The notes under the pieces are model-generated. The model was not told the origin of the DNA and did no database searches. It saw only the letters and a program-made list of their open reading frames with translations. The translations under genes were made by a program, and so were the position numbers. A stretch of DNA of 64,000 nucleotides from Nocardioides marmoribigeumensis (GTDB taxonomy: Bacteria; Actinomycetota; Actinomycetes; Propionibacteriales; Nocardioidaceae): assembly GCF_031458325.1 (NCBI RefSeq), contig NZ_JAVDYG010000001.1, forward strand, positions 4,154,001 through 4,218,000, read 5' to 3'. Of this stretch, positions 1 to 64,000 are shown one piece after another. The number at the start of each line of letters is the position of its first letter. The first letter of the stretch is position 1.

Positions 1-81
1 GGACGCCGGGACCGTGCGCTCCTTCTCCAGCAGCGACCCGACGACCCGCTGCTCCTCGGGTGTCAGGACCGGGAGGCTCAT
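1..81 (-). CDS. DUF480/YceH-family protein, N-terminal fragment
   Basis: The first 27 codons of a gene that continues beyond the left edge. The start is ATG at 81, 22 bp after the prcA stop. The peptide opens MSLPVLTPEEQRVVGSLLEK, the typical N-terminus of the DUF480 (YceH) family of winged-helix-like proteins of unknown role. Same strand and close spacing suggest it is the last visible gene of the prcB-prcA transcript. The family call rests on about 27 residues. Confidence 0.7.
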   Translation of the reverse strand, partial: MSLPVLTPEEQRVVGSLLEKERTVPAS

Positions 82-103
82 GACCGGCTCCGACCGCGTC
101 GGC

Positions 104-799
104 TCACGAGCCGAGGATGCCGGCCAGCTCCTCGTCGGGGAGACGCCGGAACTTGCGCTGCTGGGTGCGGGTGCGGTCGAGCACGGCGACCTCGAGGGAC
201 TCCACGGGGATCTCCCGCTCGCCCGCCTCGCTGGACCCCAGCCCCTCGACCGCCACCTTGACCGCCTCGGCCAGGGAGAGCCCCTCGCGGTAGTGGTCCT
301 TGATGTGGGTGGTGACCGCCTCGGCCGAGCCACCCATCGCGCCGTAGCCCTGCACGTCGGCGACCTGGCCGTCGTAGGTCAGCCGGAAGATCTGGTCGCC
401 TGCCGCGGTGTCCCCGACCTCGCCGACGAAGATCTCGACCTCGTAGGGCTTCTCGCCACCGGAGGAGAAGATCGAGCCCAGCGTCTGGGCGTAGGCGTTG
501 GCCAGCCCGCGACCGGTCACGTCGCTGCGGTCGTAGGAGTAGCCGCGCATGTCGGCCAGGCGCACCCCGGCGATGCGGAGGTTCTCGAACTCGTTGTAGC
601 GGCCGACCGCGGCGAAGGCGATGCGGTCGTAGATCTCGCTGATCTTGTGCAGGGCCGCCGAGGGGTTCTCCGAGACGAAGACGATGCCGTCGGAGTACTG
701 CAGGACGGCCACCGAGCGGCCCCGCGCGATGCCCTTGCGGGCGAAGTCCGCCCGGTCCTTCATCAGCTGCTCGGGCGAGACGTAGAACGGCATGCTCAT
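104..799 (-). CDS. prcA: 20S proteasome alpha subunit
   Basis: 231 residues, normal family length. Encodes the outer-ring alpha subunit of the bacterial 20S proteasome, which gates the chamber and docks the Mpa ATPase. The N-terminal [20 protein letters not shown] segment is the gate/H0 region of actinobacterial PrcA; the core [16 protein letters not shown] and the alpha-type fold follow. It starts inside the end of prcB (796-799 overlap), so translation is probably coupled, giving matched alpha and beta subunits. Nothing odd is seen in the sequence. Confidence 0.97.
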
Positions 800-1629
800 G
801 AGATCAGCCCCGCAGCCGGGCCGTCGGGTCGTTGCATGCGGCCACCGACGACGCGGTCCGCGATCGCGGCGACCTCGTCCTGGGCCATGCGGCGGTAGCC
901 GTCGGCGGTGATGACCCCGACCACCGGGAAGATGCGGCGGGTGAGGTCGGGGCCACCGGTGGCCGAGTCGTCGTCGGCGGCGTCGTAGAGCGCCTGGAGC
1001 AGCACGGTCACGCAGCCCTCGGCGTCGAGGTCGTCGCGGTAGAGCTTCTTGAGCGCGCCGCGGGCGAACAGCGAGCCGCTGCCCACCGAGTGGAACGCGG
1101 TCTCCTCGTAGCGGCCGCCGGTGACGTCGTAGCTGAAGATGCGCCCGTGGCCCAGGGCCAGGTCGAAGCCGGCGAAGAGCGGGACGACCGCGAGGCCCTG
1201 CATCGCCATCGCGAGGTTGGACCGGATCAGCGCGGAGAGCCGGTTGGACTTGCCGTCCATCGACAGCGGCGAGCCCTCGATCTTCTCGTAGTGCTCGAGC
1301 TCGGTCTGGAACAGGCGGACCATCTCGACGGCGAGGCCGGCGGTGCCGGCGATGCCGACGCAGGAGAACTCGTCGGCGGGGAAGACCTTCTCGATGTCGC
1401 GCTGGGCGATGACGTTGCCCATCGTCGCGCGGCGGTCGCCCGCCATCACGACGCCACCGTCGAAGGTGGCCGCCACGATCGTGGTCGCGTGGGGTGCCAG
1501 GTCACCGGCCCCGGCCGGCGTGCTGCGGCGCGACGGGAGGAGGTCAGGGGCCTGCTCGGCGAGGAAGTCGGCGAACGAGGACGAGCCGGGGGTGAGGTAG
1601 GACGCCGGAAGTCGTGGGGAGGAGGTCAC
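796..1629 (-). CDS. prcB: 20S proteasome beta subunit (Ntn hydrolase)
   Basis: 277 residues. Catalytic subunit that self-cleaves its propeptide to expose an N-terminal threonine nucleophile. The mature start is probably T49 within [15 protein letters not shown], after a 48-residue propeptide. [10 protein letters not shown] and the downstream GIAGTAG and LIRSNL segments match actinobacterial PrcB. Its start overlaps the pup stop by 4 nt and its stop overlaps the prcA start by 4 nt, so pup-prcB-prcA form a tightly coupled operon. Confidence 0.97.
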
Positions 1630-1823
1630 TGGCCGCCCTTCTGGATGAACGACTTCACGAAGTCCTCGGCGTTGGACTCCAGCACCTCGTCGATCTCGTC
1701 GAGGATCGCGTCGATGTCCTCGTCGAGCTGTTCCTTGCGCTCGGTGACCGAGGACTCGGGGGCCTCCTGGGCCTGCTCGGCGTCCTCCGACCCCTTCTTG
1801 GGGTGGATCTGCTCCTGTGCCAT
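1626..1823 (-). CDS. pup: Prokaryotic ubiquitin-like protein Pup
   Basis: 65 residues, acidic, ending in GGQ. Family knowledge: Dop deamidates the C-terminal Gln to Glu, PafA then links it to substrate lysines, and Mpa recognises the central helical part. The C-terminal [11 protein letters not shown] is diagnostic. Because it ends in Gln, a Dop activity is needed, and dop lies 43 bp upstream. The ATG at 1823 sits 6 nt after a TAGGTT hexamer with no Shine-Dalgarno, so a leaderless start is likely. Confidence 0.97.
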
Positions 1824-1829
1824 GCAGCC

Positions 1830-1835
1830 AACCTA
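1830..1835 (-). promoter_or_regulatory. -10 element of pup (leaderless)
   Basis: TAGGTT on the minus strand, 6 nt upstream of the pup ATG. It lies in the 43-bp gap after dop, giving pup-prcB-prcA a promoter separate from dop. Transcription would start at or within 1-2 nt of the ATG. Confidence 0.6.
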
Positions 1836-1866
1836 GCGCTCGACACCGACAAAGGTCAGGAAGGCG

Positions 1867-3381
1867 TCAGGACGGTTGCGTCAGGGCGCGGAACAGCGCC
1901 TCGGCGGTGTCGCAACGGTCCAACAGGTCCCCCACGTGGCTGCGGCTGCCCCGCAGCGGGTCGATGGTCGGCACCCGCTGGAGCGACTCGCGCCCCGGCA
2001 GGTCGAAGATCACCGAGTCCCAGGACGCCGCGGCGATGCGGTCGGCGTACTTCTCCAGGCAGCGCCCACGGAAGTACGCGCGGGTGTCGGTCGGCGGCTG
2101 GTGCACGGCCTCGGCGACCTCGTCGTCGGTGAGCAGGCGGTCCATCTGCCCCATCGAGACCAGCTTGTTGTAGAGCCCGCGGCCGGGACGGATGTCGGAG
2201 TACTGCAGGTCGACCAGCTGCAGCTTGGCATCCGACCAGTCCAGGCCGTCCCGGTCGCGGTAGCGGTTGAGCAGCGCCAGCTTGGCGACCCAGTCGAGCT
2301 CGCGCTTGAGCGACATCGGGTCGCGCTCGAGCCGGTCGAGCACCGACTCCCAGCGGTCGAGCACGTCGACGGTCTGCTCGTCGGCGTCGGAGCCGTAGCG
2401 GTCCTCGACGTACTTGCGGGCCAGGGAGAGGTACTCCATCTGGAGCTGGACGGCCGTGATCGAGCGACCGCTGCGCATGGTGAGCAGGTGCGTGAGCGTC
2501 GGGTCGTGGCTGACCGCCCGCAGCGAGCGCACGGGCTGGTCGACAGTGAGGTCCTGTGCGATGAAGCCGTCCTCGATCATCGCCAGCACCAACGAGGTCG
2601 TGCCGACCTTGAGGTAGGTGCTGATCTCGGACAGGTTGGCGTCGCCGATGATCACGTGCAGCCGGCGCCACTTCTCAGGGTCGGCGTGCGGCTCGTCGCG
2701 GGTGTTGATGATCGGCCGCTTGAGCGTGGTCTCCAGCCCCACCTCGACCTCGAAGAAGTCGGCGCGCTGGGAGATCTGGAAGTCGTCCTCGCGACCGTCC
2801 TGGCCCTTGCCGACCCGGCCGGAGCCCGCCACGACCTGCCGGGACACGAAGAAGGGGGTCAGGTGGCGCACGATGTCGCCGAACGGGGTCGAGCGGCGCA
2901 TCAGGTAGTTCTCGTGGCAGCCGTAGGAGGCGCCCTTGTTGTCGGTGTTGTTCTTGTAGAGCTGGATCGGGGTGGACCCCGGCACCGCAGCGGCGAAGCG
3001 GCACGCGTCCTGCATGACGACCTCGCCGGCCTTGTCCCACAGCACGGCGTCGCGCGGGTTGGTCACCTCCGGCGAGGAGTACTCCGGGTGGGCGTGGTCG
3101 ACGTAGAGCCGCGCGCCGTTGGTGAGGATCACGTTGGCCAGGCCGAGGTCCTCGTCGGTGAGCTGCGAGGCGTCGGCGAGGTCGCGGGACAGGTCGAAGC
3201 CGCGGGCGTCGCGCAGCGGCGACTCCTCCTCGAAGTCCCAGCGGGCGCGGCGGGCCTTGAGCGTCGAGGAGGCATAGGCGTTGACGATCTGCGACGAGGC
3301 CACCATCGGGTTGGCCTGGGGCTGCTGGGCGACGCTGATCCCGAACTCGGTCTCGATGCCCATCACGCGTCGCACGCTCAT
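1867..3381 (-). CDS. dop: Pup deamidase/depupylase
   Basis: 504 residues, the size of the M. tuberculosis enzyme. Carboxylate-amine ligase fold; deamidates Pup Gln to Glu and removes Pup from substrates. MGIETEFGISVAQQPQANP and GARLYVDHAHPEYSSPEV fit Dop rather than PafA, whose motif is LENEYG. The ATG at 3381 is chosen because it begins MSVRRVMGIETEFG and is preceded by GAGGAGG about 10 nt upstream. The open frame continues upstream to 3603 without family resemblance. The start overlaps (ATGA) the stop of a tiny upstream ORF. No pafA is visible in the window. Confidence 0.95.
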   Translation of the reverse strand: MSVRRVMGIETEFGISVAQQPQANPMVASSQIVNAYASSTLKARRARWDFEEESPLRDARGFDLSRDLADASQLTDEDLGLANVILTNGARLYVDHAHPEYSSPEVTNPRDAVLWDKAGEVVMQDACRFAAAVPGSTPIQLYKNNTDNKGASYGCHENYLMRRSTPFGDIVRHLTPFFVSRQVVAGSGRVGKGQDGREDDFQISQRADFFEVEVGLETTLKRPIINTRDEPHADPEKWRRLHVIIGDANLSEISTYLKVGTTSLVLAMIEDGFIAQDLTVDQPVRSLRAVSHDPTLTHLLTMRSGRSITAVQLQMEYLSLARKYVEDRYGSDADEQTVDVLDRWESVLDRLERDPMSLKRELDWVAKLALLNRYRDRDGLDWSDAKLQLVDLQYSDIRPGRGLYNKLVSMGQMDRLLTDDEVAEAVHQPPTDTRAYFRGRCLEKYADRIAAASWDSVIFDLPGRESLQRVPTIDPLRGSRSHVGDLLDRCDTAEALFRALTQPS

Positions 3382-3404
3382 GCGTCCACCGCCTCCTCGC
3401 TCAT
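3378..3404 (-). CDS. Possible 8-codon leader ORF coupled to dop
   Basis: ATG at 3404 reads MSEEAVDA and stops at a TGA (3380-3378) that shares ATGA with the dop start. The ATG lies exactly 6 nt after a TAGGGT hexamer, the leaderless arrangement seen repeatedly in this window. The dop Shine-Dalgarno (GAGGAGG) falls inside these codons. If transcription starts here, ribosomes would enter at the mini-ORF and terminate-reinitiate at dop. This is inference from spacing only. Confidence 0.45.
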   Translation of the reverse strand: MSEEAVDA

Positions 3405-3410
3405 GCCTCC

Positions 3411-3416
3411 ACCCTA
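3411..3416 (-). promoter_or_regulatory. -10 element of dop transcript
   Basis: TAGGGT on the minus strand, 6 nt before the ATG at 3404 and about 30 nt before the dop ATG. It is the only convincing hexamer upstream of dop. Confidence 0.55.
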
Positions 3417-3677
3417 CGCATCGGGCACTCCGAAAAAACTTCTGCGGAACCCGCGTCACGATCCGCGAGGTGCCACGTCCCATTCCCGAGCGCGACGGAG
3501 ACCGGGACTGGGAGGCCCGGTCACCGACTCGCGGGGGGTCGGAAAGGGACGCGTGAAGCGGCCGGTGCTGGGAGGACCGGCCGCTCCGCGATGCCCTGGT
3601 CACGGGAGAGCCGCCGGAGGCGGCGGTGCCGGGTCGCGCCGCCCCCGGGGACGCCCTGCCCCTCGGGGCCCGAGGGG

Positions 3678-3683
3678 TAACGT
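3678..3683 (+). promoter_or_regulatory. -10 element of the NUDIX-YbaK gene (leaderless)
   Basis: TAACGT, 7 nt before the GTG at 3691. It immediately follows the hairpin at 3659-3677, whose right arm contains the only SD-like GAGGGG. Confidence 0.5.
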
Positions 3684-3690
3684 CCCGACC

Positions 3691-4674
3691 GTGACCTCAG
3701 CGGAACCCATCGAGCTCGTCGGCCTCGTCGACGACCAGGGCCGTCCGGCCGGCAGCGCCCCACGTGACGTCGTACGCCGTGACAACCTGCGGCACCGCTC
3801 GACCGCGGTGCTGGTGCGCCGGCCCTCCGACGGCGCGGTCTACGTGCACCTCCGCTCCCCCGGCAAGGACTGGGCCCCGTCGCACCACGACGCCGCGGCC
3901 GGCGGCGTCCTCGGCCCCGAGGAGGACCCCGCCGAGGGCGCCCGGCGGGAGCTGGCCGAGGAGCTCGGCATCGAGGACGTCGAGCTCACGCCCCTCCTCG
4001 TCGCGGCGTACGACGACGAGCAGGTCCGCACGGTCGCCCACGTCTTCGAGGTCTGGTACGACGGCCCGGTGCGGCACGCCGACGGCGAGGTCGTCTCCGG
4101 GGAGTGGAGGTCGCTGCCCGACCTGGTCGACCACCTCGCCGACCCGGGCTGGGCGTTCGTGCCCGACACCCGGGCCCTGCTCGACCGTCTGGCCGACGAC
4201 GCGACCGGTGACTGGGGCCTGCTCCGGGCCCTGCGTCACGCCCGGCGCCTCGGCCTCGACGTCGAGGTGCGTCGGCACGGCCCGGTCTCGTCGCTCGCCG
4301 AGGCGGCCGCGGCCCGCGGGGTCGACCCGGCCTCGTTGGTCAAGACGCTGGTGGTGCGGCTCTCCGACGACGACCACCGGCTGGTGCTCGTGCCGGGTGG
4401 CCGCAAGATCTCCTGGCCGCCCCTGCGGGCGCTGTGGGGGGTCAACCGCACCTCGATGCCCGACGCGGCGGCGGCGCTGGCCGTGACCGGCTACCCCCGC
4501 GGCACGATCACGCCGCTGGGCACCCGCACCGACCTCCCGGTGGTCGCCGACTCGCACGTCACCGGCACGGTCTCGATCGGCGGCGGTGCCCACGGGGTCG
4601 GTCTGACCGTCGACGCCGGGGCGCTGGTCGCGGCTCTGGGGGCGACGGTGGCCGACGTGACGGAGCCCGAGTGA
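3691..4674 (+). CDS. NUDIX hydrolase fused to YbaK/aminoacyl-tRNA deacylase-like domain
   Basis: 327 residues, two domains. Residues about 5-160 are a NUDIX domain of the Idi/YfcD-like kind, with a complete Nudix box G72-x5-E-x7-RELAEELGI ending at residue 94. Residues about 175-325 resemble YbaK/ProX editing domains (SLVKTLVV with K218, then TPLG near 275), which hydrolyse mischarged aminoacyl-tRNAs. GTG 3691 is chosen because it follows TAACGT by 7 nt and begins just before the conserved IELVGLVDD. It is followed 8 bp later by a methyltransferase gene. Substrates are unknown. Confidence 0.85.
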   Translation: MTSAEPIELVGLVDDQGRPAGSAPRDVVRRDNLRHRSTAVLVRRPSDGAVYVHLRSPGKDWAPSHHDAAAGGVLGPEEDPAEGARRELAEELGIEDVELTPLLVAAYDDEQVRTVAHVFEVWYDGPVRHADGEVVSGEWRSLPDLVDHLADPGWAFVPDTRALLDRLADDATGDWGLLRALRHARRLGLDVEVRRHGPVSSLAEAAAARGVDPASLVKTLVVRLSDDDHRLVLVPGGRKISWPPLRALWGVNRTSMPDAAAALAVTGYPRGTITPLGTRTDLPVVADSHVTGTVSIGGGAHGVGLTVDAGALVAALGATVADVTEPE

Positions 4675-4681
4675 GGCCCGA

Positions 4682-5305
4682 GTGAGCTGGTGGGAGGACC
4701 GCGTCGTCCCGCACCTGGTCGAGGCGACCTGCGGCACCGGCGCCGTCCGCTGGCACCGGCGGCCCGTCGTGGCCGGGGTCCACGGCACGGTCCTCGAGAT
4801 CGGCTTCGGGTCCGGCCTCAACGTGCCCCTCTACCCCGACGCGGTGAGGCGGGTGCACGCGGTCGAGCCCAGCGACCGGGCGTGGGCGCTCGCCGCCGAC
4901 CGGCTCGCGGCCTCGCCGGTCGAGGTGGTCCGCTCCGGTCTGGACGGACAGCGGCTCGAGGAGCCGGACGACTCCTTCGACTGCGCGCTGGTCACCTTCA
5001 GCCTGTGCACCATCCCCGACCAGCGCGCCGCGCTGGCGGAGGTACGCCGGGTGCTCGCCCCGGGCGGCACGCTCCACTTCCTCGAGCACGGCCTCTCCCC
5101 CGACCCGGGCGTGGTGCGCTGGCAGCGCCGGCTCGAACCCGTCCAGCGACGGCTCGGCGGCGGGTGCCACCTGACCCGTGACCCGGTGGCCGACCTCGAG
5201 GCGACGGGGTTCGAGGTCAGGTCCCTCCAGCAGGAGTACCTCCGCGGTCCGCGGGTCGCCCGGCCGTGGGCCCACCTCTCACGCGGCACGGCCACGGCGA
5301 CCTGA
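4682..5305 (+). CDS. Class I SAM-dependent methyltransferase (type 11)
   Basis: 207 residues. SAM-binding motif I VLEIGFGSG at residues 37-45, acidic loop AVEPSD, post-I LVTFSLCTI and LAPGGTLHFLEHG. The order resembles METTL7-like/UbiE-type small methyltransferases; the substrate is not predictable. The GTG start is 8 bp after the NUDIX-YbaK stop, so the two are probably cotranscribed. It converges on the aldo/keto reductase gene with a 1-bp gap. Confidence 0.85.
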   Translation: MSWWEDRVVPHLVEATCGTGAVRWHRRPVVAGVHGTVLEIGFGSGLNVPLYPDAVRRVHAVEPSDRAWALAADRLAASPVEVVRSGLDGQRLEEPDDSFDCALVTFSLCTIPDQRAALAEVRRVLAPGGTLHFLEHGLSPDPGVVRWQRRLEPVQRRLGGGCHLTRDPVADLEATGFEVRSLQQEYLRGPRVARPWAHLSRGTATAT

Positions 5306-5306
5306 C

Positions 5307-6335
5307 TCAGCCGCCCGTCCCGAGCCGGTCCCACACGTCGACGCCGCAGGAGCCGGCGATCATCCCCTGGGGGTAGGGCAGGACGCCGGGGGCGCTGACC
5401 TCGCCGAGCAGGCGCAGGTCGTCGGCGTCGAGCTCGAGCGAGCCGGCGTCGAGGGCCTGCGAGAGCTGGTCGAGGGTGCGGGCGCCGGCGATCACGGAGG
5501 CGACACCGGGCCGGGTGAGCAGCCAGGCCAGCGCCACCTGCGGCATCGGCCGGTCGTGCTTGTCCGCGACCTGCTCGACGGCGTCGACCACCCGCCACGT
5601 GCGGTCGGTGTTGCGCGTGTCGTAGGCCTCGACGCCCCGCCCGGGGTCCTCCCCGAGCCGCGTGGCGCCGGTGGGCCGGGTGTCGCGGGAGTACTTCCCG
5701 GTCAGCCAGCCCCCGCCCAGCGGCGACCACGGGGTGACCGCGAGGCCCTCCTCCAGGGCGCAGGGCAGGACCTCGTGCTCGATGCCGCGGTCGAGCAGGT
5801 TGTACTGCGGCTGGATCGCCGTCGGCACGACGAAGCCGCCGAGCCGGGCGGTGGCCATCAGGCGCGCCAGCTGCCACCCGGTCACGTTGGACCAGCCGAT
5901 CGAGTGGAGGCGCCCCTGGCGGGCGAAGCCGGAGAGGACGTCGAGGGTCTCCTCGACCGGGGTGACGGGGTCCCAGCCGTGGACGAGGTAGAGGTCGACC
6001 GCCTCGACGCCGAGCCGGTCGAGGGACGCCTCCAGGCTCCGCACCAGCGAGCGACGGGACGCTCCCGCGGAGCCGGGCGGCGGGGCGAAGCGGCCCTTGG
6101 TCGCCAGGACGACGTCCACGCCGGGGTTGTCGGCGAGCCAGCGCCCGACGATGCGCTCGGACTGGCCACCACCGTAGACGTCGGCGGTGTCGACCATCGT
6201 GCCGCCGGCCCCGACGAAGGCGTCGAGCTGGCGGTGGGCCTCCGGCTCGTCGGTCTCGACGCCGAAGGTCATCGTGCCCAGCGCGATCGTCGACACCGAG
6301 GGCCCACGAGCCCCCAGCGGCCTGGTCGCCAGCAT
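5307..6335 (-). CDS. Aldo/keto reductase (mpa-linked)
   Basis: 342 residues. Cytoplasmic NAD(P)H-dependent oxidoreductase of the AKR fold, with the tetrad D49, Y54 (DTADVYGGG), K80 (LATKGRF) and H119 (LVHG). The C-terminal VIAGARTLDQL forms the cofactor-phosphate loop. ATG 6335 lies 2 nt after the mpa stop, so it is translationally coupled to mpa. No link to protein degradation is known; the coupling is what is unusual. Substrate unknown. Confidence 0.9.
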   Translation of the reverse strand: MLATRPLGARGPSVSTIALGTMTFGVETDEPEAHRQLDAFVGAGGTMVDTADVYGGGQSERIVGRWLADNPGVDVVLATKGRFAPPPGSAGASRRSLVRSLEASLDRLGVEAVDLYLVHGWDPVTPVEETLDVLSGFARQGRLHSIGWSNVTGWQLARLMATARLGGFVVPTAIQPQYNLLDRGIEHEVLPCALEEGLAVTPWSPLGGGWLTGKYSRDTRPTGATRLGEDPGRGVEAYDTRNTDRTWRVVDAVEQVADKHDRPMPQVALAWLLTRPGVASVIAGARTLDQLSQALDAGSLELDADDLRLLGEVSAPGVLPYPQGMIAGSCGVDVWDRLGTGG

Positions 6336-6337
6336 GC

Positions 6338-8089
6338 TCAGAGGTACTGGCCGGTGTTGGCGACCGTGTCGATCGAGCGCCCCGGCTCGGTGCCCTGCTT
6401 GCCGGTGATGAGCGTGCGGATGAAGACGATGCGCTCGCCCTTCTTGCCGGAGATGCGCGCCCAGTCGTCGGGGTTGGTGGTGTTGGGCAGGTCCTCGTTC
6501 TCCTTGAACTCGTCGACGCAGGCCTGGAGCAGGTGGTCGACGCTGATGCCCTTCTGGTCGTGGTCGAGCAGGTCCTTGATCGCCATCTTCTTGGCGCGGT
6601 CGACGATGTTCTGGATCATCGCGCCCGAGTTGAAGTCCTTGAAGTAGAGGACCTCCTTGTCGCCGTTGGCGTAGGTGACCTCGAGGAAGCGGTTCTCCTC
6701 GGACTCGGTGTACATCCGCTCGACGACGGCCCGGATCATCCCGGCGACGCACGCGTCCTTGTCGCCGTTGAACTCCTCGAGGTCGCGGGCGTGCAGCGGG
6801 AGGTTGGCGGTGAGGTACTTGCTGAAGATGTCGCGCGCGGACTCGGCGTCGGGGCGCTCGATCTTGATCTTCACGTCGAGGCGGCCGGGCCGCAGGATCG
6901 CCGGGTCGATCATGTCCTCACGGTTGGAGGCGCCGATGACCAGGACGTTCTCCAGCGTCTCGACGCCGTCGATCTCGCTGAGCAGCTGCGGGACGATGGT
7001 GTTCTCCACGTCGGAGGAGACCCCCGAGCCGCGTGTGCGGAACAGCGAGTCCATCTCGTCGAAGAACACGATCACCGGGGTGCCGTGGCTGGCCTTCTCC
7101 CGCGCCCGCTGGAAGACCAGGCGGATGTGGCGCTCGGTCTCGCCGACGTACTTGTTGAGCAGCTCGGGGCCCTTGATGTTGAGGAAGTAGGACTTGCCCT
7201 CCTGCCCCGTCTTGGCCGCGACCTTCTTGGCCAGCGAGTTGGCCACCGCCTTGGCGATGAGCGTCTTGCCGCAGCCGGGCGGGCCGTAGAGGAGCACGCC
7301 CTTGGGCGGCTTGAGCTCGTGCTCGAGGAACAGGTCGGGGTGGAGGTAGGGCAGCTCGACGGCGTCGCGGATCGCGTCGATCTGGTTCTTGAGGCCGCCG
7401 ATCGAGTCGTAGGCGATGTCGGGCACCTCCTCCAGGACGAGCTCCTCGACCTCGCTCTTGGGGATGCGCTCGAAGACGTAGCCGGACTTGGCGTCGTGCA
7501 GCAGCAGGTCGCCGGCGCGCAGCGGCTGCTCGCGCAGGGTGTCGGCCAGCCGCACCACGCGCTCCTCGTCGGCGTTGGCGATGCACAGGGCGCGCTCGCC
7601 GTCGGCGAGCAGCTCCTTGAGCATCACGGTCTCGCCGACGGTCTCGAAATCGAGGGCGGCGACGACGTTGAGCGCCTCGTTGAGCATGACCTCCTGGCCC
7701 TTGCGGAGCTCCTCGAGCTCGACGTTGGGGCTGACGCTGACCCGCAGCTTGCGGCCGGAGGTGAACACGTCGACCGTGTCGTCCTCGTTGCGCTGGAGGA
7801 ACACCCCGAAGCCGGACGGCGGCTGCGCCAGCCGGTCGACCTCCTCCTTGAGCGTGAGGATCTGCTCCTTGGCGTCGCGCAGCGTCTGCGCCAGGCGCTC
7901 GTTCTGGGCCGTCACCCCCGCCAGCGAGCGTTGGGTCTCGGCCAGTCTCTGCTCCAGCGCGCGGGCGGACCCGGGTGCCTCGGCCAGGCGACGGCGCAGG
8001 GCGGTCACCTCACGCTCGAGGTAGGCGACCTGCGCCTCCCAGTCCTGAGGAGTCCTCGACCCACCGTCGAAACCACTGTCGGACGTCAT
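6338..8089 (-). CDS. mpa: Mycobacterial proteasome-type AAA+ ATPase (Mpa/ARC)
   Basis: 583 residues. Hexameric unfoldase that recognises Pup and feeds substrates to the 20S core. Coiled coil about residues 15-90, two OB-like interdomain repeats about 92-215, AAA+ domain from about 225 with Walker A GPPGCGKT (269-276), Walker [10 protein letters not shown] and sensor ASNRED. The C-terminus ends GQYL, whose penultimate Tyr docks into the proteasome alpha ring. A strong GGAGGTGA (8103-8096) lies 6 nt from the ATG, and TAGGTT at 8132-8127 could be the -10 of a roughly 30-nt leader. Confidence 0.97.
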
Positions 8090-8126
8090 CTCACATCACC
8101 TCCAGCTGGTGTGTGCTCGTCCTTCC

Positions 8127-8132
8127 AACCTA
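8127..8132 (-). promoter_or_regulatory. Candidate -10 of mpa
   Basis: TAGGTT on the minus strand, placing the start of transcription about 30 nt before the mpa ATG. This leadered mRNA carries a good Shine-Dalgarno, in contrast to pup. Confidence 0.45.
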
Positions 8133-8186
8133 CTCGTGACGAGAAGGTGCGGCGCCACTCATTCTCCCGTGTCGGGACGAAAGGGC

Positions 8187-8192
8187 TAGAGT
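8187..8192 (+). promoter_or_regulatory. -10 element of flippase-like gene (leaderless)
   Basis: TAGAGT, 8 nt before the GTG at 8201. No Shine-Dalgarno is seen. Confidence 0.5.
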
Positions 8193-8200
8193 CCGCACTC

Positions 8201-9496
8201 GTGCCCGCCGCCGCCCGACCCTCCGGGTTCCTCTCCGGTCTGGCGCCGGTGACGGCCGGGGTGCTGGCCGCAGGCGCCTTCTCCTTCGCCTTCCTCAGCA
8301 TCGCCGGCCGCGTGCTGGGTCCGGTCGACTTCGCGCCGGTGTCGTCCCTGTGGGCGATGGTCTTCATCGTCGGGCCCGGCGTCTTCCTGCCGCTGCAGCA
8401 GGAGCTCGCCCGGGTGCTGGGCAGCCAGCGGGCGCGAGGCGGCGGGGGCGCCGCCGTACGCCGCGCGCTCGTGGTCGCCGCCACCCTCGTCGTCGTGCTT
8501 GCCATCGCGACCCTCGCGGTCGGTCCGTGGCTGGTCTCCTCGTTCCTCGACGGGCGCTGGTCGATGCTGTGGTGCTTCCTCGGTGCGGTGGTCGCCTACG
8601 CCTTCGCGTTCACGGCGCGCGGGGTCCTGTCGGGCGCGGGGGCCTACACCCAGCTGGGCCAGATGGTCGCCCTGGAGTCGCTCATGCGTCTCCTGCTCGC
8701 CGGCGCGTTCGCGCTGGCGGGCCTCCGCTCGCCGACCGCGTTCGGAGCCGCCATCGCGCTCGGTCCCGCCCTCTCGACGGTGCTGGTCTGGTGGGGGTCG
8801 CGGGAGCGGGTCCGGCTGGCCCCCGGGCACACCGTGGCGTGGCGCGAGCTCACCCGCGCGTTCGGGTGGCTGGTCCTGGCCGCCCTCCTCATGCAGCTCC
8901 TGGCCAACGCCGGGCCGCTCGCCGTCCAGGTCCTCGAGCCGCCCGCGCAGGACGGCAGGGCGGGCCTCTACCTGGGAGCGCTGATGATCGCGCGGATCGG
9001 CCTCTACCTCTTCCAGGCCGTGCAGGCCACGCTCCTGCCCAACCTCGCCGAGCTCGCGGCCACGGGTCGGCTCGACGACCTGAGGTGGGCGCTGCGACGC
9101 ATCGTCGTGGTGTCCGTGGTCCTGGTCGTCGTCTCCTTCCTGGGGGGCCTGGCTCTCGGGCCGCTGGGCGTGCGGTTGCTGTTCGGTGGGGACTTCCGGA
9201 TCGGCGCCATGACCATGGCCGTCCTCGCGTCCGCGAGCGCGGTCTACATGCTGGCCGCGGCGCTCAACGGCGCGGCGCTCTCCGTCGGGGCCCACCGGCT
9301 CAGCGCTCTCGCGTGGCTGGCGGGGTGCGTGGTCCTCGTCCTGGCGTTCGAGCTCCCGGGCGACCTGTTCACCAGGGTCGACACCGCCTACGCTCTCGGC
9401 GCCTGCACCTCTGCCGGTGTGCTCCTGCTCCGGATGCCGGCAGCGCTGAGGGGCTACGAACCGGTCCTTGCCACGCCGACGAGCGGACCGGTGTGA
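8201..9496 (+). CDS. Polysaccharide flippase-like (MATE/MOP fold) membrane protein
   Basis: 431 residues, about 12 hydrophobic segments with little else. Wzx-like features: LFLSIAGRVLGP-type first helix, LPLQQELARVLG, then paired helices and a conserved ATLLPNLAELAATG stretch in the second half. Proteins of this type move lipid-linked glycans across the membrane. GTG 8201 is supported by the -10 at 8187. The genes that follow encode a glycosyltransferase and a large membrane protein, consistent with export of a surface polysaccharide. The exact substrate is unknown. Confidence 0.75.
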   Translation: MPAAARPSGFLSGLAPVTAGVLAAGAFSFAFLSIAGRVLGPVDFAPVSSLWAMVFIVGPGVFLPLQQELARVLGSQRARGGGGAAVRRALVVAATLVVVLAIATLAVGPWLVSSFLDGRWSMLWCFLGAVVAYAFAFTARGVLSGAGAYTQLGQMVALESLMRLLLAGAFALAGLRSPTAFGAAIALGPALSTVLVWWGSRERVRLAPGHTVAWRELTRAFGWLVLAALLMQLLANAGPLAVQVLEPPAQDGRAGLYLGALMIARIGLYLFQAVQATLLPNLAELAATGRLDDLRWALRRIVVVSVVLVVVSFLGGLALGPLGVRLLFGGDFRIGAMTMAVLASASAVYMLAAALNGAALSVGAHRLSALAWLAGCVVLVLAFELPGDLFTRVDTAYALGACTSAGVLLLRMPAALRGYEPVLATPTSGPV

Positions 9497-9513
9497 GGAT
9501 CTCCCGGAGCGAT

Positions 9514-9542
9514 TTGACAAGGTTCGGACCAACGGCACATCT
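9514..9542 (+). promoter_or_regulatory. Weak candidate promoter before the GT4 gene
   Basis: A perfect TTGACA (9514-9519) is followed after 17 nt by ACATCT, a poor -10. It lies in the 60-bp gap before the ATG at 9557, which also has GGAAGGA as Shine-Dalgarno. Confidence 0.25.
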
Positions 9543-9556
9543 CGGAAGGACCCCGC

Positions 9557-11296
9557 ATGCTCGACCATGAGGCTCGCTGGCTGGCACACCAGCTGGACCT
9601 GATCCCCGTGTCCGAGCTGTCTCCCATGCTCGCCGTGGCGAGCCACACCAACCGGTCCGCCCAGTCGCCGGCCGGACGCCTCGTCGCCCATCTGGAGCAG
9701 CGGGGGGTCGAGGTCGTCGGCCTCGACGTCGTCGGGGACCTCACCGACCCCGAGCGCCTCGAGGGCCTGCGTGCGCGGGGGTTCCGCAGCGTGCTGTGCA
9801 GCCACGTGCTCGAGCACGTGCCCGAACCCCGCCTGCTGGCGCGCAACCTGGCCTCCATCCCCGGCCCGGGCGGCCACCTGGTCTTCTCGGGTCCGCGCCG
9901 CTCCTCCCGACGCGCCGAGGCCCTCGCCGGCGCCCCCCGCCCCGAGCCCCATGAGGTGCCGGCACTCTTCCCCGGCACCCAGGTGGTGGCGGCCGACGAG
10001 ATCGAGGTGCAGCGGGGACGTCGCGACGCACGCACGCTCCTCCACCTGCTCCTGCCCTGGCTCGTGCGCAGGCTCACGGTGACCTGCGCGGTCCTGCGGA
10101 CCGGGTCCGTGTCGCCGGTGCCAGGCGGCGCCCGGCCGGACCACCGTCCCCTGCGCGTCCTCTACGTCACCAAGCTCTCACCCGAGCTGGGACTGCCGCA
10201 CATCCTGGAGCCCGGTCGCCGGTTGGCGCAGCGCGGTCACCAGGTCGACGTGCTGTGCGCGCGGACCCGCAGGGACCAGCCGCGTCGCCGCCTCGTGGAC
10301 GGCCTGCGCATCCGGACCGTGGCGACGGCCCCGGGGTGGCTGCGCGAGAGGGGCGCGATGGGGTTCTTCGCCAGCCGCCTGCCGTTCTACCTCGTCGCAC
10401 CCAGGATCGTGCGCCGGGAGTACGCCGACGTGGACGTCGTCATCGAGGACATGGCCCCGCTCCGCTCGCCGCGGCTGCCCGCCGTGACGCGGCGCCTGGG
10501 GCTTCCCCTCGTCTACCACACCCACAACGCCTACCCGACCCTCGCGTCGTGGACGGGTTCCTACGGTCCACTGGGCACCCTCGGCTGGGTCTGGGACCAG
10601 TGGTTCCGTCGGCGCCCCCAGTGCCAGGTGCTGTTCACCGCCGCGCGCTACACCGCCGAGAGCTACGAGGGGATCGGCTGCGACGTGCAGTGGCTGCCCA
10701 ACGGCATCGACACCTCGCGCTTCGCCCTGCCCGAGGGGCCCCGACCCGAGGGCGCCCCGCTGCGCCTGCTCAGTGTCGGGCGCGTGGTCGACATCAAGAA
10801 CCACCAGCTGCTGGTCGAGGCGATGGCGGCCTCGCGCGGCACCGCCACGCTCCGCATCGTCGGCGACGGGCCCGCACGCCCCTACCTCGAGTCGTTGGTC
10901 CGCCTGCGCGGGCTGGAGGACCGGGTGACCTTCACCGGTCACGTCGCCGCCGGCCAGGTCGCGGCGGAGTACCGCCACGGCGACCTGTTCGTCATGCCGT
11001 CGCTGTGGGAGGGGCTGCCGCACGTCCTCCTCGAGGCGATGGCCTCCGGCCTGCCGATCGCGATCAGCGACATCGACGCGGCGAAGGGGATCGTGGAGCC
11101 GGAGTACGGCTGGATCCTGCCGACCCGCTCCAGCGCACCGTGGACGGCGCTGTTCGACCGGCTCGAGAGCGACCCGACGCCACTCGCGGAGATGGGCCCG
11201 CGCGCGAGGAAGGCCGCCGTGGCCTGGGCGGACTGGGACCACATCACCGACCGCGTCGAGCTGACCCTGCGCGGACTGTGTGACTGTGTCGGCTAG
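9557..11296 (+). CDS. Fusion: degenerate methyltransferase-like domain + GT4 glycosyltransferase
   Basis: 579 residues. Residues 1-155 resemble short SAM methyltransferases of polysaccharide loci (VVGLDVVGDLTDPERL, then SHVLEHVPEP at 82-91). However, the expected glycine-rich motif I is replaced by MLAVASHTN (24-32), so this half may not bind SAM. Residues 160-180 are hydrophobic. From about 198 a GT-B fold of family GT4 follows: LPNGIDTSRF (380-389) and the E485-x7-E493 donor motif in SLWEGLPHVLLEAMASG. ATG 9557 has GGAAGGA 6 nt upstream. The stop overlaps the next gene by 17 bp. Confidence 0.8.
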   Translation: MLDHEARWLAHQLDLIPVSELSPMLAVASHTNRSAQSPAGRLVAHLEQRGVEVVGLDVVGDLTDPERLEGLRARGFRSVLCSHVLEHVPEPRLLARNLASIPGPGGHLVFSGPRRSSRRAEALAGAPRPEPHEVPALFPGTQVVAADEIEVQRGRRDARTLLHLLLPWLVRRLTVTCAVLRTGSVSPVPGGARPDHRPLRVLYVTKLSPELGLPHILEPGRRLAQRGHQVDVLCARTRRDQPRRRLVDGLRIRTVATAPGWLRERGAMGFFASRLPFYLVAPRIVRREYADVDVVIEDMAPLRSPRLPAVTRRLGLPLVYHTHNAYPTLASWTGSYGPLGTLGWVWDQWFRRRPQCQVLFTAARYTAESYEGIGCDVQWLPNGIDTSRFALPEGPRPEGAPLRLLSVGRVVDIKNHQLLVEAMAASRGTATLRIVGDGPARPYLESLVRLRGLEDRVTFTGHVAAGQVAAEYRHGDLFVMPSLWEGLPHVLLEAMASGLPIAISDIDAAKGIVEPEYGWILPTRSSAPWTALFDRLESDPTPLAEMGPRARKAAVAWADWDHITDRVELTLRGLCDCVG

Positions 11297-13391
11297 CCGG
11301 ACCCGGCCCCAGGGAGGACATCACGACCCGGGGTTGACCGTCGCCGTCGCCCTGGTCACCCTGACGCTCACCGGCCTCGCACGGCTGCCCTGGGCCGAGG
11401 GCGTCAGCTCCGTCCCGGCGGCGGGGCTCCTCCTGGTCTGGCCCACGCTGGTCGGAGGCTGGCCGAGGTGGAGGACGACCTGGGCGTGGGGACCCGAGCT
11501 CGCGCTGCGCTTCGCCATCGGCAGCCTGACCCAGGTCGCCCTGGCCCTCGGACTCACCGGTCTCGGCCAGTTCACGATCGGGCGAGTGATGACCGTCGCC
11601 CTGGTGATGGCGGTCCCTGGGCTCGCGCTCGACTGCCTGGGGTCGAGAGGCGCGGGCGGACCCACCGCGCTCGTCGGTCGGCTGGGGTGGAACAGGGTCA
11701 CCGCAGCCTGGCTCGCGGTCGGTGTGGTCGGCGTGGAGGCGGCGATCGGCTACTGGCGCGCGTGGTCGCCGTACCCCTTCTTCACGACGTGGGACGGGTT
11801 CCTCCAGGTCTCGATCGTGCGACGGATGCTCGAGCGGGACCAGTTCTCGCTGTCCTTGCAGCACCTCTCTCCGGCGTTCACCTTCGACGCCTACCTGCCG
11901 ACGTTCCACCTCGACCTGGCGGCCGCGAGCCGGTTGTCAGGCGTCCCGCCGCTGGGACTGCTCTGGGGCGGGCCGTTCGTGGCGGGTCTCCTCGTGGCGT
12001 GCGGCATGTTCGCGCTCGTCCGTGCGGCCGGCCGGACCCTCCCCTCCGCCGGCCTGACCGTTGCCGTGACCGGGCTCCTGCTCACCACGCGCAAGTCGAC
12101 CAATCCCCTGCTCGACACGCTTCCTGCCTCCGTCCTGATGTCGATGGCGCCCCTGGTCCTGCTCACGCTCGCGGACCGTGATCCCCGCCGCGGTCTCCGG
12201 CGTGGTCTGGTCGTCGCCGTGCTCTTGCTGGGCCTGCACGGACTGGTCGCCGCGCTGCTCGTCGGCGTGCTCCTCGCGAGCCGGGCCCTCGCCGCCACGA
12301 CCAACCGTCAGGCGGTCGGCCGGAGCCCGATGCTCGCCGCGTTCCTCGGAGTGGTCGGAACGGTCGCGGCCGTGCTCTTCGCCCTCCCACGCGCCGCCCG
12401 ACAGCCCCTCCAGCACGTCGTGCTGGACCCGACCACGTTCTACGCGCGCCTGACCCCGAGCTCGGACCTCCAGCAGCGACTCTCGCTGGCCAACAACAGC
12501 TATCCCTACGGCAGCCTGGGCGCCCTCACCGCGGTCGCGGTCGTGCTCATCGTGCTCCGTGCCCGTCGCGCGTCGGTCACCCCGCTCGTCGCGATGCCGC
12601 TGGTCGTCCTGGTCGGCTTCGTCACGCCGGTGATCGGCCTGGAGCGCCTCGAGGGCTTCCTCTGGGTCGCTGCCGGCCTCACGATCGGCGTCGTGCTCGA
12701 CGCGGTCGCGGACGGTGCGCGTCGGCTCCGGGCTCGCGGACGACCCGTCCCCGCGCCGGTCGTCGCCTCGACCCTGGTGGTCATCGTCCTGCTGCCGCTG
12801 CTGTCCCGCCCTCTCCACGCCCTCCACACGCTGCAGCTCACCGACACCACCGAGCACCACCTGCAGAGCAGCTTCACGCCCTACGAGCTGCATGCCCTCG
12901 AGGCCTATGCCGAGCGCTACGGCCGATCCGAGCGCATCCTGTCCGACCCGATGACCCAGCAGGCGGCCGAGGGCCTGGCGATGCTCGACTCGATCGGCGG
13001 CGTGGCCACGAAGCCCCTGTCGCAGCTCCGGATCGCCTTGGCCCTCACCGCTCGGAAGCCGCCAGTCGCCCGGCAGTACCTCTCTGCGCTCCAGCACAGC
13101 TACGGGTCCTTCGTGCTGGTCGTGACCGGGCGCACCGAGCGGTGGGCGCACCTGTACCGAGCGCGCTACCTCGACGGGGAGTCCCTCGAGGACCTCCAGT
13201 TCGCCGCGATCTACCGGCCGTGGAGCCTGACCGAGACCCAGGACGACGAGGACGTGGGGAAGCCGGCCGACAAGCTGCTGGCGCCCGTGCGGGCGTCAGG
13301 CTGCGTGCAGGACGAGCTCGGCGGTCCGGAGATCGCGATCTTCCGGATCGACTGCACGGCTCAGCCGTCCAGCGGCTCCTCGGCGGACTGA
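11280..13391 (+). CDS. Large polytopic membrane protein of unknown function
   Basis: 703 residues, not recognised as a named family. The first roughly 510 residues are rich in hydrophobic helices (about a dozen). The loop after the early helices reads FFTTWDGFLQVSIVRRM, with an acidic residue in a position reminiscent of GT-C glycosyltransferases; this is weak inference. Residues about 515-703 are soluble and probably extracytoplasmic. GTG 11280 overlaps the GT4 stop; GTG 11286 is an alternative. It converges on trmI with a 31-bp antisense overlap. The context suggests polysaccharide assembly. Confidence 0.6.
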   Translation: MTVSASRTRPQGGHHDPGLTVAVALVTLTLTGLARLPWAEGVSSVPAAGLLLVWPTLVGGWPRWRTTWAWGPELALRFAIGSLTQVALALGLTGLGQFTIGRVMTVALVMAVPGLALDCLGSRGAGGPTALVGRLGWNRVTAAWLAVGVVGVEAAIGYWRAWSPYPFFTTWDGFLQVSIVRRMLERDQFSLSLQHLSPAFTFDAYLPTFHLDLAAASRLSGVPPLGLLWGGPFVAGLLVACGMFALVRAAGRTLPSAGLTVAVTGLLLTTRKSTNPLLDTLPASVLMSMAPLVLLTLADRDPRRGLRRGLVVAVLLLGLHGLVAALLVGVLLASRALAATTNRQAVGRSPMLAAFLGVVGTVAAVLFALPRAARQPLQHVVLDPTTFYARLTPSSDLQQRLSLANNSYPYGSLGALTAVAVVLIVLRARRASVTPLVAMPLVVLVGFVTPVIGLERLEGFLWVAAGLTIGVVLDAVADGARRLRARGRPVPAPVVASTLVVIVLLPLLSRPLHALHTLQLTDTTEHHLQSSFTPYELHALEAYAERYGRSERILSDPMTQQAAEGLAMLDSIGGVATKPLSQLRIALALTARKPPVARQYLSALQHSYGSFVLVVTGRTERWAHLYRARYLDGESLEDLQFAAIYRPWSLTETQDDEDVGKPADKLLAPVRASGCVQDELGGPEIAIFRIDCTAQPSSGSSAD

Positions 13392-14323
13392 GGGGGCAGA
13401 CCCTCGGGGCGCGGGCCCGTGTAGTCGACGCCGTAGGCACCGGGGGCGGGACGCCGCCGCTTGGTGGGCGGCCGCTCCCCCGGCGCCATGCGGCGCGCCG
13501 TCACCAGGAAGCCGGTGTGCCCCACCATCGAGTGGCCGGGGCGCACCGCGAGGCCCTCGACGTGCCAGTCGCGCACCAGGGTCTCCCAGGCCTGCGGCTC
13601 GGTGAACCCGCCGTGCACCCGCAGCGTCTCGACCGTCTTGCTGAGCTGGGTGGTGGTCGCGACGTAGGCGCAGACCATCCCGCCGGGCACCAGCACCCGC
13701 GCCACCGACTCGACGCAGTCCCAGGGCGCCAGCATGTCCAGGATCACCCGGTCCACCTCGGCGTCCTGGCCGTCCGGCCCGGGGAGCGCGTCGGCGAGGT
13801 CGCCGATCGTGAGGGACCAGGCGGGGTGCTCGCCGGCGTACCACTGGGTGACGTTGCGCCGCGCGACGTCGGCGAACTCCTCACGCCGCTCGTACGACGA
13901 CACGCGGCCGGTCGGGCCGACCGCGCGCAGCAGGTAGCAGGTGAGCGCCCCGGAACCGACCCCCGCCTCCACCACCCGTGCGCCGGGGAACACGTCGGCC
14001 ATGGCCACGATCTGGGCGGCGTCCTTGGGGTAGACCACCGCCGCACCGCGCGGCATCGACACGACGAACTCGTTGAGCAGGGGCCGGAAGACGAGGTACT
14101 CCGCGCCGAGCGAGGAGGTGACCGTGAAGCCCTCCGGGCGGCCGATCAGCTCGCCGTGGTCGACGTGGCCCTTGTTGCTGAAGAACTTCTTGCCGACCTC
14201 GAGGCAGAAGTTGTTGCGGCGGCCCTTGCTGTCGGTCAGCCGCACCCACTCCCCTGCGCGCAGCGGACCGGTGTGGACGCCGGAGAGGGAGGGCTGCTGC
14301 GGCGAGGGGGGCGTCGGGGACAT
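13361..14323 (-). CDS. trmI: tRNA (adenine-58-N1)-methyltransferase
   Basis: 320 residues. Makes m1A58 in the T-loop of tRNAs. The N-terminal TrmI beta-domain (GHVDHGELIGRPEG, GAEYLVFRPLLNEF) is followed by a Rossmann domain with motif I VVEAGVGSGALTCYLLRA and VILDMLAPW. ATG 14323 is preceded by TAGACT at 8 nt. A proline/arginine-rich C-terminal tail of about 45 residues is unlikely to be structured. In M. tuberculosis and relatives trmI lies near the proteasome genes; here it is about 5 kb from mpa, a loosened version of that neighbourhood. Confidence 0.93.
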   Translation of the reverse strand: MSPTPPSPQQPSLSGVHTGPLRAGEWVRLTDSKGRRNNFCLEVGKKFFSNKGHVDHGELIGRPEGFTVTSSLGAEYLVFRPLLNEFVVSMPRGAAVVYPKDAAQIVAMADVFPGARVVEAGVGSGALTCYLLRAVGPTGRVSSYERREEFADVARRNVTQWYAGEHPAWSLTIGDLADALPGPDGQDAEVDRVILDMLAPWDCVESVARVLVPGGMVCAYVATTTQLSKTVETLRVHGGFTEPQAWETLVRDWHVEGLAVRPGHSMVGHTGFLVTARRMAPGERPPTKRRRPAPGAYGVDYTGPRPEGLPPQSAEEPLDG

Positions 14324-14331
14324 GGGTCCTG

Positions 14332-14337
14332 AGTCTA
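14332..14337 (-). promoter_or_regulatory. -10 element of trmI (leaderless)
   Basis: TAGACT on the minus strand, 8 nt from the ATG, in the 22-bp gap after the M50 gene. Confidence 0.45.
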
Positions 14338-14345
14338 GGAGTGCC

Positions 14346-15485
14346 TCACTCGCGCGAGAACGCCGCGTCGACGTCGGTGGCGACCAGGACGCCGAAGACC
14401 GAGCCGTCGGGCTCGAGCAGGAGGTACTCGCTGGCCGGGCGGCGGGCCATCGCGGTGATGAGCTGCTCGCCGGAGATGTCGGCGGGCAGCGAGAGGTCGG
14501 GCTGGAGGGTGCGGCTGACCGAGCTGACCGGCACCCACGCCCGGCGGTCCTCCGGGGTCGCCAGCACGGCGTCCTCGCTGACCAGGCCCGAGGGCCGGCC
14601 GGAGTGGTCGAGGGTGATGATCGAGCCCGCCTGGGCCTCGCGTGCCCGGCGTACGGCGTCCGCGACGGGCACGTCCTCGGCGAGCGCCACGCTGCGCCGG
14701 GCGAGGCGCCGGGCGTCGAGCCTGGGCAGGCGGGCGCGCACCTTGGCGGCGAGGATGGCTCCGGACGCGGCGGTCCACAGGAACCACCCGATGACGACGG
14801 CGAAGACGAAGTCGAAGACGTCGGGCTGGGTGCCGAAGGCGGCCATGAGCAGCGGCGAGCCGAGCATGAGGACGGCGACGCCGCGGCCGGCCCAGCCCGC
14901 GGCGAGGAGCCCGCGGTTGGGGTCACCGCTGACCTTCCACACGACCGCGCGGAGCACCCGTCCGCCGTCCAGCGGCATGCCGGGCACCAGGTTGAGCACG
15001 CCGACGACGAGGTTGGCCCACGCCAGCCCGCCCACGACCACGGAGAGGAGCGTCTGGTCGGGCATCACCTGCAGCAGCGCGTAGGCCGCCCCGCCGACCC
15101 CCAGCGACGTGACGGGACCGATCGCGGAGATCGCGAACTCCTGGCGGGGCGTCGCGGGCTCCGCCTCCATGGCGGTCACGCCCCCGATGAAGTGCAGCGT
15201 GATGGAGCGGACGGGGATGCCGAAGTGCTTGGACATCAGCGCGTGGGAGAGCTCGTGCAGCAGCAGCGAGAGGGTGAGCAGGACGGCGAAGGCCGCCCCG
15301 GCGACGTACTTCAGGTTCCCGAGGCCGGGCTGCACCTGCTCGAAGGCCGGAGCGACGAGGTAGGCGATCAGCGCGGCGATGAGGAACCAGGAGGAGCGGA
15401 CCAGGACGTCCACACCGCCCAGCGACCCCACCCGGATCGTGCCGGGGTCGTTGACGCGGGCCGGACCGCCCATTCCTTCGCTCAC
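14346..15485 (-). CDS. M50 site-2-type intramembrane metalloprotease with CBS domains
   Basis: 379 residues. Rip3-like layout: membrane segments, zinc site H77-E78-L-S-H81 in LLLHELSH, second site NLVPGMPLDGG (165-175, D173), then a C-terminal pair of CBS domains (about 250-379). Family knowledge: cleaves membrane-embedded substrates such as anti-sigma factors; CBS domains usually sense adenylates. GTG 15485 lies 6 nt after TACGTT. It is divergent from a RecB-like gene and directly upstream of trmI. Confidence 0.92.
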   Translation of the reverse strand: MSEGMGGPARVNDPGTIRVGSLGGVDVLVRSSWFLIAALIAYLVAPAFEQVQPGLGNLKYVAGAAFAVLLTLSLLLHELSHALMSKHFGIPVRSITLHFIGGVTAMEAEPATPRQEFAISAIGPVTSLGVGGAAYALLQVMPDQTLLSVVVGGLAWANLVVGVLNLVPGMPLDGGRVLRAVVWKVSGDPNRGLLAAGWAGRGVAVLMLGSPLLMAAFGTQPDVFDFVFAVVIGWFLWTAASGAILAAKVRARLPRLDARRLARRSVALAEDVPVADAVRRAREAQAGSIITLDHSGRPSGLVSEDAVLATPEDRRAWVPVSSVSRTLQPDLSLPADISGEQLITAMARRPASEYLLLEPDGSVFGVLVATDVDAAFSRE

Positions 15486-15491
15486 ACCTCC

Positions 15492-15497
15492 AACGTA
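15492..15497 (-). promoter_or_regulatory. -10 element of the M50 protease gene (leaderless)
   Basis: TACGTT on the minus strand, 6 nt before the GTG at 15485. It shares a 62-bp divergent region with the RecB-like gene. Confidence 0.5.
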
Positions 15498-15534
15498 CCG
15501 GGGTCGGCTCCACGGAAATGTCGGGCCTCACGCC

Positions 15535-15540
15535 TAGGGT
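15535..15540 (+). promoter_or_regulatory. -10 element of the RecB-like gene (leaderless)
   Basis: TAGGGT, 7 nt before the ATG at 15548. No Shine-Dalgarno is present. Confidence 0.55.
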
Positions 15541-15547
15541 GCCTTGC

Positions 15548-16528
15548 ATGACAGCAGTGGTGGAGGGTCCCGTGGCCGAGATCCCGCTCGACCGCCCGGC
15601 TCGCAAGCAGCGCGGCGACAACGCCCGCACGGTCGACGGCGTCGAGGTGGTCGGCTCGTTGTCCCCGAGCCGGGCCGGCGACTTCATGACCTGCCCGCTG
15701 CTCTACCGCTACCGCACGATCGACAAGCTGCCCGAGGAGAGCTCGCCCGCCGCCGTGCGCGGGACGCTGGTCCACAAGGTCCTCGAGGACCTCTTCGACC
15801 TTCCCGCGGCCGAGCGCACGCCCGACCGGGCCCTGTCGATGGTCGAGCCCGCCTGGGCCGACCTGCTCGGCTCCGAGCCCGGGCTGGCCGAGATGTTCGC
15901 CGACGGGACCGACGGGGCCGACGAGTCCGACGGGGCCGACGGGACCGCGCAGGCCGTCGACCTGGTCGCCTGGCTGGGGTCCTGCCGCGAGAGCGTCCAG
16001 CGCTACTTCACCCTGGAGGACCCCAGCCGCCTCGAGCCGGCCGAGCGCGAGCTCTACGTCGAGACCGTCCTCGACAGCCGGCTGCTGCTGCGAGGGTTCG
16101 TCGACCGCATCGACGTGGCGCCGACGGGCGAGGTGCGAGTCGTCGACTACAAGACCGGCCGGGCGCCGGGGCCGATGTGGGAGGCCAAGGCGCTGTTCCA
16201 GATGAAGTTCTACGCCCTGGTGCTCTGGCGCCTGCGGGGCGAGATCCCCACGATGCTCCAGCTGATCTACCTCGGCTCCGGCGAGGTCCTGCGCTACCGC
16301 CCCGACGAGGCCGACCTGCGCGCCGTCGAGCGCAAGGTCGACGCCCTGTGGGGGGCGATCAGCCGTGCGGCCGAGTCCCGAGACTGGCGTCCCAACCGGA
16401 CGCCCCTCTGCGCGTGGTGCTCCCACCAGGCGATCTGCCCCGAGTGGGGCGGCACTCCCCCGCCGCTGCCCGAGGTGACCGCCCAGCAGATCGCCGACCC
16501 CGGCCTCTCGCCGGAGGACGTCGACTGA
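15548..16528 (+). CDS. RecB-family PD-(D/E)XK exonuclease, iron-sulfur type
   Basis: 326 residues. Nuclease core GFVDRIDVAPTGEVRVVDYK supplies the Asp and D-x-K residues. Four cysteines bracket it (one in MTCPLLYRYR and three in CAWCSHQAIC), the arrangement of the 4Fe-4S-stabilised AddB/Cas4-like nucleases. An acidic low-complexity insertion of repeated DG(A/T)D units sits near residues 119-133. ATG 15548 is preferred over 15518 because of the -10 at 15535. It stands alone, so a role in DNA end processing is family inference. Confidence 0.88.
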   Translation: MTAVVEGPVAEIPLDRPARKQRGDNARTVDGVEVVGSLSPSRAGDFMTCPLLYRYRTIDKLPEESSPAAVRGTLVHKVLEDLFDLPAAERTPDRALSMVEPAWADLLGSEPGLAEMFADGTDGADESDGADGTAQAVDLVAWLGSCRESVQRYFTLEDPSRLEPAERELYVETVLDSRLLLRGFVDRIDVAPTGEVRVVDYKTGRAPGPMWEAKALFQMKFYALVLWRLRGEIPTMLQLIYLGSGEVLRYRPDEADLRAVERKVDALWGAISRAAESRDWRPNRTPLCAWCSHQAICPEWGGTPPPLPEVTAQQIADPGLSPEDVD

Positions 16529-16553
16529 GCCGGCGCGGCGCGCGCCGGCTCAG
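16525..16553. terminator. Bidirectional hairpin terminator
   Basis: A perfect 13-bp inverted repeat (16525-16537/16541-16553) with loop GCG that includes the RecB-like stop codon. It lies between convergent genes (stops at 16528 and 16570). There is no T-tract, as is common for actinobacterial terminators. Confidence 0.75.
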
Positions 16554-16569
16554 TGGGGCTCAGTCGGGC

Positions 16570-17904
16570 TCACCGCTCGGCGGTGGGTGACCCGGACGAC
16601 TCGTCGGCGTACAGCACGCAGGCGACGTCGACGCCGCCTGCCCTCCGCAGCGCCGGGTCCTCGCCCTCCGCGAAGCGGACGGTGACCCCGGAGGCTCCGG
16701 ACGAGATGTCCTCGACGCCCTTCCACAGCGGCTCGTCGGGGCGCTCGGACCGGATCTCCTCGACCAGCCGCCTGGCCCCGTCTGGGTCGGCGCCGCCGAA
16801 GGTGACCTCCGTGGCCGGCCGGTCGAACACCTCCAGGTCACCGACCAGGCTGCGCTCGCGGAGGTAGACCTCGGAGTCGCGCCGGGTCCAGTGCTCCTCC
16901 AGCAGGGCCCGCAGGTCCCGCGACTCCCAGCCGCAGGTCGAGGTCGCCTCCGGGCAGCGCGGGTGGAACGAGCACCCGAGCGGCGGGCTGGCGGCGTCGG
17001 GGATCTCCCCGCGGGGCAGGTCGCGCGGCACCATGCGGGTGGGGTCGGGCTCGGGGATGGCCTTGAGCAGCGCCTTGGTGTAGGGGTGCTTGGGGTCCTC
17101 GAAGATCTCCTGGGTCGGCCCGATCTCGACGATGCGGCCGAGGTACATGATCGCGACGCGGTCGCAGAAGAACTTCGCGGTGGCCAGGTCGTGGGTGATG
17201 TAGACGTAGGTGAGCCCGAGGTCGTCCTTGAGGTCGAGCATGAGCTGGAGGATCTTGGCGCGCACGCTCATGTCGAGCATGGAGATCGGCTCGTCGGCCA
17301 CGAGCAGCTCGGGGTCGAGGATCACGGCCCGGGCGATGACGGCACGCTGCTTCTGGCCCCCGGACAGGTCGGAGGGGTACTTGCGGAGGAACTGCTCCGC
17401 GGGCGCGAGGCCCACGCGTTCCAGCGCGGCGACGACGCGCCGTCGCAGCTCGTCGCCCGAGGCGATGCCGTGGATCCTGAGCGGGTGGCCCACCGCGGTC
17501 TCGAGGTCCATCGACGGGTTGAGCGCCGCGTGGGGGTCCTGGAAGACCATCTGGAGGTCGGTGCGCAGCTCGCGCAGCCGCTTGGCCGAGCACTCGGCCA
17601 GGTCGGTGGTGCCGCCGTCCCCGTGGTGGTAGCGGATCGCCCCCTGGGTGGGCCGCACCAGGCCGAGCAGGGCGCGCCCGAGGGTGGTCTTGCCGGACCC
17701 GGACTCCCCCACCAGGCCCAGCACCTCTCCCTTGCGCAGGTCGATGTCGACGCCGTCCACCGCCTTGACCGTGCCGGTGTCGCGACCCAGCAGGCGCGCC
17801 AGGCTGCCGCCGCGGAGCTGGTAGTGCACGGCCAGGTCGTCGAGCTCCATCAGCACGTCGTCGGTGCGCGCGGGGGCGCTCGCGGTCTCAGGCTTCGTCG
17901 GCAA
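16570..17904 (-). CDS. Peptide ABC transporter, ATP-binding subunit (OppF/DppF type)
   Basis: 444 residues. Walker A GLVGESGSGKTTLG, Q-loop MVFQDP, signature LSGGQKQRA, Walker B LLVADEP, H-loop THD. The C-terminal oligopeptide-transporter cysteine region (GCSFHPRCPEATSTC) is followed by a roughly 110-residue extra tail. The start is taken as TTG 17904, since AAGGAG (17917-17912) lies 7 nt upstream; this overlaps the preceding gene by 17 bp. ATG 17850 is an alternative. Last gene of the importer operon. Confidence 0.9.
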   Translation of the reverse strand: MPTKPETASAPARTDDVLMELDDLAVHYQLRGGSLARLLGRDTGTVKAVDGVDIDLRKGEVLGLVGESGSGKTTLGRALLGLVRPTQGAIRYHHGDGGTTDLAECSAKRLRELRTDLQMVFQDPHAALNPSMDLETAVGHPLRIHGIASGDELRRRVVAALERVGLAPAEQFLRKYPSDLSGGQKQRAVIARAVILDPELLVADEPISMLDMSVRAKILQLMLDLKDDLGLTYVYITHDLATAKFFCDRVAIMYLGRIVEIGPTQEIFEDPKHPYTKALLKAIPEPDPTRMVPRDLPRGEIPDAASPPLGCSFHPRCPEATSTCGWESRDLRALLEEHWTRRDSEVYLRERSLVGDLEVFDRPATEVTFGGADPDGARRLVEEIRSERPDEPLWKGVEDISSGASGVTVRFAEGEDPALRRAGGVDVACVLYADESSGSPTAER

Positions 17905-18946
17905 CGGAGAGCTCCTTCTGCTCGAGGGGCTCGTCGCGACCGGCAGGGATCGTGGCGAGACCGGCGTCACGGGCCGCCACCCAGCACTCGACGCGGGTGC
18001 CGGAGTCGAGGGTCTCGACCGGCGGGTCCTCCAGGCACTGCTGGAGCGCCTGCGGGCAGCGCGGGTGGAAGTGGCAGCCCTGCGGCGGGGTGACCAGGTC
18101 CGGCGGGGCGCCCGGGATGTAGTGCAGGCCCGTCGTCGAGAGCGAGATCGTCGAACGCAGCAGCTCCTGGGTGTAGGGGTGCTGCGGGTGGGCGAAGACC
18201 TCCCGGGCGTCGCCGATCTCCACGATGCGGCCGGCGTACATCACCGCGACCCGGTCGCAGGCCTCGGCGATGATGCCGAGGTTGTGGGTGATCAGCAGCA
18301 GCGAGGTGTCGAACTCGCGGCGCAGGTCGTGCAGGATCCGGATGATCTGGGCCTCGACGAGGACGTCGAGCGCGGTGGTCGGCTCGTCGGCGACCACGAA
18401 CCGCGGTCGCAGCACGAGGGCGAGCGCGATCATCAGGCGCTGGCGCATGCCGCCGGAGAACTCGTGCGGGTAGGAGCGCCAGCGGGTGGGCGGGATGCCC
18501 ATGCGCCGCAGCACGTCGAGCGAGCGCTTCTCCATGTCCTCCTTGCGCAGGTCGGGCTCGTGCGTGCGCAGCGTCTCCAGGAAGTGCTCGCTGACCCGCA
18601 TCAGCGGGTTGAGCCGGGTCAGGGGCTCCTGGAAGATCATCCCGAGCTCCTGGCCGCGGCGCTTGTAGAGCTGCTTGGGGTCGATCGCGAGCAGGTCCTC
18701 ACCGCCGAAGGTGAGCCCGCCGTCCATCGCCGCCCCGTCGGGCAGCAGGCCGAGGAGGCCCCGCCCGAGGGTCGACTTGCCGCAGCCGGACTCCCCCACC
18801 AGGCCGAGGATCTCGCCCTGCCGCACCGAGAAGGAGACCCCGTCGACGGCGCGGACGGGGCCGCGGTCGGTGGCGTACCAGACGCGGATGTCATCGGCCC
18901 GGATCACCTCCTCGCGGGCGGGTGCGGACGCGCTGGTGCTGGTCAC
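17888..18946 (-). CDS. Peptide ABC transporter, ATP-binding subunit (OppD/DppD type)
   Basis: 352 residues. Walker [16 protein letters not shown]-loop MIFQEP, signature [10 protein letters not shown], Walker B FVVADEP, then the OppD cysteine motif [15 protein letters not shown]. It pairs with the next ATPase to energise import. GTG 18946 overlaps the permease stop in a GTGA. Confidence 0.95.
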
Positions 18947-19893
18947 TGGCCGACCTCCGTCGTCTCTCGGTCACGCGGCGGCAGGACCACCTTGCGCAGC
19001 CGGCGCTTGCGCAGCACCGGGTTGATCGTCTCGTTGAGCCCCTCGCCGACCAGAGTCAGGCCGACGATGAGCAGGACGATGGCGGCGCCCGGGAACGCCG
19101 CGGTCCACCAGATCCCCGCCGACACGTCGTCCAGGGCGCGGTCGAGGTCGTAGCCCCACTCCGCGGCCTCGGTCGGCTGGATGCCGAAGCCGAGGAAGCC
19201 GAGGGCCGCGAGCGTGCCGAGCGCGTCGGCGGCGTTGAGGGTGCCGATCACCGGGACCGAGCCGATCACGTTGCCGAACAGGTAGCGCCACATGATCGTG
19301 GAGTCCTTCGCGCCGATCGCGCGCGCGGCCTCGACGTACGTCGCCTCGCGGGCCGAGACGGTCGTGTTGCGGACCACGCGGAAGTACTGCGGGATGTAGA
19401 TGACCGTCAGCGAGATCGCGGCGGCCAGCACGCCGCCGCCCAGCTTCCCGCTGAGCAGGAAGCTGAAGACGATCGCCAGGAGCAGCGTGGGGAACGCGTA
19501 GATCGCGTCGGTGAAGAACACCAGCAGCCGGTCGGTCCAGCCACCGACGTAGCCGGAGACCAGGCCCAGCACGACGCCGGCCACCACCGAGAGCAGCACC
19601 GAGAGCACCACGACCGTGAGGCCCGTGCGCGCACCCCAGATGACGCGGGACAGGACGTCGTAGAACTGGTCGTTGGTGCCGAAGACGTGGGCTCCCGACG
19701 GCGCCTGCAGCTTGGGCAGCTTGACCCCGTCGACCTTGGACTGGGAGAAGTCGGTGGGCGCGATCCAGGGGGCGAAGATCGCGACCACGATGAAGGCGAG
19801 CGTGATCAGCAACCCGGTGACCAGCAGCCAGCGGGCCGGTCCGCTGGTCGTCCGGAACGGACTGGTCAGCCGGGAGAGAGCGCGGTTGGCCAT
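18943..19893 (-). CDS. Peptide ABC transporter permease (OppC/DppC type)
   Basis: 316 residues, an N-terminal helix plus about five permease helices. The EAA loop reads [39 protein letters not shown] is the typical DppC periplasmic segment. The ATG overlaps the preceding stop as TGATG. Confidence 0.95.
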
Positions 19894-20921
19894 CAGTAGC
19901 TCACTCTCGGGTCGATCAGGGCGTTGAGGATGTCGACCAGCACGCTCATCACCACGACGATGAGGGCGAAGAACGTGACCAGCCCCTGCACCGCCGCGTA
20001 GTCACGCGCGTTGAGGTAGTCGATCAGCTCCGTGCCCAGCCCCGGCCAGTTGAAGGTGCTCTCGGTGAGCACCGCCCCCGAGAGCGTGAGCGCCACCTGC
20101 AGGCCGATGACGGTGACCACCGGCACCAGCGCGTTGCGGAACGCGTGGCGACGGATGACGTAGCGCTCGGGGATGCCGCGGGCACGGGCGGCCTCGACGT
20201 AGTCGCCCTTGAGGGTCTGGAGCAGGTTGACCCGCACGAGCCGGATGAAGACGCCGCAGAGCAGCAGACCGAGGGTGAAGCAGGGCAGGACGTGGTGCTT
20301 CAGCACGTCGGTGACGGCCGCTCCGTTGCCGGACAGGACGGCGTCGAGCAGCAGGATGTGGGTCTTGGGCTGGACGGTGAACTTGGTGACCGGCGAGGCG
20401 ATGTCGTACGTCGGCCACCCCGTGCCGGCGCTGGCGACGATGAGGACGAGCACCAGGCCCACGACGAAGATCGGGGCGGCGTAGGTGACGATGCCGAACA
20501 GGCGGATCACGATGTCGGCGAAGGAGTCGCGGCGCCGCCCGGCCATGAGGCCCAGCGGGATGCCGATGACCAGGGCGAAGAGGAAGGCCCCGATCGTGAG
20601 CGTCAGGGTCGCCCCGCCGTTGTCGCGGATGATGTCGATGACCGGACGGTTGTCGGACAGGGCCTTGCCCAGGTTGAGGTGCGCGACCTGGCCGAGGTAC
20701 TCGAGGTACTGCACCCACAGCGGCCGGTCGAGCCCGAGCGACGCACGACGCCGGTCGAGCTCGTCCTCGCTGAGCCGGCCGCCCACGGCGGCGCTGACCG
20801 GGTCACCAGGGGCCACGCGGAGCATGAGGAACACCAGCGTGAGCACGAGCCAGATCATCGGGACCAGCAGCACCAGCCGCTGTCCGATGTAGCGCGGCAG
20901 CGAGCCGCCCGCGACAGCCAT
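19893..20921 (-). CDS. Peptide ABC transporter permease (OppB/DppB type)
   Basis: 342 residues. YIGQRLVLLVPMIWLVLTLVF first helix, the PGDPV motif, EAA loop DYVEAARARGIPERYVIRRH, and the conserved ending ILNALIDPRVSY. It is separated from the binding-protein gene by 92 bp containing a strong hairpin, so it is probably expressed at lower level than the binding protein. Confidence 0.95.
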   Translation of the reverse strand: MAVAGGSLPRYIGQRLVLLVPMIWLVLTLVFLMLRVAPGDPVSAAVGGRLSEDELDRRRASLGLDRPLWVQYLEYLGQVAHLNLGKALSDNRPVIDIIRDNGGATLTLTIGAFLFALVIGIPLGLMAGRRRDSFADIVIRLFGIVTYAAPIFVVGLVLVLIVASAGTGWPTYDIASPVTKFTVQPKTHILLLDAVLSGNGAAVTDVLKHHVLPCFTLGLLLCGVFIRLVRVNLLQTLKGDYVEAARARGIPERYVIRRHAFRNALVPVVTVIGLQVALTLSGAVLTESTFNWPGLGTELIDYLNARDYAAVQGLVTFFALIVVVMSVLVDILNALIDPRVSY

Positions 20922-20976
20922 CGGGGTCTCCTAGGAGGGGAGGTCAGTGGACCTCGGGGTGGGCACACGTGCGTGA

Positions 20977-21003
20977 AGGGCCCGGGAGTGTCCCCCGGGC
21001 CCT
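20977..21003 (-). terminator. Attenuating hairpin after the binding-protein gene
   Basis: A perfect 10-bp stem (20977-20986/20994-21003) with a 7-nt loop, 10 bp after the binding-protein stop and inside the operon. It could reduce read-through into the permease genes or protect the upstream mRNA 3' end. No T-tract. Confidence 0.65.
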
Positions 21004-21013
21004 CCACACGAGA

Positions 21014-22618
21014 TCAGGACGACTTGCTGATCGTCCAGAGGCGGAAGATGTACGTCGGGTCGAGGGTCTCCTTGACCCCCTGCATCCCCGGGCCGGCCAC
21101 GGCGACGTTCTTGCCGAACCACGACGGGATGTAGGGCACGTCCTCGGCAGCGATGTCCTGCAGCTGCCCGATGATCTCGTCGCGCTTGTTGGTGTCGGTC
21201 TCGGCGAGCTCCTGCTCGAGGAGCTTGTTCACCTCGGGGTTGCTGTAGCCGTTGGCGAAGAAGCCACCGTCCTTGATGAACGGCGTCAGGTAGTTGTCGG
21301 CGTCCAGGATGTCGGGGTACCAGCCGAGCGCGAAGAGGTCGTAGGCGTTCTTCTTGTAGAGCGTCTGGTACTGCTCCCACTCCGCGCTCTTGAGCGCGAC
21401 CTTGAACAGGCCGCTCTCGTTGAGCTGGTCGGAGAGGTCCTTGGCCTCGTCGACCAGGTTGGGGCCGTAGTGGGTCGGCGTCCAGCCGATGGTCAGGTCG
21501 ACCGGTGTCTTCACGCCGGCCTGGCTGAGGATCTGCTTGGCCTTGGCGGTGTCGGGTGCGGCGCCGTACTTCTCCTTGAAGGAGTCCTTCTGGCCGCCGA
21601 AGCCGGGCGGGACGATGGAGTAGGCCGGGGCGGTGGTGCCGTCGTAGGCGTCCTGGGTGATGGCGTCGCGGTCGATCAGCTGGGCGACGGCCTGGCGGAC
21701 GGCCTTCTGCTTGCCCGTGGCGGTGCCGAGCTGGAAGACCCAGTAGCGGAACTCAGCGCCGCCGCCCTCGAGGACCTGGGCGTTGCTGTTGTCCTTGAGG
21801 TCCTGCAGGTCCGTCGGGGACAGCGTGCGCCAGGCGATGTCGACCTGACCGGTCTTGATCGCCTCCTTGAGGGGGGCCGGGTCCTTGAAGTACTGGACGA
21901 AGATCTGTGACGACTTGGACTTCTTCTCGCCCTTGTAGGAGGCGTTGGCCTCGAGGACCGCCTGCTCGCCGGGCTTGTACTGCGACAGCTTGAGCGGGCC
22001 GGAGCCGATCACCTTGTCGTCGTCGAGCAGCTTGTCGGCGGGGAAGACGTCCTCGTCGACGATCGAGGTGGTCGCGGTCGAGAGCAGCTTGAGGAACGTG
22101 GTGTCCGGGGTGTTGAGGTGGAACGTCACGGTGGTGTCGTCCGGCGTCTCGATCGAGTCCGCACGGAACTTGCCGTCCTTGTCGGTCAGCTGGCCGAGGA
22201 GCACCGCGGAGCCGTTGGGGTCGGCGATGTCGATGTTGCGCTTGAAGCTGAAGAGCACGTCGGAGGACGTCAGCTCGTCGCCGTTGGAGAACTTCAGCCC
22301 GCTCGTGAGCTTGCAGGTGACGGTCTGGGGGTCGTCGTAGTCGCAGCTCGCGGCGTCGGCGACCGGCTCGGTCTCGTTGGCGTTGATCGTCATCAGCTGC
22401 TGGAAGATGGCGTACTGCATGTTCCACGAGCCGAAGTCGTAGGAACCGGCCGGGTCCATCGCGGTGACGGACTCGGTGGTGCCGAGGATGTACTTGCTGC
22501 CGTCGCCTCCCCCGCCGCCGGTGTTGCTGCTGCTGCCTCCGTCGTCGCCGCCGCACGCGGCGAGCGAGGCGACCATGACGCCCGCGCTGACCGCCGCGAG
22601 CATGCCCCTCTTGCGCAT
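21014..22618 (-). CDS. Peptide ABC transporter substrate-binding lipoprotein
   Basis: 534 residues. Lipoprotein signal MRKRGMLAAVSAGVMVASLA with lipobox SLAAC (Cys22), then a Gly/Ser linker and an SBP_bac_5 domain (GLKFSNGDELTSSDVLFSFK, AEWEQYQTLYKKNAYDLFAL). It captures peptides, or possibly nickel or opines; the substrate cannot be told from sequence. ATG 22618 has AGAGG about 10 nt upstream; GTG 22621 is equally possible. First gene of the importer operon. Confidence 0.93.
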   Translation of the reverse strand: MRKRGMLAAVSAGVMVASLAACGGDDGGSSSNTGGGGGDGSKYILGTTESVTAMDPAGSYDFGSWNMQYAIFQQLMTINANETEPVADAASCDYDDPQTVTCKLTSGLKFSNGDELTSSDVLFSFKRNIDIADPNGSAVLLGQLTDKDGKFRADSIETPDDTTVTFHLNTPDTTFLKLLSTATTSIVDEDVFPADKLLDDDKVIGSGPLKLSQYKPGEQAVLEANASYKGEKKSKSSQIFVQYFKDPAPLKEAIKTGQVDIAWRTLSPTDLQDLKDNSNAQVLEGGGAEFRYWVFQLGTATGKQKAVRQAVAQLIDRDAITQDAYDGTTAPAYSIVPPGFGGQKDSFKEKYGAAPDTAKAKQILSQAGVKTPVDLTIGWTPTHYGPNLVDEAKDLSDQLNESGLFKVALKSAEWEQYQTLYKKNAYDLFALGWYPDILDADNYLTPFIKDGGFFANGYSNPEVNKLLEQELAETDTNKRDEIIGQLQDIAAEDVPYIPSWFGKNVAVAGPGMQGVKETLDPTYIFRLWTISKSS

Positions 22619-22739
22619 CACTTCGTACCTCTTCAGGTCGTTGTTCGAGTCGAGAGCTCCGCCGCCGGCGGAGCCCGGCTCGCAAGGTAACGCTGAGCGG
22701 GGAGCCTCGACCACCACTGAAACGGCACGGGAAGGTCGC

Positions 22740-22800
22740 GAATCGACAACGATTCCGGATCCGGCCCGGTGATCGGGCCCTCCGGCCCCGGTGATCGGGC
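22740..22800. promoter_or_regulatory. Operator-like dyad and tandem palindromes upstream of the importer
   Basis: GAATCG-ACAA-CGATTC (22740-22755) is a 6-bp dyad. Beside it a 14-bp unit CCCGGTGATCGGGC occurs twice (22765-22778 and 22787-22800), each a small hairpin. The units lie between the HAD stop (22801) and the binding-protein start. They could be a terminator for metH-HAD plus a control site for the importer. Confidence 0.4.
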
Positions 22801-23490
22801 TCAGTCGAGGTCCAGCGACCTGAGCTGGTCGAGGCCGACGACGGCCAGCGTCTCGCGGAACACGCGGCGGTCGCTCGGCGCCACCGGCACGTGGTTCTCG
22901 ATCACCAGCACCACGCAGCCGGCAGCCTCGGCGGAGCGCGCGCCGGTGTTGGAGTCCTCGATGGCCACGCAGTCCTCGGGGCGTACGCCGAGCAGCCGTG
23001 CGGCCTGGAGGTAGGGCTCGGGGTGGGGCTTGCCGAACTCGACCTGGTCACCGGTCACGACCTCGGCGAACGAGCCCTCGGGCAGCGAGGCGAGCACCGG
23101 CTCCACGAACCGCTGGTAGGACATCGTGACCAGCGCGCACGGGACGCCGGCGACGCGGAGCTCCTCGAGCAGCTCCCGTGCCCCGGGCCGCCACGGCACC
23201 GAGCGCTGCACCCGGGCCACGACGCCGTCGAGCAGCAGGTCGACGATGACCTCCGGCTCGAGGTCGATGCCGGACTTGTCGCGCAGCATCGTCGCGGACA
23301 CGATCAGCTCGTTGCCGACCAGGTCGAGCGCCTGGTCGTGGCTCCACGTGCCGCCGTGCGCCTCGACCACCTCGGTCTCGACGGCGATCCAGTAGGGCTC
23401 GGTGTCGACCAGGGTGCCGTCCATGTCCCACAGGACGGCCGCGGGGAACCGGCCCGGACCTCGTCGGTCGGCCGGGGTCGGGTCGTCCAC
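22801..23490 (-). CDS. HAD-superfamily phosphatase (beta-phosphoglucomutase-like)
   Basis: 229 residues. HAD motif I DMDGTLVDTE, motif II near ALVTMSYQRF, motif III region GKPHPEPYL, motif IV VAIEDSNTGARSAEAAG. Subclass I cap (helical) between motifs I and II. GTG 23490 follows the metH stop by 1 nt, so it is coupled to metH. Substrate unknown. Confidence 0.9.
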   Translation of the reverse strand: MDDPTPADRRGPGRFPAAVLWDMDGTLVDTEPYWIAVETEVVEAHGGTWSHDQALDLVGNELIVSATMLRDKSGIDLEPEVIVDLLLDGVVARVQRSVPWRPGARELLEELRVAGVPCALVTMSYQRFVEPVLASLPEGSFAEVVTGDQVEFGKPHPEPYLQAARLLGVRPEDCVAIEDSNTGARSAEAAGCVVLVIENHVPVAPSDRRVFRETLAVVGLDQLRSLDLD

Positions 23491-23491
23491 C

Positions 23492-27217
<3,726 letters not shown>

Positions 27218-27315
27218 GGGGTTCCTTCACAGGTGGGGGACGGATCAACGGTAACGACCGCAGGCACGCAGGCGCGCCCGCATCTCATGCCCGTGGTTCG
27301 CAGGTGCCCAGGTCA

Positions 27316-27321
27316 TAGGCT
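27316..27321 (+). promoter_or_regulatory. -10 element of the PAC2 gene (leaderless)
   Basis: TAGGCT, 6 nt before the GTG at 27328; no Shine-Dalgarno. Confidence 0.55.
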
Positions 27322-27327
27322 GGTCAT

Positions 27328-28182
27328 GTGATCGAGATCGAGCCGGTGGGCCCGCTGCGCGACCCCGTCCTGGTCGCCGCCTTCGAGGGGTGGAACGACG
27401 CCGCCGACGCCGCGTCGGGGGTCGTCGACCACCTCCTGTCGGTCTGGGAGAGCACGCTCGTCGCGGTGATGGACCCCGAGGACTTCTACGACTTCCAGAT
27501 GAACCGCCCGCTCATCGAGACCGACGAGCACGGCCACCGCCGGATCACCTGGCCCTCGACCCAGCTGTCCGTCGTGTCTCCCCCGGGCTCCCTGCGTGAC
27601 GTGATCCTGCTGCGCGGGATCGAGCCCAACATGCGCTGGCGGCAGTTCTGCGCCGAGCTGCTGGCCGCGGCCGACGAGCTCGAGGTCAGCCACGTGGTGA
27701 CCTTCGGTGCCCTGCTCGCCGACAGCCCGCACACGCGGCCCATCCCGATCTCCGGCAGCTCCACCGAGCCGGGGATCCAGGACCGGCTGGGCCTCGAGCC
27801 CTCCCACTACGAGGGCCCGACCGGCATCGTCGGGGTCTTCCAGGACGCCTGCATCCGCACCGACATGCCGGCCACGTCGTTCTGGGCGGCGGTCCCCCAC
27901 TACGTCGCCCAGCCACCCTGCCCCAAGGCCACGCTCGCCCTGCTCGGCCAGCTCGAGGAGCTGCTCGAGATCCCGATCCCGCTGGGCGACCTGCAGGAGG
28001 AGTCGCGGGCCTGGGAGCGCGGGGTCACCGAGCTCGCCGAGGAGGACGCCGAGATCGGGGAGTACGTCCGCGCCCTCGAGGAGTCCCGTGACACCGCCGA
28101 CCTGCCCGAGGCCAGCGGTGAGTCCATCGCCCGTGAGTTCGAGCGCTTCCTCCGCCGCCAGGACCCCCCGGCCGGCAGCTGA
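27328..28182 (+). CDS. PAC2-family protein
   Basis: 284 residues. PAC2 proteins relate to proteasome assembly chaperones of eukaryotes and archaea; the actinobacterial role is unknown. Recognised from the opening RDPVLVAAFEGWNDAADAAS, the VVTFGALLAD core and the C-terminal helical AEIGEYVRALEESRD. In actinobacteria this gene commonly sits beside mshC and metH, as here. Having both a PAC2 protein and a true 20S proteasome in one window is suggestive, but no functional link is shown. Confidence 0.9.
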   Translation: MIEIEPVGPLRDPVLVAAFEGWNDAADAASGVVDHLLSVWESTLVAVMDPEDFYDFQMNRPLIETDEHGHRRITWPSTQLSVVSPPGSLRDVILLRGIEPNMRWRQFCAELLAAADELEVSHVVTFGALLADSPHTRPIPISGSSTEPGIQDRLGLEPSHYEGPTGIVGVFQDACIRTDMPATSFWAAVPHYVAQPPCPKATLALLGQLEELLEIPIPLGDLQEESRAWERGVTELAEEDAEIGEYVRALEESRDTADLPEASGESIAREFERFLRRQDPPAGS

Positions 28183-28219
28183 GCGGGCGCCGCGACGTAC
28201 GCCCGCCCCACCCGCGGCC

Positions 28220-28286
28220 CGCGCGTACTCCGACGTACGCGTGGTCAATGTCCATAATGTCCAGCGCGTACGTCGGAGTACGCGCG
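28220..28286. repeat. Perfect 22-bp inverted repeat, convergent terminator or mobile hairpin
   Basis: Arms 28220-28241 and 28265-28286 are exact reverse complements (one further G-C pair at 28219/28287) around a 23-nt AT-richer loop holding AATGTCC twice. It lies between the convergent PAC2 and mshC genes. The stem is much longer than the other terminators here, and the loop composition differs from the surroundings. Confidence 0.8.
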
Positions 28287-28301
28287 GCGGGGCGCGGTGG
28301 G

Positions 28302-29528
28302 TCAGAGGAGGATGCCGAGGCGGGCGTCGATGAGCTCGCGGACGGTCTCGGCCCCGGAGCCGTCGCCGGGGTACCACCCCTCGGCCCAGTCGTCGAGCAG
28401 CTTGATCGCCCGGGGGGTGTCGAGGTCACCGGCCAGCGCCTGGCGGACCGAGACGACGAGCTGGTTGGCCTGGACCTGGGTGGTGGAGCCCAGCTGGGCC
28501 CGCCACGCGGCGAGCCGCTTCTCGGCCTCGGCCAGGTCGTCGTCGTGCCACTCCCAGTCGGAGCGGTAGTGGTGGGCGAGCAGCGCCAGGCGCAGCACCA
28601 TCGGGTCGACGCCCTGCTCGCGCAGCCGGGAGACGAAGACCAGGTTGCCCAGCGACTTGGACATCTTCTCGCCCTCGTAGCCGACCATCCCGGTGTGCAC
28701 GTAGTTGCGGGCGAAGAGCAGGCCGGGGAACGCCGCCTGCGCCTCGGAGGCGCTCATCTCGTGGTGCGGGAAGACCAGGTCGTTGCCGCCGCCCTGGACG
28801 TCGAAGTGCTCCCCCAGGGTGCTGAGCGCGATGGCGCTGCACTCGATGTGCCAGCCCGGTCGGCCACGGCCGAGCGGGGTGTCCCAGGCGGGCTCGCCGG
28901 GCCGCTCGGCGCGCCAGAGCAGGCAGTCGAGGGCGTGGCGCTTGCCGGGGCGGTCGGGGTCGCCGCCCCGCTCGCCGAAGGTCTCGAGCATCTCGGCGTC
29001 GGTGAGCTTGGCGAGCTGGCCGAAGGCCGGGTCGGCGTGCACGTCGAAGTACCAGTCGTCGTCGACCTGGTAGGCGTGGCCGAGGTGCTGCAGCTGCTGG
29101 ACGAGCTCGACCACGAGGGGGATCGTCTCGACGGCGCCGAGGTACTCCGCCGGCGGGAGGATGCGCAGCGCCTCCATGTCGCCGCGGAACCGCTCGATCT
29201 CGCGGTCGGCGACGTCGCGCCAGTCCTCGCCGTCACGCTCGGCGCGCTCGAGCAGCGGGTCGTCGACGTCGGTGACGTTCTGGACGTAGCGCACCTGCAG
29301 GCCCATGTCGCGCCAGGCACGGACCACGAGGTCGAAGGCGAGGTAGGTCGCGGCGTGCCCGAGGTGGGTGGCGTCGTAGGGCGTGATGCCGCAGACGTAG
29401 ATGCGCGCCTCGTCCCTCGCCGTGGTCGAGGGGCGGAGCGCGCGACGCTGGGTGTCGAAGAGCTGGAGGGTCGGGGAACGCCCGTGTCGCTCCAACGACG
29501 GCACGTCCGTGCCCTTCCAAGCCCGCAT
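28302..29528 (-). CDS. mshC: L-cysteine:1D-myo-inositol 2-amino-2-deoxy-alpha-D-glucopyranoside ligase (mycothiol synthesis)
   Basis: 408 residues. ATP-dependent step that adds cysteine to GlcN-inositol in mycothiol synthesis; evolved from cysteinyl-tRNA synthetase. Zinc ligand C46 in [19 protein letters not shown]-like H55-L-G-H58, zinc C230 (WHIECSA) and H255/H256 (FPHHE), KMSKS at 288-292. It is shorter than CysRS at the C-terminus, as expected for MshC. ATG 29528 follows TAGGCT by 7 nt, so it is predicted leaderless. Confidence 0.95.
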
Positions 29529-29535
29529 GGACCAG

Positions 29536-29541
29536 AGCCTA
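29536..29541 (-). promoter_or_regulatory. -10 element of mshC (leaderless)
   Basis: TAGGCT on the minus strand, 7 nt before the mshC ATG, in the 28-bp gap after the SCO1664-type gene. It implies mshC can be transcribed independently of the upstream trio. Confidence 0.55.
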
Positions 29542-29556
29542 CAAGTCCGGCCGCAG

Positions 29557-30393
29557 TCAGAACGCGGGCCACGGGATCGACGGCCAGCCGCGTCCCGGGA
29601 CGGGCATCGAGCCTGCCCGCAGCAGCCGCTCCGCACGTCGTTCGAGGACCACGACCTCGGCCGCGGTGAGCAGGTCGGCGAGCCGGTCGCGCAGCCCGTC
29701 GGGCTCGCGCAGGGCCGCCAGCACACGGCGTACGCCGGACTCCACGTCGTCGTCCAGCGCCTGGCCGGCCCAGCCCCACAGGACGGTGCGCAGCTTGTTC
29801 TCGACGTGGAAGCACACCCCGTGGTCGACGCCGTAGCGGTGGCCGTCGCCCATCGCCAGGACGTGGCCCCCCTTGCGGTCCGCGTTGTTGACCAGCACGT
29901 CGAAGGCGGCCATGCGCCGCATCGGGCGGGAGTCCTCGTGGATCAGCGAGACGTCGTTGCCGGCGCCGTCCTCGGCGTCGAGGACGTGCAGGAAGCCGGC
30001 CGGGACCCGCCCCCGGGGGCACAGGTCGACCGGGTCGGGCACGCCCGGCCTGGGCTCGGCGGGCTCCTGCCACTGCTGGACCATCCCCGGACCGTGGGGC
30101 CCGTCGCGCAGCAGCGTCAGCGGCACGACGTCCCAGCCGAGGGCGTCGGAGACGAGGTAGGCCGCCCGCTCGCGCCCGGCGAGCGTGCCGTCCGGGAAGT
30201 CCCACAGCGGCCGCTCCCCCGCCACCGGCTTGTAGATGCAGGCGACGGACACCTCACCCAGCACCGCGTCGGCGAGGAAGGCGGCGTTGGAGGCGGGCAG
30301 GATGCGCCCGCGGAGCTCCAGGTCACCCTCGGCGAGGGCGCGGTCGGTCGACGGCGAGGTCAACGGCGACGGAAGCCGTTCATGCGCGGGCAC
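29557..30393 (-). CDS. SCO1664-family protein (PI3/4-kinase-like)
   Basis: 278 residues. Conserved actinobacterial protein that resembles phosphatidylinositol-kinase catalytic folds: VACIYKPVAGERPLWDFPDG contains the putative ATP-binding Lys, FDVLVNNADRKGGHVL the catalytic-loop Asp/Asn, and YGVDHGVCFHVE the metal-binding D-x-G-like segment. Function not established. GTG 30393 overlaps the DUF3090 gene by 34 bp; TTG 30363 (4-nt overlap) is an alternative start. It belongs to a conserved mshC-linked trio. Confidence 0.88.
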   Translation of the reverse strand: MPAHERLPSPLTSPSTDRALAEGDLELRGRILPASNAAFLADAVLGEVSVACIYKPVAGERPLWDFPDGTLAGRERAAYLVSDALGWDVVPLTLLRDGPHGPGMVQQWQEPAEPRPGVPDPVDLCPRGRVPAGFLHVLDAEDGAGNDVSLIHEDSRPMRRMAAFDVLVNNADRKGGHVLAMGDGHRYGVDHGVCFHVENKLRTVLWGWAGQALDDDVESGVRRVLAALREPDGLRDRLADLLTAAEVVVLERRAERLLRAGSMPVPGRGWPSIPWPAF

Positions 30394-30920
30394 AGGTGGC
30401 CGTCGGGGTCGAGCGGGTTGCCGCAGAAGTCGCAGCTAGGCCGCCCCGCCGAGACCACGACCTTGGCGCGCTCGCAGAACGCCCGCGCCGCCGTGGGCGG
30501 CAGGACGACGACCACGACCTCGCGCTCGGTCTCGGGATCGACCAGGTCCTCGGGCCCCGCGACGTCCTCCTCGATCGCGAACACCTCGACGATCACCCGC
30601 TGGGCGTCGTCGTCCCAGGCCAGCGTCATCGTGCCGGCCCGGAACTCCTCCTCGATCGGGGTGTCCAGGGGCTCGCGGTCGACCGAGTCCTCGGGGGTCA
30701 GCGCCGGGACGATCTGCTCGTCGGAGGCACCGGTCAGGGTCTGCAGCAGGTCGTCGAGCATCGCCTCGATGCGCTCGGCGAGCAGCTGCACCTGCTGCTT
30801 CTCCAGCGCGATGCTCACCAGCCGTCCCTGGGCGCGCGCCTGGATGAAGAACGTGCGCTGCCCCGGCTCGCCGACGGTGCCGGCGACGAAGCGGTCAGGT
30901 GGGTCGAAGCGGTGCTCCAT
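30360..30920 (-). CDS. DUF3090 protein with C-terminal zinc-ribbon-like motif
   Basis: 186 residues. N-terminal FFIQARAQGRLVSIALEKQQ and central acidic beta-rich region typify DUF3090. The tail CDFCGNPLDPDGHLCPR looks like a zinc knuckle. Unknown function; it always travels with the SCO1664-type protein and a phosphomutase in actinobacteria. The gap from the phosphomutase stop is 21 bp. Confidence 0.92.
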   Translation of the reverse strand: MEHRFDPPDRFVAGTVGEPGQRTFFIQARAQGRLVSIALEKQQVQLLAERIEAMLDDLLQTLTGASDEQIVPALTPEDSVDREPLDTPIEEEFRAGTMTLAWDDDAQRVIVEVFAIEEDVAGPEDLVDPETEREVVVVVLPPTAARAFCERAKVVVSAGRPSCDFCGNPLDPDGHLCPRMNGFRRR

Positions 30921-30941
30921 GCCAGTGACCCTATCCAGGCC

Positions 30942-31640
30942 TCACGCACCGCCGCCGACGACGGCGTCGGAGGAGCGGCGGGCCGGCGTGCGGCCCTTCT
31001 TCTGCGGCGGGGTGAGCCCGGCCAGGTCACCCGCCGTGGTGTTGCTCATCAGCACGAAGGGCCGCTCGGGGGTGTAGCGGACCACCGAGATCGAGGCGGG
31101 CTCCACGTGGATGCGCTGGAAGGCGTCGAGGTGCATCCCCAGCGCGTCGGCGAGCACCGCCTTGATCGGGTCGCCGTGGCTCACCGCGACCCAGACCGCC
31201 CCCGGGCCGTGCTCGGCCTCGACCTCCGCGTCCAGCCGGCGCACGGCGGAGACCACGCGGGCGGACATCGCCGCGAGCCCCTCGCCCTCGGGGAACGTGG
31301 CTGCCGACGGCTGGGCCTGGACGACGCGCCAGAGCTTCTCCTTGGCCAGGTCCTTGAGGGCCCGGTTGGTCCACTCGCCGTAGTCGACCTCGACGAGGCC
31401 CCGGTCGCTGGACAGGGGCACGTCGGGGTGCGCCCTGGCCAGCGGCCGGGCGGTCTCCCGGCACCGCTCCAGGGGGCTGGTGACGATCCGCGCGACGCGC
31501 GTGCCGGCGAGCCGCTCGGCGGCCCGCTCGGCCTGCCCGCGTCCGGTGTCGTCGAGGTGGACCCCCTTGGTGCGTCCGGCGAGGACGTGGGCGGTGTTGG
31601 CGGTGCTGCGCCCGTGGCGCAGAAGGACGACCGTAGCCAT
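30942..31640 (-). CDS. Histidine phosphatase-superfamily protein (MSMEG_4193-type phosphomutase)
   Basis: 232 residues. Catalytic RHG motif in VVLLRHGRSTANT, second His in VAVSHGDPIKAVLAD, acid E in VEVDYGEW. The C-terminal 20 residues are basic and low complexity. Probably first gene of a DUF3090/SCO1664/mshC run. ATG 31640 lies 6 nt after TACGGT, and its -10 overlaps that of the divergent corA. Confidence 0.92.
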   Translation of the reverse strand: MATVVLLRHGRSTANTAHVLAGRTKGVHLDDTGRGQAERAAERLAGTRVARIVTSPLERCRETARPLARAHPDVPLSSDRGLVEVDYGEWTNRALKDLAKEKLWRVVQAQPSAATFPEGEGLAAMSARVVSAVRRLDAEVEAEHGPGAVWVAVSHGDPIKAVLADALGMHLDAFQRIHVEPASISVVRYTPERPFVLMSNTTAGDLAGLTPPQKKGRTPARRSSDAVVGGGA

Positions 31641-31646
31641 GGGCTC

Positions 31647-31652
31647 ACCGTA
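31647..31652 (-). promoter_or_regulatory. -10 element of the phosphomutase gene, overlapping the corA -10
   Basis: TACGGT on the minus strand, 6 nt from the ATG at 31640. Its first two bases (31651-31652) are shared with the plus-strand TAGAGT of corA. Confidence 0.55.
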
Positions 31653-31656
31653 GAGT
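31651..31656 (+). promoter_or_regulatory. -10 element of corA, overlapping the divergent -10
   Basis: TAGAGT, 7 nt before the corA ATG at 31664. Only 23 bp separate the two divergent start codons, so polymerase cannot occupy both promoters at once. Confidence 0.6.
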
Positions 31657-31663
31657 GCCGGTC

Positions 31664-32644
31664 ATGATCGTGGACTGCGCGTGGTACCGCGACTGCAAGC
31701 GCCGCGCGGTGGACGTGACCCCGGGGCTCCTCGAGCGCATCCGCGAGGAGCCCGCCGAGACCCGCGGCTTCGTCTGGGTCGGGCTGCACGAGCCGTCGCA
31801 GGACGAGATGCAGCTGATGCAGAACGTCTTCGACCTCCACCCCCTCGCGGTCGAGGACGCGATGTCCAACCGGCAGCGGCCCAAGGTCGAGCCCTACTCC
31901 GACATGCTCTTCATGGTCCTCAAGACCCTTTGGTACGTCGACGAGCGCGACGAGGTCGAGACCGGCCAGGTGGCGATCTTCCTCGGCCCGGACTTCGTGG
32001 TCACCGTCCGCCAGGGCGCCGGTGTCCAGCTCGGCAGCATCCGCCACGACCTCGAGCAGCGCGACGACCTGCTCACCCACGGGCCGACCGCGGTGGCGTA
32101 CTCGGTCTGCGACCGGATCGTCGACGGCTACGAGGACGTCGCGGCCGAGCTGGAGGTCGACGTCGACGAGGTCGAGGAGTCGGTGTTCTCCCCCGGGCGC
32201 ACCCGTGACTCCCAGCGCATCTACGTCCTGAAGCGGGAGGTCGCCGAGGCTCGTCGGGCGGTCCACCCGCTGCGGGTCCCGATGGGTCGCTTCGCGTCGG
32301 CGTCGTACGCCTTCCTGCACGAGGACTCCGCGCCCTTCTGGCGCGACATCGCCGACCACGTGGTCCGTGTGGACGAGGCGGTCGAGACCCTCGACCAGCT
32401 GCTGTCGACGGCGTTCGACGCGCACCTCGCGCGGATCTCGGTCGACCAGAACGAGGACATGCGCAAGATCTCGGCCTGGGTCGCGATCGCCGGTGTGATG
32501 ACGCTGGTGGCCGGCGTCTACGGGATGAACTTCCAGCACATGCCCGAGCTCGGCTGGCACTTCGGCTACGCCTACGCGCTCGGCCTCATGGCGGGGCTCT
32601 CGGCGATCCTCTACCGGATCTTCAAGAAGTCCGGGTGGCTCTAG
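31664..32644 (+). CDS. corA: CorA-family magnesium/divalent cation channel
   Basis: 326 residues. Pentameric inner-membrane channel: a large cytoplasmic domain, two C-terminal membrane helices (about 270-286 and 303-321) and the signature GMN at 287-289 (VYGMNF). ATG 31664 is supported by TAGAGT 7 nt upstream. It converges on uppP with a 4-bp gap. Confidence 0.95.
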   Translation: MIVDCAWYRDCKRRAVDVTPGLLERIREEPAETRGFVWVGLHEPSQDEMQLMQNVFDLHPLAVEDAMSNRQRPKVEPYSDMLFMVLKTLWYVDERDEVETGQVAIFLGPDFVVTVRQGAGVQLGSIRHDLEQRDDLLTHGPTAVAYSVCDRIVDGYEDVAAELEVDVDEVEESVFSPGRTRDSQRIYVLKREVAEARRAVHPLRVPMGRFASASYAFLHEDSAPFWRDIADHVVRVDEAVETLDQLLSTAFDAHLARISVDQNEDMRKISAWVAIAGVMTLVAGVYGMNFQHMPELGWHFGYAYALGLMAGLSAILYRIFKKSGWL

Positions 32645-32648
32645 CGGG

Positions 32649-33503
32649 TCAGCCGCCGACGGTGAGGACGCCCGCCCAGGCGAGGAGCAGCGTGGCCGCA
32701 CCGAGGGCGATGCGGTAGACCACGAACGGTGTGTAGGAGTGCGTGGTGACGTAGCGCAGCAGCCACGCGATCACGCTGTAGCCGACCACGAAGGAGACGA
32801 TCGTCGCGACCAGGGTCGGGCCGCCGCCGTAGGCGTTGGCGCAGGTGTCGGTGGAGGACCCGTCGCACTGGAGCACGTCGAGCAGCTCGAAGACGCCGGC
32901 CCCGATGACCGCGGGGATCGCCAGCAGGAACGCGAAGCGGGTGGCCGCCTCGCGGTCGTAGCCGAGGAAGCGGCCCATGCTGATCGTGGCGCCCGAGCGC
33001 GAGACGCCCGGGATGAGCGCGAGGGCCTGCGCGGCGCCGTAGAGCACCGCGTGCGGGAGCGTGAGCGACTCCGTCGTGCGCTCGGTGCGGCCGACGCGGT
33101 CGGCGATGCCCAGCACGATGCCCAGCACGATCAGCGTCGTGCCGATGATCCACAGGCTGCGGAAGTCCTTCTCGATGACGTCCTTGAGCAGCACGCCGAG
33201 GACCACGATCGGCAGGGAGCCGATGATGACGTACCACCCCATGCGGGCGTCCTGGTGGCCGCGCCACGCCGGCTGGACCAGCGAGCGCAGCCACGCCGAG
33301 GCGATGCGCCAGATGTCCTTGGCGAAGTAGAGGAGGACCGCGACCTCGGTGCCGATCTGGATGATCGCGGTGAACGCCGCGCCCGGGTCGCCCCAGCCGA
33401 ACAGGTCGGGGAAGATCCGCAGGTGGGCGCTGCTGGAGATCGGGAGGAACTCCGTCAGCCCCTGGATCAGGCCGAGCACGATCGCCTCGAGGTAGTCCTG
33501 CAC
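32649..33503 (-). CDS. uppP: Undecaprenyl-diphosphatase
   Basis: 284 residues, about eight membrane helices. Recycles undecaprenyl pyrophosphate for cell-wall synthesis and gives bacitracin tolerance. Both active-site motifs are present: GLTEFLPISSSAHL near residue 15 and ALIPGVSRSGATI. The GTG start has AGGAG about 5 nt upstream; TAGGCT at 33545-33540 could be the -10 of a leader of roughly 30 nt. Confidence 0.96.
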   Translation of the reverse strand: MQDYLEAIVLGLIQGLTEFLPISSSAHLRIFPDLFGWGDPGAAFTAIIQIGTEVAVLLYFAKDIWRIASAWLRSLVQPAWRGHQDARMGWYVIIGSLPIVVLGVLLKDVIEKDFRSLWIIGTTLIVLGIVLGIADRVGRTERTTESLTLPHAVLYGAAQALALIPGVSRSGATISMGRFLGYDREAATRFAFLLAIPAVIGAGVFELLDVLQCDGSSTDTCANAYGGGPTLVATIVSFVVGYSVIAWLLRYVTTHSYTPFVVYRIALGAATLLLAWAGVLTVGG

Positions 33504-33615
33504 GGCCTCTCCTGAGGGTCCGGTGGTTGGGCGGCCGACAGCCTACGGTCCCGGACCTGCCAACCACCGCAACGGGTGTACGGCGAGCCGCGCGGCCCGC
33601 CGGCGCGCGCCGCCG

Positions 33616-33621
33616 TACCGT
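33616..33621 (+). promoter_or_regulatory. -10 element of second aldo/keto reductase (leaderless)
   Basis: TACCGT, 6 nt before the ATG at 33628; no Shine-Dalgarno. Confidence 0.55.
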
Positions 33622-33627
33622 GTCGGC

Positions 33628-34593
33628 ATGCAGCAGCGCCACCTCGGCCGCACGGGGCTGACCGTCTCCCGGCTCGGTCTGGGCACCCTGACCTGGGGGC
33701 GCGACACCGACGAGCACGAGGCCCGCGACCAGCTCAAGGCGTTCGTGGAGGTGGGCGGGACCCTGCTCGACACCGCGGCGGGCTACGGCGACGGCGCCTC
33801 GGAGGAGCTGCTCGGCTCGCTGCTCGGCGACGTCGTCGACCGCGACGACGTCGTGCTCGCGACCAAGGCCGGTGTGCAGCGCACGCGCGGCGCGCGCCAG
33901 GTCAACGTCTCCCGCGGCCACCTCCTGCGCACCCTCGACGCCTCCCTGCGGCGTCTGGGCACCGACCACGTCGACCTGTGGCAGGTCCACGCCTGGTCCG
34001 ACGAGACGCCCTGGGAGGAGACGCTCGCCGCCGTCGACACCGCGGTGTCCTCGGGCCGTGCGGCCTACGCCGGGGTCTCCAACTACTCCGCCTGGCAGAT
34101 GGCGCAGGCGGCGACCTGGCAGTCGGCCGTGCCGGGCCGCGCTCCGATCGCCTCCAACCAGGTCGAGGTCTCGCTGCTCAACCGGGGCGCCGAGACCGAG
34201 CTGCTGCCCGGGGCGCAGGCGATGGGCGTCGGGGTGCTGGCCTGGTCGCCGCTGGGCCGGGGGGTCCTGACCGGCAAGTACCGCTCCGGCACTCCTGCGG
34301 ACTCCCGGGCCGCCTCCCCGCACTTCACCAACTTCGTCGGCGCCTACCTCGACCCGCGCTGCACCCGCATCGTCGAGGCGGTCGCCCGCGCGGCCGACGG
34401 CCTGCAGTGGTCCCCGCTCGAGGTCTCCCTCGCCTGGGTGCGCGACCTGCCCGGCGTCACCTCGGCGATCGTGGGCGCGCGCACCGCGGCCCAGCTGCGC
34501 GGCTCGCTGACCGTCGAGGAGTGCACCCTGCCGACCGAGATCCGCCGGGCGCTGGACGACGTCTCGTCCGGGGTGGCCTCAGACGACCGCTGA
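33628..34593 (+). CDS. Aldo/keto reductase
   Basis: 321 residues. Tetrad D48, Y53 (LLDTAAGYG), K80 (VLATKAG), H121 (LWQVHAW); the cofactor loop SAIVGARTAAQLRGS is near the C-terminus. ATG 33628 fits the -10 at 33616. It ends 7 bp from the convergent DUF5703 gene, with a short dyad (34590-34603) between them. Substrate unknown. Only moderately similar to the mpa-linked AKR by eye. Confidence 0.92.
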   Translation: MQQRHLGRTGLTVSRLGLGTLTWGRDTDEHEARDQLKAFVEVGGTLLDTAAGYGDGASEELLGSLLGDVVDRDDVVLATKAGVQRTRGARQVNVSRGHLLRTLDASLRRLGTDHVDLWQVHAWSDETPWEETLAAVDTAVSSGRAAYAGVSNYSAWQMAQAATWQSAVPGRAPIASNQVEVSLLNRGAETELLPGAQAMGVGVLAWSPLGRGVLTGKYRSGTPADSRAASPHFTNFVGAYLDPRCTRIVEAVARAADGLQWSPLEVSLAWVRDLPGVTSAIVGARTAAQLRGSLTVEECTLPTEIRRALDDVSSGVASDDR

Positions 34594-34603
34594 CCCTGGT
34601 CAG
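34590..34603. terminator. Weak convergent dyad
   Basis: CTGACC-CT-GGTCAG between the AKR stop and the DUF5703 stop. It is short and lacks a T-tract. Confidence 0.25.
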
Positions 34604-34857
34604 ACGGCGGTGCGGGTCTGCCGGATGATCCGGCGGCGCAGGATCACCTTGCGGGTGCCGTCGTGCAGCACGCGCAGCCGGTCGATCTCCCAGCCACCGT
34701 GCTCGGCCCGGTCGACCAGCAGCCGGGTGACGTAGCTGCGGGAGAAGTCGCGCGGGATCGTGATGCGGTCGAACTCGTACTCGGTGGCGCTGCGGCTCGG
34801 TGCGCCGTACTTCCTCGTGCCGGTGGTGTGCAGCGAGTGCACAGGGGGGCGCGCCAT
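34600..34857 (-). CDS. DUF5703-family small protein
   Basis: 85 residues, basic. Central YEFDRITIPRDFSRSYVTRL and GGWEIDRLRVLHDGTRKVIL match the small DUF5703 family of actinobacteria, function unknown. ATG 34857 (MARPPVHS) is chosen over the in-frame ATG 34866 because TACGAT ends 7 nt upstream of it, while the earlier ATG overlaps that hexamer. Confidence 0.85.
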   Translation of the reverse strand: MARPPVHSLHTTGTRKYGAPSRSATEYEFDRITIPRDFSRSYVTRLLVDRAEHGGWEIDRLRVLHDGTRKVILRRRIIRQTRTAV

Positions 34858-34864
34858 GCGGCCC

Positions 34865-34870
34865 ATCGTA
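34865..34870 (-). promoter_or_regulatory. -10 element of the DUF5703 gene (leaderless)
   Basis: TACGAT on the minus strand, 7 nt before the ATG at 34857. Confidence 0.5.
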
Positions 34871-34878
34871 GGCGTGGG

Positions 34879-35766
34879 TCAGAGGCTTTCCAGCACCGCC
34901 ACGGTGCGATCCCACGCGGCGCTGGAGGGGTCGATGACGACGAAGTGGTCCCCCTCGACGGCCACCAGCTCCGCGGTGCCCCCCGCCGCGGTGGCCGCGC
35001 GCACGTAGTCGCGGGAGTACGCCGGTGGCACGACCGTGTCGGCGTCCCCGTGCACGCACCACGCCGGGACGTCGAGCGGGACCTGCGCCTGCGGGTCCGC
35101 CTGGGCGTACGACGGGTCACCGGGTCCGGCGCCCATGAAGGCGGCCACCGCTCCCCCGCCGAGCCCCTCCTCGTGGGCCCGGGCCAGGTCGAGCACGCCG
35201 GCCTGGGAGATGACGTGGGTGACCGGGACCCCGCCCTTCCACCGGTCGAAGCGGCCGCGAGCGGCGGCCCAGGTGGCGAGGTGCCCGCCGGCCGAGTGGC
35301 CGAGGGTGACGACCGTGTCGAGCGAGAGCCCGTCGACCCCGCGGAGCAGGTCGAGGCCGGCGGCGACGTCGTCGCACGTGGCCGGCCAGCCCCCGCCGCC
35401 CCCGGGGCCGGAGCCGACCCGGCGGTACTCCAGGTTGAGCACCGTCCACCCGCGCTCGACGAGGTCGGCCGCGAGGGGCTCGCCCAGCGAGGCGTCGTAC
35501 TCCGCCTTCCAGAAGCCGCCGTGGATCACCACCACGACCCCCTTCGACGGGCCATCGGGCCGGCTGAGGTCGGCCCACTGGGACGGGTCGTCGCCGTAGG
35601 TGAGGCGCTGGGTGGTCACGTCGTTGCTCCTTCGCGGGGTGACGGCGGGGGTGCCGGACGGGGTGACAGCCGGGGTGACGGACGGGGTCTCGGCCCGGCC
35701 GGTGCCGCAGGCGGCCAGCGGCGCGGCCAGCGCGCCCGCCAGGAGGACGCGCCGCGTGAGTCGCAT
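34879..35766 (-). CDS. Secreted alpha/beta hydrolase lipoprotein
   Basis: 295 residues. Signal MRLTRRVLLAGALAAPLAAC with a twin-Arg start and lipobox LAAC (Cys20), then a Thr/Pro-rich linker of repeated TP(A/S) units (about 26-44). Hydrolase core: oxyanion HGGFW, nucleophile GHSAGG, catalytic Asp in HGDADTVVPP and His in EGDHFVV. The closest general type is the BD-FAE/kynurenine formamidase-like esterase. Start ATG overlaps the arfB stop as TGATG. Confidence 0.88.
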   Translation of the reverse strand: MRLTRRVLLAGALAAPLAACGTGRAETPSVTPAVTPSGTPAVTPRRSNDVTTQRLTYGDDPSQWADLSRPDGPSKGVVVVIHGGFWKAEYDASLGEPLAADLVERGWTVLNLEYRRVGSGPGGGGGWPATCDDVAAGLDLLRGVDGLSLDTVVTLGHSAGGHLATWAAARGRFDRWKGGVPVTHVISQAGVLDLARAHEEGLGGGAVAAFMGAGPGDPSYAQADPQAQVPLDVPAWCVHGDADTVVPPAYSRDYVRAATAAGGTAELVAVEGDHFVVIDPSSAAWDRTVAVLESL

Positions 35767-36188
35767 CAGAAGCGCTCCTGCCGCAGCCGCTTGGTCTGCC
35801 CGCGCTGCTTCTTGGCGTCGAGGCGGCGCTGCTGGGAGCCCTTGGTGGGCCTGGTCGGCCGACGCTTCCTGGGTGGCGGCGCGAGCGCCTCCTCGACCAG
35901 GGCGGCGAGCCGGTCGCGGGCCTCGCGCCGGTTGAGCAGCTGGCTGCGCTCGGTCTCGGAGGTCACCGAGAGGACCCCGCCGGTCAGCCGCCCGGCGAGC
36001 CGCTCGAGGACCCGGTCACGCCGCGCCGGGGACAGCGCCGTGGTGGCGCCGACGTCCCAGGACAGGGTGACGCGGCTGTCACTGGTGTTCACGCTCTGAC
36101 CTCCCGGACCCGACGACCTCGAGAAGCGTTCGCGCAGCTCGCCCCCGGGGATGGTCAGGCCGCGGCCGACGGGCAGGTCGTCGGGCAT
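35766..36188 (-). CDS. arfB: Alternative ribosome-rescue factor (peptidyl-tRNA hydrolase-like)
   Basis: 140 residues. Catalytic GGQ motif at 29-31 in SSGPGGQSVNT, as in release factors, and a basic C-terminal tail (RKRRPTRP...KKQRGQTKRLRQERF) that in ArfB inserts into the empty mRNA channel of stalled ribosomes. Start ATG 36188 lies 13 nt after the M20 stop. M20, arfB and the esterase form one run. Confidence 0.94.
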   Translation of the reverse strand: MPDDLPVGRGLTIPGGELRERFSRSSGPGGQSVNTSDSRVTLSWDVGATTALSPARRDRVLERLAGRLTGGVLSVTSETERSQLLNRREARDRLAALVEEALAPPPRKRRPTRPTKGSQQRRLDAKKQRGQTKRLRQERF

Positions 36189-36201
36189 GTGGTCCGCGCC
36201 G

Positions 36202-37542
36202 TCAGTAGAGGTCGAGGAAGCGGTCGAAGGTGCGTGCGCCGAACTCGAGCGCGTCGGTCGGCACCCGCTCGTCGACCCCGTGGAACAGCGCGGTGAAGTC
36301 GAGGTCGGCCGGCAGCCGCAGCGGCGCGAAGCCGTAGCAGGCGATGCCCGCCTTGGCCCAGTGCTTGCCGTCGGTGCCGCCCGGCATGAGGTAGGGCACG
36401 ACCTGCCCGTCGGGGTCCTCGGCGAGGATCGAGCGGGTGATCGCGGTCGCGACGTCACCGGCGTACGGCGTCTCGACGGCCTGCTGCTTGGACAGGAAGT
36501 CGATCTCGATCCCGTCGCCGACCAGCTCGGAGAGGGTGGCGAAGAACTCGTCCTCGTGACCGGGGAGGAACCGTCCGTCGACGTGCGCGCTCGCGCGGCC
36601 CGGGATGACGTTGACCTTGTAGCCGGCGTCGAGCATCGTCGGCGCCGCCGAGTTGCGGATGACCGCGCTGAGCATCCGTGCGGCGGAGCCGAACTCCTCG
36701 ATCAGGTCCGCAGCGTTCTCCGGGGTCGCCTCGGTCCCGGCGAGGTCGGCGACGGCGGCCAGGCAGACCTCCATCGCCGGCGTGAGCCGCACCGGCCACT
36801 GGTGGGCGCCGATGCGGGCGACCGCGGCCGCCAGCCGCGTCACGGCGTTGTCGGGGTTGCGCATGGAGCCGTGGCCCGCGGTGCCGGTGGCGGTCAGGCG
36901 CATCCACGCCATGCCCTTCTCGGCCGCCTGGATGAGGTAGAGCCGCTGGTCGCGGACCGTGGCACTGAAGCCGCCGACCTCGCCGACGGCCGTCGTCACG
37001 CCGTCGAGCCACTCGCGGCGGTGCAGGAGGACCTGCTCGGCCCCCTGGTGGCCGCCTGCCTCCTCGTCGGCGGTGAAGGCCAGCACCAGCGGCCGGGCGG
37101 GCAGGCGGCCGGCCCGGGCCCGGGCGCGGACCACGGCGAGCATGATCGCGTCGAAGTCCTTCATGTCGACCGCGCCGCGGCCCCAGAGGCAGCCGTCCTG
37201 GATCTCGCCGGAGAACGGGTCGACCTGCCAGTCCGCGGCGTCGGCCGGCACCACGTCGAGGTGGCCGTGCACGAGCAGCGCGTCCCTGTCGGACGCGGCG
37301 GAGCCGTCACCGCCCCACCTCGCGAGCACGTTGGTGCGCCCCGGGACGCCCTCGTAGAGCTCGGCGGTGATGCCGACCTCCTCGAGCAGCCCGGCGACGT
37401 GCTCGGCGGCCTTGCGCTCCCCCGGTCCCTGGCCGTCGCCGGTGTTGGTCGTGTCGATCCGGATCAGGTCGCGGCACAGGTCGACGACCTCGGCGTCGAC
37501 GTCGGGGGTGGTGGCTTCCTGGGAGGGGCTGCGGTCGCTCAC
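36202..37542 (-). CDS. M20/M28-type metallopeptidase (dipeptidase/deacylase)
   Basis: 446 residues. Zinc-site residues: H94/D96 in LLVHGHLDVVP, D126 in GRGAVDMKD, E160/E161 in TADEEAGG, plus a C-terminal His in FHGVDE. The dimerisation domain lies about 195-310. GTG 37542 is chosen because the frame upstream runs into the tRNA-Leu gene and lacks family resemblance. Substrate (dipeptides, N-acyl amino acids) undetermined. Confidence 0.92.
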   Translation of the reverse strand: MSDRSPSQEATTPDVDAEVVDLCRDLIRIDTTNTGDGQGPGERKAAEHVAGLLEEVGITAELYEGVPGRTNVLARWGGDGSAASDRDALLVHGHLDVVPADAADWQVDPFSGEIQDGCLWGRGAVDMKDFDAIMLAVVRARARAGRLPARPLVLAFTADEEAGGHQGAEQVLLHRREWLDGVTTAVGEVGGFSATVRDQRLYLIQAAEKGMAWMRLTATGTAGHGSMRNPDNAVTRLAAAVARIGAHQWPVRLTPAMEVCLAAVADLAGTEATPENAADLIEEFGSAARMLSAVIRNSAAPTMLDAGYKVNVIPGRASAHVDGRFLPGHEDEFFATLSELVGDGIEIDFLSKQQAVETPYAGDVATAITRSILAEDPDGQVVPYLMPGGTDGKHWAKAGIACYGFAPLRLPADLDFTALFHGVDERVPTDALEFGARTFDRFLDLY

Positions 37543-37605
37543 CCGGCCATCCTCACACGCAGCCCCCGGTCGGTCCCCGATGCGGGAAGGACGGCCCGGC
37601 TTTGC

Positions 37606-37611
37606 TAGAGT
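37606..37611 (+). promoter_or_regulatory. -10 element of tRNA-Leu
   Basis: TAGAGT, 13 nt before the first base of the tRNA, so a short 5' leader of about 6 nt is expected before RNase P cleavage. Confidence 0.5.
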
Positions 37612-37624
37612 TTCGGTCGCACTC

Positions 37625-37712
37625 GTCCGGGTGGCGGAATAGGCAGACGCGCTAGCTTGAGGTGCTAGTGCCCCAAAAGGGCGTGGGGGTTCAAGTCCCC
37701 CCTCGGACACCA
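37625..37712 (+). tRNA. tRNA-Leu (anticodon GAG)
   Basis: An 85-nt tRNA plus encoded CCA (37710-37712). Acceptor stem 37625-37631 pairs with 37702-37708 (one G-T pair), discriminator A37709. D-arm GGCGGAATAGGCAGACGC is typical of tRNA-Leu. Anticodon stem CTAGC/GCTAG with loop TTGAGGT; anticodon GAG at 37659-37661 reads CTC and CTT. Long class II variable arm with TGCCCC/GGGCG, then TTCAAGT T-loop. Confidence 0.96.
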
Positions 37713-37721
37713 GCCAGCACG

Positions 37722-37754
37722 ACGAACCCGCAGGTCATCGACCTGCGGGTTCGT
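37722..37754 (+). terminator. Rho-independent terminator of tRNA-Leu
   Basis: A perfect 15-bp stem (37722-37736/37740-37754) with a 3-nt loop ATC, followed by TGTTTC. It begins 10 nt after the CCA end. It is also read toward the PP2C gene stop at 37772, so it may act in both directions. Confidence 0.88.
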
Positions 37755-37771
37755 TGTTTCCCCAGGTCGGG

Positions 37772-39046
37772 TCAGGCGGGGTTCTCGACCACGAGGACGG
37801 CGATGTCGTCGTCGGCGGCGGAGCCGACCATGCGGTCGATCACGGCCTCGGTCAGGTCGGCGGTGGAGACCTGCTCACGCAGGCAGTCGCCGACGACCTG
37901 CGTGAGACGGGCGAGGCCGGCGTCCAGGGGCTCGTCGCGTCGCTCGACGAGGCCGTCGGTGTAGAGCAGGACCCGAGCCCCCGGCTCGAGCAGCGTCGTG
38001 GTGTCGGTGCGGCCGACCCGGTGCTGCACCCCGAGCAGCAGGCCGTCGGGGACCTCGATCAGCTCCACCTCGCCGCCGGGGTGGATCAGCAGCGGCGGCG
38101 GGTGACCGGCGCTGGACCAGCTCATCGCGAGCATCCCGGGAGACACCTCCGGCACTCGGGTCACCCGACCCACCAGCGCGCTGGCCATCACCTCCAGCCG
38201 GAGCCCGAGGACCGCCAGGTCGAGGCGACGAAGGACGCTGGCGGGGCTGGTGTCCTCCATCCAGGTGAGGACCCGCAGCATGCTCTTGAGCTGGCCCATG
38301 GACGCCGCCGCCCGGGTGTCGTGCCCCAGCACGTCGCCGATCACGATGGTGGTCGCCGTGGGGAGGTCGATGACGTCGTACCAGTCGCCGCCGACCTGGT
38401 CCACCGCAGGGCGGTAGCTCGCGACCAGGCCGAGGTGCTCCACCTCGGGCAGGGCGCTGAGCAGGGCGGTCTGGAGGGTCGCGGCGATGGACCGGTCGTG
38501 GGCGAGGGCCTCGGCGAGCTGCCGGTTGACCGTCTCCAGCTCCGCGGCCCGGAGCCGGAGGGCGTCCTGGGCCTCGTCGACCTGCAGCTGCAGGCCCTCG
38601 GAGATCGTGTCCGCCAGCACCCTGGCGGCGCGCGCGTCGACCAGCTCGGTGACGTCCTCGGTGTAGTGCACGACCAGGTCGGCGCGACCGTCCGCGCCCA
38701 TGAGCGGCACCTCGACGACGTTCCACAGCCGACGGTCGAACGCGCCGGAGGCGTTGGGGATGTTGTAGGGGTACTCCTGGAGCCGCTGCGTGCGCCCGTG
38801 CTCGATCGCGCCCATCATCACGTTCTTCAGCGACTGGGCCTGGCTCGGGCCCGGTGCCTCGGGGTCGTCACCGAAGACGTCGAAGACGTTGCGGCCCGCG
38901 ATGTCCTCCAGCTCCATGCCGACGGCCTGGAGGTACGCCGGGTTGGCGTGCACCATCGTCAGGTCCCGGTCGAAGACGAGGAGCGCGACCGGGGTCGCGT
39001 CGAAGACGTCCGCCAGCCGATCAGGACTGATCGGGGGCATGCTCAC
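37772..39046 (-). CDS. PAS-domain PP2C (SpoIIE-type) protein phosphatase
   Basis: 424 residues. PAS domain about 8-130 (VFDRDLTMVHANPAYLQAVG), a coiled linker about 135-185 (QVDEAQDALRLRAAELETVN), then a SpoIIE/RsbU PP2C domain with metal residues in GGDWYDVIDL, IGDVLGHD, SSAGHPPP and LLYTDGLVERRD. Family role: dephosphorylates anti-anti-sigma factors in stress signalling; no partner kinase is next to it. GTG 39046 or ATG 39040 may be the start (GAGGTG lies upstream). Confidence 0.93.
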   Translation of the reverse strand: MSMPPISPDRLADVFDATPVALLVFDRDLTMVHANPAYLQAVGMELEDIAGRNVFDVFGDDPEAPGPSQAQSLKNVMMGAIEHGRTQRLQEYPYNIPNASGAFDRRLWNVVEVPLMGADGRADLVVHYTEDVTELVDARAARVLADTISEGLQLQVDEAQDALRLRAAELETVNRQLAEALAHDRSIAATLQTALLSALPEVEHLGLVASYRPAVDQVGGDWYDVIDLPTATTIVIGDVLGHDTRAAASMGQLKSMLRVLTWMEDTSPASVLRRLDLAVLGLRLEVMASALVGRVTRVPEVSPGMLAMSWSSAGHPPPLLIHPGGEVELIEVPDGLLLGVQHRVGRTDTTTLLEPGARVLLYTDGLVERRDEPLDAGLARLTQVVGDCLREQVSTADLTEAVIDRMVGSAADDDIAVLVVENPA

Positions 39047-39185
39047 CGAGCACCTCGTTCCGGGTCGTCTCGCCGAGGGTGATGGCCGCCCGACCCCCTC
39101 GGTGGGCCATCATGCCTCCCCGCAGGTGCGCTGTCCCCGATTGACGGTGCGCCGGAGTGGGAGAGCGCTCTGACAGGCTGGACGC

Positions 39186-39980
39186 ATGATGATCCGGCCC
39201 GCCGAGCTCGCGGCGATCAAGCGGGGGGAGATCGACCTGGCCTTCCGCCGGTGGGACAGGCCGCGGGTCAAGGTCGGGACCCGGCTCCGCACGGGGGTCG
39301 GGCTGGTCGAGATCACCTCGGTCGAGCGGGTGACGGTCTCGTCGCTGCGTGCCGACGACGCCCGGAGAGCGGGGGCGGCGAGCCTGGCCGCGCTCAAGGA
39401 GGCCGTGTCCTACCGCGACGACCGCCCGCTGTGGCGCATCGGCCTGCGTCATGCCGGTCCCGACCCGCGCGAGGCCCTGCGCGACCAGGTGCCGGACGCC
39501 ACCGAGGTGGCCGAGATCCTCGCGTGGCTGGACCGCCTCGACCAGGCTGCGCCGCACGGTCCCTGGACGAGGGCGACGCTGGAGGCCATCGACCGCTCCC
39601 CCGGCGTCCGGGCACCCGAGCTGGCGGCCGCGCTCGGTCGCGAGACCCAGGAGTGGAAGCGGGACGTCCGCAAGCTCAAGGAGAAGGGCCTCACCGAGTC
39701 GCTCGCCATCGGCTACCGGCTGGCCCCGCGGGGCGAGGTGGTCCTCGACCACGGCGGCCCACCCCGGGAGCGGGCACCGCGGCCCTCGGGCACACCGCTG
39801 CCTCGCAGCATCGGCGCCCCGGCGACCCGCGCGCTGCGCGCCCAGGCGGTGCACTCGCTCGAGCAGCTCGTGGACTGGTCGGAGAGCGAGCTGCGCGCGC
39901 TGCACGGCGTGGGGCCGCTGGCCGTCGCCCGGCTGCGTGAGGCCCTCGCGGAGCAGGGCAGAGGGCTGCGCGGCGACTGA
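39186..39980 (+). CDS. ASCH-like domain protein with C-terminal helix-hairpin-helix
   Basis: 264 residues, not a named family. The N-terminal 50 residues (MIRPAELAAIKRGEIDLAFR, then a beta-rich VKVGTRLRTGVGLVEITSV) look like an ASCH/PUA-type RNA-binding fold. The middle (about 120-185) has the look of a winged helix (DRSPGVRAPELAAALGR). The C-terminus (LRALHGVGPLAVARLREAL) is a helix-hairpin-helix like that of RNA polymerase alpha. A composite nucleic-acid-binding protein is inferred. A CAGGCT 6 nt before ATG 39186 imitates the leaderless hexamers but lacks the first T. Confidence 0.6.
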   Translation: MMIRPAELAAIKRGEIDLAFRRWDRPRVKVGTRLRTGVGLVEITSVERVTVSSLRADDARRAGAASLAALKEAVSYRDDRPLWRIGLRHAGPDPREALRDQVPDATEVAEILAWLDRLDQAAPHGPWTRATLEAIDRSPGVRAPELAAALGRETQEWKRDVRKLKEKGLTESLAIGYRLAPRGEVVLDHGGPPRERAPRPSGTPLPRSIGAPATRALRAQAVHSLEQLVDWSESELRALHGVGPLAVARLREALAEQGRGLRGD

Positions 39981-40070
39981 CCCCGGCTCACAGGTGGCGG
40001 ACAGGTCGAGCCCACGTCCGCCCCATGGTGCCGGGTCACGCTGAGGTCATCACGACCTGAGGAGACGACC

Positions 40071-41489
40071 GTGGCGGTCACGCACACCCCCCACCCGGGC
40101 AGGATCGTCCACCGGAGGGCGCGGCACCCGCTGGGGAGCCGTGCGCGGCGCGACGCCGCCGTCCGCACGGGCGCGGGGGTCGCCCTGTGGTCGGGCCTGC
40201 TGCTGGTCTCCTACTGGTGGGCGACCGGCGGTGGGGTCGGCGACGTCCTCGCCTCCTGGGCCCAGGCTCTGGTGTCGGTCGGGCGGCTATGCGGTCTGGT
40301 CGCCAGCGTGCTGCTGCTGGTCCAGGTGGTCCTCATGGCCCGCGTGCCGCTGCTCGAGCGAGCCTTCGGCCAGGACCGGCTGGCACGCGACCACCGCATC
40401 ATCGGGTTCACCTCGTTCAACCTCATGTGGCTGCACATCGTCGCGATCACGTGGGGGTACGCCGGCGGGTCGACGCCCAACGTGCCCGCGATGCTGTGGC
40501 GGCTGGTCGTCGACTACCCCGGCATGCTGCTCGCCGCCGCCGGGACGGTCGCCCTGGTCCTCGTCGTCGTCACCTCGGTGAAGCGGGCGCGTCGCCGGCT
40601 GCGCTACGAGTCGTGGCACCTGCTCCACCTCTACGCCTACCTCGGCGCGGGCCTCGCCCTCCCGCACCAGCTGTGGACCGGGCAGCAGCTGGCCACCTCG
40701 CCCCTGCGGACCCTGTTCTGGTGGACGGCCTGGGGCGCGGCCGCGGGCAGCGTCCTGCTCTGGCGCGTCGGGCTGCCGCTGTGGCGCAACGCCCGGATGG
40801 GCCTGCGCGTCGCCGAGGTCGTGCCCGAGGGCCCCGGGGTCGCCTCGGTCCACCTCACCGGCCGGGACCTGCACCGCTTCGACCACGAGGCCGGACAGTT
40901 CTACACCTGGCGGTTCCTGGGCCGGAAGGGCTGGACGCGGGCGAACCCCTACTCGCTGTCCGCCGCCCCCGGCCCGCACCACCTGCGGATCACGGTGCAG
41001 GACGTCGGCGACGGCAGCCGTGCCGCGCACGACCTGCGGCCGGGCATGCGGGTGCTCGTCGAGGGTCCCTTCGGCCGGCTCAGCGAGCGCGCGCGGACCC
41101 AGCCCAAGGTCGCGCTGATCGCCGCCGGCGTCGGGATGGCCCCGATCCGGGCGCTGGCCGAGGGGCTCGCCTACGGTCCGGGTGAGGCGGTCGTGCTGCA
41201 GCGCTACACCGACCACCCGCTCTACGCCGCCGAGCTCGACTGGCTCGCCGACAAGCGGGGGCTGCGTGTGCTCCGGCTCCCGGGCCGCCGGCGCGGACCG
41301 CACTCCTGGCTCGGCCACGGCCTGGGGCCGGTCAGCGACCTCGACGCACTGCGCTTCTGGGTCCCCGACATCGCCGAGCGCGACGTGTTCCTGTGCGGGC
41401 CCGGGCCCTGGGGCGACCTGGTGGTGCGCGACCTGCGCGCGGCCGGGGTGCCCGAGTCCCAGATCCACTCCGAGACGTTCAGCTGGTGA
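40071..41489 (+). CDS. Ferric reductase-like transmembrane flavocytochrome (FRD + FNR domains)
   Basis: 472 residues. Residues about 30-225 form six membrane helices with candidate heme-ligand histidines H108, H122 (MWLH), H183, H186 (SWHLLH) and H199. Residues about 240-472 are an FNR-type FAD/NAD(P)H module: FAD site RANPYSLSAAP, NAD site IAAGVGMAPIRAL, C-terminal FLCGPGPW. It should carry electrons from cytosolic NAD(P)H across the membrane. GTG 40071 has GAGGAG 6 nt upstream. First gene of a three-gene unit with an FMN-binding acceptor and ApbE. Confidence 0.92.
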   Translation: MAVTHTPHPGRIVHRRARHPLGSRARRDAAVRTGAGVALWSGLLLVSYWWATGGGVGDVLASWAQALVSVGRLCGLVASVLLLVQVVLMARVPLLERAFGQDRLARDHRIIGFTSFNLMWLHIVAITWGYAGGSTPNVPAMLWRLVVDYPGMLLAAAGTVALVLVVVTSVKRARRRLRYESWHLLHLYAYLGAGLALPHQLWTGQQLATSPLRTLFWWTAWGAAAGSVLLWRVGLPLWRNARMGLRVAEVVPEGPGVASVHLTGRDLHRFDHEAGQFYTWRFLGRKGWTRANPYSLSAAPGPHHLRITVQDVGDGSRAAHDLRPGMRVLVEGPFGRLSERARTQPKVALIAAGVGMAPIRALAEGLAYGPGEAVVLQRYTDHPLYAAELDWLADKRGLRVLRLPGRRRGPHSWLGHGLGPVSDLDALRFWVPDIAERDVFLCGPGPWGDLVVRDLRAAGVPESQIHSETFSW

Positions 41490-41493
41490 TCCC

Positions 41494-41982
41494 GTGAGAC
41501 GCATCGTCCTGTGGTGCATGAGCACCCTGTCCGTCCTGGTCCTGCTGCTCGGCTACCACACCTCCACCTCCTCCACGATGGCCTCGACCCCGACGTCGGC
41601 CTACCGCTCGGGCCTGGAGCCAGGGAGCCCGAGCGCCTCGGCCGGCGGCGCCTCCTCGGGCACGTCCACCGGCAAGCGGGCCTCGTCGAGCGCGCACGCG
41701 CACCCGGCCAGGACCGTGAACGGTGACACCGTGGCGACCCAGTGGGGGCCCGTGCAGGTCTCGCTCAAGGTCAAGGGGAGGCAGATCACCGAGGTCTCGG
41801 TGCCGGTCTACCCGAGCGGCAGCTCCACGGACTCGCAGATCAACGGCTACGCCCTGCCCGTCCTGGTCCGGGAGACCCTGGACCAGCAGAGTGCCCAGAT
41901 CGACATGGTGAGCGGCGCGACCGTCACCAGCACCGGCTACGTGCAGTCGCTGCAGAGCGCGCTCGACCGGGCCGGGCTGTGA
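41494..41982 (+). CDS. Extracytoplasmic FMN-binding protein (flavinylation substrate)
   Basis: 162 residues. One N-terminal membrane anchor (IVLWCMSTLSVLVLLLGY), a Ser/Thr/Ala-rich linker (about 24-70), then an FMN_bind domain ending in DMVSGATVTSTGYVQSL. S140-G-A-T143 is the motif to which ApbE attaches FMN through a phosphoester on Thr. GTG 41494 is 4 bp after the reductase stop. It probably accepts electrons from the upstream flavocytochrome on the outer face of the membrane. Confidence 0.92.
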   Translation: MRRIVLWCMSTLSVLVLLLGYHTSTSSTMASTPTSAYRSGLEPGSPSASAGGASSGTSTGKRASSSAHAHPARTVNGDTVATQWGPVQVSLKVKGRQITEVSVPVYPSGSSTDSQINGYALPVLVRETLDQQSAQIDMVSGATVTSTGYVQSLQSALDRAGL

Positions 41983-42791
41983 GCGCCACGGCGGTCCACC
42001 GCCGGGTCGCGCACGTGATGGGGATGCCCATCTCGCTGGCGCTGCGCGGCCGCCACACCACCGACGCCGCAGCCGACCGCGCGTGGGAGGCCGTGCTCGC
42101 GTCGCTGCGCGAGACCGACGCGGTCTTCAGCACCTACCGGCCCGACTCGTGGGTCTCCCGGCTCGGTCGTGACGAGGTGAGCGTCGCCGACTGCCCGCCC
42201 GAGGTGGCCGAGGTGCTCGCCCTCGGCGAGGCCGCCCGGGCGCAGTCCGCCGGCGTCTTCGACGTACGACGGCCAGGGGCGGGGGGCGTGACCGTCCTGG
42301 ACCCCAGCGGGGTCGTCAAGGGGTGGGCCGTGGAGCGGGCGGCCGAGGCACTGCGACGGGTCGAGGACACCGACTGGTGCCTCTCGGCCGGTGGCGACAT
42401 GGTGTGCCACGTGGCGCGTGCCGATGGGGAGCCGTGGCAGGTCGGGGTGGAGGACCCGCTCGACCCTCGACGGGTGGTGGCCCGGGTGCCGGTGCGACGC
42501 GGGGCGGTGGCCACGTCCGGCACCGCCCATCGTGGTGAGCACCTGGTCGACGCGCGCACCGGACGGCCGCCCCGCGGCGTCGCCTCGGTGACGGTGGTCG
42601 GGCCCGACCTCACGTGGGCGGACCTGGACGCGACGTCCGCCTACGCCCAGGGCACGGCCGCCCTGGACTGGCTGCGCTCCCGGGAGGGGCGGTGCGGCGT
42701 CGTGGTGTGGTCCGACGGGCGCGCCGAGGTCTTCGGTGCCCCTGGTCCCCCGGACGTCCGGGGGCCCAAGGCGCGTCAGAGCGTGGAGTAG
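41979..42791 (+). CDS. apbE: FAD:protein FMN transferase
   Basis: 270 residues. Mg-dependent transfer of FMN from FAD to Thr of SGAT motifs. Recognised from AGGDM near residue 130, ATSGTAHRGEHLVDARTG (substrate/metal loop) and ADLDATSAYAQG. It is short for ApbE (often 300-350) and has no signal peptide, so it may act in the cytosol or be membrane-associated through partners. GTG 41979 overlaps the FMN-binding protein stop as GTGA. Its 3' end overlaps the convergent GH6 gene by 16 bp. Confidence 0.93.
   Translation: MSATAVHRRVAHVMGMPISLALRGRHTTDAAADRAWEAVLASLRETDAVFSTYRPDSWVSRLGRDEVSVADCPPEVAEVLALGEAARAQSAGVFDVRRPGAGGVTVLDPSGVVKGWAVERAAEALRRVEDTDWCLSAGGDMVCHVARADGEPWQVGVEDPLDPRRVVARVPVRRGAVATSGTAHRGEHLVDARTGRPPRGVASVTVVGPDLTWADLDATSAYAQGTAALDWLRSREGRCGVVVWSDGRAEVFGAPGPPDVRGPKARQSVE
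42747..42764. terminator. 18-bp palindrome at the apbE 3' end
   Basis: A perfect palindrome with 9-bp arms inside the last codons of apbE, 12 bp beyond the convergent GH6 stop. With no loop spacer it would fold with a shortened stem. Possible bidirectional terminator. Confidence 0.4.
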
Positions 42792-43963
42792 GGCGAGGTC
42801 TGCACGAGCTTGACGGCACGGTCGAGGTCGAACGGGTCGGCCTGCTCGTAGAGCCACGGCCGGCCGAACCACATGTAGGCGTCGCAGAAGCTCGCCGCCT
42901 TGCGGCGTGCGGTCGCCGAGAGCCCCCACAGCGGGTTGGCGACGTCCATCGTCGGGGGGATGCCGAGGGTCACGCAGCCGCTGTCGAGGACGGTCTCGCA
43001 CACCCGGGCGTTGTCGAAGTTCGTGCCCCTGTAGGTGTAGCCGGCGAAACCCTTGCCGTTGGACGAGGTGTTGACGATGAACCGCTTGCCCCTGATGCCG
43101 CGGAGGTAGAGCTCGCGCACCACGGCGCCACCGAAGCGGACCTCGCGCTCGGTCGGGCTGTAGTGCGTGGCGTTGAGGGCGAACCCCCGGACGTACTGGA
43201 CCCCGGCGGGGATGAGCAGCTGCGCGGCACGCTTGACGTCGTCACGCAGCCAGTCGCCCGCGCCGGCGTCGATGTAGACCGCCGCGTTGGGCAGCGAGCC
43301 GAGCTTGCGTGCCGAGTAGGCGATCAGGCTCGAGTAGACCTTGGAGCCGCGGGGGGCGCAGAGCGCGAAGGGACCGTCCGCCTGGAGGACAACGGCCACG
43401 TGGGCGTTGCCGATCCCCTGGGCGAACGCGTCGGTCCAGCGCCGGTAGAACGCCCTCTGGCTGGTCGTGGGCAGTGATGTGCACGCGGCGTGCTCCCACG
43501 GCTTCATCGCGAAGGTGGTGAGCTGGACCAGGGCGTCGGGGTCGCCCGCCTGGGCGTTGGCGATGTGGCTGCGCACCTTGCTGGCGAGGTCACGCGGCTT
43601 GATCCACGCGCCGAACCACTTCGACTTGGGACGCAGCGCGATCTCGGCGAGCAGGTCCCGGGTGTCCCCCGTCGACCTGAGGTAGGGCTGCCACGCCTGC
43701 TCCTGGTTGCCCATGTAGACCCCCCACGTGCGGTCCGCCAACGGGTTGGTGGGGTTCCGCGGGTTGGCCGCCCAGCGGCCGTAGACGGTCGTGGACGCCA
43801 CGTCGGTGACCCGGCCCGACACGGCCGGGCCCGAGGGTGCCGCAGCGGGCACGGTCGAGGGCGCGGCGACGCCGGCCAGGACGACCAGCGGCAGGCACGC
43901 GCCCAGCGTGCGGGCGACCAGGCGACCGCGGAGGGGGCGCGGCGCAGCAGACATGGACGACAT
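42776..43963 (-). CDS. Secreted glycoside hydrolase family 6 protein
   Basis: 395 residues. Signal peptide about 1-40 (LVARTLGACLPLVVLAGVA) then a GH6-like (beta-1,4-glucanase) domain: WGVYMGNQEQAWQPY, FAMKPWEHAACTSL, VAVVLQADGPFALC, VYIDAGAGDWL and the C-terminal ARVCETVLDSGCVT to MWFGRPWLYEQ, where the substrate-cleft Trp residues lie. The second ATG pair is resolved by GGAGG 5 nt before ATG 43963. No cellulose-binding domain is visible. Substrate may be cellulose-like or a self glycan; not determined. Confidence 0.85.
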   Translation of the reverse strand: MSSMSAAPRPLRGRLVARTLGACLPLVVLAGVAAPSTVPAAAPSGPAVSGRVTDVASTTVYGRWAANPRNPTNPLADRTWGVYMGNQEQAWQPYLRSTGDTRDLLAEIALRPKSKWFGAWIKPRDLASKVRSHIANAQAGDPDALVQLTTFAMKPWEHAACTSLPTTSQRAFYRRWTDAFAQGIGNAHVAVVLQADGPFALCAPRGSKVYSSLIAYSARKLGSLPNAAVYIDAGAGDWLRDDVKRAAQLLIPAGVQYVRGFALNATHYSPTEREVRFGGAVVRELYLRGIRGKRFIVNTSSNGKGFAGYTYRGTNFDNARVCETVLDSGCVTLGIPPTMDVANPLWGLSATARRKAASFCDAYMWFGRPWLYEQADPFDLDRAVKLVQTSPYSTL

Positions 43964-44395
43964 TTCTTCCTCCCACAAGAAATCCGCGACGAGGCCTCGT
44001 GGGGATGAGGTCCCGACCACGACAGGTCCTTGGTCCCGATCATGACAAAGAGGCCGGGGGGTCGGGCGGGACTTTCGCGCCATCTGTGACCCGTGTGGCC
44101 AGAGGGGCGAATGAGGTCGCCGCACGCGTCTAGACCGGGCGGGAAGATGTGCGCGTGACGAGGAGGTCCCGGCAGACCGCTGCGGAACGTCTTGAGTCAT
44201 CCCATAACGGGATCAACCGTGCGCCGACGGAACGTCGCACTGCCCTGGAGGGGAGCTGCGTCACCCCGGAGGTGCTCGAGGGCGAGGATTCGGCCGTCCC
44301 GGGCGGGGGCAGACACCAGGCAGGCGGGCGGGAACAGGACCTAGGTCCTGTACGGTTCCCGCAACCGGGATGAGGGACGTGTGGGAGAGAAGCTC
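43964..44395. other. 432-bp divergent regulatory region between GH6 and CAP genes
   Basis: No convincing gene. On the GH6 side a 15-nt near-direct repeat (GGTCCCGAyCAyGAC at 44009-44023 and 44032-44046, 13/15 identical, 23-bp period) and a 12-bp palindrome (43989-44000) lie upstream of the start. On the CAP side is a nested dyad at 44328-44362. A 74-codon open frame at 44149-44373 has no Shine-Dalgarno and atypical composition. Confidence 0.5.
44328..44362 (+). promoter_or_regulatory. Nested palindrome over the promoter of the CAP-protein gene
   Basis: Outer arms GCGGGAAC (44328-44335) and GTTCCCGC (44355-44362) enclose the perfect 16-bp palindrome CAGGACCTAGGTCCTG (44335-44350). TACGGT (44351-44356), a good -10, lies between the inner and outer right arms. 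A repressor bound here would cover the promoter. Confidence 0.6.
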
Positions 44396-44914
44396 ATGTC
44401 GAAGCGTCGTGGATCGTCCGCTCTGGGCGCGCTGGGCGCGCTGGGCGCGCTGGTCGCCGGGTTCGCCCTGCTGCTGTCGCCGTTCGCCGTGCCGCAGGCG
44501 CAGGCGGCGTACTCCTGGGAGGGCGCCAGCGCCTCCGCGCTGCAGGACTACGCCAACCGCCTGGTCACCCAGGTCAACAAGCGCCGCGCCTCCCACGGCC
44601 TGCCGGCGCTCAGGATGAACACCTGCGTGGACGGGTTCTCCAGCTCCTGGGCGACCTGGCTGGACACCTACGACAAGTTCCAGCACGCCGACCTGGGCAG
44701 GCTGATGAACCGCTGCAGCCTGGTCTACGCCGCCGAGAACCTCGCGGGCTGGTCGGGCAGCGTCGCCCCCAGCAACGTGGTCAAGCTCTGGATGAACAGC
44801 GACGGCCACCGGCAGAACATCCTGTCCAGCAGGGCCCGTCGGGTCGGCGTGACGGTCGTCTACGACAGGTCGCGCCGTCAGTACCTCGCGGTGATGGAGT
44901 TCGCCCGCCTCTGA
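44396..44914 (+). CDS. Secreted CAP/SCP-superfamily protein
   Basis: 172 residues. Signal peptide about 1-38 containing a (LGA)3 run encoded by a 9-bp tandem repeat, with AQA before AYSWEG as the likely cleavage site. The CAP domain follows: VNKRRASHGLPALRMN, ENLAGWSG and the signature NVVKLWMNSDGHRQNIL. Conserved Cys pair (C79, C104) may form a disulfide. ATG 44396 is preferred over GTG 44381 for the GGGAGAG before it. The role of bacterial CAP proteins is poorly known. Confidence 0.9.
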   Translation: MSKRRGSSALGALGALGALVAGFALLLSPFAVPQAQAAYSWEGASASALQDYANRLVTQVNKRRASHGLPALRMNTCVDGFSSSWATWLDTYDKFQHADLGRLMNRCSLVYAAENLAGWSGSVAPSNVVKLWMNSDGHRQNILSSRARRVGVTVVYDRSRRQYLAVMEFARL

Positions 44915-44920
44915 GGGCGG

Positions 44921-46372
<1,452 letters not shown>

Positions 46373-46463
46373 GGTCGCCCGCCCGTCGGACCTGTGGAGA
46401 GCCGGAGCAGGGCTTCGCCGGGGTCCTGCATCCTGACGCCTCCCGATCCGAGGAGGACGTGTC

Positions 46464-47438
46464 ATGGATGTGGATCTGTCGAAGATCGACCACGAGCTGT
46501 GTCTGGTGCTCGAGCGGCTGACCCGCGAGCAGGGCCCCCTGGAGGGCGGCTGGCTCGTGGCCCGGGCGCGCCGGGAGCTGCGCGACGCTCGGGTCGACCA
46601 TGACGCGATCGTCTCCGCGGTCGATTCCTCCACCTTGCTCGCCTGGCTCCCGACCGGTGAGGTCGCTCACCTGGGCGAGGTCCTGGACGGAGCCATCCTG
46701 ACCCTGCGGGTGCGGGCGGGGCTGGCGGGGCGCACCGACCTATGGTGCTCGGTCTCCGTCCAGCCCCTGCTCAACCTGGCCGCGTGCGCTCCGATCCCGC
46801 TGGCTGACGGCAGTGGGGTGGTCTCCCGGCCTGACACCGGTCACGAGGTGCTGGTGGGCCCGCCGGGGTGGCTTCCCCCGGTCGACCGCTACGAGGTCAT
46901 CGGACTACGCCTGGGTGGAGGTCGCCTCTCGGTCGAGCGGGTCGACGAGGCGTCCTACCCCGACCTGGAGGAACAGCAGAGGGTCAAGGAGCTGCTGGTC
47001 AAGCACTACCGGCTCGAACGCTGGTTCGTCGGCGAGGACGACCTCGCCTCTCGGCCGGCGGAGGTGGTCAGGGCCCTCGCCCACGCGCGGCTCGAGGACC
47101 CGCACCTGCTCTGCGCGCCGCACCCACCCCTGGAGGAGCTGCTCCACCTCGCCCTGCGGAAGGACGAGGAGCACCACTACTGGCGCGACTACGCCGCCCA
47201 GGTCGAGGGGACGTCGTCCTTCTGGGTCGGGGGCATGCCCGACGCCTTGCACCACGAGCTCTCGGCTCGCGCGCGTCTCTACGGCATGTCCTTCGACCAG
47301 TACGTCGTGGCGGTGCTCGGTCAAGCGGCGTGGCGCACGCCGTTCGCCGAGGACATGGGGCCGTGGCAGGACTGGGACCCCTCTCCTCCCGACCAGGAGG
47401 CCGCCCCGGTGGTCGCCATCTCCGATCCCGCACGATGA
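46464..47438 (+). CDS. Unrecognised 324-residue protein beside Uma2
   Basis: No known family recognised. Soluble, acidic, no signal peptide or membrane segment. Features: WLVARARRELRDARVDHDA near the start, a proline-flanked central VGPPGWLPPVDRYEVIGLRL, and a histidine-rich segment DEEHHYWRDYAAQVEG followed by MPDALHHELSARARLYGMSFDQYVVAVLG. That last part resembles a ribbon-helix-helix/HicB-like C-terminus (DALHHELSARARLYGMSFDQYV), which would be a DNA-binding antitoxin-style tail. AGGAGG lies 7 nt before the ATG. It ends 12 bp before the Uma2 gene. Confidence 0.6.
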   Translation: MDVDLSKIDHELCLVLERLTREQGPLEGGWLVARARRELRDARVDHDAIVSAVDSSTLLAWLPTGEVAHLGEVLDGAILTLRVRAGLAGRTDLWCSVSVQPLLNLAACAPIPLADGSGVVSRPDTGHEVLVGPPGWLPPVDRYEVIGLRLGGGRLSVERVDEASYPDLEEQQRVKELLVKHYRLERWFVGEDDLASRPAEVVRALAHARLEDPHLLCAPHPPLEELLHLALRKDEEHHYWRDYAAQVEGTSSFWVGGMPDALHHELSARARLYGMSFDQYVVAVLGQAAWRTPFAEDMGPWQDWDPSPPDQEAAPVVAISDPAR

Positions 47439-47450
47439 GGGTGCGGCACA

Positions 47451-47999
47451 ATGACGATCGTGACGACCCTGCCATGGAGTAGGCCGCTCACCGCGGCCGA
47501 TCTCGAGCTGATGCCCGATGACGGGCACCGCTACGAGCTGCTCGACGGGGCCCTGATCGTGACGCCGTCCCCGGTCCCTCGGCACCAGCTCGCCTCGAGC
47601 CGGCTCCAAGGGCTCCTCATCGCCGCCTGTCCGGATGACCTCGTCGTGCTGTCCGCGCCGTGCGACGTGGTGCTGGCCGACGACACCGTGCTGCAGCCCG
47701 ATCTGCTCGTGACAGATCGGGCGTCGGTCGTGGCGAACCGCAAGGTCACGGCACCGGTCCTGGTGGTCGAGATCCTCTCGCCCAGCACGCGGATGCTCGA
47801 CCTCCACACCAAGCGCGCCCGCTTCGAGCTCAGCGGCATCGCGTCCTACTGGGTCGTCGACCCGACGACCCCGTCACTCACCGCCTGGGAGCTCCGCGAC
47901 GGCGCCTACGCCCAGGTGGCTCACGCCGAGGCCGACGAGCCTTGGACCGCGACCGCGCCCTACGGGCTCACGGTCACCGCAGCGGAACTGCTCCGCTGA
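47451..47999 (+). CDS. Uma2-family (DUF820) PD-(D/E)XK endonuclease-like protein
   Basis: 182 residues. Uma2 pattern: LELMPDDGHRYELLDGALIV opening, catalytic D in VLQPDLLVTD, E in VLVVEILSPST and K in HTKRARFEL, then YWVVDPTTPSLTAWELRDG. Uma2 proteins are widespread restriction-endonuclease-fold proteins of unclear role, frequently expanded in cyanobacteria and actinomycetes. Follows the preceding unknown gene by 12 bp, so the two probably act or move together. Confidence 0.9.
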   Translation: MTIVTTLPWSRPLTAADLELMPDDGHRYELLDGALIVTPSPVPRHQLASSRLQGLLIAACPDDLVVLSAPCDVVLADDTVLQPDLLVTDRASVVANRKVTAPVLVVEILSPSTRMLDLHTKRARFELSGIASYWVVDPTTPSLTAWELRDGAYAQVAHAEADEPWTATAPYGLTVTAAELLR

Positions 48000-48010
48000 C
48001 GCTCTCACTG

Positions 48011-48026
48011 GTGGACCTTGGTCCAC
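48011..48026 (+). terminator. Hairpin after the Uma2 gene
   Basis: GTGGAC-CTTG-GTCCAC, 12 bp after the Uma2 stop. Six-bp stem with a tetraloop, no T-tract. Confidence 0.4.
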
Positions 48027-48161
48027 GACAGGAGTAGGCCTTCTGTCTGCACCCCGGGTCTGCCGAGTCACTGCCAGGCTGACCGAGTCGCCCGTCTGGG
48101 ACGACCTGCCTGAGAGTTGCGGGGCTCGGTGGCCCGGGACGTGCAGATCGGCCATAGGGCT

Positions 48162-48265
48162 TTGCGCCAAGGCTTGCCGGCCTGGAGCGCCTCAGTGAGC
48201 GACCGACCGTCACGTCCCGGACCGGAGTGCTGAATCCGTGGGCTAGACGGAAGGAGAGCACTCAC
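48162..48265 (+). ncRNA. Candidate IS110 left-end bridge-RNA region
   Basis: 104 nt of non-coding DNA between the left core repeat and the transposase. It begins with a near-perfect stem-loop (arms near 48164-48173 and 48180-48190). IS110-family elements such as IS621 encode a structured bridge RNA here that pairs with target and donor. The segment is short compared with the 177-nt IS621 RNA, so the true boundary may be farther left or the RNA may differ. No target-pairing loop was identified. Confidence 0.35.
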
Positions 48266-49489
48266 ATGGAGGCTACGCCCGCACGAATCACCTTTGCCGG
48301 GATCGACTGGTCCTGGCAGCACCACGCGGTCTGCGTGATCGACGCGCAGGGTCACCGGCTCGAGGAAGCCACGCTCCCGCACTCGCGTTCCGGCCTGGCC
48401 AAGATCACCGCGCTGCTGCGCCGCCACGAGATCACGCAGGTCGGAATCGAACGTGGCGACGGACCGGTCGTCGAGCACCTCCTGCGCGAGGGGTTCGAGG
48501 TCGTCGTGATCTCCGCACGCCAGGTCAAGTCCCTGCGGGACCGCTATGGCTCGGCGGGCAACAAGGACGACCGCTTCGACGCCTTCGTCCTGGCCGACGC
48601 GCTGCGCACCGACGCCGGACGCTGGGCGATCGTGCGTCCCGATACCCCCGAGACGGTGGCACTTCGGATGCTGGTCCGCGCCCGCCAAGACCTGGTCGGG
48701 CACCGGATCGCGGTCCACAACCAGCTGCTCGCGGTGCTGCAGCACAACTTCCCCGGCGCGATCGGCCTGTTCAGCGGCCTCGACATCGCCATCAGCCTGG
48801 CGTTCCTGCGCCGCTTCCCCTCCGAGGCCAAAGCCGCCTGGCTCTCGCAGAGCCGGCTGGCGCACTGGCTCAAGGCCAACGCCTACTGCGGACGCCAGAC
48901 ACCCGCCGAGCTCGTGGCACATCTCCATGAGGCCGCGACCGGACGCGTCGATGGAGCAGCCGCTGAGGCGAGCGAGCTCATCGTCCTGACCCTGGTCGAG
49001 CTGCTCACCACCCTGCGACGCCAGCAGACCGCGCTCGAGACCCGGATCAAAGAAGCACTGCTCGCCCACCCCGACGGACCGATCTTCCAGTCCCTGCCCC
49101 GCTCCGGCACCGTCCGCGCCGCCACCCTGCTCGCCGAGATCGGCGACTGCCGGGCTCGCTTCCCCGACGCGGGCGCTCTGGCCGCCGCCGCCGGCGTCGC
49201 ACCCTCCACCCGGCAGTCCGGGACTTTCCGCAACGTGGGCTACCGACGCGGCTGCAACAAACACCTCCGCGACGCCCTCGTCGACTGGGCCCAGGACACC
49301 CCACGCGCCAACGCATGGGCCCGCGACACCTACGACCGCGCCCGCCAACGCGGCGCACGCCACCCCCACGCAGCACGGATCCTGGCCCAGGGCTGGACGC
49401 GGATCCTCTGGCGCTGCTGGACCGACCACCAGCCCTACAACCCCGACCTACACGGCCGCCTCAACGACCTCCAACACCAGGCCGCTTGA
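48266..49489 (+). CDS. IS110-family transposase (DEDD recombinase)
   Basis: 407 residues, full length and intact. N-terminal RuvC-like DEDD domain: D14 (GIDWSW), E62 (IERGDG), D102 and D105 (NKDDRFDAF), at positions very like those of IS621. C-terminal Tnp domain with catalytic Ser probably S318 in APSTRQSGTF, following LPRSGTVRAATLLAEIG. ATG 48266 has AAGGAG upstream. No frameshift or stop, so it may be active. Confidence 0.95.
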   Translation: MEATPARITFAGIDWSWQHHAVCVIDAQGHRLEEATLPHSRSGLAKITALLRRHEITQVGIERGDGPVVEHLLREGFEVVVISARQVKSLRDRYGSAGNKDDRFDAFVLADALRTDAGRWAIVRPDTPETVALRMLVRARQDLVGHRIAVHNQLLAVLQHNFPGAIGLFSGLDIAISLAFLRRFPSEAKAAWLSQSRLAHWLKANAYCGRQTPAELVAHLHEAATGRVDGAAAEASELIVLTLVELLTTLRRQQTALETRIKEALLAHPDGPIFQSLPRSGTVRAATLLAEIGDCRARFPDAGALAAAAGVAPSTRQSGTFRNVGYRRGCNKHLRDALVDWAQDTPRANAWARDTYDRARQRGARHPHAARILAQGWTRILWRCWTDHQPYNPDLHGRLNDLQHQAA

Positions 49490-49499
49490 CATAGGGCTC

Positions 49500-50303
49500 T
49501 CAGGCGCGCTCCTCCGCGATGCTGTTGCCGCCGTCGACGACCAGGCACTGCCCGGTGACGTAGCCCGCGGCGTCGCTGCACAGGAACCCGACCGCCCCCG
49601 CCACCTCGGCTGGCGTGCCGCTGCGTCCGGCCGGTGTGCGGAGGCCCTGCCTCGACTCGTCCTCGGTCTGGCTCCCGGTCGCGATCCAGCCCGGGGCGAC
49701 CGCGTTGACGGTGACGCCGTGGCTCGCGTGGTCGACGGCCAGCGAGCGGGTCAGGCCGACCAGGCCGGCCTTGGCCGCGGCGTACGCCGGGTCCTCGCGA
49801 ATGGCCATGACCGGCCCGGTCACCGAGGCGACGTTGACCACGCGACCCCACCCGCGTGCGGCCATCGGCGGCACGAACGCACGGCAGACCAGGAAGGCGG
49901 AGTCGAGGTTGCGGGACAGCGAGGCGCGCCACCGCTCGTGGGGGAAGGACCCCAGCGCACCGGACTCCGTGCCCGGGCCGTCCATCGCAGGCGCGGCGAG
50001 GCTGGTCATGCCGGCGTTGTTGACCAGGACGTCGACGCGGCCAAGGTCGTCCAGCACCTGTCGGGCGAGCGCGGCGACTGTCGTCTCGTCGGTGAGGTCG
50101 CCGACCGCGGCCCGCGCCTCGACCCCGAGGGCCCGCAGGTCCGCGGCCCGGTCGTGAGCGCGGTGGGTGGTCGCCCCGACCACGACGGTGGCACCGAGCC
50201 GTCCCAGCAGCGACGCCGTGGCGAACCCGATCCCGTCGGCCGCACCGGCACCGGTCACCACCGCGACACGTCCGTCGAGCGAGAGCTCGGGCGGGATGCT
50301 CAC
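49500..50303 (-). CDS. SDR-family oxidoreductase in the cyclopropane-synthase cluster
   Basis: 267 residues. Classical SDR: nucleotide site VVTGAGAADGIGFA, NNAG, catalytic S-Y-K (NVASVTG, YAAAKAGLVG), C-terminal SDAAGYVTGQCLVVDGG resembling FabG-type 3-oxoacyl reductases. GTG 50303 overlaps the DUF1295 stop as GTGA, so the cfa-like, DUF1295 and SDR genes are coupled. Its stop codon lies 2 bp from the IS110 core repeat. Confidence 0.9.
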   Translation of the reverse strand: MSIPPELSLDGRVAVVTGAGAADGIGFATASLLGRLGATVVVGATTHRAHDRAADLRALGVEARAAVGDLTDETTVAALARQVLDDLGRVDVLVNNAGMTSLAAPAMDGPGTESGALGSFPHERWRASLSRNLDSAFLVCRAFVPPMAARGWGRVVNVASVTGPVMAIREDPAYAAAKAGLVGLTRSLAVDHASHGVTVNAVAPGWIATGSQTEDESRQGLRTPAGRSGTPAEVAGAVGFLCSDAAGYVTGQCLVVDGGNSIAEERA

Positions 50304-51094
50304 GCGTGCTTCTTGGGGGGCAGGGGAATGAAGCCGCTCGTCCGGCGCACGTAGTCGACGTACTCCGGTCGGCGGTCGTGGATGTCCTTCTCCAGCAGGG
50401 CGGCGCCGGTCCCCTTGGCCAGCAGCCAGGTCATCACCACCGGCGAGAGGACCGTCCACCAGCCGCCGGCGTCCACCGCGACGAGCCAGATGCCCCACCA
50501 GGCGGTGGCGTCGCCGAAGTAGTTGGGGTGGCGGGTGTAGCGCCACAGGCCCGTGTCGAGCACCTTGCCCTTCGAGGTCGGGTCGTCGCGGAACTGCTGG
50601 AGCTGCCAGTCCCCCACCGCCTCGAAGAAGAGCCCGACGGCGAAGACGACGAGGCCGATCCACGCGAGGACGCCTGGGTCCCCGTCGCCGGTGACCGCGG
50701 CCTGGACGGCCCAGGAGACGAACCACATGATCACGGCCTGCGGGAGGTAGACCCGTTGCAGGGCGTAGGCGTTGGCGCTCCTGGGGGCCCTGCTCAGCAG
50801 GGCTACGTAGCGCGGGTCCTCACCGTGACCGCGCGAGCGCAGGTAGATGTGTCCGGCGAGCCGGAGGCCCCACAGCGCGACCATCACCACGACCAGCACC
50901 CCGCGGGCGTCGGCACCGGTGACCAGCAGCGAGACGACCGCGACCACGACGAAGCCGAGGCCCCAGGTGACGTCGATGACCGCGTGCTTGCCCACGCGTA
51001 GGGCGACTGCGAAGGTCACCGCCATCACCACGAGGATCGCGAGCGCGGTCCACCCGAGCGAGACGCCGAATGCTGCGAGGTCGACCGAGCCCAT
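50300..51094 (-). CDS. DUF1295 (steroid 5-alpha-reductase-like) membrane enzyme
   Basis: 264 residues, about six membrane helices. The C-terminal GLWRYTRHPNYFGDATAWWG is the conserved cofactor-binding motif of the 5-alpha-reductase/isoprenylcysteine methyltransferase-like superfamily. DUF1295 proteins often neighbour cyclopropane fatty acid synthases and are suspected to reduce or modify acyl chains. ATG 51094 lies 1 nt after the synthase stop. Confidence 0.9.
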   Translation of the reverse strand: MGSVDLAAFGVSLGWTALAILVVMAVTFAVALRVGKHAVIDVTWGLGFVVVAVVSLLVTGADARGVLVVVMVALWGLRLAGHIYLRSRGHGEDPRYVALLSRAPRSANAYALQRVYLPQAVIMWFVSWAVQAAVTGDGDPGVLAWIGLVVFAVGLFFEAVGDWQLQQFRDDPTSKGKVLDTGLWRYTRHPNYFGDATAWWGIWLVAVDAGGWWTVLSPVVMTWLLAKGTGAALLEKDIHDRRPEYVDYVRRTSGFIPLPPKKHA

Positions 51095-51095
51095 C

Positions 51096-52409
51096 TCAGA
51101 AGTCTCGCACCCAGGGCATCCCGCTGCGGCCGTCCGCGCTCGACTTGACCGCGAGGACCTGGTCGACACCCATGCGGCCCTCCTCGAAGGCCAGCGCGCC
51201 CCCGACGAGGTAGAGCCGCCACACGCGCGCCATCTCCTCTCCCACCATCGCGACGACGCGGTCCCAGTTGGACTCGAACGTGGCGTACCACGCGTCGACG
51301 GTGCGGACGTAGTGCTCGCGCATCGCGTGCACGTCCCGCACCTCGAGGCCCGCCTCCTCGATCAGCGCGACCGTCTCGCCGACTGGGCGCATGTGCATGT
51401 CGGGGGCGATGAACGCCTCGATGAACGGACCGCCGCCGGGCCTGGTCGTGCGCGACATCTGCTGGATCAGCATGCGGCCGCCGGGCGTGAGCAGCCGCTC
51501 GATCTGCGCCAGGAAGACGGGGTAGTTGCGCTTGCCGACGTGCTCCCCCATCTCGATCGAGGACACCGTGTCGAACGGCCCGTCCGCTACCTCGCGGTAG
51601 TCCTGGAGCCGCACGTCCACCCGGCCCTCGAGCCCCTCGCGGACGATCCGCTCGTCGATGTAGGCCTTCTGCTCCTTCGAGATCGTCACGCCGACGACCT
51701 CGACGCCGTACGCCGCGGCGGCGTGCAGCGAGAGCGATCCCCAGCCACAGCCGATGTCGAGGTGTCGGTGACCGGGCCTCGCGTTGTCGAGGCCGAGCTT
51801 GCGGCAGACCAGGTCGAGCTTGTCGCGCTGCGCGTCCTCCAACGGGTACGACGGGTCGTCGCTGGTGAAGTAGGCGCACGAGTAGGCCTTGTGCCGGTCG
51901 AGGATGAAGTCGTAGAACTCGTTGCTCAGGTCGTAGTGGTGGGCGATCGCGTCGCGGTCCCGGCCGACCGTGTGCAGACGTCCGCGCAGGTTGGCCTGCG
52001 TGACCGGTGGGGCGGGCGGCGTCCCGAGGACACCCAGTCCCTTCATCGCCCGGAGCCCCGCCACGACCGTGCCGGCGTCGAGCCGCGAGGTGAGGCCTCG
52101 CTCGCGGGTCAGGGCCCACACCCGGCGGAACCCATCGAGCAGGTCGCCCTCGACGTCGATCTCACCGGTGACGTAGGCCTGCGCCAGGCCGAGCTCGCCC
52201 GGGTGGTACATCAGCCGGGTCAGCGCCTTGGGCGTGGTGATCCGGACGGTCGGCGCGTCGCCGGGCCCGGCCACCGAGCCGTCCCAGGCCGCGACCCGCA
52301 CCGGCGGCTCGCCGCCGAACACCCGTCGCAGCAGCCCGAGCAGGGTCTCGGCGACGGGCTGGTCGGGGGTCGGTCCGGTCTGGGGGGACTGCGGCAAGGT
52401 GGCGGTCAT
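51096..52409 (-). CDS. cfa: Cyclopropane-fatty-acid synthase-like SAM methyltransferase
   Basis: 437 residues. N-terminal lipid-binding region (about 30-150) and C-terminal methyltransferase with motif I HLDIGCGWGSLSLHAA, active-site SIEMGEHVG, CFA signature YDLSNEFYDFILD and FIAPDMHMRP. It adds a methylene or methyl group from SAM to unsaturated phospholipid chains; cyclopropane versus 10-methyl branching cannot be decided. ATG 52409 has AGGAAGG 8 nt upstream. First gene of a coupled trio with DUF1295 and SDR genes. Confidence 0.93.
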   Translation of the reverse strand: MTATLPQSPQTGPTPDQPVAETLLGLLRRVFGGEPPVRVAAWDGSVAGPGDAPTVRITTPKALTRLMYHPGELGLAQAYVTGEIDVEGDLLDGFRRVWALTRERGLTSRLDAGTVVAGLRAMKGLGVLGTPPAPPVTQANLRGRLHTVGRDRDAIAHHYDLSNEFYDFILDRHKAYSCAYFTSDDPSYPLEDAQRDKLDLVCRKLGLDNARPGHRHLDIGCGWGSLSLHAAAAYGVEVVGVTISKEQKAYIDERIVREGLEGRVDVRLQDYREVADGPFDTVSSIEMGEHVGKRNYPVFLAQIERLLTPGGRMLIQQMSRTTRPGGGPFIEAFIAPDMHMRPVGETVALIEEAGLEVRDVHAMREHYVRTVDAWYATFESNWDRVVAMVGEEMARVWRLYLVGGALAFEEGRMGVDQVLAVKSSADGRSGMPWVRDF

Positions 52410-52491
52410 GCGTGGGACCTTCCTGGTCGGTGTCGCGCAGGTGCGCCGGTCCCACGTTATTCGGTGCTGGTGGGCGCCCGGCTCGGTCGGC

Positions 52492-52550
52492 CTCGGTGGT
52501 CGAGCCATCTCGGTGGTCGAGCCATCTCGGTGGTCGAGCCCAGTCGAGAC
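52492..52550. repeat. Three tandem 17-bp repeats ending in a REP-like motif
   Basis: CTCGGTGGTCGAGCCAT is repeated at 52492-52508 and 52509-52525, then a third copy diverges at its last base and runs into CAGTCGAGACC. It lies upstream of the cfa gene in non-coding DNA. It resembles interspersed TCGAG-rich repeats of Nocardioides-like genomes (from memory, not checked). Confidence 0.8.
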
Positions 52551-52571
52551 CCCCGGGCGCGGGTGAGGTGT

Positions 52572-52670
52572 CTAGCTCGGGTCCCAGAGCCCCGCGAGGA
52601 CGCTCGCGAACGTCGTGACGTAGACGAAGTACGCGGCGAGCCCGAACAGGGCGACCATCTGCATCTTCAT
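52572..52670 (-). CDS. Possible 32-residue membrane peptide
   Basis: ATG 52670 to TAG 52572, too short for normal gene finding. The peptide starts MKMQMVALFGLAAYFVYVTT and ends SVLAGLWDPS: one hydrophobic helix of about 20 residues with short polar ends. Every sense codon ends in G or C, as in the surrounding real genes, which is unlikely for 32 random triplets even at this GC content. GTG 52679 would add three residues. No clear Shine-Dalgarno or -10. Confidence 0.45.
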   Translation of the reverse strand: MKMQMVALFGLAAYFVYVTTFASVLAGLWDPS

Positions 52671-52828
52671 GAGGTCCACGCTGGCGTGCCGTGGTGACGC
52701 GACCCCCGCGACGGCGTGTCCTCCGGGTGAACTTCCCGTGCACCGGCGCGGGCAGGGACGATGAGTTCCGCGGTCGCGAGAGGTCGGGCCACCACGAGCA
52801 GACGTCGAGACGAGACGAAGTGACGCAG

Positions 52829-53284
52829 ATGGTGAGGGTCCACAACTTCAACGTGTCGAGGGACGGCTATGCCGCCGGTGAGGGACAGAGCCTCGAGCGC
52901 CCGTTCGGCCATGCGGACCCCACCGCGATGTTCTCCTGGACCGGCGCGACCGCGAGCTGCCCGACTCGCACCGACCCCGGCGGCAGCCGGGGCCTCGACG
53001 ACTACCTGGTCCGCGACTTCCACCGCAACGTCGGGGCGGAGATCATGGGCCGCAACAAGTTCAGCCCCTACCGCGGACCGGGGGAGGACCAGGACTGGAA
53101 CGGCTGGTGGGGTGACGAGCCGCCGTTCCACACGCCGGTCTTCGTGATGTCCCACCACGAGCGGCCGCCGCTCACGCTGTCCGACACGACGTTCGTCTTC
53201 GTGGACGGCTCACCCGAGGAGGTCCTGCACCTCGCGCTGACGGCAGCGGACGGCAAGGACGTCCGCCTGGGCGGGGGCGCGTGA
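52829..53284 (+). pseudogene. Dihydrofolate reductase/RibD-C-like gene, 3' truncated
   Basis: 151 codons. MVRVHNFNVSRDGYAAGEGQ, EIMGRNKFSP, TPVFVMSHHERPP and the final DGKDVRLGGGA match the DHFR-like enzymes that act on pyrimidines or aminoglycoside-type small molecules. Normal members continue about 40-55 residues after the GGG. Here a TGA follows at once and antisense SDR sequence begins at about 53285, so the end is lost. GTG 52820 is another possible start. Probably inactive because the last beta strands are missing. Confidence 0.75.
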
Positions 53285-53774
53285 CGGTGTAGCGGGCGCG
53301 CGGCCGGGACGTGGTGAGCGCCTTGTGGACCACCTTGGCGACGGCCTCGGGAGGTCCGCCCAGCTTGGACATCGGGCCGGTGTGCGCCGCCGCGGTGCCC
53401 TTGCGCACCGAGCGGTTGAACCGGGCGTAGGGACCCTCGTCGCCCGAGGCGCCGGTCGCGCCTGAGTCGACGCTGGCGACCGCGGTGGTGGCGAACTCGG
53501 TCGTGATGAGGCCGGGCTCGACCAGCACGACCTTGACGCCGAAGCCCTGCACCTCGAACCGCAGGGCGTCGCTGAGCGCCTCCACGGCGTACTTCGTGGC
53601 GTGGTAGACACCGCCGCCCGGGAACGTGAGCTTGCCGCCCATCGAGCCCATGTTGACGATGCGGCCCTCCCCCGCGGCCCGCATGCCCGGGAGCACCAGC
53701 TGGGTCAGCCGCAGCAGGCCGAAGACGTTGGTCTCGAACGGGGCCCGGACGATGTCGAGGGTGAGCTCGACCCG
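53285..53774 (-). pseudogene. SDR gene remnant lacking the N-terminal cofactor site
   Basis: Recognisable from LDIVRAPFETNVFGLLRLTQ through RIVNMGSMGGKLTFPGGGVY, HATKYAVEALSDALRFE (Tyr-x3-Lys) and VLVEPGLITTEFA to RARYTVT. The N-terminal Rossmann half with the Gly motif and NNAG is absent; upstream of about 53774 the frame is unrelated. The frame reads on past the 3' junction to 53172 but that part is antisense to the DHFR fragment. Both ends are therefore rearranged. Confidence 0.75.
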
Positions 53775-53798
53775 CAGGTCGCCGCGTCGGCTCACCTG

Positions 53799-53957
53799 CC
53801 GTTCGTCCGCAGCGGCGCGGCGCGGGCACGGGGCGGCAGCGGGCTCGGCCTCGCGATCGCCACGGAGGTCGTGACGCAGCACGGCGGGACGCTGACCCTG
53901 AGGTCGCGCCCCGCCGGCGGCACCGAGGCGGTGCTGTGGCTCCCGGCTGCTACTTGA
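53799..53957 (+). pseudogene. Histidine-kinase C-terminal remnant
   Basis: About 52 codons ending in TGA at 53957: PFVRSGAARARGGSGLGLAI, then QHGGTLTLRSRPAGGTEAVL. This is the G2 box and last strands of a HATPase_c domain. The F box and everything upstream are missing, and an SDR fragment abuts it on the opposite strand. The last 8 bp overlap the end of the acyl-CoA dehydrogenase gene. Confidence 0.75.
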
Positions 53958-55167
53958 GCTGCGCGGAGGACAGGCCCAGCACGCGGCGGGCCACGATCAG
54001 CTGCTGGATCTGCTGGGTGCCCTCGAAGATGTCGAGGATCTTGGAGTCGCGCGCCCACTTCTCGAGCAGGTCGTGCTCGCTGTAGCCGAGGGTGCTGGTG
54101 AGCTCGACGCAGCGGAGCGTCACGTCGCTGCCCATGCGGCCGGCCTTGGCCTTGGCCATCGAGGCCTCGAGCGAGTTGGCCTGGCGGTTGTCGGCCTTCC
54201 AGGCGGCCTCCAGCGTCAGCAGGTAGGCCGACTCCCAGTCGGCCTCGAGCTGCAGCAGCGTCGACGCGGCGGCGTGCTGGTTGAACGCGGGAGCGTCGTA
54301 GTCGACCTCGACGCCGCTCTGCGCGAGCAGGTCACGGGTGAAGTCGAGCGCGGCGCGCGCGCAGCCGAGCGCCATCGCGGCGACCAGCGGACGGGTGTTG
54401 TCGAAGGTCGCCATCGCGCCGGCGAAGCCCTGCTTGGTGTCGATGTCCGGCGACCCGAGGAGGTTCTCCTTGGGCACGCGGCAGTTCTCGAAGATGAACG
54501 CCGCGGTGTCGGAGGCGCGGATGCCGAGCTTGTGCTCGAGGCGCTCCAGGCGCATGCCGGGGGTGCCCTTCTCCACGACGAACGACTTGATCGCCGCGCG
54601 GCCGAGGCTCTTGTCGAGCGTCGCCCACACCACGATCGCGTCGGCGCGCTCCCCGGCGGTCACGTAGATCTTCTCGCCGTTGAGGACGTACTCGTCACCG
54701 TCGAGGACGGCGGTGGTCTGGATGTTGGCCGAGTCGGAGCCGACGCCGGGCTCGGTGATGGCCATGCCGGCCCAGACGCCCTTGAAGCGCTCGAGCTGCT
54801 CCTCGTTGGCGACCGAGGCGATCGCGGAGTTGCCCAGGCCCTGGCGCGGCATCGAGAGGAGCAGGCCGGTGTCGCCCCAGCACATCTCGAGGATGGACAG
54901 CACGGAGGCGAGGTTGGCGCCGTTCTTGACGCCCTTGTCCTTCTCGGCCGGCGTCTCGTCACGGCGTACGCCGGAGGCTCCGGCACCCTCGCCGGCGCCG
55001 GACTCCGAGAGCCCGTCGATCATCGCGGCGAGCATGTCGAGCTCGACGGGGTACTCGTGCTCGAGGGTGTCGTACTTGCGGCTGTTGGGGCGCAGCAGGT
55101 TCATCGCGACCTGGTGGGCCTGACCGATGAGCGGCCGGTGCTTCTTGGGGGTCTCGAGGTTGATCAT
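53950..55167 (-). CDS. Acyl-CoA dehydrogenase (second of pair)
   Basis: 405 residues. FAD-dependent alpha,beta-desaturation of acyl-CoAs. Motifs: AITEPGVGSDSANIQTTAV, YVLNGEKIYVTAGERAD, KLGIRASDTAAFIFENCRVP, C-terminal DIFEGTQQIQQLIVARRVLG, which carries the active-site Glu region. A Gly/Ala-rich insert (ESGAGEGAGASGVRRDE) sits near residue 55-70. ATG 55167 overlaps the preceding stop as TGATG. The pair resembles the FadE24-FadE23 arrangement of mycobacteria. Confidence 0.92.
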   Translation of the reverse strand: MINLETPKKHRPLIGQAHQVAMNLLRPNSRKYDTLEHEYPVELDMLAAMIDGLSESGAGEGAGASGVRRDETPAEKDKGVKNGANLASVLSILEMCWGDTGLLLSMPRQGLGNSAIASVANEEQLERFKGVWAGMAITEPGVGSDSANIQTTAVLDGDEYVLNGEKIYVTAGERADAIVVWATLDKSLGRAAIKSFVVEKGTPGMRLERLEHKLGIRASDTAAFIFENCRVPKENLLGSPDIDTKQGFAGAMATFDNTRPLVAAMALGCARAALDFTRDLLAQSGVEVDYDAPAFNQHAAASTLLQLEADWESAYLLTLEAAWKADNRQANSLEASMAKAKAGRMGSDVTLRCVELTSTLGYSEHDLLEKWARDSKILDIFEGTQQIQQLIVARRVLGLSSAQLK

Positions 55168-56531
55168 CAGACCAACACCCCTCCTTCCATGACTCCGATG
55201 GCTCTGAGGTCGCGGTACCACCGCTCGACCGGGTGCTCCTTGACGTAGCCGTGGCCGCCGAGCAGCTGCACGCCGTCCAGGCCGATCTGCATGCCCTTGT
55301 CGGCGCAGAGCTTGCGGGCAAGCGCGACCTCGCGGGAGAAGTCCTTGCCCTGCGCGGCGCGGGCGGCGGCCTTGTAGGTCGCCAGGCGCATGCCCTCGAG
55401 CTCGATCGCGATGTTGGCGACCATGAAGGCGACCGACTGGCGGTGGCTGACGGGCTCGCCGAACGCCTCGCGGCTGTTGACGTAGGGGACGACGTAGTCG
55501 AGCACGGCCTGGCCGGTGCCGACCGCGAGGGCGCACCAGCCGAGCCGGGCGAGGCGGACGGCCTCGAGGTAGGTCTCGGCGTCGCCGAGCAGCGCGATCG
55601 AGCCGACCTCGACGTCCTCGAGGACCAGCTTGGAGATGCCCGCGGCGCGCACGCCCATCGACGGGTCGTTCTCCACGGTGAGGCCCGGCGTCGAGGACTC
55701 GACGAGGAACAGGTGAGGCCTGCCCTCCAGGTCGGCACCGACGACGAACAGCTCGCCGTCGTGGCCGCGCGGGACCCCGGACTTCACGCCGTTGAGCACG
55801 AAGCCGTCGCCCTGGCGGCGGGCGGTGGTCTGGAGGTCGCGCGGGTCGAACAGCGGGCGCGGCTCGGCGAGCGCCAGCGCGGCCGCCGGCACATCGTCCT
55901 CGGTGAACGCCGGCAGGTAGGTCTTCTGCTGCTCGTCGGTGCCCCACAGCGACAACGCGGTGCTCACCGCGGCGGGCGCGAGCACGGCGACGGCCAGGCC
56001 CATGTCGCCCTTGGCCAGCGCCTCGGCCACGAGGGTGCCGGCGACGGCGGAGCGCTCGGTGGCGATGCCACCGAGGTCCTCGGCCACGCCGAGGATCGGG
56101 AGGCCGATCTCGTTGGCGGCCTCGAGCACCTCCGCCGGCGCCTCGCAGGTCTCGTTGGCGCCGGACGCGGCGGGGAGCACGACCTCCGCGGCGAACTCGG
56201 TCACCACGTCGACGAGCATCTGCTCGTCCTCGCTCGGGGTCAGGTCGAAGACGCCGGTGCGCTGCGCGGACGGCACGCGCTGGCCCTTGCCCTTGCCTCC
56301 GGCCCGCTTGAACTGCCGGTTGACCGCACCGATGGTCTGGAAGCCGGACTTGGTCGCGGTGTAGACGACCTGCTCGGCCGGCTTGCGCAGGCCGAGGCGG
56401 TCCAGGGCCGGGGTCTGGGCGAGGCGGTTGAGGAAGGCGACGGCGAAGCCGATCGGGTCGGTCTTCTCGCTACGGGCGAGGCCGCGGCGGCGCTGGCTGC
56501 CGCTGGCCGGGGCGTCGGTGTTGAGCGTCAT
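55167..56531 (-). CDS. Acyl-CoA dehydrogenase-like protein (first of pair)
   Basis: 454 residues. An N-terminal extension of about 95 residues (KPAEQVVYTATKSGFQTIGA) precedes the acyl-CoA dehydrogenase domain. The usual catalytic region is diverged: the C-terminus reads LLGGHGYVKEHPVERWYRDL, with an active-site Glu not obvious. It may act as a partner of the second enzyme in a heteromer, as in several actinobacterial fadE pairs. ATG 56531 lies 7 nt after TACAGT inside a palindromic operator. Confidence 0.88.
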   Translation of the reverse strand: MTLNTDAPASGSQRRRGLARSEKTDPIGFAVAFLNRLAQTPALDRLGLRKPAEQVVYTATKSGFQTIGAVNRQFKRAGGKGKGQRVPSAQRTGVFDLTPSEDEQMLVDVVTEFAAEVVLPAASGANETCEAPAEVLEAANEIGLPILGVAEDLGGIATERSAVAGTLVAEALAKGDMGLAVAVLAPAAVSTALSLWGTDEQQKTYLPAFTEDDVPAAALALAEPRPLFDPRDLQTTARRQGDGFVLNGVKSGVPRGHDGELFVVGADLEGRPHLFLVESSTPGLTVENDPSMGVRAAGISKLVLEDVEVGSIALLGDAETYLEAVRLARLGWCALAVGTGQAVLDYVVPYVNSREAFGEPVSHRQSVAFMVANIAIELEGMRLATYKAAARAAQGKDFSREVALARKLCADKGMQIGLDGVQLLGGHGYVKEHPVERWYRDLRAIGVMEGGVLV

Positions 56532-56537
56532 GCGTGA

Positions 56538-56560
56538 AACTGTAACTCGGAGTTACAGTT
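56538..56560. promoter_or_regulatory. TetR-type palindromic operator covering the -10 of the acyl-CoA dehydrogenase operon
   Basis: AACTGTAACT-CGG-AGTTACAGTT: perfect 10-bp arms with a 3-nt spacer. The left arm contains, on the minus strand, TACAGT (56544-56539), the -10 placed 7 nt before the ATG at 56531. Occupancy would block polymerase. The size and symmetry suit a TetR/FadR-like repressor, probably responsive to acyl-CoA; the regulator gene is not in the window. Confidence 0.75.
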
Positions 56561-56623
56561 GCGGACCAGGGCGGTGCTGCGTGGCGCAGGTCACGCTGTT
56601 CGGCCGGTCGCGAGGCCCCTCCT

Positions 56624-56629
56624 TACGAT
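56624..56629 (+). promoter_or_regulatory. -10 element of def (leaderless)
   Basis: TACGAT, 7 nt before the ATG at 56637. An earlier in-frame ATG (56628) overlaps this hexamer and is rejected as start. Confidence 0.5.
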
Positions 56630-56636
56630 GTCGCCC

Positions 56637-57236
56637 ATGCCCCCCGACTCCCCCGACTCGCCCCTCACCTCCGTCGGCCCCGAGCTCCCCGACGGCGGCA
56701 CCGTCCGCCCGATCACCCGGTGGGGCGCCGACGTCATGCACCGGCCGCAGCAGCCGGTCACGGCGTACGACGACGAGCTGCGGTCGCTGGTCGCCGACAT
56801 GACCGCGACCATGTACGCCGCCGAGGGCGTCGGCCTCGCCGCCTGCCAGATCGGGGTGGACCTGGCGGTGTTCGTCTTCGACTGCCCGGACGACGACGGC
56901 GTGTTCCACCGCGGCGTGGTGTGCAACCCGGAGGTGACCCTGCCGGAGGGCAAGGACCGCCGGCTCGACGACGGCGACGAGGGCTGCCTGTCCTTCCCGG
57001 GGGCGTTCACCGAGTGCGCACGCCCCGACTGGGCGGCCGTCGACGGCACGGGCCTCGACGGCGAGCCGGTCCACTACGAGGGCACCGGCCTCCTCGCCCG
57101 TTGCCTGCAGCACGAGACCGACCACACCAGGGGCACCGTCTTCGGCGACCGGCTGAGCAAGCGCTCCATGAAGCGGCTCACCAAGCAGCACGACTCGGTC
57201 GCGGAGGACTACCCGGCCGAGTGGCCCGCCACGTAG
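56637..57236 (+). CDS. def: Peptide deformylase
   Basis: 199 residues. Removes the formyl group from nascent N-terminal methionine. All three motifs: GVGLAACQ (64-71), EGCLS (115-119, metal ligand C117) and QHETDH (158-163, ligands H159 and H163, catalytic E160). The 20-residue N-terminal extension is Pro/Ser rich. Start chosen as above. Its 3' end overlaps the convergent SpoU-type gene by 28 bp. Confidence 0.96.
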   Translation: MPPDSPDSPLTSVGPELPDGGTVRPITRWGADVMHRPQQPVTAYDDELRSLVADMTATMYAAEGVGLAACQIGVDLAVFVFDCPDDDGVFHRGVVCNPEVTLPEGKDRRLDDGDEGCLSFPGAFTECARPDWAAVDGTGLDGEPVHYEGTGLLARCLQHETDHTRGTVFGDRLSKRSMKRLTKQHDSVAEDYPAEWPAT

Positions 57237-58018
57237 AACGCGACCGCGCTCGCGGCCGCCACGTTGAGCGAGTCGACGCCGGCGGCCATCGGGATGATCG
57301 CCCGCCGGTCGGCGGTCGCCTGCCAGCGGTCGGAGATCCCGTGCCCCTCGGAGCCCAGCACGAGCGCGACGCGGTCGACCCCGGCCAGGGCCTCCTCGAT
57401 CGGCACGGCGTCGTCGGCGAGGGTCAGGGCCACGGTCGTGAAGCCGCGCGCGCCCAGGTCCGGCAGGGCGTCGTACCACTCGGGCAGGCGGGTCCACGGC
57501 AGCGAGAACACCGCGCCCATCGCGACCTTGACCGAGCGGCGGTAGAGCGGGTCCGCGCAGCGCGGTGCCAGCAGCGCGGCGTCGACGCCGAGCGCGGCCG
57601 CGCTGCGCAGGATGGCCCCGACGTTGGTGTGGTCGACCACGTCCTCGAGCACCACGACGGTCCGGGCGCCGTCGAGCACCTCGTCCAGCGACGGCAACGG
57701 CCGGCGGTGCAGGGAGGCCAGCGCGCCCCGGTGCACGTGGAAGCCGGTGACCTGCTCGGCGAACGCCTCCGACACGACGTAGCAGGGCGCGTCGGTCCTC
57801 CCGAGCACGTCGGCCAGCCCGTCCAGCCAGCGCGGCGCCATCAGGAACGAGCGGGCGGCGTAGCCGGCCTCGACCGCCCGGCGCACGACCTTCTCCCCCT
57901 CGGCCAGGAAGAGGCCCTCGGCGGCCTCGACGGACTCGCGGAGCTGCACGTCGCGCAGGTCGCGGTAGTCGGAGAGCCGCGGGTCCGCGGGGTCCTCGAT
58001 CTCGATCAGCTGCGCCAC
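57209..58018 (-). CDS. SpoU/TrmH-family RNA 2'-O-methyltransferase
   Basis: 269 residues. N-terminal substrate-binding L30e-like domain (LRESVEAAEGLFLAEGEKVV) and C-terminal SPOUT knot: VVLEDVVDHTNVGAILRSA, ALVLGSEGHGIS and IPMAAGVDSLNVAAASAVA. The target (23S rRNA or tRNA) cannot be assigned. GTG 58018 lies 7 nt after TTGGCT, a near-match to the leaderless pattern. Gap to the siroheme gene is 26 bp. Confidence 0.92.
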   Translation of the reverse strand: MAQLIEIEDPADPRLSDYRDLRDVQLRESVEAAEGLFLAEGEKVVRRAVEAGYAARSFLMAPRWLDGLADVLGRTDAPCYVVSEAFAEQVTGFHVHRGALASLHRRPLPSLDEVLDGARTVVVLEDVVDHTNVGAILRSAAALGVDAALLAPRCADPLYRRSVKVAMGAVFSLPWTRLPEWYDALPDLGARGFTTVALTLADDAVPIEEALAGVDRVALVLGSEGHGISDRWQATADRRAIIPMAAGVDSLNVAAASAVAFYVAGHSAG

Positions 58019-58044
58019 GGGACCAGCCAACCAGAGGGCGGTCG

Positions 58045-59292
58045 CTAGCCCGCGCCCACGTCGTACGCCGCGGGGTTGGCCACGGCGACCACGTCGCCGA
58101 CCACGACGATCGCCGGCGGCCGCACCTCGTGCCTCTCGGCGTCGACCTCGACGGTGCCGAGGGTCGACCAGACGGTCCGCTCGGTGGGCATCGTGCCGTC
58201 GCAGACGATGGCCACCGGGGTGTCGGAGGGCCGCCCGCCGGCGATGAGGACCGCGGCGATCCGCGGCAGGTTCTGCACCGCCATGAGGAGCACGACCGTG
58301 CCCCGCATCCGGGCGACGGCGTCCCACTGGACCAGCGACTCCGGGTGACCGGGCGGCAGGTGGCCCGAGATGACGGTGAACTCGTGCGCGACGCCGCGGT
58401 GGGTCACCGGGATGCCGGCGAGGGCCGGCACCGAGATGGCGCTGGTGATGCCCGGGATCACCTGGCACGGGACCCCGGCCTCGGCGCAGGCGAGCAGCTC
58501 CTCGTAGCCGCGCCCGAAGACGTAGTTGTCGCCGCCCTTGAACCGCACGACCCGCTTGCCGGCCCGGGCGCGGTCGACGATGACCTGGTTGATCGCCTCC
58601 TGCGCAGCGGCCCGGCCGCGCGGGAGCTTGGTGACGTCGATGAGCTCGACGTCGGCCGGGAGCTCGTCGAGCAGCGCGCGCGGGGCGAGCCGGTCGGTGA
58701 CGACGACGTCGGCCTCCCCGAGCGCGCGGCGCGCGGCCACGGTCACCAGGTCGGGGTCGCCCGGTCCCCCGCCGACGAGGACGACCCCCGCCTCGTGCGG
58801 GGCGGTCGAGCCGGGGTCGCGCAGCAGCCCGTCACGCAGGCCCGCGATGATCCGGTCGCGCAGGGCGGCCGACCGTCGCGGCTCGCGGTTGGCGACGACC
58901 GCGACCGTGAGGCCCTCGTGCCGTCCCGTCGCCGGGGTCCAGGCGCTCGCCTGGCTGGCGTCGTCGGCGCGCACGCAGAAGACCCGCAGGGCCTCGGCCT
59001 CCTCCGACACCGCGGCGTTGGCGGCCGGGTCGTCGGTGGCCGCGATGACGTACCACGCCCCCTCGAGGTCACCGGGCGCGTAGCGGCGCTGCTCCCAGGT
59101 GATCTCCCCGCCCGTGGCCATGCCCTCCAGGGCAGGGGTCACCTCCGGCGACACCAGGCGTACGACGGCCCCTGAGCCGAGGAGCCCGGGCACCCGGCGC
59201 TGGGCGACGTGACCGCCGCCGACCACGAGCACCTGGCGGCCCTGCAGCTGCAGGGCAACCGGGTAGGGGGCGGGGGTGGGGTCGGCATGCAC
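58045..59292 (-). CDS. cysG: Fused siroheme synthase: precorrin-2 dehydrogenase + uroporphyrinogen-III methyltransferase
   Basis: 415 residues. The N-terminal half (about 1-155) has a Rossmann NAD site VLVVGGGHVAQRRV and the CysG-N architecture. The C-terminal half is SUMT: VLVGGGPGDPDLVTV, FKGGDNYVFGRGYEE and PVTHRGVAHEF. Unlike E. coli CysG the middle linker is short, and the dehydrogenase lacks some ferrochelatase features. It makes precorrin-2/siroheme for sulfite/nitrite reductase or cobalamin; metH in this window needs cobalamin. GTG 59292. Confidence 0.93.
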   Translation of the reverse strand: MHADPTPAPYPVALQLQGRQVLVVGGGHVAQRRVPGLLGSGAVVRLVSPEVTPALEGMATGGEITWEQRRYAPGDLEGAWYVIAATDDPAANAAVSEEAEALRVFCVRADDASQASAWTPATGRHEGLTVAVVANREPRRSAALRDRIIAGLRDGLLRDPGSTAPHEAGVVLVGGGPGDPDLVTVAARRALGEADVVVTDRLAPRALLDELPADVELIDVTKLPRGRAAAQEAINQVIVDRARAGKRVVRFKGGDNYVFGRGYEELLACAEAGVPCQVIPGITSAISVPALAGIPVTHRGVAHEFTVISGHLPPGHPESLVQWDAVARMRGTVVLLMAVQNLPRIAAVLIAGGRPSDTPVAIVCDGTMPTERTVWSTLGTVEVDAERHEVRPPAIVVVGDVVAVANPAAYDVGAG

Positions 59293-59397
59293 CCGGTCAT
59301 TGTGGGCAGGGTGGCGAGTGGACCTTGACCGCCGACCAGAGCGCGGACCAGGGTGCGGAGAAGGCCCGTGCTGTGCTCGACCCCCGAGAGGAAGCCC

Positions 59398-59928
59398 ATG
59401 TCGCTCGACCGTCCTGTGAGCCCCGATCCCTACACCCTGCTGCCCGAGGTGCCGTCCTTCGAGGTGACCAGCGACGACGTCACCGACGGTCAGCCGCTCA
59501 AGGACGACCAGGTCAACGCCGAGGGCGACACCTCACCTCAGCTGAGCTGGAGCGGCTTCCCGGAGGAGACCAAGAGCTTCGTGGTCACCTGCTTCGACCC
59601 CGACGCCCCGACCCCGTCCGGCTTCTGGCACTGGGTGGTGTGCGACATCCCGGCCGACGTGACCTCGCTCGACACCGGGGCGGGCGCCGAGGGTGGCGCG
59701 GGACTGCCCGAGGGGGCGTTCATGTGCCGCAACGACGGCGGCACCAAGGCGTTCATGGGCGCGGCCCCGCCGGAGGGCGACCAGGTCCACCGCTACTTCT
59801 TCGTGGTGCACGCGGTCAAGGAGGACACGCTCGGCGTCGACAGCGACGCCAGCCCCGCCGTGGTGTCGTTCAACCTGGCGTTCAAGACCGCGGCGCGCGC
59901 GATCCTGCACGGCACCTACCAACACTGA
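59398..59928 (+). CDS. YbhB/YbcL-family (PEBP-like) protein
   Basis: 176 residues, cytosolic, no signal peptide. PEBP landmarks: [34 protein letters not shown] and [10 protein letters not shown]. Binds small anionic ligands; role in bacteria unclear. ATG 59398 is chosen for GAGAGGAAG just upstream, over an earlier in-frame ATG at 59353. Convergent with a USP gene, gap 4 bp. Confidence 0.92.
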
Positions 59929-59932
59929 CCTC

Positions 59933-60442
59933 TCACTCGTCGAAGGCGGCGTCGAGCGGCACGGTGCGCTCGGCGTCGGCCTCGACCAGGTCGTCGGCGC
60001 CCGGACGGCCGCGCGTGACCAGCACCGGGCAGTCGGCGTGCCGCACGATCTGCTCGGTCACCGATCCGAGCAGCAGCCCCTTGAAGCCGCCCCGACCGCG
60101 GGTGCCGACCACGAGCAGCGACGCGTCGCGCGAGGCCTCGAGCAGCGCCTGGGCGGCCGGCTGGTGGGGCGTCTCGTAGACGACCTCCACGTCAGGGTGC
60201 TCGGCCACGAACGCGGCCACGTCGGTCTCCAGCTCACGGCGTACGGCGGCGGCGAAGTCCGCGAACGGCGGCACGAAGCCCTCGCGCATCGACTCGGGCC
60301 GCGGGGCGCTGGTCAACGACCACGACCGCAGGATCCGCACCGGCTGCCCGGTCCTCTCGGCCCACGTCAGCGCGGTCCGCACCGCCCGGTCGGCGAACCT
60401 CGACCCGTCGTGACCGACCACCACCGCGTTGGTTGCTCCCAT
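59933..60442 (-). CDS. Universal stress protein
   Basis: 169 residues, single USP domain. Opens VVVGHDGSRFADRAVRTAL and closes with the ATP-binding GTRGRGGFKGLLLGSV motif (G-x2-G-x9-G-S/T). Probably binds ATP and is induced in stress or dormancy. ATG 60442 follows TATCCT by 6 nt. Confidence 0.93.
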   Translation of the reverse strand: MGATNAVVVGHDGSRFADRAVRTALTWAERTGQPVRILRSWSLTSAPRPESMREGFVPPFADFAAAVRRELETDVAAFVAEHPDVEVVYETPHQPAAQALLEASRDASLLVVGTRGRGGFKGLLLGSVTEQIVRHADCPVLVTRGRPGADDLVEADAERTVPLDAAFDE

Positions 60443-60448
60443 GACCGC

Positions 60449-60454
60449 AGGATA
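60449..60454 (-). promoter_or_regulatory. -10 element of the USP gene (leaderless)
   Basis: TATCCT on the minus strand, 6 nt before the ATG at 60442. Confidence 0.5.
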
Positions 60455-60466
60455 GGGGCCCCCGGC

Positions 60467-60964
60467 TCAGCGCAGCGCGGCGTACTCCTCCGAGGCGAGG
60501 AACCGGGGCACGAACCACGCGGCCGCCTCGGCCAGGTCCAGCTCGGGCACCCGTGCGGGGTCGACGAACACGATCTGCCGACCCTCGCCCAGCACGATGT
60601 CCTCGTCGGTGAGGTCGGCCCTGCCCACCCACAGCTGCCAGCGGTTGCGCACGCCGAGCCGGGCCTTGGTCTCGGGGGTGTGGTCGCCGTCGTACCAGAT
60701 CCGCAACGTGCCCTCCGGCAGCCGCAGCCCGGTCTCCTCGGCCAGCTCGCGCCGCATCGCGTCGGGGAACGGCTCCCCCGGGTCGACGTGCCCGCCGACG
60801 AGGCCCCACTTGTCGGGGGCGACCGGCGCGTGCTCGTCGCGCTCCTGCAGCAGCACCCACCCGCGGGCGTCGACGACGATGATGCCGACGATGTCGCAGC
60901 CGCGCTCGGGGCAGGGCAGCAGGTGCTCGGGGTCGTCGTGCCGTCCGACGGGGGTCGCGCTCAT
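60467..60964 (-). CDS. NUDIX hydrolase
   Basis: 165 residues. Nudix box in GGHVDPGEPFPDAMRREL followed by AEETGL. The N-terminal PCPERGCDIVG carries two cysteines. MutT-like fold; the substrate (nucleotide, coenzyme) is unknown. It is divergent from a lipase-like gene and sits 24 bp before the USP gene. Confidence 0.9.
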   Translation of the reverse strand: MSATPVGRHDDPEHLLPCPERGCDIVGIIVVDARGWVLLQERDEHAPVAPDKWGLVGGHVDPGEPFPDAMRRELAEETGLRLPEGTLRIWYDGDHTPETKARLGVRNRWQLWVGRADLTDEDIVLGEGRQIVFVDPARVPELDLAEAAAWFVPRFLASEEYAALR

Positions 60965-61013
60965 CCGGCCAGTCTCCTCCGCGCCGGCTGGCGTCGTACG
61001 GAAGGATTGCCCC

Positions 61014-61994
61014 GTGTCCCCCGCTGCTCGCCCCGCGTGGCAGGTCGACGTGCTCGGCCGGCCCTACTACGCCGAGACCTTCGAGCTCCCGCCCGACGAC
61101 GAGGGCCCGGTCGTCGCCACGCTGGTCCGTCGCAAGGCCTCGCGCAAGCGGTCCCGCCGCGCGGTGCTGCACCTGCACGGGTTCTGCGACTACTTCTTCC
61201 AGACCGCGGCGGCCGACTTCTGGACCAGCCGCGGCTACGACTTCTACGCCCTCGACCTGCGGAAGTACGGCCGCTCCCTGCGGGAGCACCAGACGCCCAA
61301 CTTCGCGCGCGACCTGGCGGAGTACCACCCCGAGATCGATCTCGCCCACCAGGTCATCACCGAGCGCGACGGCCACGACCACGTCGTGCTGAGCGGGCAC
61401 TCCACCGGCGGCCTGATCGGGGCGCTGTGGGCCGAGGCGCGCTCCCCCCGGCTCGCGGGACTGTTCCTCAACGCCCCCTGGCTGGACATGCACGGCTCGT
61501 TCCTGCTCCGCACGGCCGGCACCCGCGCGATCGACCAGATCGGCGCGCGGCGGCCCTACCAGGAGATCCCGCGCTCGGTCAGCGGGCTCTACGCCCGCAG
61601 CCTGCACCGCGACCACGACGGTGCCTGGGACTTCGACCTGGCCTGGAAGCCCCTGGCCAGCTGGCCGGTGCACGCCGGGTGGGTGCGCGCGGTGCGCCGC
61701 GGCCACGCCACGGTCCACAAGGGCCTCTCGCTGACCCTGCCGACGCTGGTGATGACCTCGACGCAGTCGGTGTTCCCCAAGGCGTGGGAGCCCGCCGTCG
61801 ACGCCAGCGACATCGTCCTCGACGTCGCCCAGATCGCCCGCTGGTCGACCAAGGTCTCGCGCCACCTCACGCTCGTGCGCGTCGAGGGCGCGCTGCACGA
61901 CGTCACGCTGTCCCGCCCGGCGGTGCGGGACGAGGTCTTCGACCAGCTCGGCCGCTGGCTCTCGGCGTACGTCGAGCCGACCGACCCCGCCTGA
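61014..61994 (+). CDS. Alpha/beta hydrolase (serine aminopeptidase/monoacylglycerol lipase-like)
   Basis: 326 residues. Hydrolase_4 pattern: VLHLHGFCDYFFQTAAADFW, nucleophile VVLSGHSTGG, lid region about 160-230, C-terminal catalytic His in GALHDVTLS. No signal peptide. GTG 61014 is preceded by GGAAGGA. Substrate possibly lysophospholipid or monoglyceride; not shown. Convergent with the TSUP gene. Confidence 0.9.
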   Translation: MSPAARPAWQVDVLGRPYYAETFELPPDDEGPVVATLVRRKASRKRSRRAVLHLHGFCDYFFQTAAADFWTSRGYDFYALDLRKYGRSLREHQTPNFARDLAEYHPEIDLAHQVITERDGHDHVVLSGHSTGGLIGALWAEARSPRLAGLFLNAPWLDMHGSFLLRTAGTRAIDQIGARRPYQEIPRSVSGLYARSLHRDHDGAWDFDLAWKPLASWPVHAGWVRAVRRGHATVHKGLSLTLPTLVMTSTQSVFPKAWEPAVDASDIVLDVAQIARWSTKVSRHLTLVRVEGALHDVTLSRPAVRDEVFDQLGRWLSAYVEPTDPA

Positions 61995-62001
61995 CCCCGC
62001 C

Positions 62002-62763
62002 TCAGCTGCGGACGAGGAAGACCACGAGGGCGGTCCCGCCCACCAGCAGGATGACCCCGCGCAGCAGGGCCGGGGAGAGCCGGCGGCCCAGCGTGGCGCC
62101 GAGCACGGCACCCGCGACCGAGCCGCCGCCGATCAGGGCCGCGACGACCCAGTCGACGTGGGCCACGGTGACGAAGACCAGCGCGGCGACGGAGTTGACC
62201 AGGGCGGAGAGCACGTTCTTCAGCGCGTTGAGCCGGTGCACGCCCTCGGCCAGGGCCACGCCGAGGAAGCCGACGAGGATGATCCCCTGGGCCGCGCCGA
62301 AGTAGCCGCCGTAGACCCCGGCACCCATGGTCGCGGGCCAGGCCCACCACGCGTCGGGGCGGTCCTCGGGCGACTCGTGGGCCTTCGCCACGCGGCGGTT
62401 GATCGCGGGTCCCGCGGCCACGAGGACGAGGCCCACCACGATGAGCCCCGGCACGATCAGGTCGAAGGCCGAGCTCGGCAGGGCCAGCAGCAGCACCGCC
62501 CCGAGGAACGCACCCACCGCGCTCGCCGTGGCCAGGCGCAGCACGCGGCGGCGCTGCCCGACGAGCTCCCTGCGCCAGCCCACCGCGCCCGCGACGCTGC
62601 CCGGGATCAGGCCGACGTTGTTGGAGACGTTGGCCACCACCGGGGGCACGCCGAGCGCCACGAGGGTCGGGAACGTGATGAGCGTGCCCGAGCCGGCGAC
62701 CGTGTTGATGAAGCCCGCCCCCACTCCGGCCAGGGCGACGAGCAGCAGCTCCAGCGGGGTCAC
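62002..62763 (-). CDS. TSUP/TauE-SafE family membrane permease
   Basis: 253 residues, about eight helices in two repeats. The repeat opening GVGAGFINTVAGSGTLITFP and second-half GAGVYGGYFGAAQGIILVGFL are the TSUP signature. Family members export sulfoacetate, sulfite or related anions; this one cannot be assigned. GTG 62763 overlaps the upstream ABC ATPase stop as GTGA. Confidence 0.93.
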   Translation of the reverse strand: MTPLELLLVALAGVGAGFINTVAGSGTLITFPTLVALGVPPVVANVSNNVGLIPGSVAGAVGWRRELVGQRRRVLRLATASAVGAFLGAVLLLALPSSAFDLIVPGLIVVGLVLVAAGPAINRRVAKAHESPEDRPDAWWAWPATMGAGVYGGYFGAAQGIILVGFLGVALAEGVHRLNALKNVLSALVNSVAALVFVTVAHVDWVVAALIGGGSVAGAVLGATLGRRLSPALLRGVILLVGGTALVVFLVRS

Positions 62764-63563
62764 GTGCTGCGACGGCGCAGGCGACGGCGGGCGGCGTAGC
62801 GACCGGCTGTCTGCTCGAGCACCAGCGGCATCCCGAACGTGGCCGACAGGTTGGCCTCGGTCATCACGTGCTCCAGCGGTCCGGCGACGACGACCTTGCC
62901 GCCGCGGAGCATGAGGACGTGGGTGAAGTTGGGCGGGATCTCCTCCACGTGGTGGGAGACCAGCACGATCGCGGGGGCCACGCCGTCCAGCGCGAGCACC
63001 GACAGCGTCGAGACGAGGTCCTCGCGACCGCCCAGGTCGAGCCCGGCGGCGGGCTCGTCGAGGATCAGCAGCTCGGGGTCGGTCATGAGCGCCCGGGCGA
63101 TCTGCACCCGCTTGCGCTCGCCCTCGCTCAGGGTGCCGAAGGTCCGGTCGGCCAGGCGCGCCACCCCGAGCTCGTTGAGCAGCGACTCGGCCCGCTCGTG
63201 GTCGGGCCGGAAGTACTCCTCGCGCCAGCGCCCCACCACGCCGTACGACGCGGAGACGACGACGTCGCGCACCGCCTCCGAGCGCGGGATGCGCTCGGCG
63301 AGGGAGGCGCTGGCCAGCCCGATGCGGGGACGGAGCTCGAAGACGTCGGTGGCGCCGAGACGCTCGCCCAGCACGTGGGCCTCGCCCTCGCTGGGGTGCA
63401 GCTGGGCGGAGACGATCTGCATGAGCGTGGTCTTGCCGGCGCCGTTGGGCCCGAGGACCACCCAGCGCTCGTCCTCCTCGACCACCCAGTCGATCCGGTC
63501 GACCAGGGTCGCGGCCCCACGACGGACCGAGACCGCCTCGAGCTGGACCACCGGATCGATCAC
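62760..63563 (-). CDS. ABC transporter ATP-binding protein (stand-alone)
   Basis: 267 residues. Walker A VLGPNGAGKTTLM, signature LSEGERKRV, Walker B LLILDEPAAGLD, H-loop VSHH. YlmA/ModF-like soluble ATPase with no permease beside it, only a TSUP protein that would not normally need ATP. GTG 63563 is chosen since the -10 TAGGGT ends 7 nt before it and an upstream in-frame GTG (63572) overlaps that hexamer. Confidence 0.92.
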   Translation of the reverse strand: MIDPVVQLEAVSVRRGAATLVDRIDWVVEEDERWVVLGPNGAGKTTLMQIVSAQLHPSEGEAHVLGERLGATDVFELRPRIGLASASLAERIPRSEAVRDVVVSASYGVVGRWREEYFRPDHERAESLLNELGVARLADRTFGTLSEGERKRVQIARALMTDPELLILDEPAAGLDLGGREDLVSTLSVLALDGVAPAIVLVSHHVEEIPPNFTHVLMLRGGKVVVAGPLEHVMTEANLSATFGMPLVLEQTAGRYAARRRLRRRST

Positions 63564-63570
63564 GACGGCC

Positions 63571-63576
63571 ACCCTA
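63571..63576 (-). promoter_or_regulatory. -10 element of the ABC ATPase gene (leaderless)
   Basis: TAGGGT on the minus strand, 7 nt before the GTG at 63563. Confidence 0.55.
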
Positions 63577-63610
63577 CGTCTCGCACGGAGCCCCCTTGGA
63601 CCCGGCTCGC

Positions 63611-63616
63611 TAGTCT
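63611..63616 (+). promoter_or_regulatory. -10 element of the right-edge gene (leaderless)
   Basis: TAGTCT, 6 nt before the GTG at 63623. Together with 63571-63576 it makes a divergent pair 34 bp apart. Confidence 0.55.
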
Positions 63617-63622
63617 GCCGAG

Positions 63623-64000
63623 GTGGAGCAGGAGCACCCCTCGTGGCAGCGCTGGCAGGCCGAGCTGGCCGGCAGCCGGGCCGCGCCCGAGCGACGCCAG
63701 GTGGGTCTCCACGACGACCCCGACGCCTATGCCGCGGTCGGTCTCTCGCTGTGGTGCGACGCCTGGCTGCACGGCGCGGTGAGCCTCGACGACGCGGCCG
63801 ACCACGTCGCCTCGGGCGACGCGGTGCACCTGGTCGACACCGGCTCGGGTCCCGAGCCGCTGATCATCGGGCTCGGCCGGCTGCGCGCCCTCGGTGCGGT
63901 CTCGGCCGGCGCTGCGCTGCCGGTCCCTGGTGATCCGGTCGGGCTGGCCGGGCCGGCGGGGTTCAACCAGGCGGCGCTCGAGGCCGAGGAGGCGGTGCTC
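63623..64000 (+). CDS. Unrecognised protein, N-terminal part
   Basis: 126 codons to the window edge, frame open throughout. Begins VEQEHPSWQRWQAELAGSRA; later VGLSLWCDAWLHGAVSLDDA and GLGRLRALGAVSAGAALPVP. No membrane segment or signal. No family recognised. The start is supported by the -10 at 63611 and by G/C-rich third positions. Confidence 0.6.
   Translation, partial: MEQEHPSWQRWQAELAGSRAAPERRQVGLHDDPDAYAAVGLSLWCDAWLHGAVSLDDAADHVASGDAVHLVDTGSGPEPLIIGLGRLRALGAVSAGAALPVPGDPVGLAGPAGFNQAALEAEEAVL

Follow-up and report, generated by a model that had tools for sequence, protein, structure and literature searches.

A probable compact, doubly leaderless bidirectional promoter between a putative phosphomutase gene and corA in Nocardioides marmoribigeumensis

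Bidirectional promoters carry a pseudo-symmetrical -10 sequence that serves both directions, with overlapping -10 elements on opposite strands and transcription start sites (TSSs) 7-25 bp apart; a spacing of 18 bp is the commonest, and 10 and 23 bp are also common (Warman et al.; PMC12825309, PMC10268837). Leaderless promoters of actinobacteria have been described separately. TANNNT is the dominant -10 element in Mycobacterium tuberculosis, where there is no -35 consensus (PMC3898074), leaderless mRNAs are frequent in mycobacteria (PMC5741613), and both TANNNT promoters and leaderless mRNAs occur in Propionibacterium acnes (PMC3848588). Cortes et al. found closely juxtaposed divergent promoters to be common in M. 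tuberculosis, and one divergent leaderless pair of that organism, prpD/Rv1129c, has starts 120 bp apart (TSSs 1254630 and 1254510; PMC3898074). On promoters of actinobacteria that are both leaderless and bidirectional or divergent, the literature we searched, from whose coverage most subscription journals are absent, held nothing on point.

We analyzed a 64,000-nucleotide stretch of the N. marmoribigeumensis genome (contig NZ_JAVDYG010000001.1, positions 4,154,001 to 4,218,000), referred to as the window herein. Read directly, positions 31638-31666 are CAT GGGCTCACCGTAGAGTGCCGGTC ATG, so that the ATG of a putative phosphomutase gene at 31640 (minus strand) and that of corA at 31664 (plus strand) enclose a gap of 23 bp (Table 1). 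A preliminary description of this separation, of the coordinates of a TACGGT and a TAGAGT hexamer, and of the TA step that they share proved correct base for base. The phosphomutase frame scored 306 bits against TIGR03848 (cut-off, 204) and is the first gene of a minus-strand run that continues with genes for a TIGR03847/DUF3090 protein, an SCO1664-family protein, and MshC. For the CorA frame we obtained 196 bits against Pfam PF01544 (cut-off, 27) and 199.0 bits against TIGR00383, slightly below the cut-off of 200.75. Automatic ORF calling placed the corA start at a GTG at 31655; in relatives the protein starts (M-I-V-D) at the position corresponding to 31664, which makes the ATG there the better choice.

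Table 1. Features of the phosphomutase/corA locus (positions in the window) and three similar pairs elsewhere in the genome (positions with genome and contig handles)
Feature	Position	Strand	Details
Mycothiol ligase MshC	28302..29627	-	TIGR03447 E 8.8e-179; first 34 residues of the stretch used lie outside the family match, start provisional
SCO1664-family protein	29557..30393	-	TIGR03843 E 1.4e-105
TIGR03847/DUF3090 protein	30360..30920	-	TIGR03847 E 2.8e-69; PF11290 E 2.1e-64
MSMEG_4193-family putative phosphomutase	30942..31640	-	232 aa; TIGR03848 E 8.6e-92; His_Phos_1 E 2.2e-47
Intergenic region	31641..31663		Entire 23 bp taken up by two -10 elements and discriminators; shorter than the gaps in four other genomes of the genus (38, 38, 57, and 58 bp)
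Phosphomutase -10 element, TACGGT	31652-31647	-	6 nt to ATG; predicted TSS 31640
TA step common to both -10 elements	31651..31652	both	T31651/A31652
corA -10 element, TAGAGT	31651-31656	+	7 nt to ATG; predicted TSS 31664 (or 31663)
CorA-type magnesium/cobalt transporter	31664..32644	+	326 aa; PF01544 E 1.4e-57
TA-sharing 23-bp divergent pair, L074	G000:C1:1059928-1059956		Same genome
TA-sharing 23-bp divergent pair, L076	G000:C1:3780644-3780672		Same genome
TA-sharing 23-bp divergent pair, L077	G000:C1:4079963-4079991		Same genome

The hallmark of leaderless actinobacterial promoters, a TANNNT about 6-7 nt upstream of the start codon, is present on both sides of the gap. Neither gene has a Shine-Dalgarno-like run between its predicted TSS and its ATG, and there is no space for one. 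The proposal that each -35 region lies within the coding sequence of the opposite gene holds by geometry, which places the two regions at 31628-31633 and 31670-31675, but our search of the opposite coding sequences with spacers of 15-20 found no hexamer matching TTGACA at more than three of six positions. From the -10 positions only, the predicted TSSs (31640 and 31664) are 24 bp apart, and with the canonical -10-to-TSS distance (31640 and 31663) they are 23 bp apart. The site resembles the bidirectional promoters of Warman et al. (PMC12825309, PMC10268837) in its pseudo-symmetrical -10 sequence, in the bases shared by its opposite-strand -10 elements, and in a predicted TSS spacing that falls within their 7-25 bp range at or next to the common value of 23. 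It differs from them in being a predicted double leaderless site of a high-GC actinobacterium, with no recognizable -35 element. With the leaderless TANNNT promoters (PMC3898074, PMC5741613, PMC3848588) it shares the 6-7 nt distance before AUG or GUG and the lack of both a Shine-Dalgarno sequence and a -35 consensus; unlike those published, the two predicted here face apart and have two bases in common. The site is probably a further member of the known bidirectional-promoter type, and its predicted double leaderless form is its only unusual feature.

The motif itself recurs elsewhere. In its exact spacing, CAY-N6-ANNNTANNNT-N7-RTG, it has five matches in the 4.44-Mb genome, with none for the reversed control; what shows both -10 elements to be real is their conservation in relatives, not rarity. 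We looked for CorA in 120 genomes from the same family (Nocardioidaceae), and the sequences surrounding the top hits yielded 65 loci, window included, with the divergent phosphomutase/corA pair. All 65 loci have a TANNNT 6-8 nt upstream of the phosphomutase start (shuffled-gap mean, 0.86), and 48 have one at that distance from the corA start (shuffled-gap mean, 0.75). Both starts are so preceded in 48 of the 65, as against a mean of 0.014 and a maximum of 1 when the intergenic bases were shuffled. A constant distance from -10 element to start codon combined with a gap of variable length is what leaderless transcription predicts. This conservation strongly supports the earlier view that there are two divergent leaderless promoters here, and both are very probably real, each with its predicted TSS at its own start codon. 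The corA element is the less conserved of the two, with 17 of the 65 loci lacking TANNNT. By eye, most of these 17 corA genes carry (G/C)ACAAT about 6 nt before the start (e.g., L025, L027, L032, L037, and L050), which suggests a second putative form of -10 element in part of the Nocardioidaceae.

Beyond the family, the phosphomutase-side TANNNT is kept, next to other neighbors, in most of the genomes fetched from Pseudonocardiaceae, Microbacteriaceae, Arthrobacter, and other actinobacteria, with Amycolatopsis, Curtobacterium, and Cryobacterium among the genera concerned. Among the actinobacterial loci fetched, corA adjoins the phosphomutase gene only in those of the Nocardioidaceae type. One record, L151 (contig WNZI01000005.1), is titled Vibrio cholerae strain 35D and holds an actinobacterial, Arthrobacter-like phosphomutase locus; it is probably mislabeled or contaminated.

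The spacing between the genes is a different matter. The preliminary description named variable, non-overlapping spacing in related genomes as an outcome that would refute it, and such spacing is what we found. Across the 65 loci the gap between start codons runs from 18 to 175 bp, 32-33 bp being commonest. Each of the four further genomes examined from the genus has a longer gap (Table 1) with non-overlapping -10 elements. The elements are non-overlapping in 46 of the 48 two-promoter loci. Overlap was found in the window (2 bp) and at L047 (G028:C17:134376-134399), where just 18 bp separate the start codons of the two genes and TAGCCTA reads as a TANNNT -10 element in either direction; this arrangement is more extreme than that of the window. 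Loci with gaps of 30-33 bp, which come from several genera, nearly all have 7 bp between their -10 elements; the distances from element to start codon range from 6 to 8. We considered this 7-bp interval as a constrained spacing and rejected it, as it had 34 matches genome-wide, eight of them at this locus, versus 44 for the next spacing; shared ancestry is its most likely explanation.

Alignment of the genus sequences suggests how the overlap arose. The TAGAG block beside the phosphomutase -10 element is kept in the window and in L006, L007, and L008, and the window lacks a block of 12-15 nt that carries the corA -10 element (TAGGGT or TAAGGT) in its relatives. The overlap thus looks like the outcome of a deletion specific to this lineage, some 12-15 bp in size, by which the old corA -10 element was lost, as read from five divergent sequences in which its borders are uncertain.

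Taken together, these results make it probable that the 23-bp region works as a compact bidirectional promoter with two sigma-70-type (TANNNT) -10 elements and two leaderless mRNAs. With the -10 elements only 6-7 nt from the start codons, each mRNA would begin at its own AUG. The phosphomutase promoter would be old and spread across actinobacteria, with corA placed opposite it in the Nocardioidaceae. Loss of a short stretch lying between these -10 boxes and the start of corA would then have removed the ancestral corA element, and the TA of the phosphomutase -10 element may have been reused as the beginning of a new one (TAGAGA-like to TAGAGT). If so, the comparison shows how a symmetrical -10 element can take over its neighbor's promoter after a small deletion. 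Polymerase would be able to occupy the site in only one orientation at a time. The likeliest outcome is expression in both directions that is weak, constitutive, and for the most part independent, and that suffers interference only when one of the two sides is strongly activated.

The same deletion could be read differently, with only the phosphomutase promoter active, TAGAGT a chance remnant, and corA silent or read from elsewhere. The loss of the block with the ancestral element and the looseness of TANNNT as a motif both fit this account. We nevertheless consider it unlikely because TAGAGT stands 7 nt from the start, as corA elements do in relatives, because corA retains an intact reading frame of 326 aa that matches its family strongly, and because a chance TANNNT at 5-8 nt in the shuffled gap is expected about 0.75 times in 65.

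Less likely again is a true switch at the level of polymerase, in which the shared TA would allow expression of either corA or the mshC-linked operon but never both, with selection acting on the overlap for this effect. The overlap at T31651/A31652 is real, and at bidirectional promoters two polymerases facing opposite ways cannot be bound simultaneously (PMC12825309). However, overlap, which an exclusive switch would be expected to preserve, is not conserved among the relatives, being missing from the four other genomes examined in the genus and from 46 of the 48 two-promoter loci. Nor does the known behavior of such sites favor competition: at five Escherichia coli bidirectional promoters, from which the competition rule derives, output in one direction did not go up at basal activity when the other was lost, and repression was seen only with one direction strongly activated (PMC12825309). 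The footprint of polymerase is about 70 bp. From this we infer that even a spacing of 32 bp would be too short for two polymerases to sit side by side, which makes exclusion independent of the shared TA; steric exclusion at the site is likely, and it would hold equally in most of the relatives with non-overlapping elements. We also know of no link between magnesium transport and mycothiol synthesis that requires exclusion. The suggestion in the preliminary description that overlap makes corA and the mshC-linked trio mutually exclusive is thus unsupported, and the proposed gene switch is better recast as a case of a known promoter type. That neither hexamer is a promoter is very improbable: the bare pattern does occur five times in the genome, but both elements keep a fixed distance from the start codon while gap length varies almost tenfold.

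Finally, we looked at how often the TA-sharing layout recurs. Four of the five matches in the genome of the window lie between two frames of coding-type composition; the three besides the present locus (Table 1) pair an amidohydrolase with an unnamed frame, a mannose-1-phosphate guanylyltransferase-like frame with a TIGR03089 frame, and an fdhD-like frame with an unnamed one. Across 100 genomes of the family there were 374 TA-sharing matches versus 77 for the reversed-pattern control, and 22 of 34 examined matches (own genome included) lay between divergent coding-like frames. This control does not filter out sites that combine a genuine leaderless promoter with a chance half-match. In 91 genomes of the same class outside the family the excess was small (257 versus 192), with 14 of 28 between divergent frames. 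Non-overlapping spacings were rarer in the family sample, with 44 matches versus 1 in the control for 8 bp between the -10 elements and 34 versus 2 for 7 bp. Abutting elements (0 bp, fixed spacing) gave 1 versus 0 in the 100 genomes, a form that needs two more A/T bases, so that its contrast with the overlapping form does not prove that overlap was selected. With two fewer fixed bases required and many orthologues among its matches, the overlapping form may owe its frequency to easy origin and common descent. The 18-bp class showed no enrichment by count (109 versus 116 in the control), and 22 of 29 sampled matches were between divergent coding frames. It is a tentative and rather doubtful possibility that the Nocardioidaceae have recurrent divergent pairs, with start codons 18 or 23 bp apart and leaderless mRNAs on both sides, whose entire intergenic region is one shared pseudo-symmetrical -10 element, and that this extreme packing couples or balances their expression. 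TA-sharing divergent pairs of this family, predicted to be leaderless and with start codons 18-23 bp apart, are ready sites for testing polymerase interference outside E. coli. The largest number of TA-sharing matches among the 100 family genomes was 14 (mean, 3.7), in G028, the genome that holds L047.

What the first reader, a model, noticed from the sequence alone, without database searches (positions are those of the whole stretch)
48153..49498. Intact IS110 element with 9-bp core repeats and a short left end
Catalytic residues D14, E62, D102, D105 and a C-terminal RQSG serine are present, and CATAGGGCT bounds both sides. The known mechanism uses a bridge RNA from the non-coding end; here only about 104 nt is available, so either the RNA is smaller than IS621's or the boundaries are wider. 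The insertion stops 2 bp from a stop codon, hinting at a specific target.
Basis: partly seen in the sequence, partly recalled or inferred. Interest (0 to 1): 0.55.

Follow-up and report, generated by a model that had tools for sequence, protein, structure and literature searches.

The report
Jumping gene aimed at facing stop codons
This is a mobile DNA element whose own guide RNA appears to steer it into the tiny gap where two neighbouring genes end facing each other, so that it can insert without breaking either gene; the guide-RNA mechanism is known, but this choice of target looks new.

Summary
The element is real, intact and present in 4 near-identical copies in its genome, but its left end was misplaced. 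The four copies share an unbroken block from 48004 to 49500, so the left non-coding end is 262 nt, not 104 nt, and holds a bridge RNA of ordinary size. The inner CATAGGGCT (48153) is not the boundary: it is the left donor guide inside that RNA, matching the element's right end. All guides known from IS621 can be placed. The right target guide and the handshake guide co-vary with target or donor DNA in 59 elements; the left target guide does so more weakly. The stop-codon hint was right: 17 of 17 distinct sites with both flanks held lie between the TGA of one gene and the TGA of a convergent neighbour, against 3 of 57 control sites. Both target guides contain the word TGA. More distant relatives sit at ATGAG/GTGAG gene starts instead, and the stop-targeting elements form one clade nested among them. 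I read this as an IS110-group element of known mechanism with an apparently undescribed target class. Not shown: RNA expression, transposition, and how far selection rather than pairing fixes the left side of the site.

The parts
48004..49500 (+). Whole element including both CT core copies (1493 bp between the cores); ambiguity of about 2 bp because CTCA is shared by donor and target
   Evidence: 4 genomic copies share exactly this block; same ends in close relatives
48004..48265 (+). Left non-coding end (262 nt)
48004..48005 (.). Left copy of core dinucleotide CT (GT in the G505 element)
48042..48224 (+). Predicted bridge RNA body: target-binding loop then donor-binding loop (183 nt aligned; true 5' and 3' ends unknown)
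   Evidence: 57-sequence consensus, 28 pairs, 18 with at least one sequence changed on both sides; single-sequence fold z -2.66 for 48030-48265
48078..48084 (+). Left target guide GCTGACC (holds TGA)
   Evidence: 6-nt stretch from 48079, 52 matches seen, 45.0 expected, 0 of 500 shuffles as high, 14 elements
48108..48114 (+). Right target guide GCCTGAG (pairs with CTCAGGC, holds TGA)
   Evidence: 52, 53, 59 of 59 at target +6, +5, +4 against 33, 26, 23 expected
48115..48116 (+). Handshake guide of the target loop, AG (pairs with donor CT before the core)
   Evidence: 58 of 59 and 34 of 59 against 32.2 and 18.9 expected
48153..48161 (+).
   Evidence: identical to right end 49490-49498; T/C position follows the right end in 59 of 59 elements
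48193..48199 (+). Right donor guide CAGTGAG (pairs with CTCACTG at the left end)
   Evidence: exact 7-nt complement of the left end in 56 of 59 elements
48131..48223 (+). Donor-binding loop stem (arms 48131-48151 and 48203-48223)
48266..49489 (+). IS110-family transposase/recombinase, 407 aa
   Evidence: Pfam PF01548 and PF02371; NCBIfam NF033542 188 bits, cut-off 140
49486..49491 (+). TTGACA, candidate -35 of a promoter formed when the ends join (candidate -10 GACCTT at 48014-48019, 17 nt on); overlaps the transposase stop codon
   Evidence: TTGACA in 57 of 59 elements; spacing; consensus scan finds no sigma-70 site in the linear sequence
49490..49498 (+). Right end CATAGGGCT (left donor)
49499..49500 (.). 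Right copy of core dinucleotide CT
47997..47999 (+). Stop codon TGA of the left gene (Uma2-family, 47451-47999)
49500..49502 (-). Stop codon (TCA on +) of the right, convergent gene (SDR oxidoreductase)

Best explanation
An intact IS110-group insertion sequence, 48004-49500, whose left end encodes a bridge RNA. Shown: the ends, the copy number, the fold with compensatory changes, and the co-variation of the right target guide, donor guides and handshake guide with target or donor DNA. Shown more weakly: the left target guide. Inferred from IS621: the ends join into a circle, TTGACA in the right end drives the RNA, and the RNA bound to the DEDD recombinase pairs its donor loop with the joined ends (TAGGGCT-CT-CACTG) and its target loop with a site of the form CTGAnn-CT-CAGGC, exchanging strands at the CT core. 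Because the target guides contain TGA and the complement of TCA, the sites picked are places where two convergent genes end within a few bases of each other; both stop codons survive the insertion.
For: Ends: 4 copies; the same ends in close relatives. A different core, GT, in the G505 element with matching changes in the right target guide (GGCTGAC), right donor guide (CAGTGAC) and both ends. Guides. Fold. Targets: 17 of 17 distinct sites with both flanks held have a forward ORF (at least 152 codons) ending in TGA 4-9 nt before the core and a reverse ORF (at least 100 codons) ending at the TCA of the core; 28 of the 34 flanking ORFs hit Pfam at E 1e-5 or better (27 above the Pfam cut-off), and at 12 of 17 sites both do. 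Control: 3 of 57 CTCAG sites in the window. Own-genome census: CTGACN{0,4}CTCAG occurs 41 times against 16 for the reversed pattern, and 21 of the 41 are convergent-stop junctions by ORF length. An uninterrupted homologous junction exists in a congener, G445. Clade.
Against: The distance from TGA to core is 5 nt in 10 of 17 sites but 4, 6, 6, 6, 7, 8 or 9 in the others, so a rigid 7-nt left pairing cannot hold everywhere. The left guide's core positions (GA) do not pair with CT, unlike IS621. 17 of 17 exceeds the 21 of 41 unoccupied guide-like sites (Fisher p 0.0002), so part of the pattern may be loss of harmful insertions. One left-only site (L219) has TAG 11 nt away, not TGA. The right target guide is not among the top diagonals within the stop clade alone (n=14), where it hardly varies; its support comes mostly from the start clade. 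The shuffles do not keep relatedness. No RNA or transposition data.
Confidence: 0.85

Rival explanations
1. The element is guided only loosely (right target guide plus core) and lands in many CTCAG sites; insertions that broke genes were lost, leaving those at convergent gene ends.
For: 17 of 17 exceeds the 21 of 41 seen at unoccupied guide-like sites. The spacing of the left TGA varies from 4 to 9 nt.
Against: The left guide carries CTGA throughout the 14 stop-clade elements, and the base after TGA follows the target (TGAC, TGAG, TGAA, 0 of 500 shuffles as high). Insertions in non-essential genes should survive, and none was seen among 17 sites. Convergent stops are 3 of 57 CTCAG sites.
Confidence: 0.12
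2. One reading: the element runs from the inner CATAGGGCT (48153) to 49498, with an unusually small RNA.
For: The 9-bp repeat exists.
Against: In 4 copies the sequence left of 48153 is identical for 149 nt more. Relatives share the outer end.
Confidence: 0.01
3. The block 48004-48152 is an unrelated repeat next to which the element inserts.
For: None found.
Against: It holds both target guides and the target-loop stem, co-varies with the target, and lies in the same place in 59 elements.
Confidence: 0.01

Closest known systems
IS621 (IS110 group), bridge RNA system (PMC11208160: outline, abstract, sections 6 and 12 and passages read; PMC11208158: passages read)
   Same: DEDD plus Tnp-domain recombinase with alignable catalytic residues; long left end with target loop then donor loop; CT core; left guides sense, right guides antisense; handshake bases after each right guide; -35-like TTGACA in the right end
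   Different: Core not paired by the left target guide; right donor guide pairs without a break; target is convergent stop codons, not REP elements; 407 aa against 328 in the solved IS621 chain
seekRNA of IS1111 and IS110 type elements (PMC11187229, passages read)
   Same: Non-coding-region RNA that selects the target; upstream of the transposase gene in the IS110 type
   Different: No stop codon mentioned in that paper's main text (term count 0); their RNAs are shorter (74 nt for ISEc21)
IS900 of Mycobacterium avium subsp. paratuberculosis (title of Doran 1997 seen in the reference list of PMC8141618; passages of PMC8141618 read)
   Same: IS110 family (family assignment recalled); rarely breaks genes; reported to target translation initiation signals, as the start-clade relatives here do
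   Different: IS900 targets starts, this element stops; IS900 sequence was not compared here
REP-targeting IS110 elements (ISPa11, ISPpu9, ISPpu10, ISRm19; PMC1525189 passages read)
   Same: Sequence-specific insertion into REP elements, which often lie between convergent genes
   Different: They recognise a palindromic repeat; here the stop codons themselves are in the guide
TIGR-Tas endonucleases (PMC12045711, search listing only)
   Same: Weak similarity in the C-terminal half (NF052498, 55 bits)
   Different: Below the curated cut-off of 100

Membership tests
IS110 family, IS110 group | DEDD RuvC-like domain plus Tnp domain with conserved serine | tested here: met
IS110 family, IS110 group | Long non-coding left end holding a two-loop bridge RNA | tested here: met
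   262-nt left end; consensus fold
IS110 family, IS110 group | Guides complementary to target and donor | tested here: met
   left target guide weaker than the rest
IS110 family, IS110 group | CT-type core shared by donor and target | tested here: met
IS110 family, IS110 group | Circular intermediate with RNA transcribed across the junction | not testable with these tools
   Only promoter-like TTGACA with a weak -10
IS1111 group | Bridge RNA in a long right end | tested here: not met
   9 nt between stop codon and right core
IS1111 group | Sub-terminal inverted repeats of 7-17 bp | tested here: not met
   longest exact match in the terminal 40 nt is 6 nt
TIGR-Tas | NCBIfam NF052498 at its cut-off | tested here: not met
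   55.4 bits against 100
IS900-like start targeting | Insertion at a translation start | tested here: not met
   window clade is at convergent stops; relatives in the start clade do meet it in part

The most novel reading that the evidence does not exclude
An actinobacterial IS110 lineage whose guide RNAs read gene punctuation. Most members are guided to ATGAG/GTGAG, often the stop/start overlap of two genes in an operon; on insertion they leave the upstream stop intact and replace the start codon of the downstream gene with their own outward-facing ribosome-binding site and GTGAG, so both genes stay readable. The window's clade arose from these by guide changes, moved to convergent stop codons and mostly lost the outward ribosome-binding site.
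Probability: 0.5. Interest if true: 0.75.

Novelty: new variant of a known kind. Interest (0 to 1): 0.55.

Why it matters
It shows how an RNA-guided mobile element can find harmless places in many genomes by writing the stop codon into its guide, and gives a natural series (start-targeting relatives, stop-targeting clade, CT and GT cores) for testing how bridge RNAs are retargeted and which parts of the pairing matter. Recombinases that insert between genes without a genome-specific address would also be useful tools.

Tried and rejected
Rfam: no bridge RNA family matched 47800-49700, only a chance microRNA hit. phmmer with the single protein found only chance hits to designed barrels; a profile found IS621 and ISCro4. 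Plasmid collection: 11 of 72,556 records match, none over 80% of the element. Empty site for the window copy: congeners G446 and G447 align well only on the right-hand gene, so they do not decide it; the one clear uninterrupted junction is for the copy in L011, in G445. A second uninterrupted candidate, L184, aligned poorly and is not used. Core taken as the first CT of CTCTCA: rejected, because most copies lack it on the left and the handshake guide fits the second.

Rows dropped: of 80 loci, 67 were put through the end-finding script; 13 were left out (L016, L069-L071, L077, L080, L082, L083, L086, L089, L090, L092, L093), mostly truncated; L016 was looked at. With the window and 3 loci, 71 were aligned and 59 gave both junctions; that step required a core of [CG]TC[AG], so matches at target 0 to +3 are partly by selection, while +4 to +6 are not. 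In one search the left end was mis-picked for L028, L034, L035 and L041; searches replaced it. One search counted 13 of 16 sites because three lacked flank (L096, L176, L181) and L085 was skipped; settled these. The double right end in G240 contains an N and is probably an assembly join. Shuffles do not keep relatedness.

Literature: ten searches found no paper describing IS110 targeting of convergent stop codons; ISfinder and subscription journals could not be searched. Passages of PMC2516522 were read for this and gave nothing.

Full report
The finding names an intact IS110 element at 48153-49498 bounded by CATAGGGCT. The transposase is as described: 407 aa, both Pfam domains, the NCBIfam IS110 model above its cut-off, D14, E62, D102, D105 and S318 in place and conserved in an alignment of 16 family members, and a profile that aligns with the solved IS621 and ISCro4 transposases.

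The left boundary is wrong. The genome (4,440,796 bases, one contig) holds four copies that differ from the window copy at 4 to 8 positions in 1499. Laid side by side they are identical from CTCACTGG at 48004 through the left end, and their flanks diverge to the left of that point and to the right of CTCAG at 49499. The left non-coding end is therefore 262 nt. Close relatives at 80-83% protein identity have the same two ends.

The left end reads as a bridge RNA. An alignment of 57 sequences gives two stem-loops with 28 pairs, 18 of them with at least one sequence changed on both sides; the window's own RNA folds better than shuffles (z -2.66). The inner CATAGGGCT sits in the 5' side of the second loop, where IS621 has its left donor guide. 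Its T/C base follows the right end in 59 of 59 elements, and the segment CAGTGAG on the other side of that loop is the exact complement of the left end in 56 of 59.

The target guides lie in the first loop. In 59 elements with both junctions, the bases at 48108-48114 match the right side of the target in antisense: 52, 53 and 59 of 59 at target positions +6, +5, +4, where shuffled pairs give 33, 26 and 23. The next base, 48115, matches the donor base before the core in 58 of 59 (32.2 expected); this is the handshake guide described for IS621 (PMC11208158, passages read). The left target guide is weaker but above every shuffle in both clades: in the window's clade the base after TGA changes together in guide and target (TGAC, TGAG, TGAA). 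Within that clade alone the right guide varies too little to stand out.

The core is CT within CTCA. The G505 element settles this: it has GTCA at both ends and in the target, with the matching change in both right guides.

The targets are places where two convergent genes end. Of 17 distinct sites with both flanks held, 17 have a forward ORF of at least 152 codons ending in TGA 4-9 nt before the core and a reverse ORF of at least 100 codons ending at the TCA that overlaps the core. Of the 34 ORFs, 28 match Pfam at E 1e-5 or better, one of these below its Pfam cut-off; at 12 of 17 sites both do. Neighbours include a family A DNA polymerase and a prolipoprotein diacylglyceryl transferase. Of six further sites with only the left flank, five have TGA 4-8 nt away and one has TAG 11 nt away. 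By the same kind of ORF test, 3 of 57 CTCAG sites in the window qualify. Both stop codons are outside the element or restored by the core, so neither gene changes length.

Guide sequence alone goes far towards this. CTGACN{0,4}CTCAG occurs 41 times in the genome against 16 for the reversed pattern, and 21 of 41 are convergent-stop junctions; 14 of 20 with a gap of 0-2 and 7 of 21 with a gap of 3-4. The step from 21 of 41 to 17 of 17 (p 0.0002) suggests that selection, or extra recognition, also acts. The TGA lies 5 nt from the core in 10 of 17 sites and 4 to 9 nt in the others, which a rigid left pairing does not explain.

Relatives mostly at 49-57% protein identity behave differently. In 40 of 45 the site is [AG]TGAG on the minus strand, a start codon; in 19 of 45 an upstream ORF ends at that TGA and the downstream ORF is open, against 9 of 179 such words in the window. 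The left end then places its own GTGAG or ATGAG before the gene, and 30 of 45 carry a ribosome-binding-like word 4-12 nt before it, against 3 of 14 in the stop clade. In a quick tree the 12 stop-clade proteins form one side of a branch (SH-aLRT 100) nested among start-type elements; that tree has some long branches that may be frameshifted or broken copies. Start targeting has a precedent in IS900 (title of Doran 1997, seen in the reference list of PMC8141618).

Ordinary parts: an IS110-group element with a bridge RNA is known. New, as far as ten searches of an open-access library show: guides that carry stop-codon words and place the element between convergent stops. Nothing here shows RNA expression or movement.

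Noticed in passing
45 start-clade relatives, e.g. L030, L032, L048, L061: Inserted at ATGAG/GTGAG gene starts, often stop/start overlaps of operon genes; their left end supplies GTGAG and, in 30 of 45, a ribosome-binding-like word facing outward.
   Followed up: partly
   Followed up: yes
59 elements; window 48014-48019 and 49486-49491: TTGACA in the right end (57 of 59) with NANNNT-like words 17-19 nt on in the left end once joined, a promoter-like junction with a weak -10.
   Followed up: partly
window 48011-48024: Near-palindrome TGGACCTTGGTCCA just inside the left end, unexplained.
   Followed up: no
L018 and L085 (Amycolatopsis) beside Nocardioides and Aeromicrobium loci: Elements of the window's clade occur in Pseudonocardiaceae as well as Nocardioidaceae, which suggests horizontal spread.
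   Followed up: no
   Followed up: no
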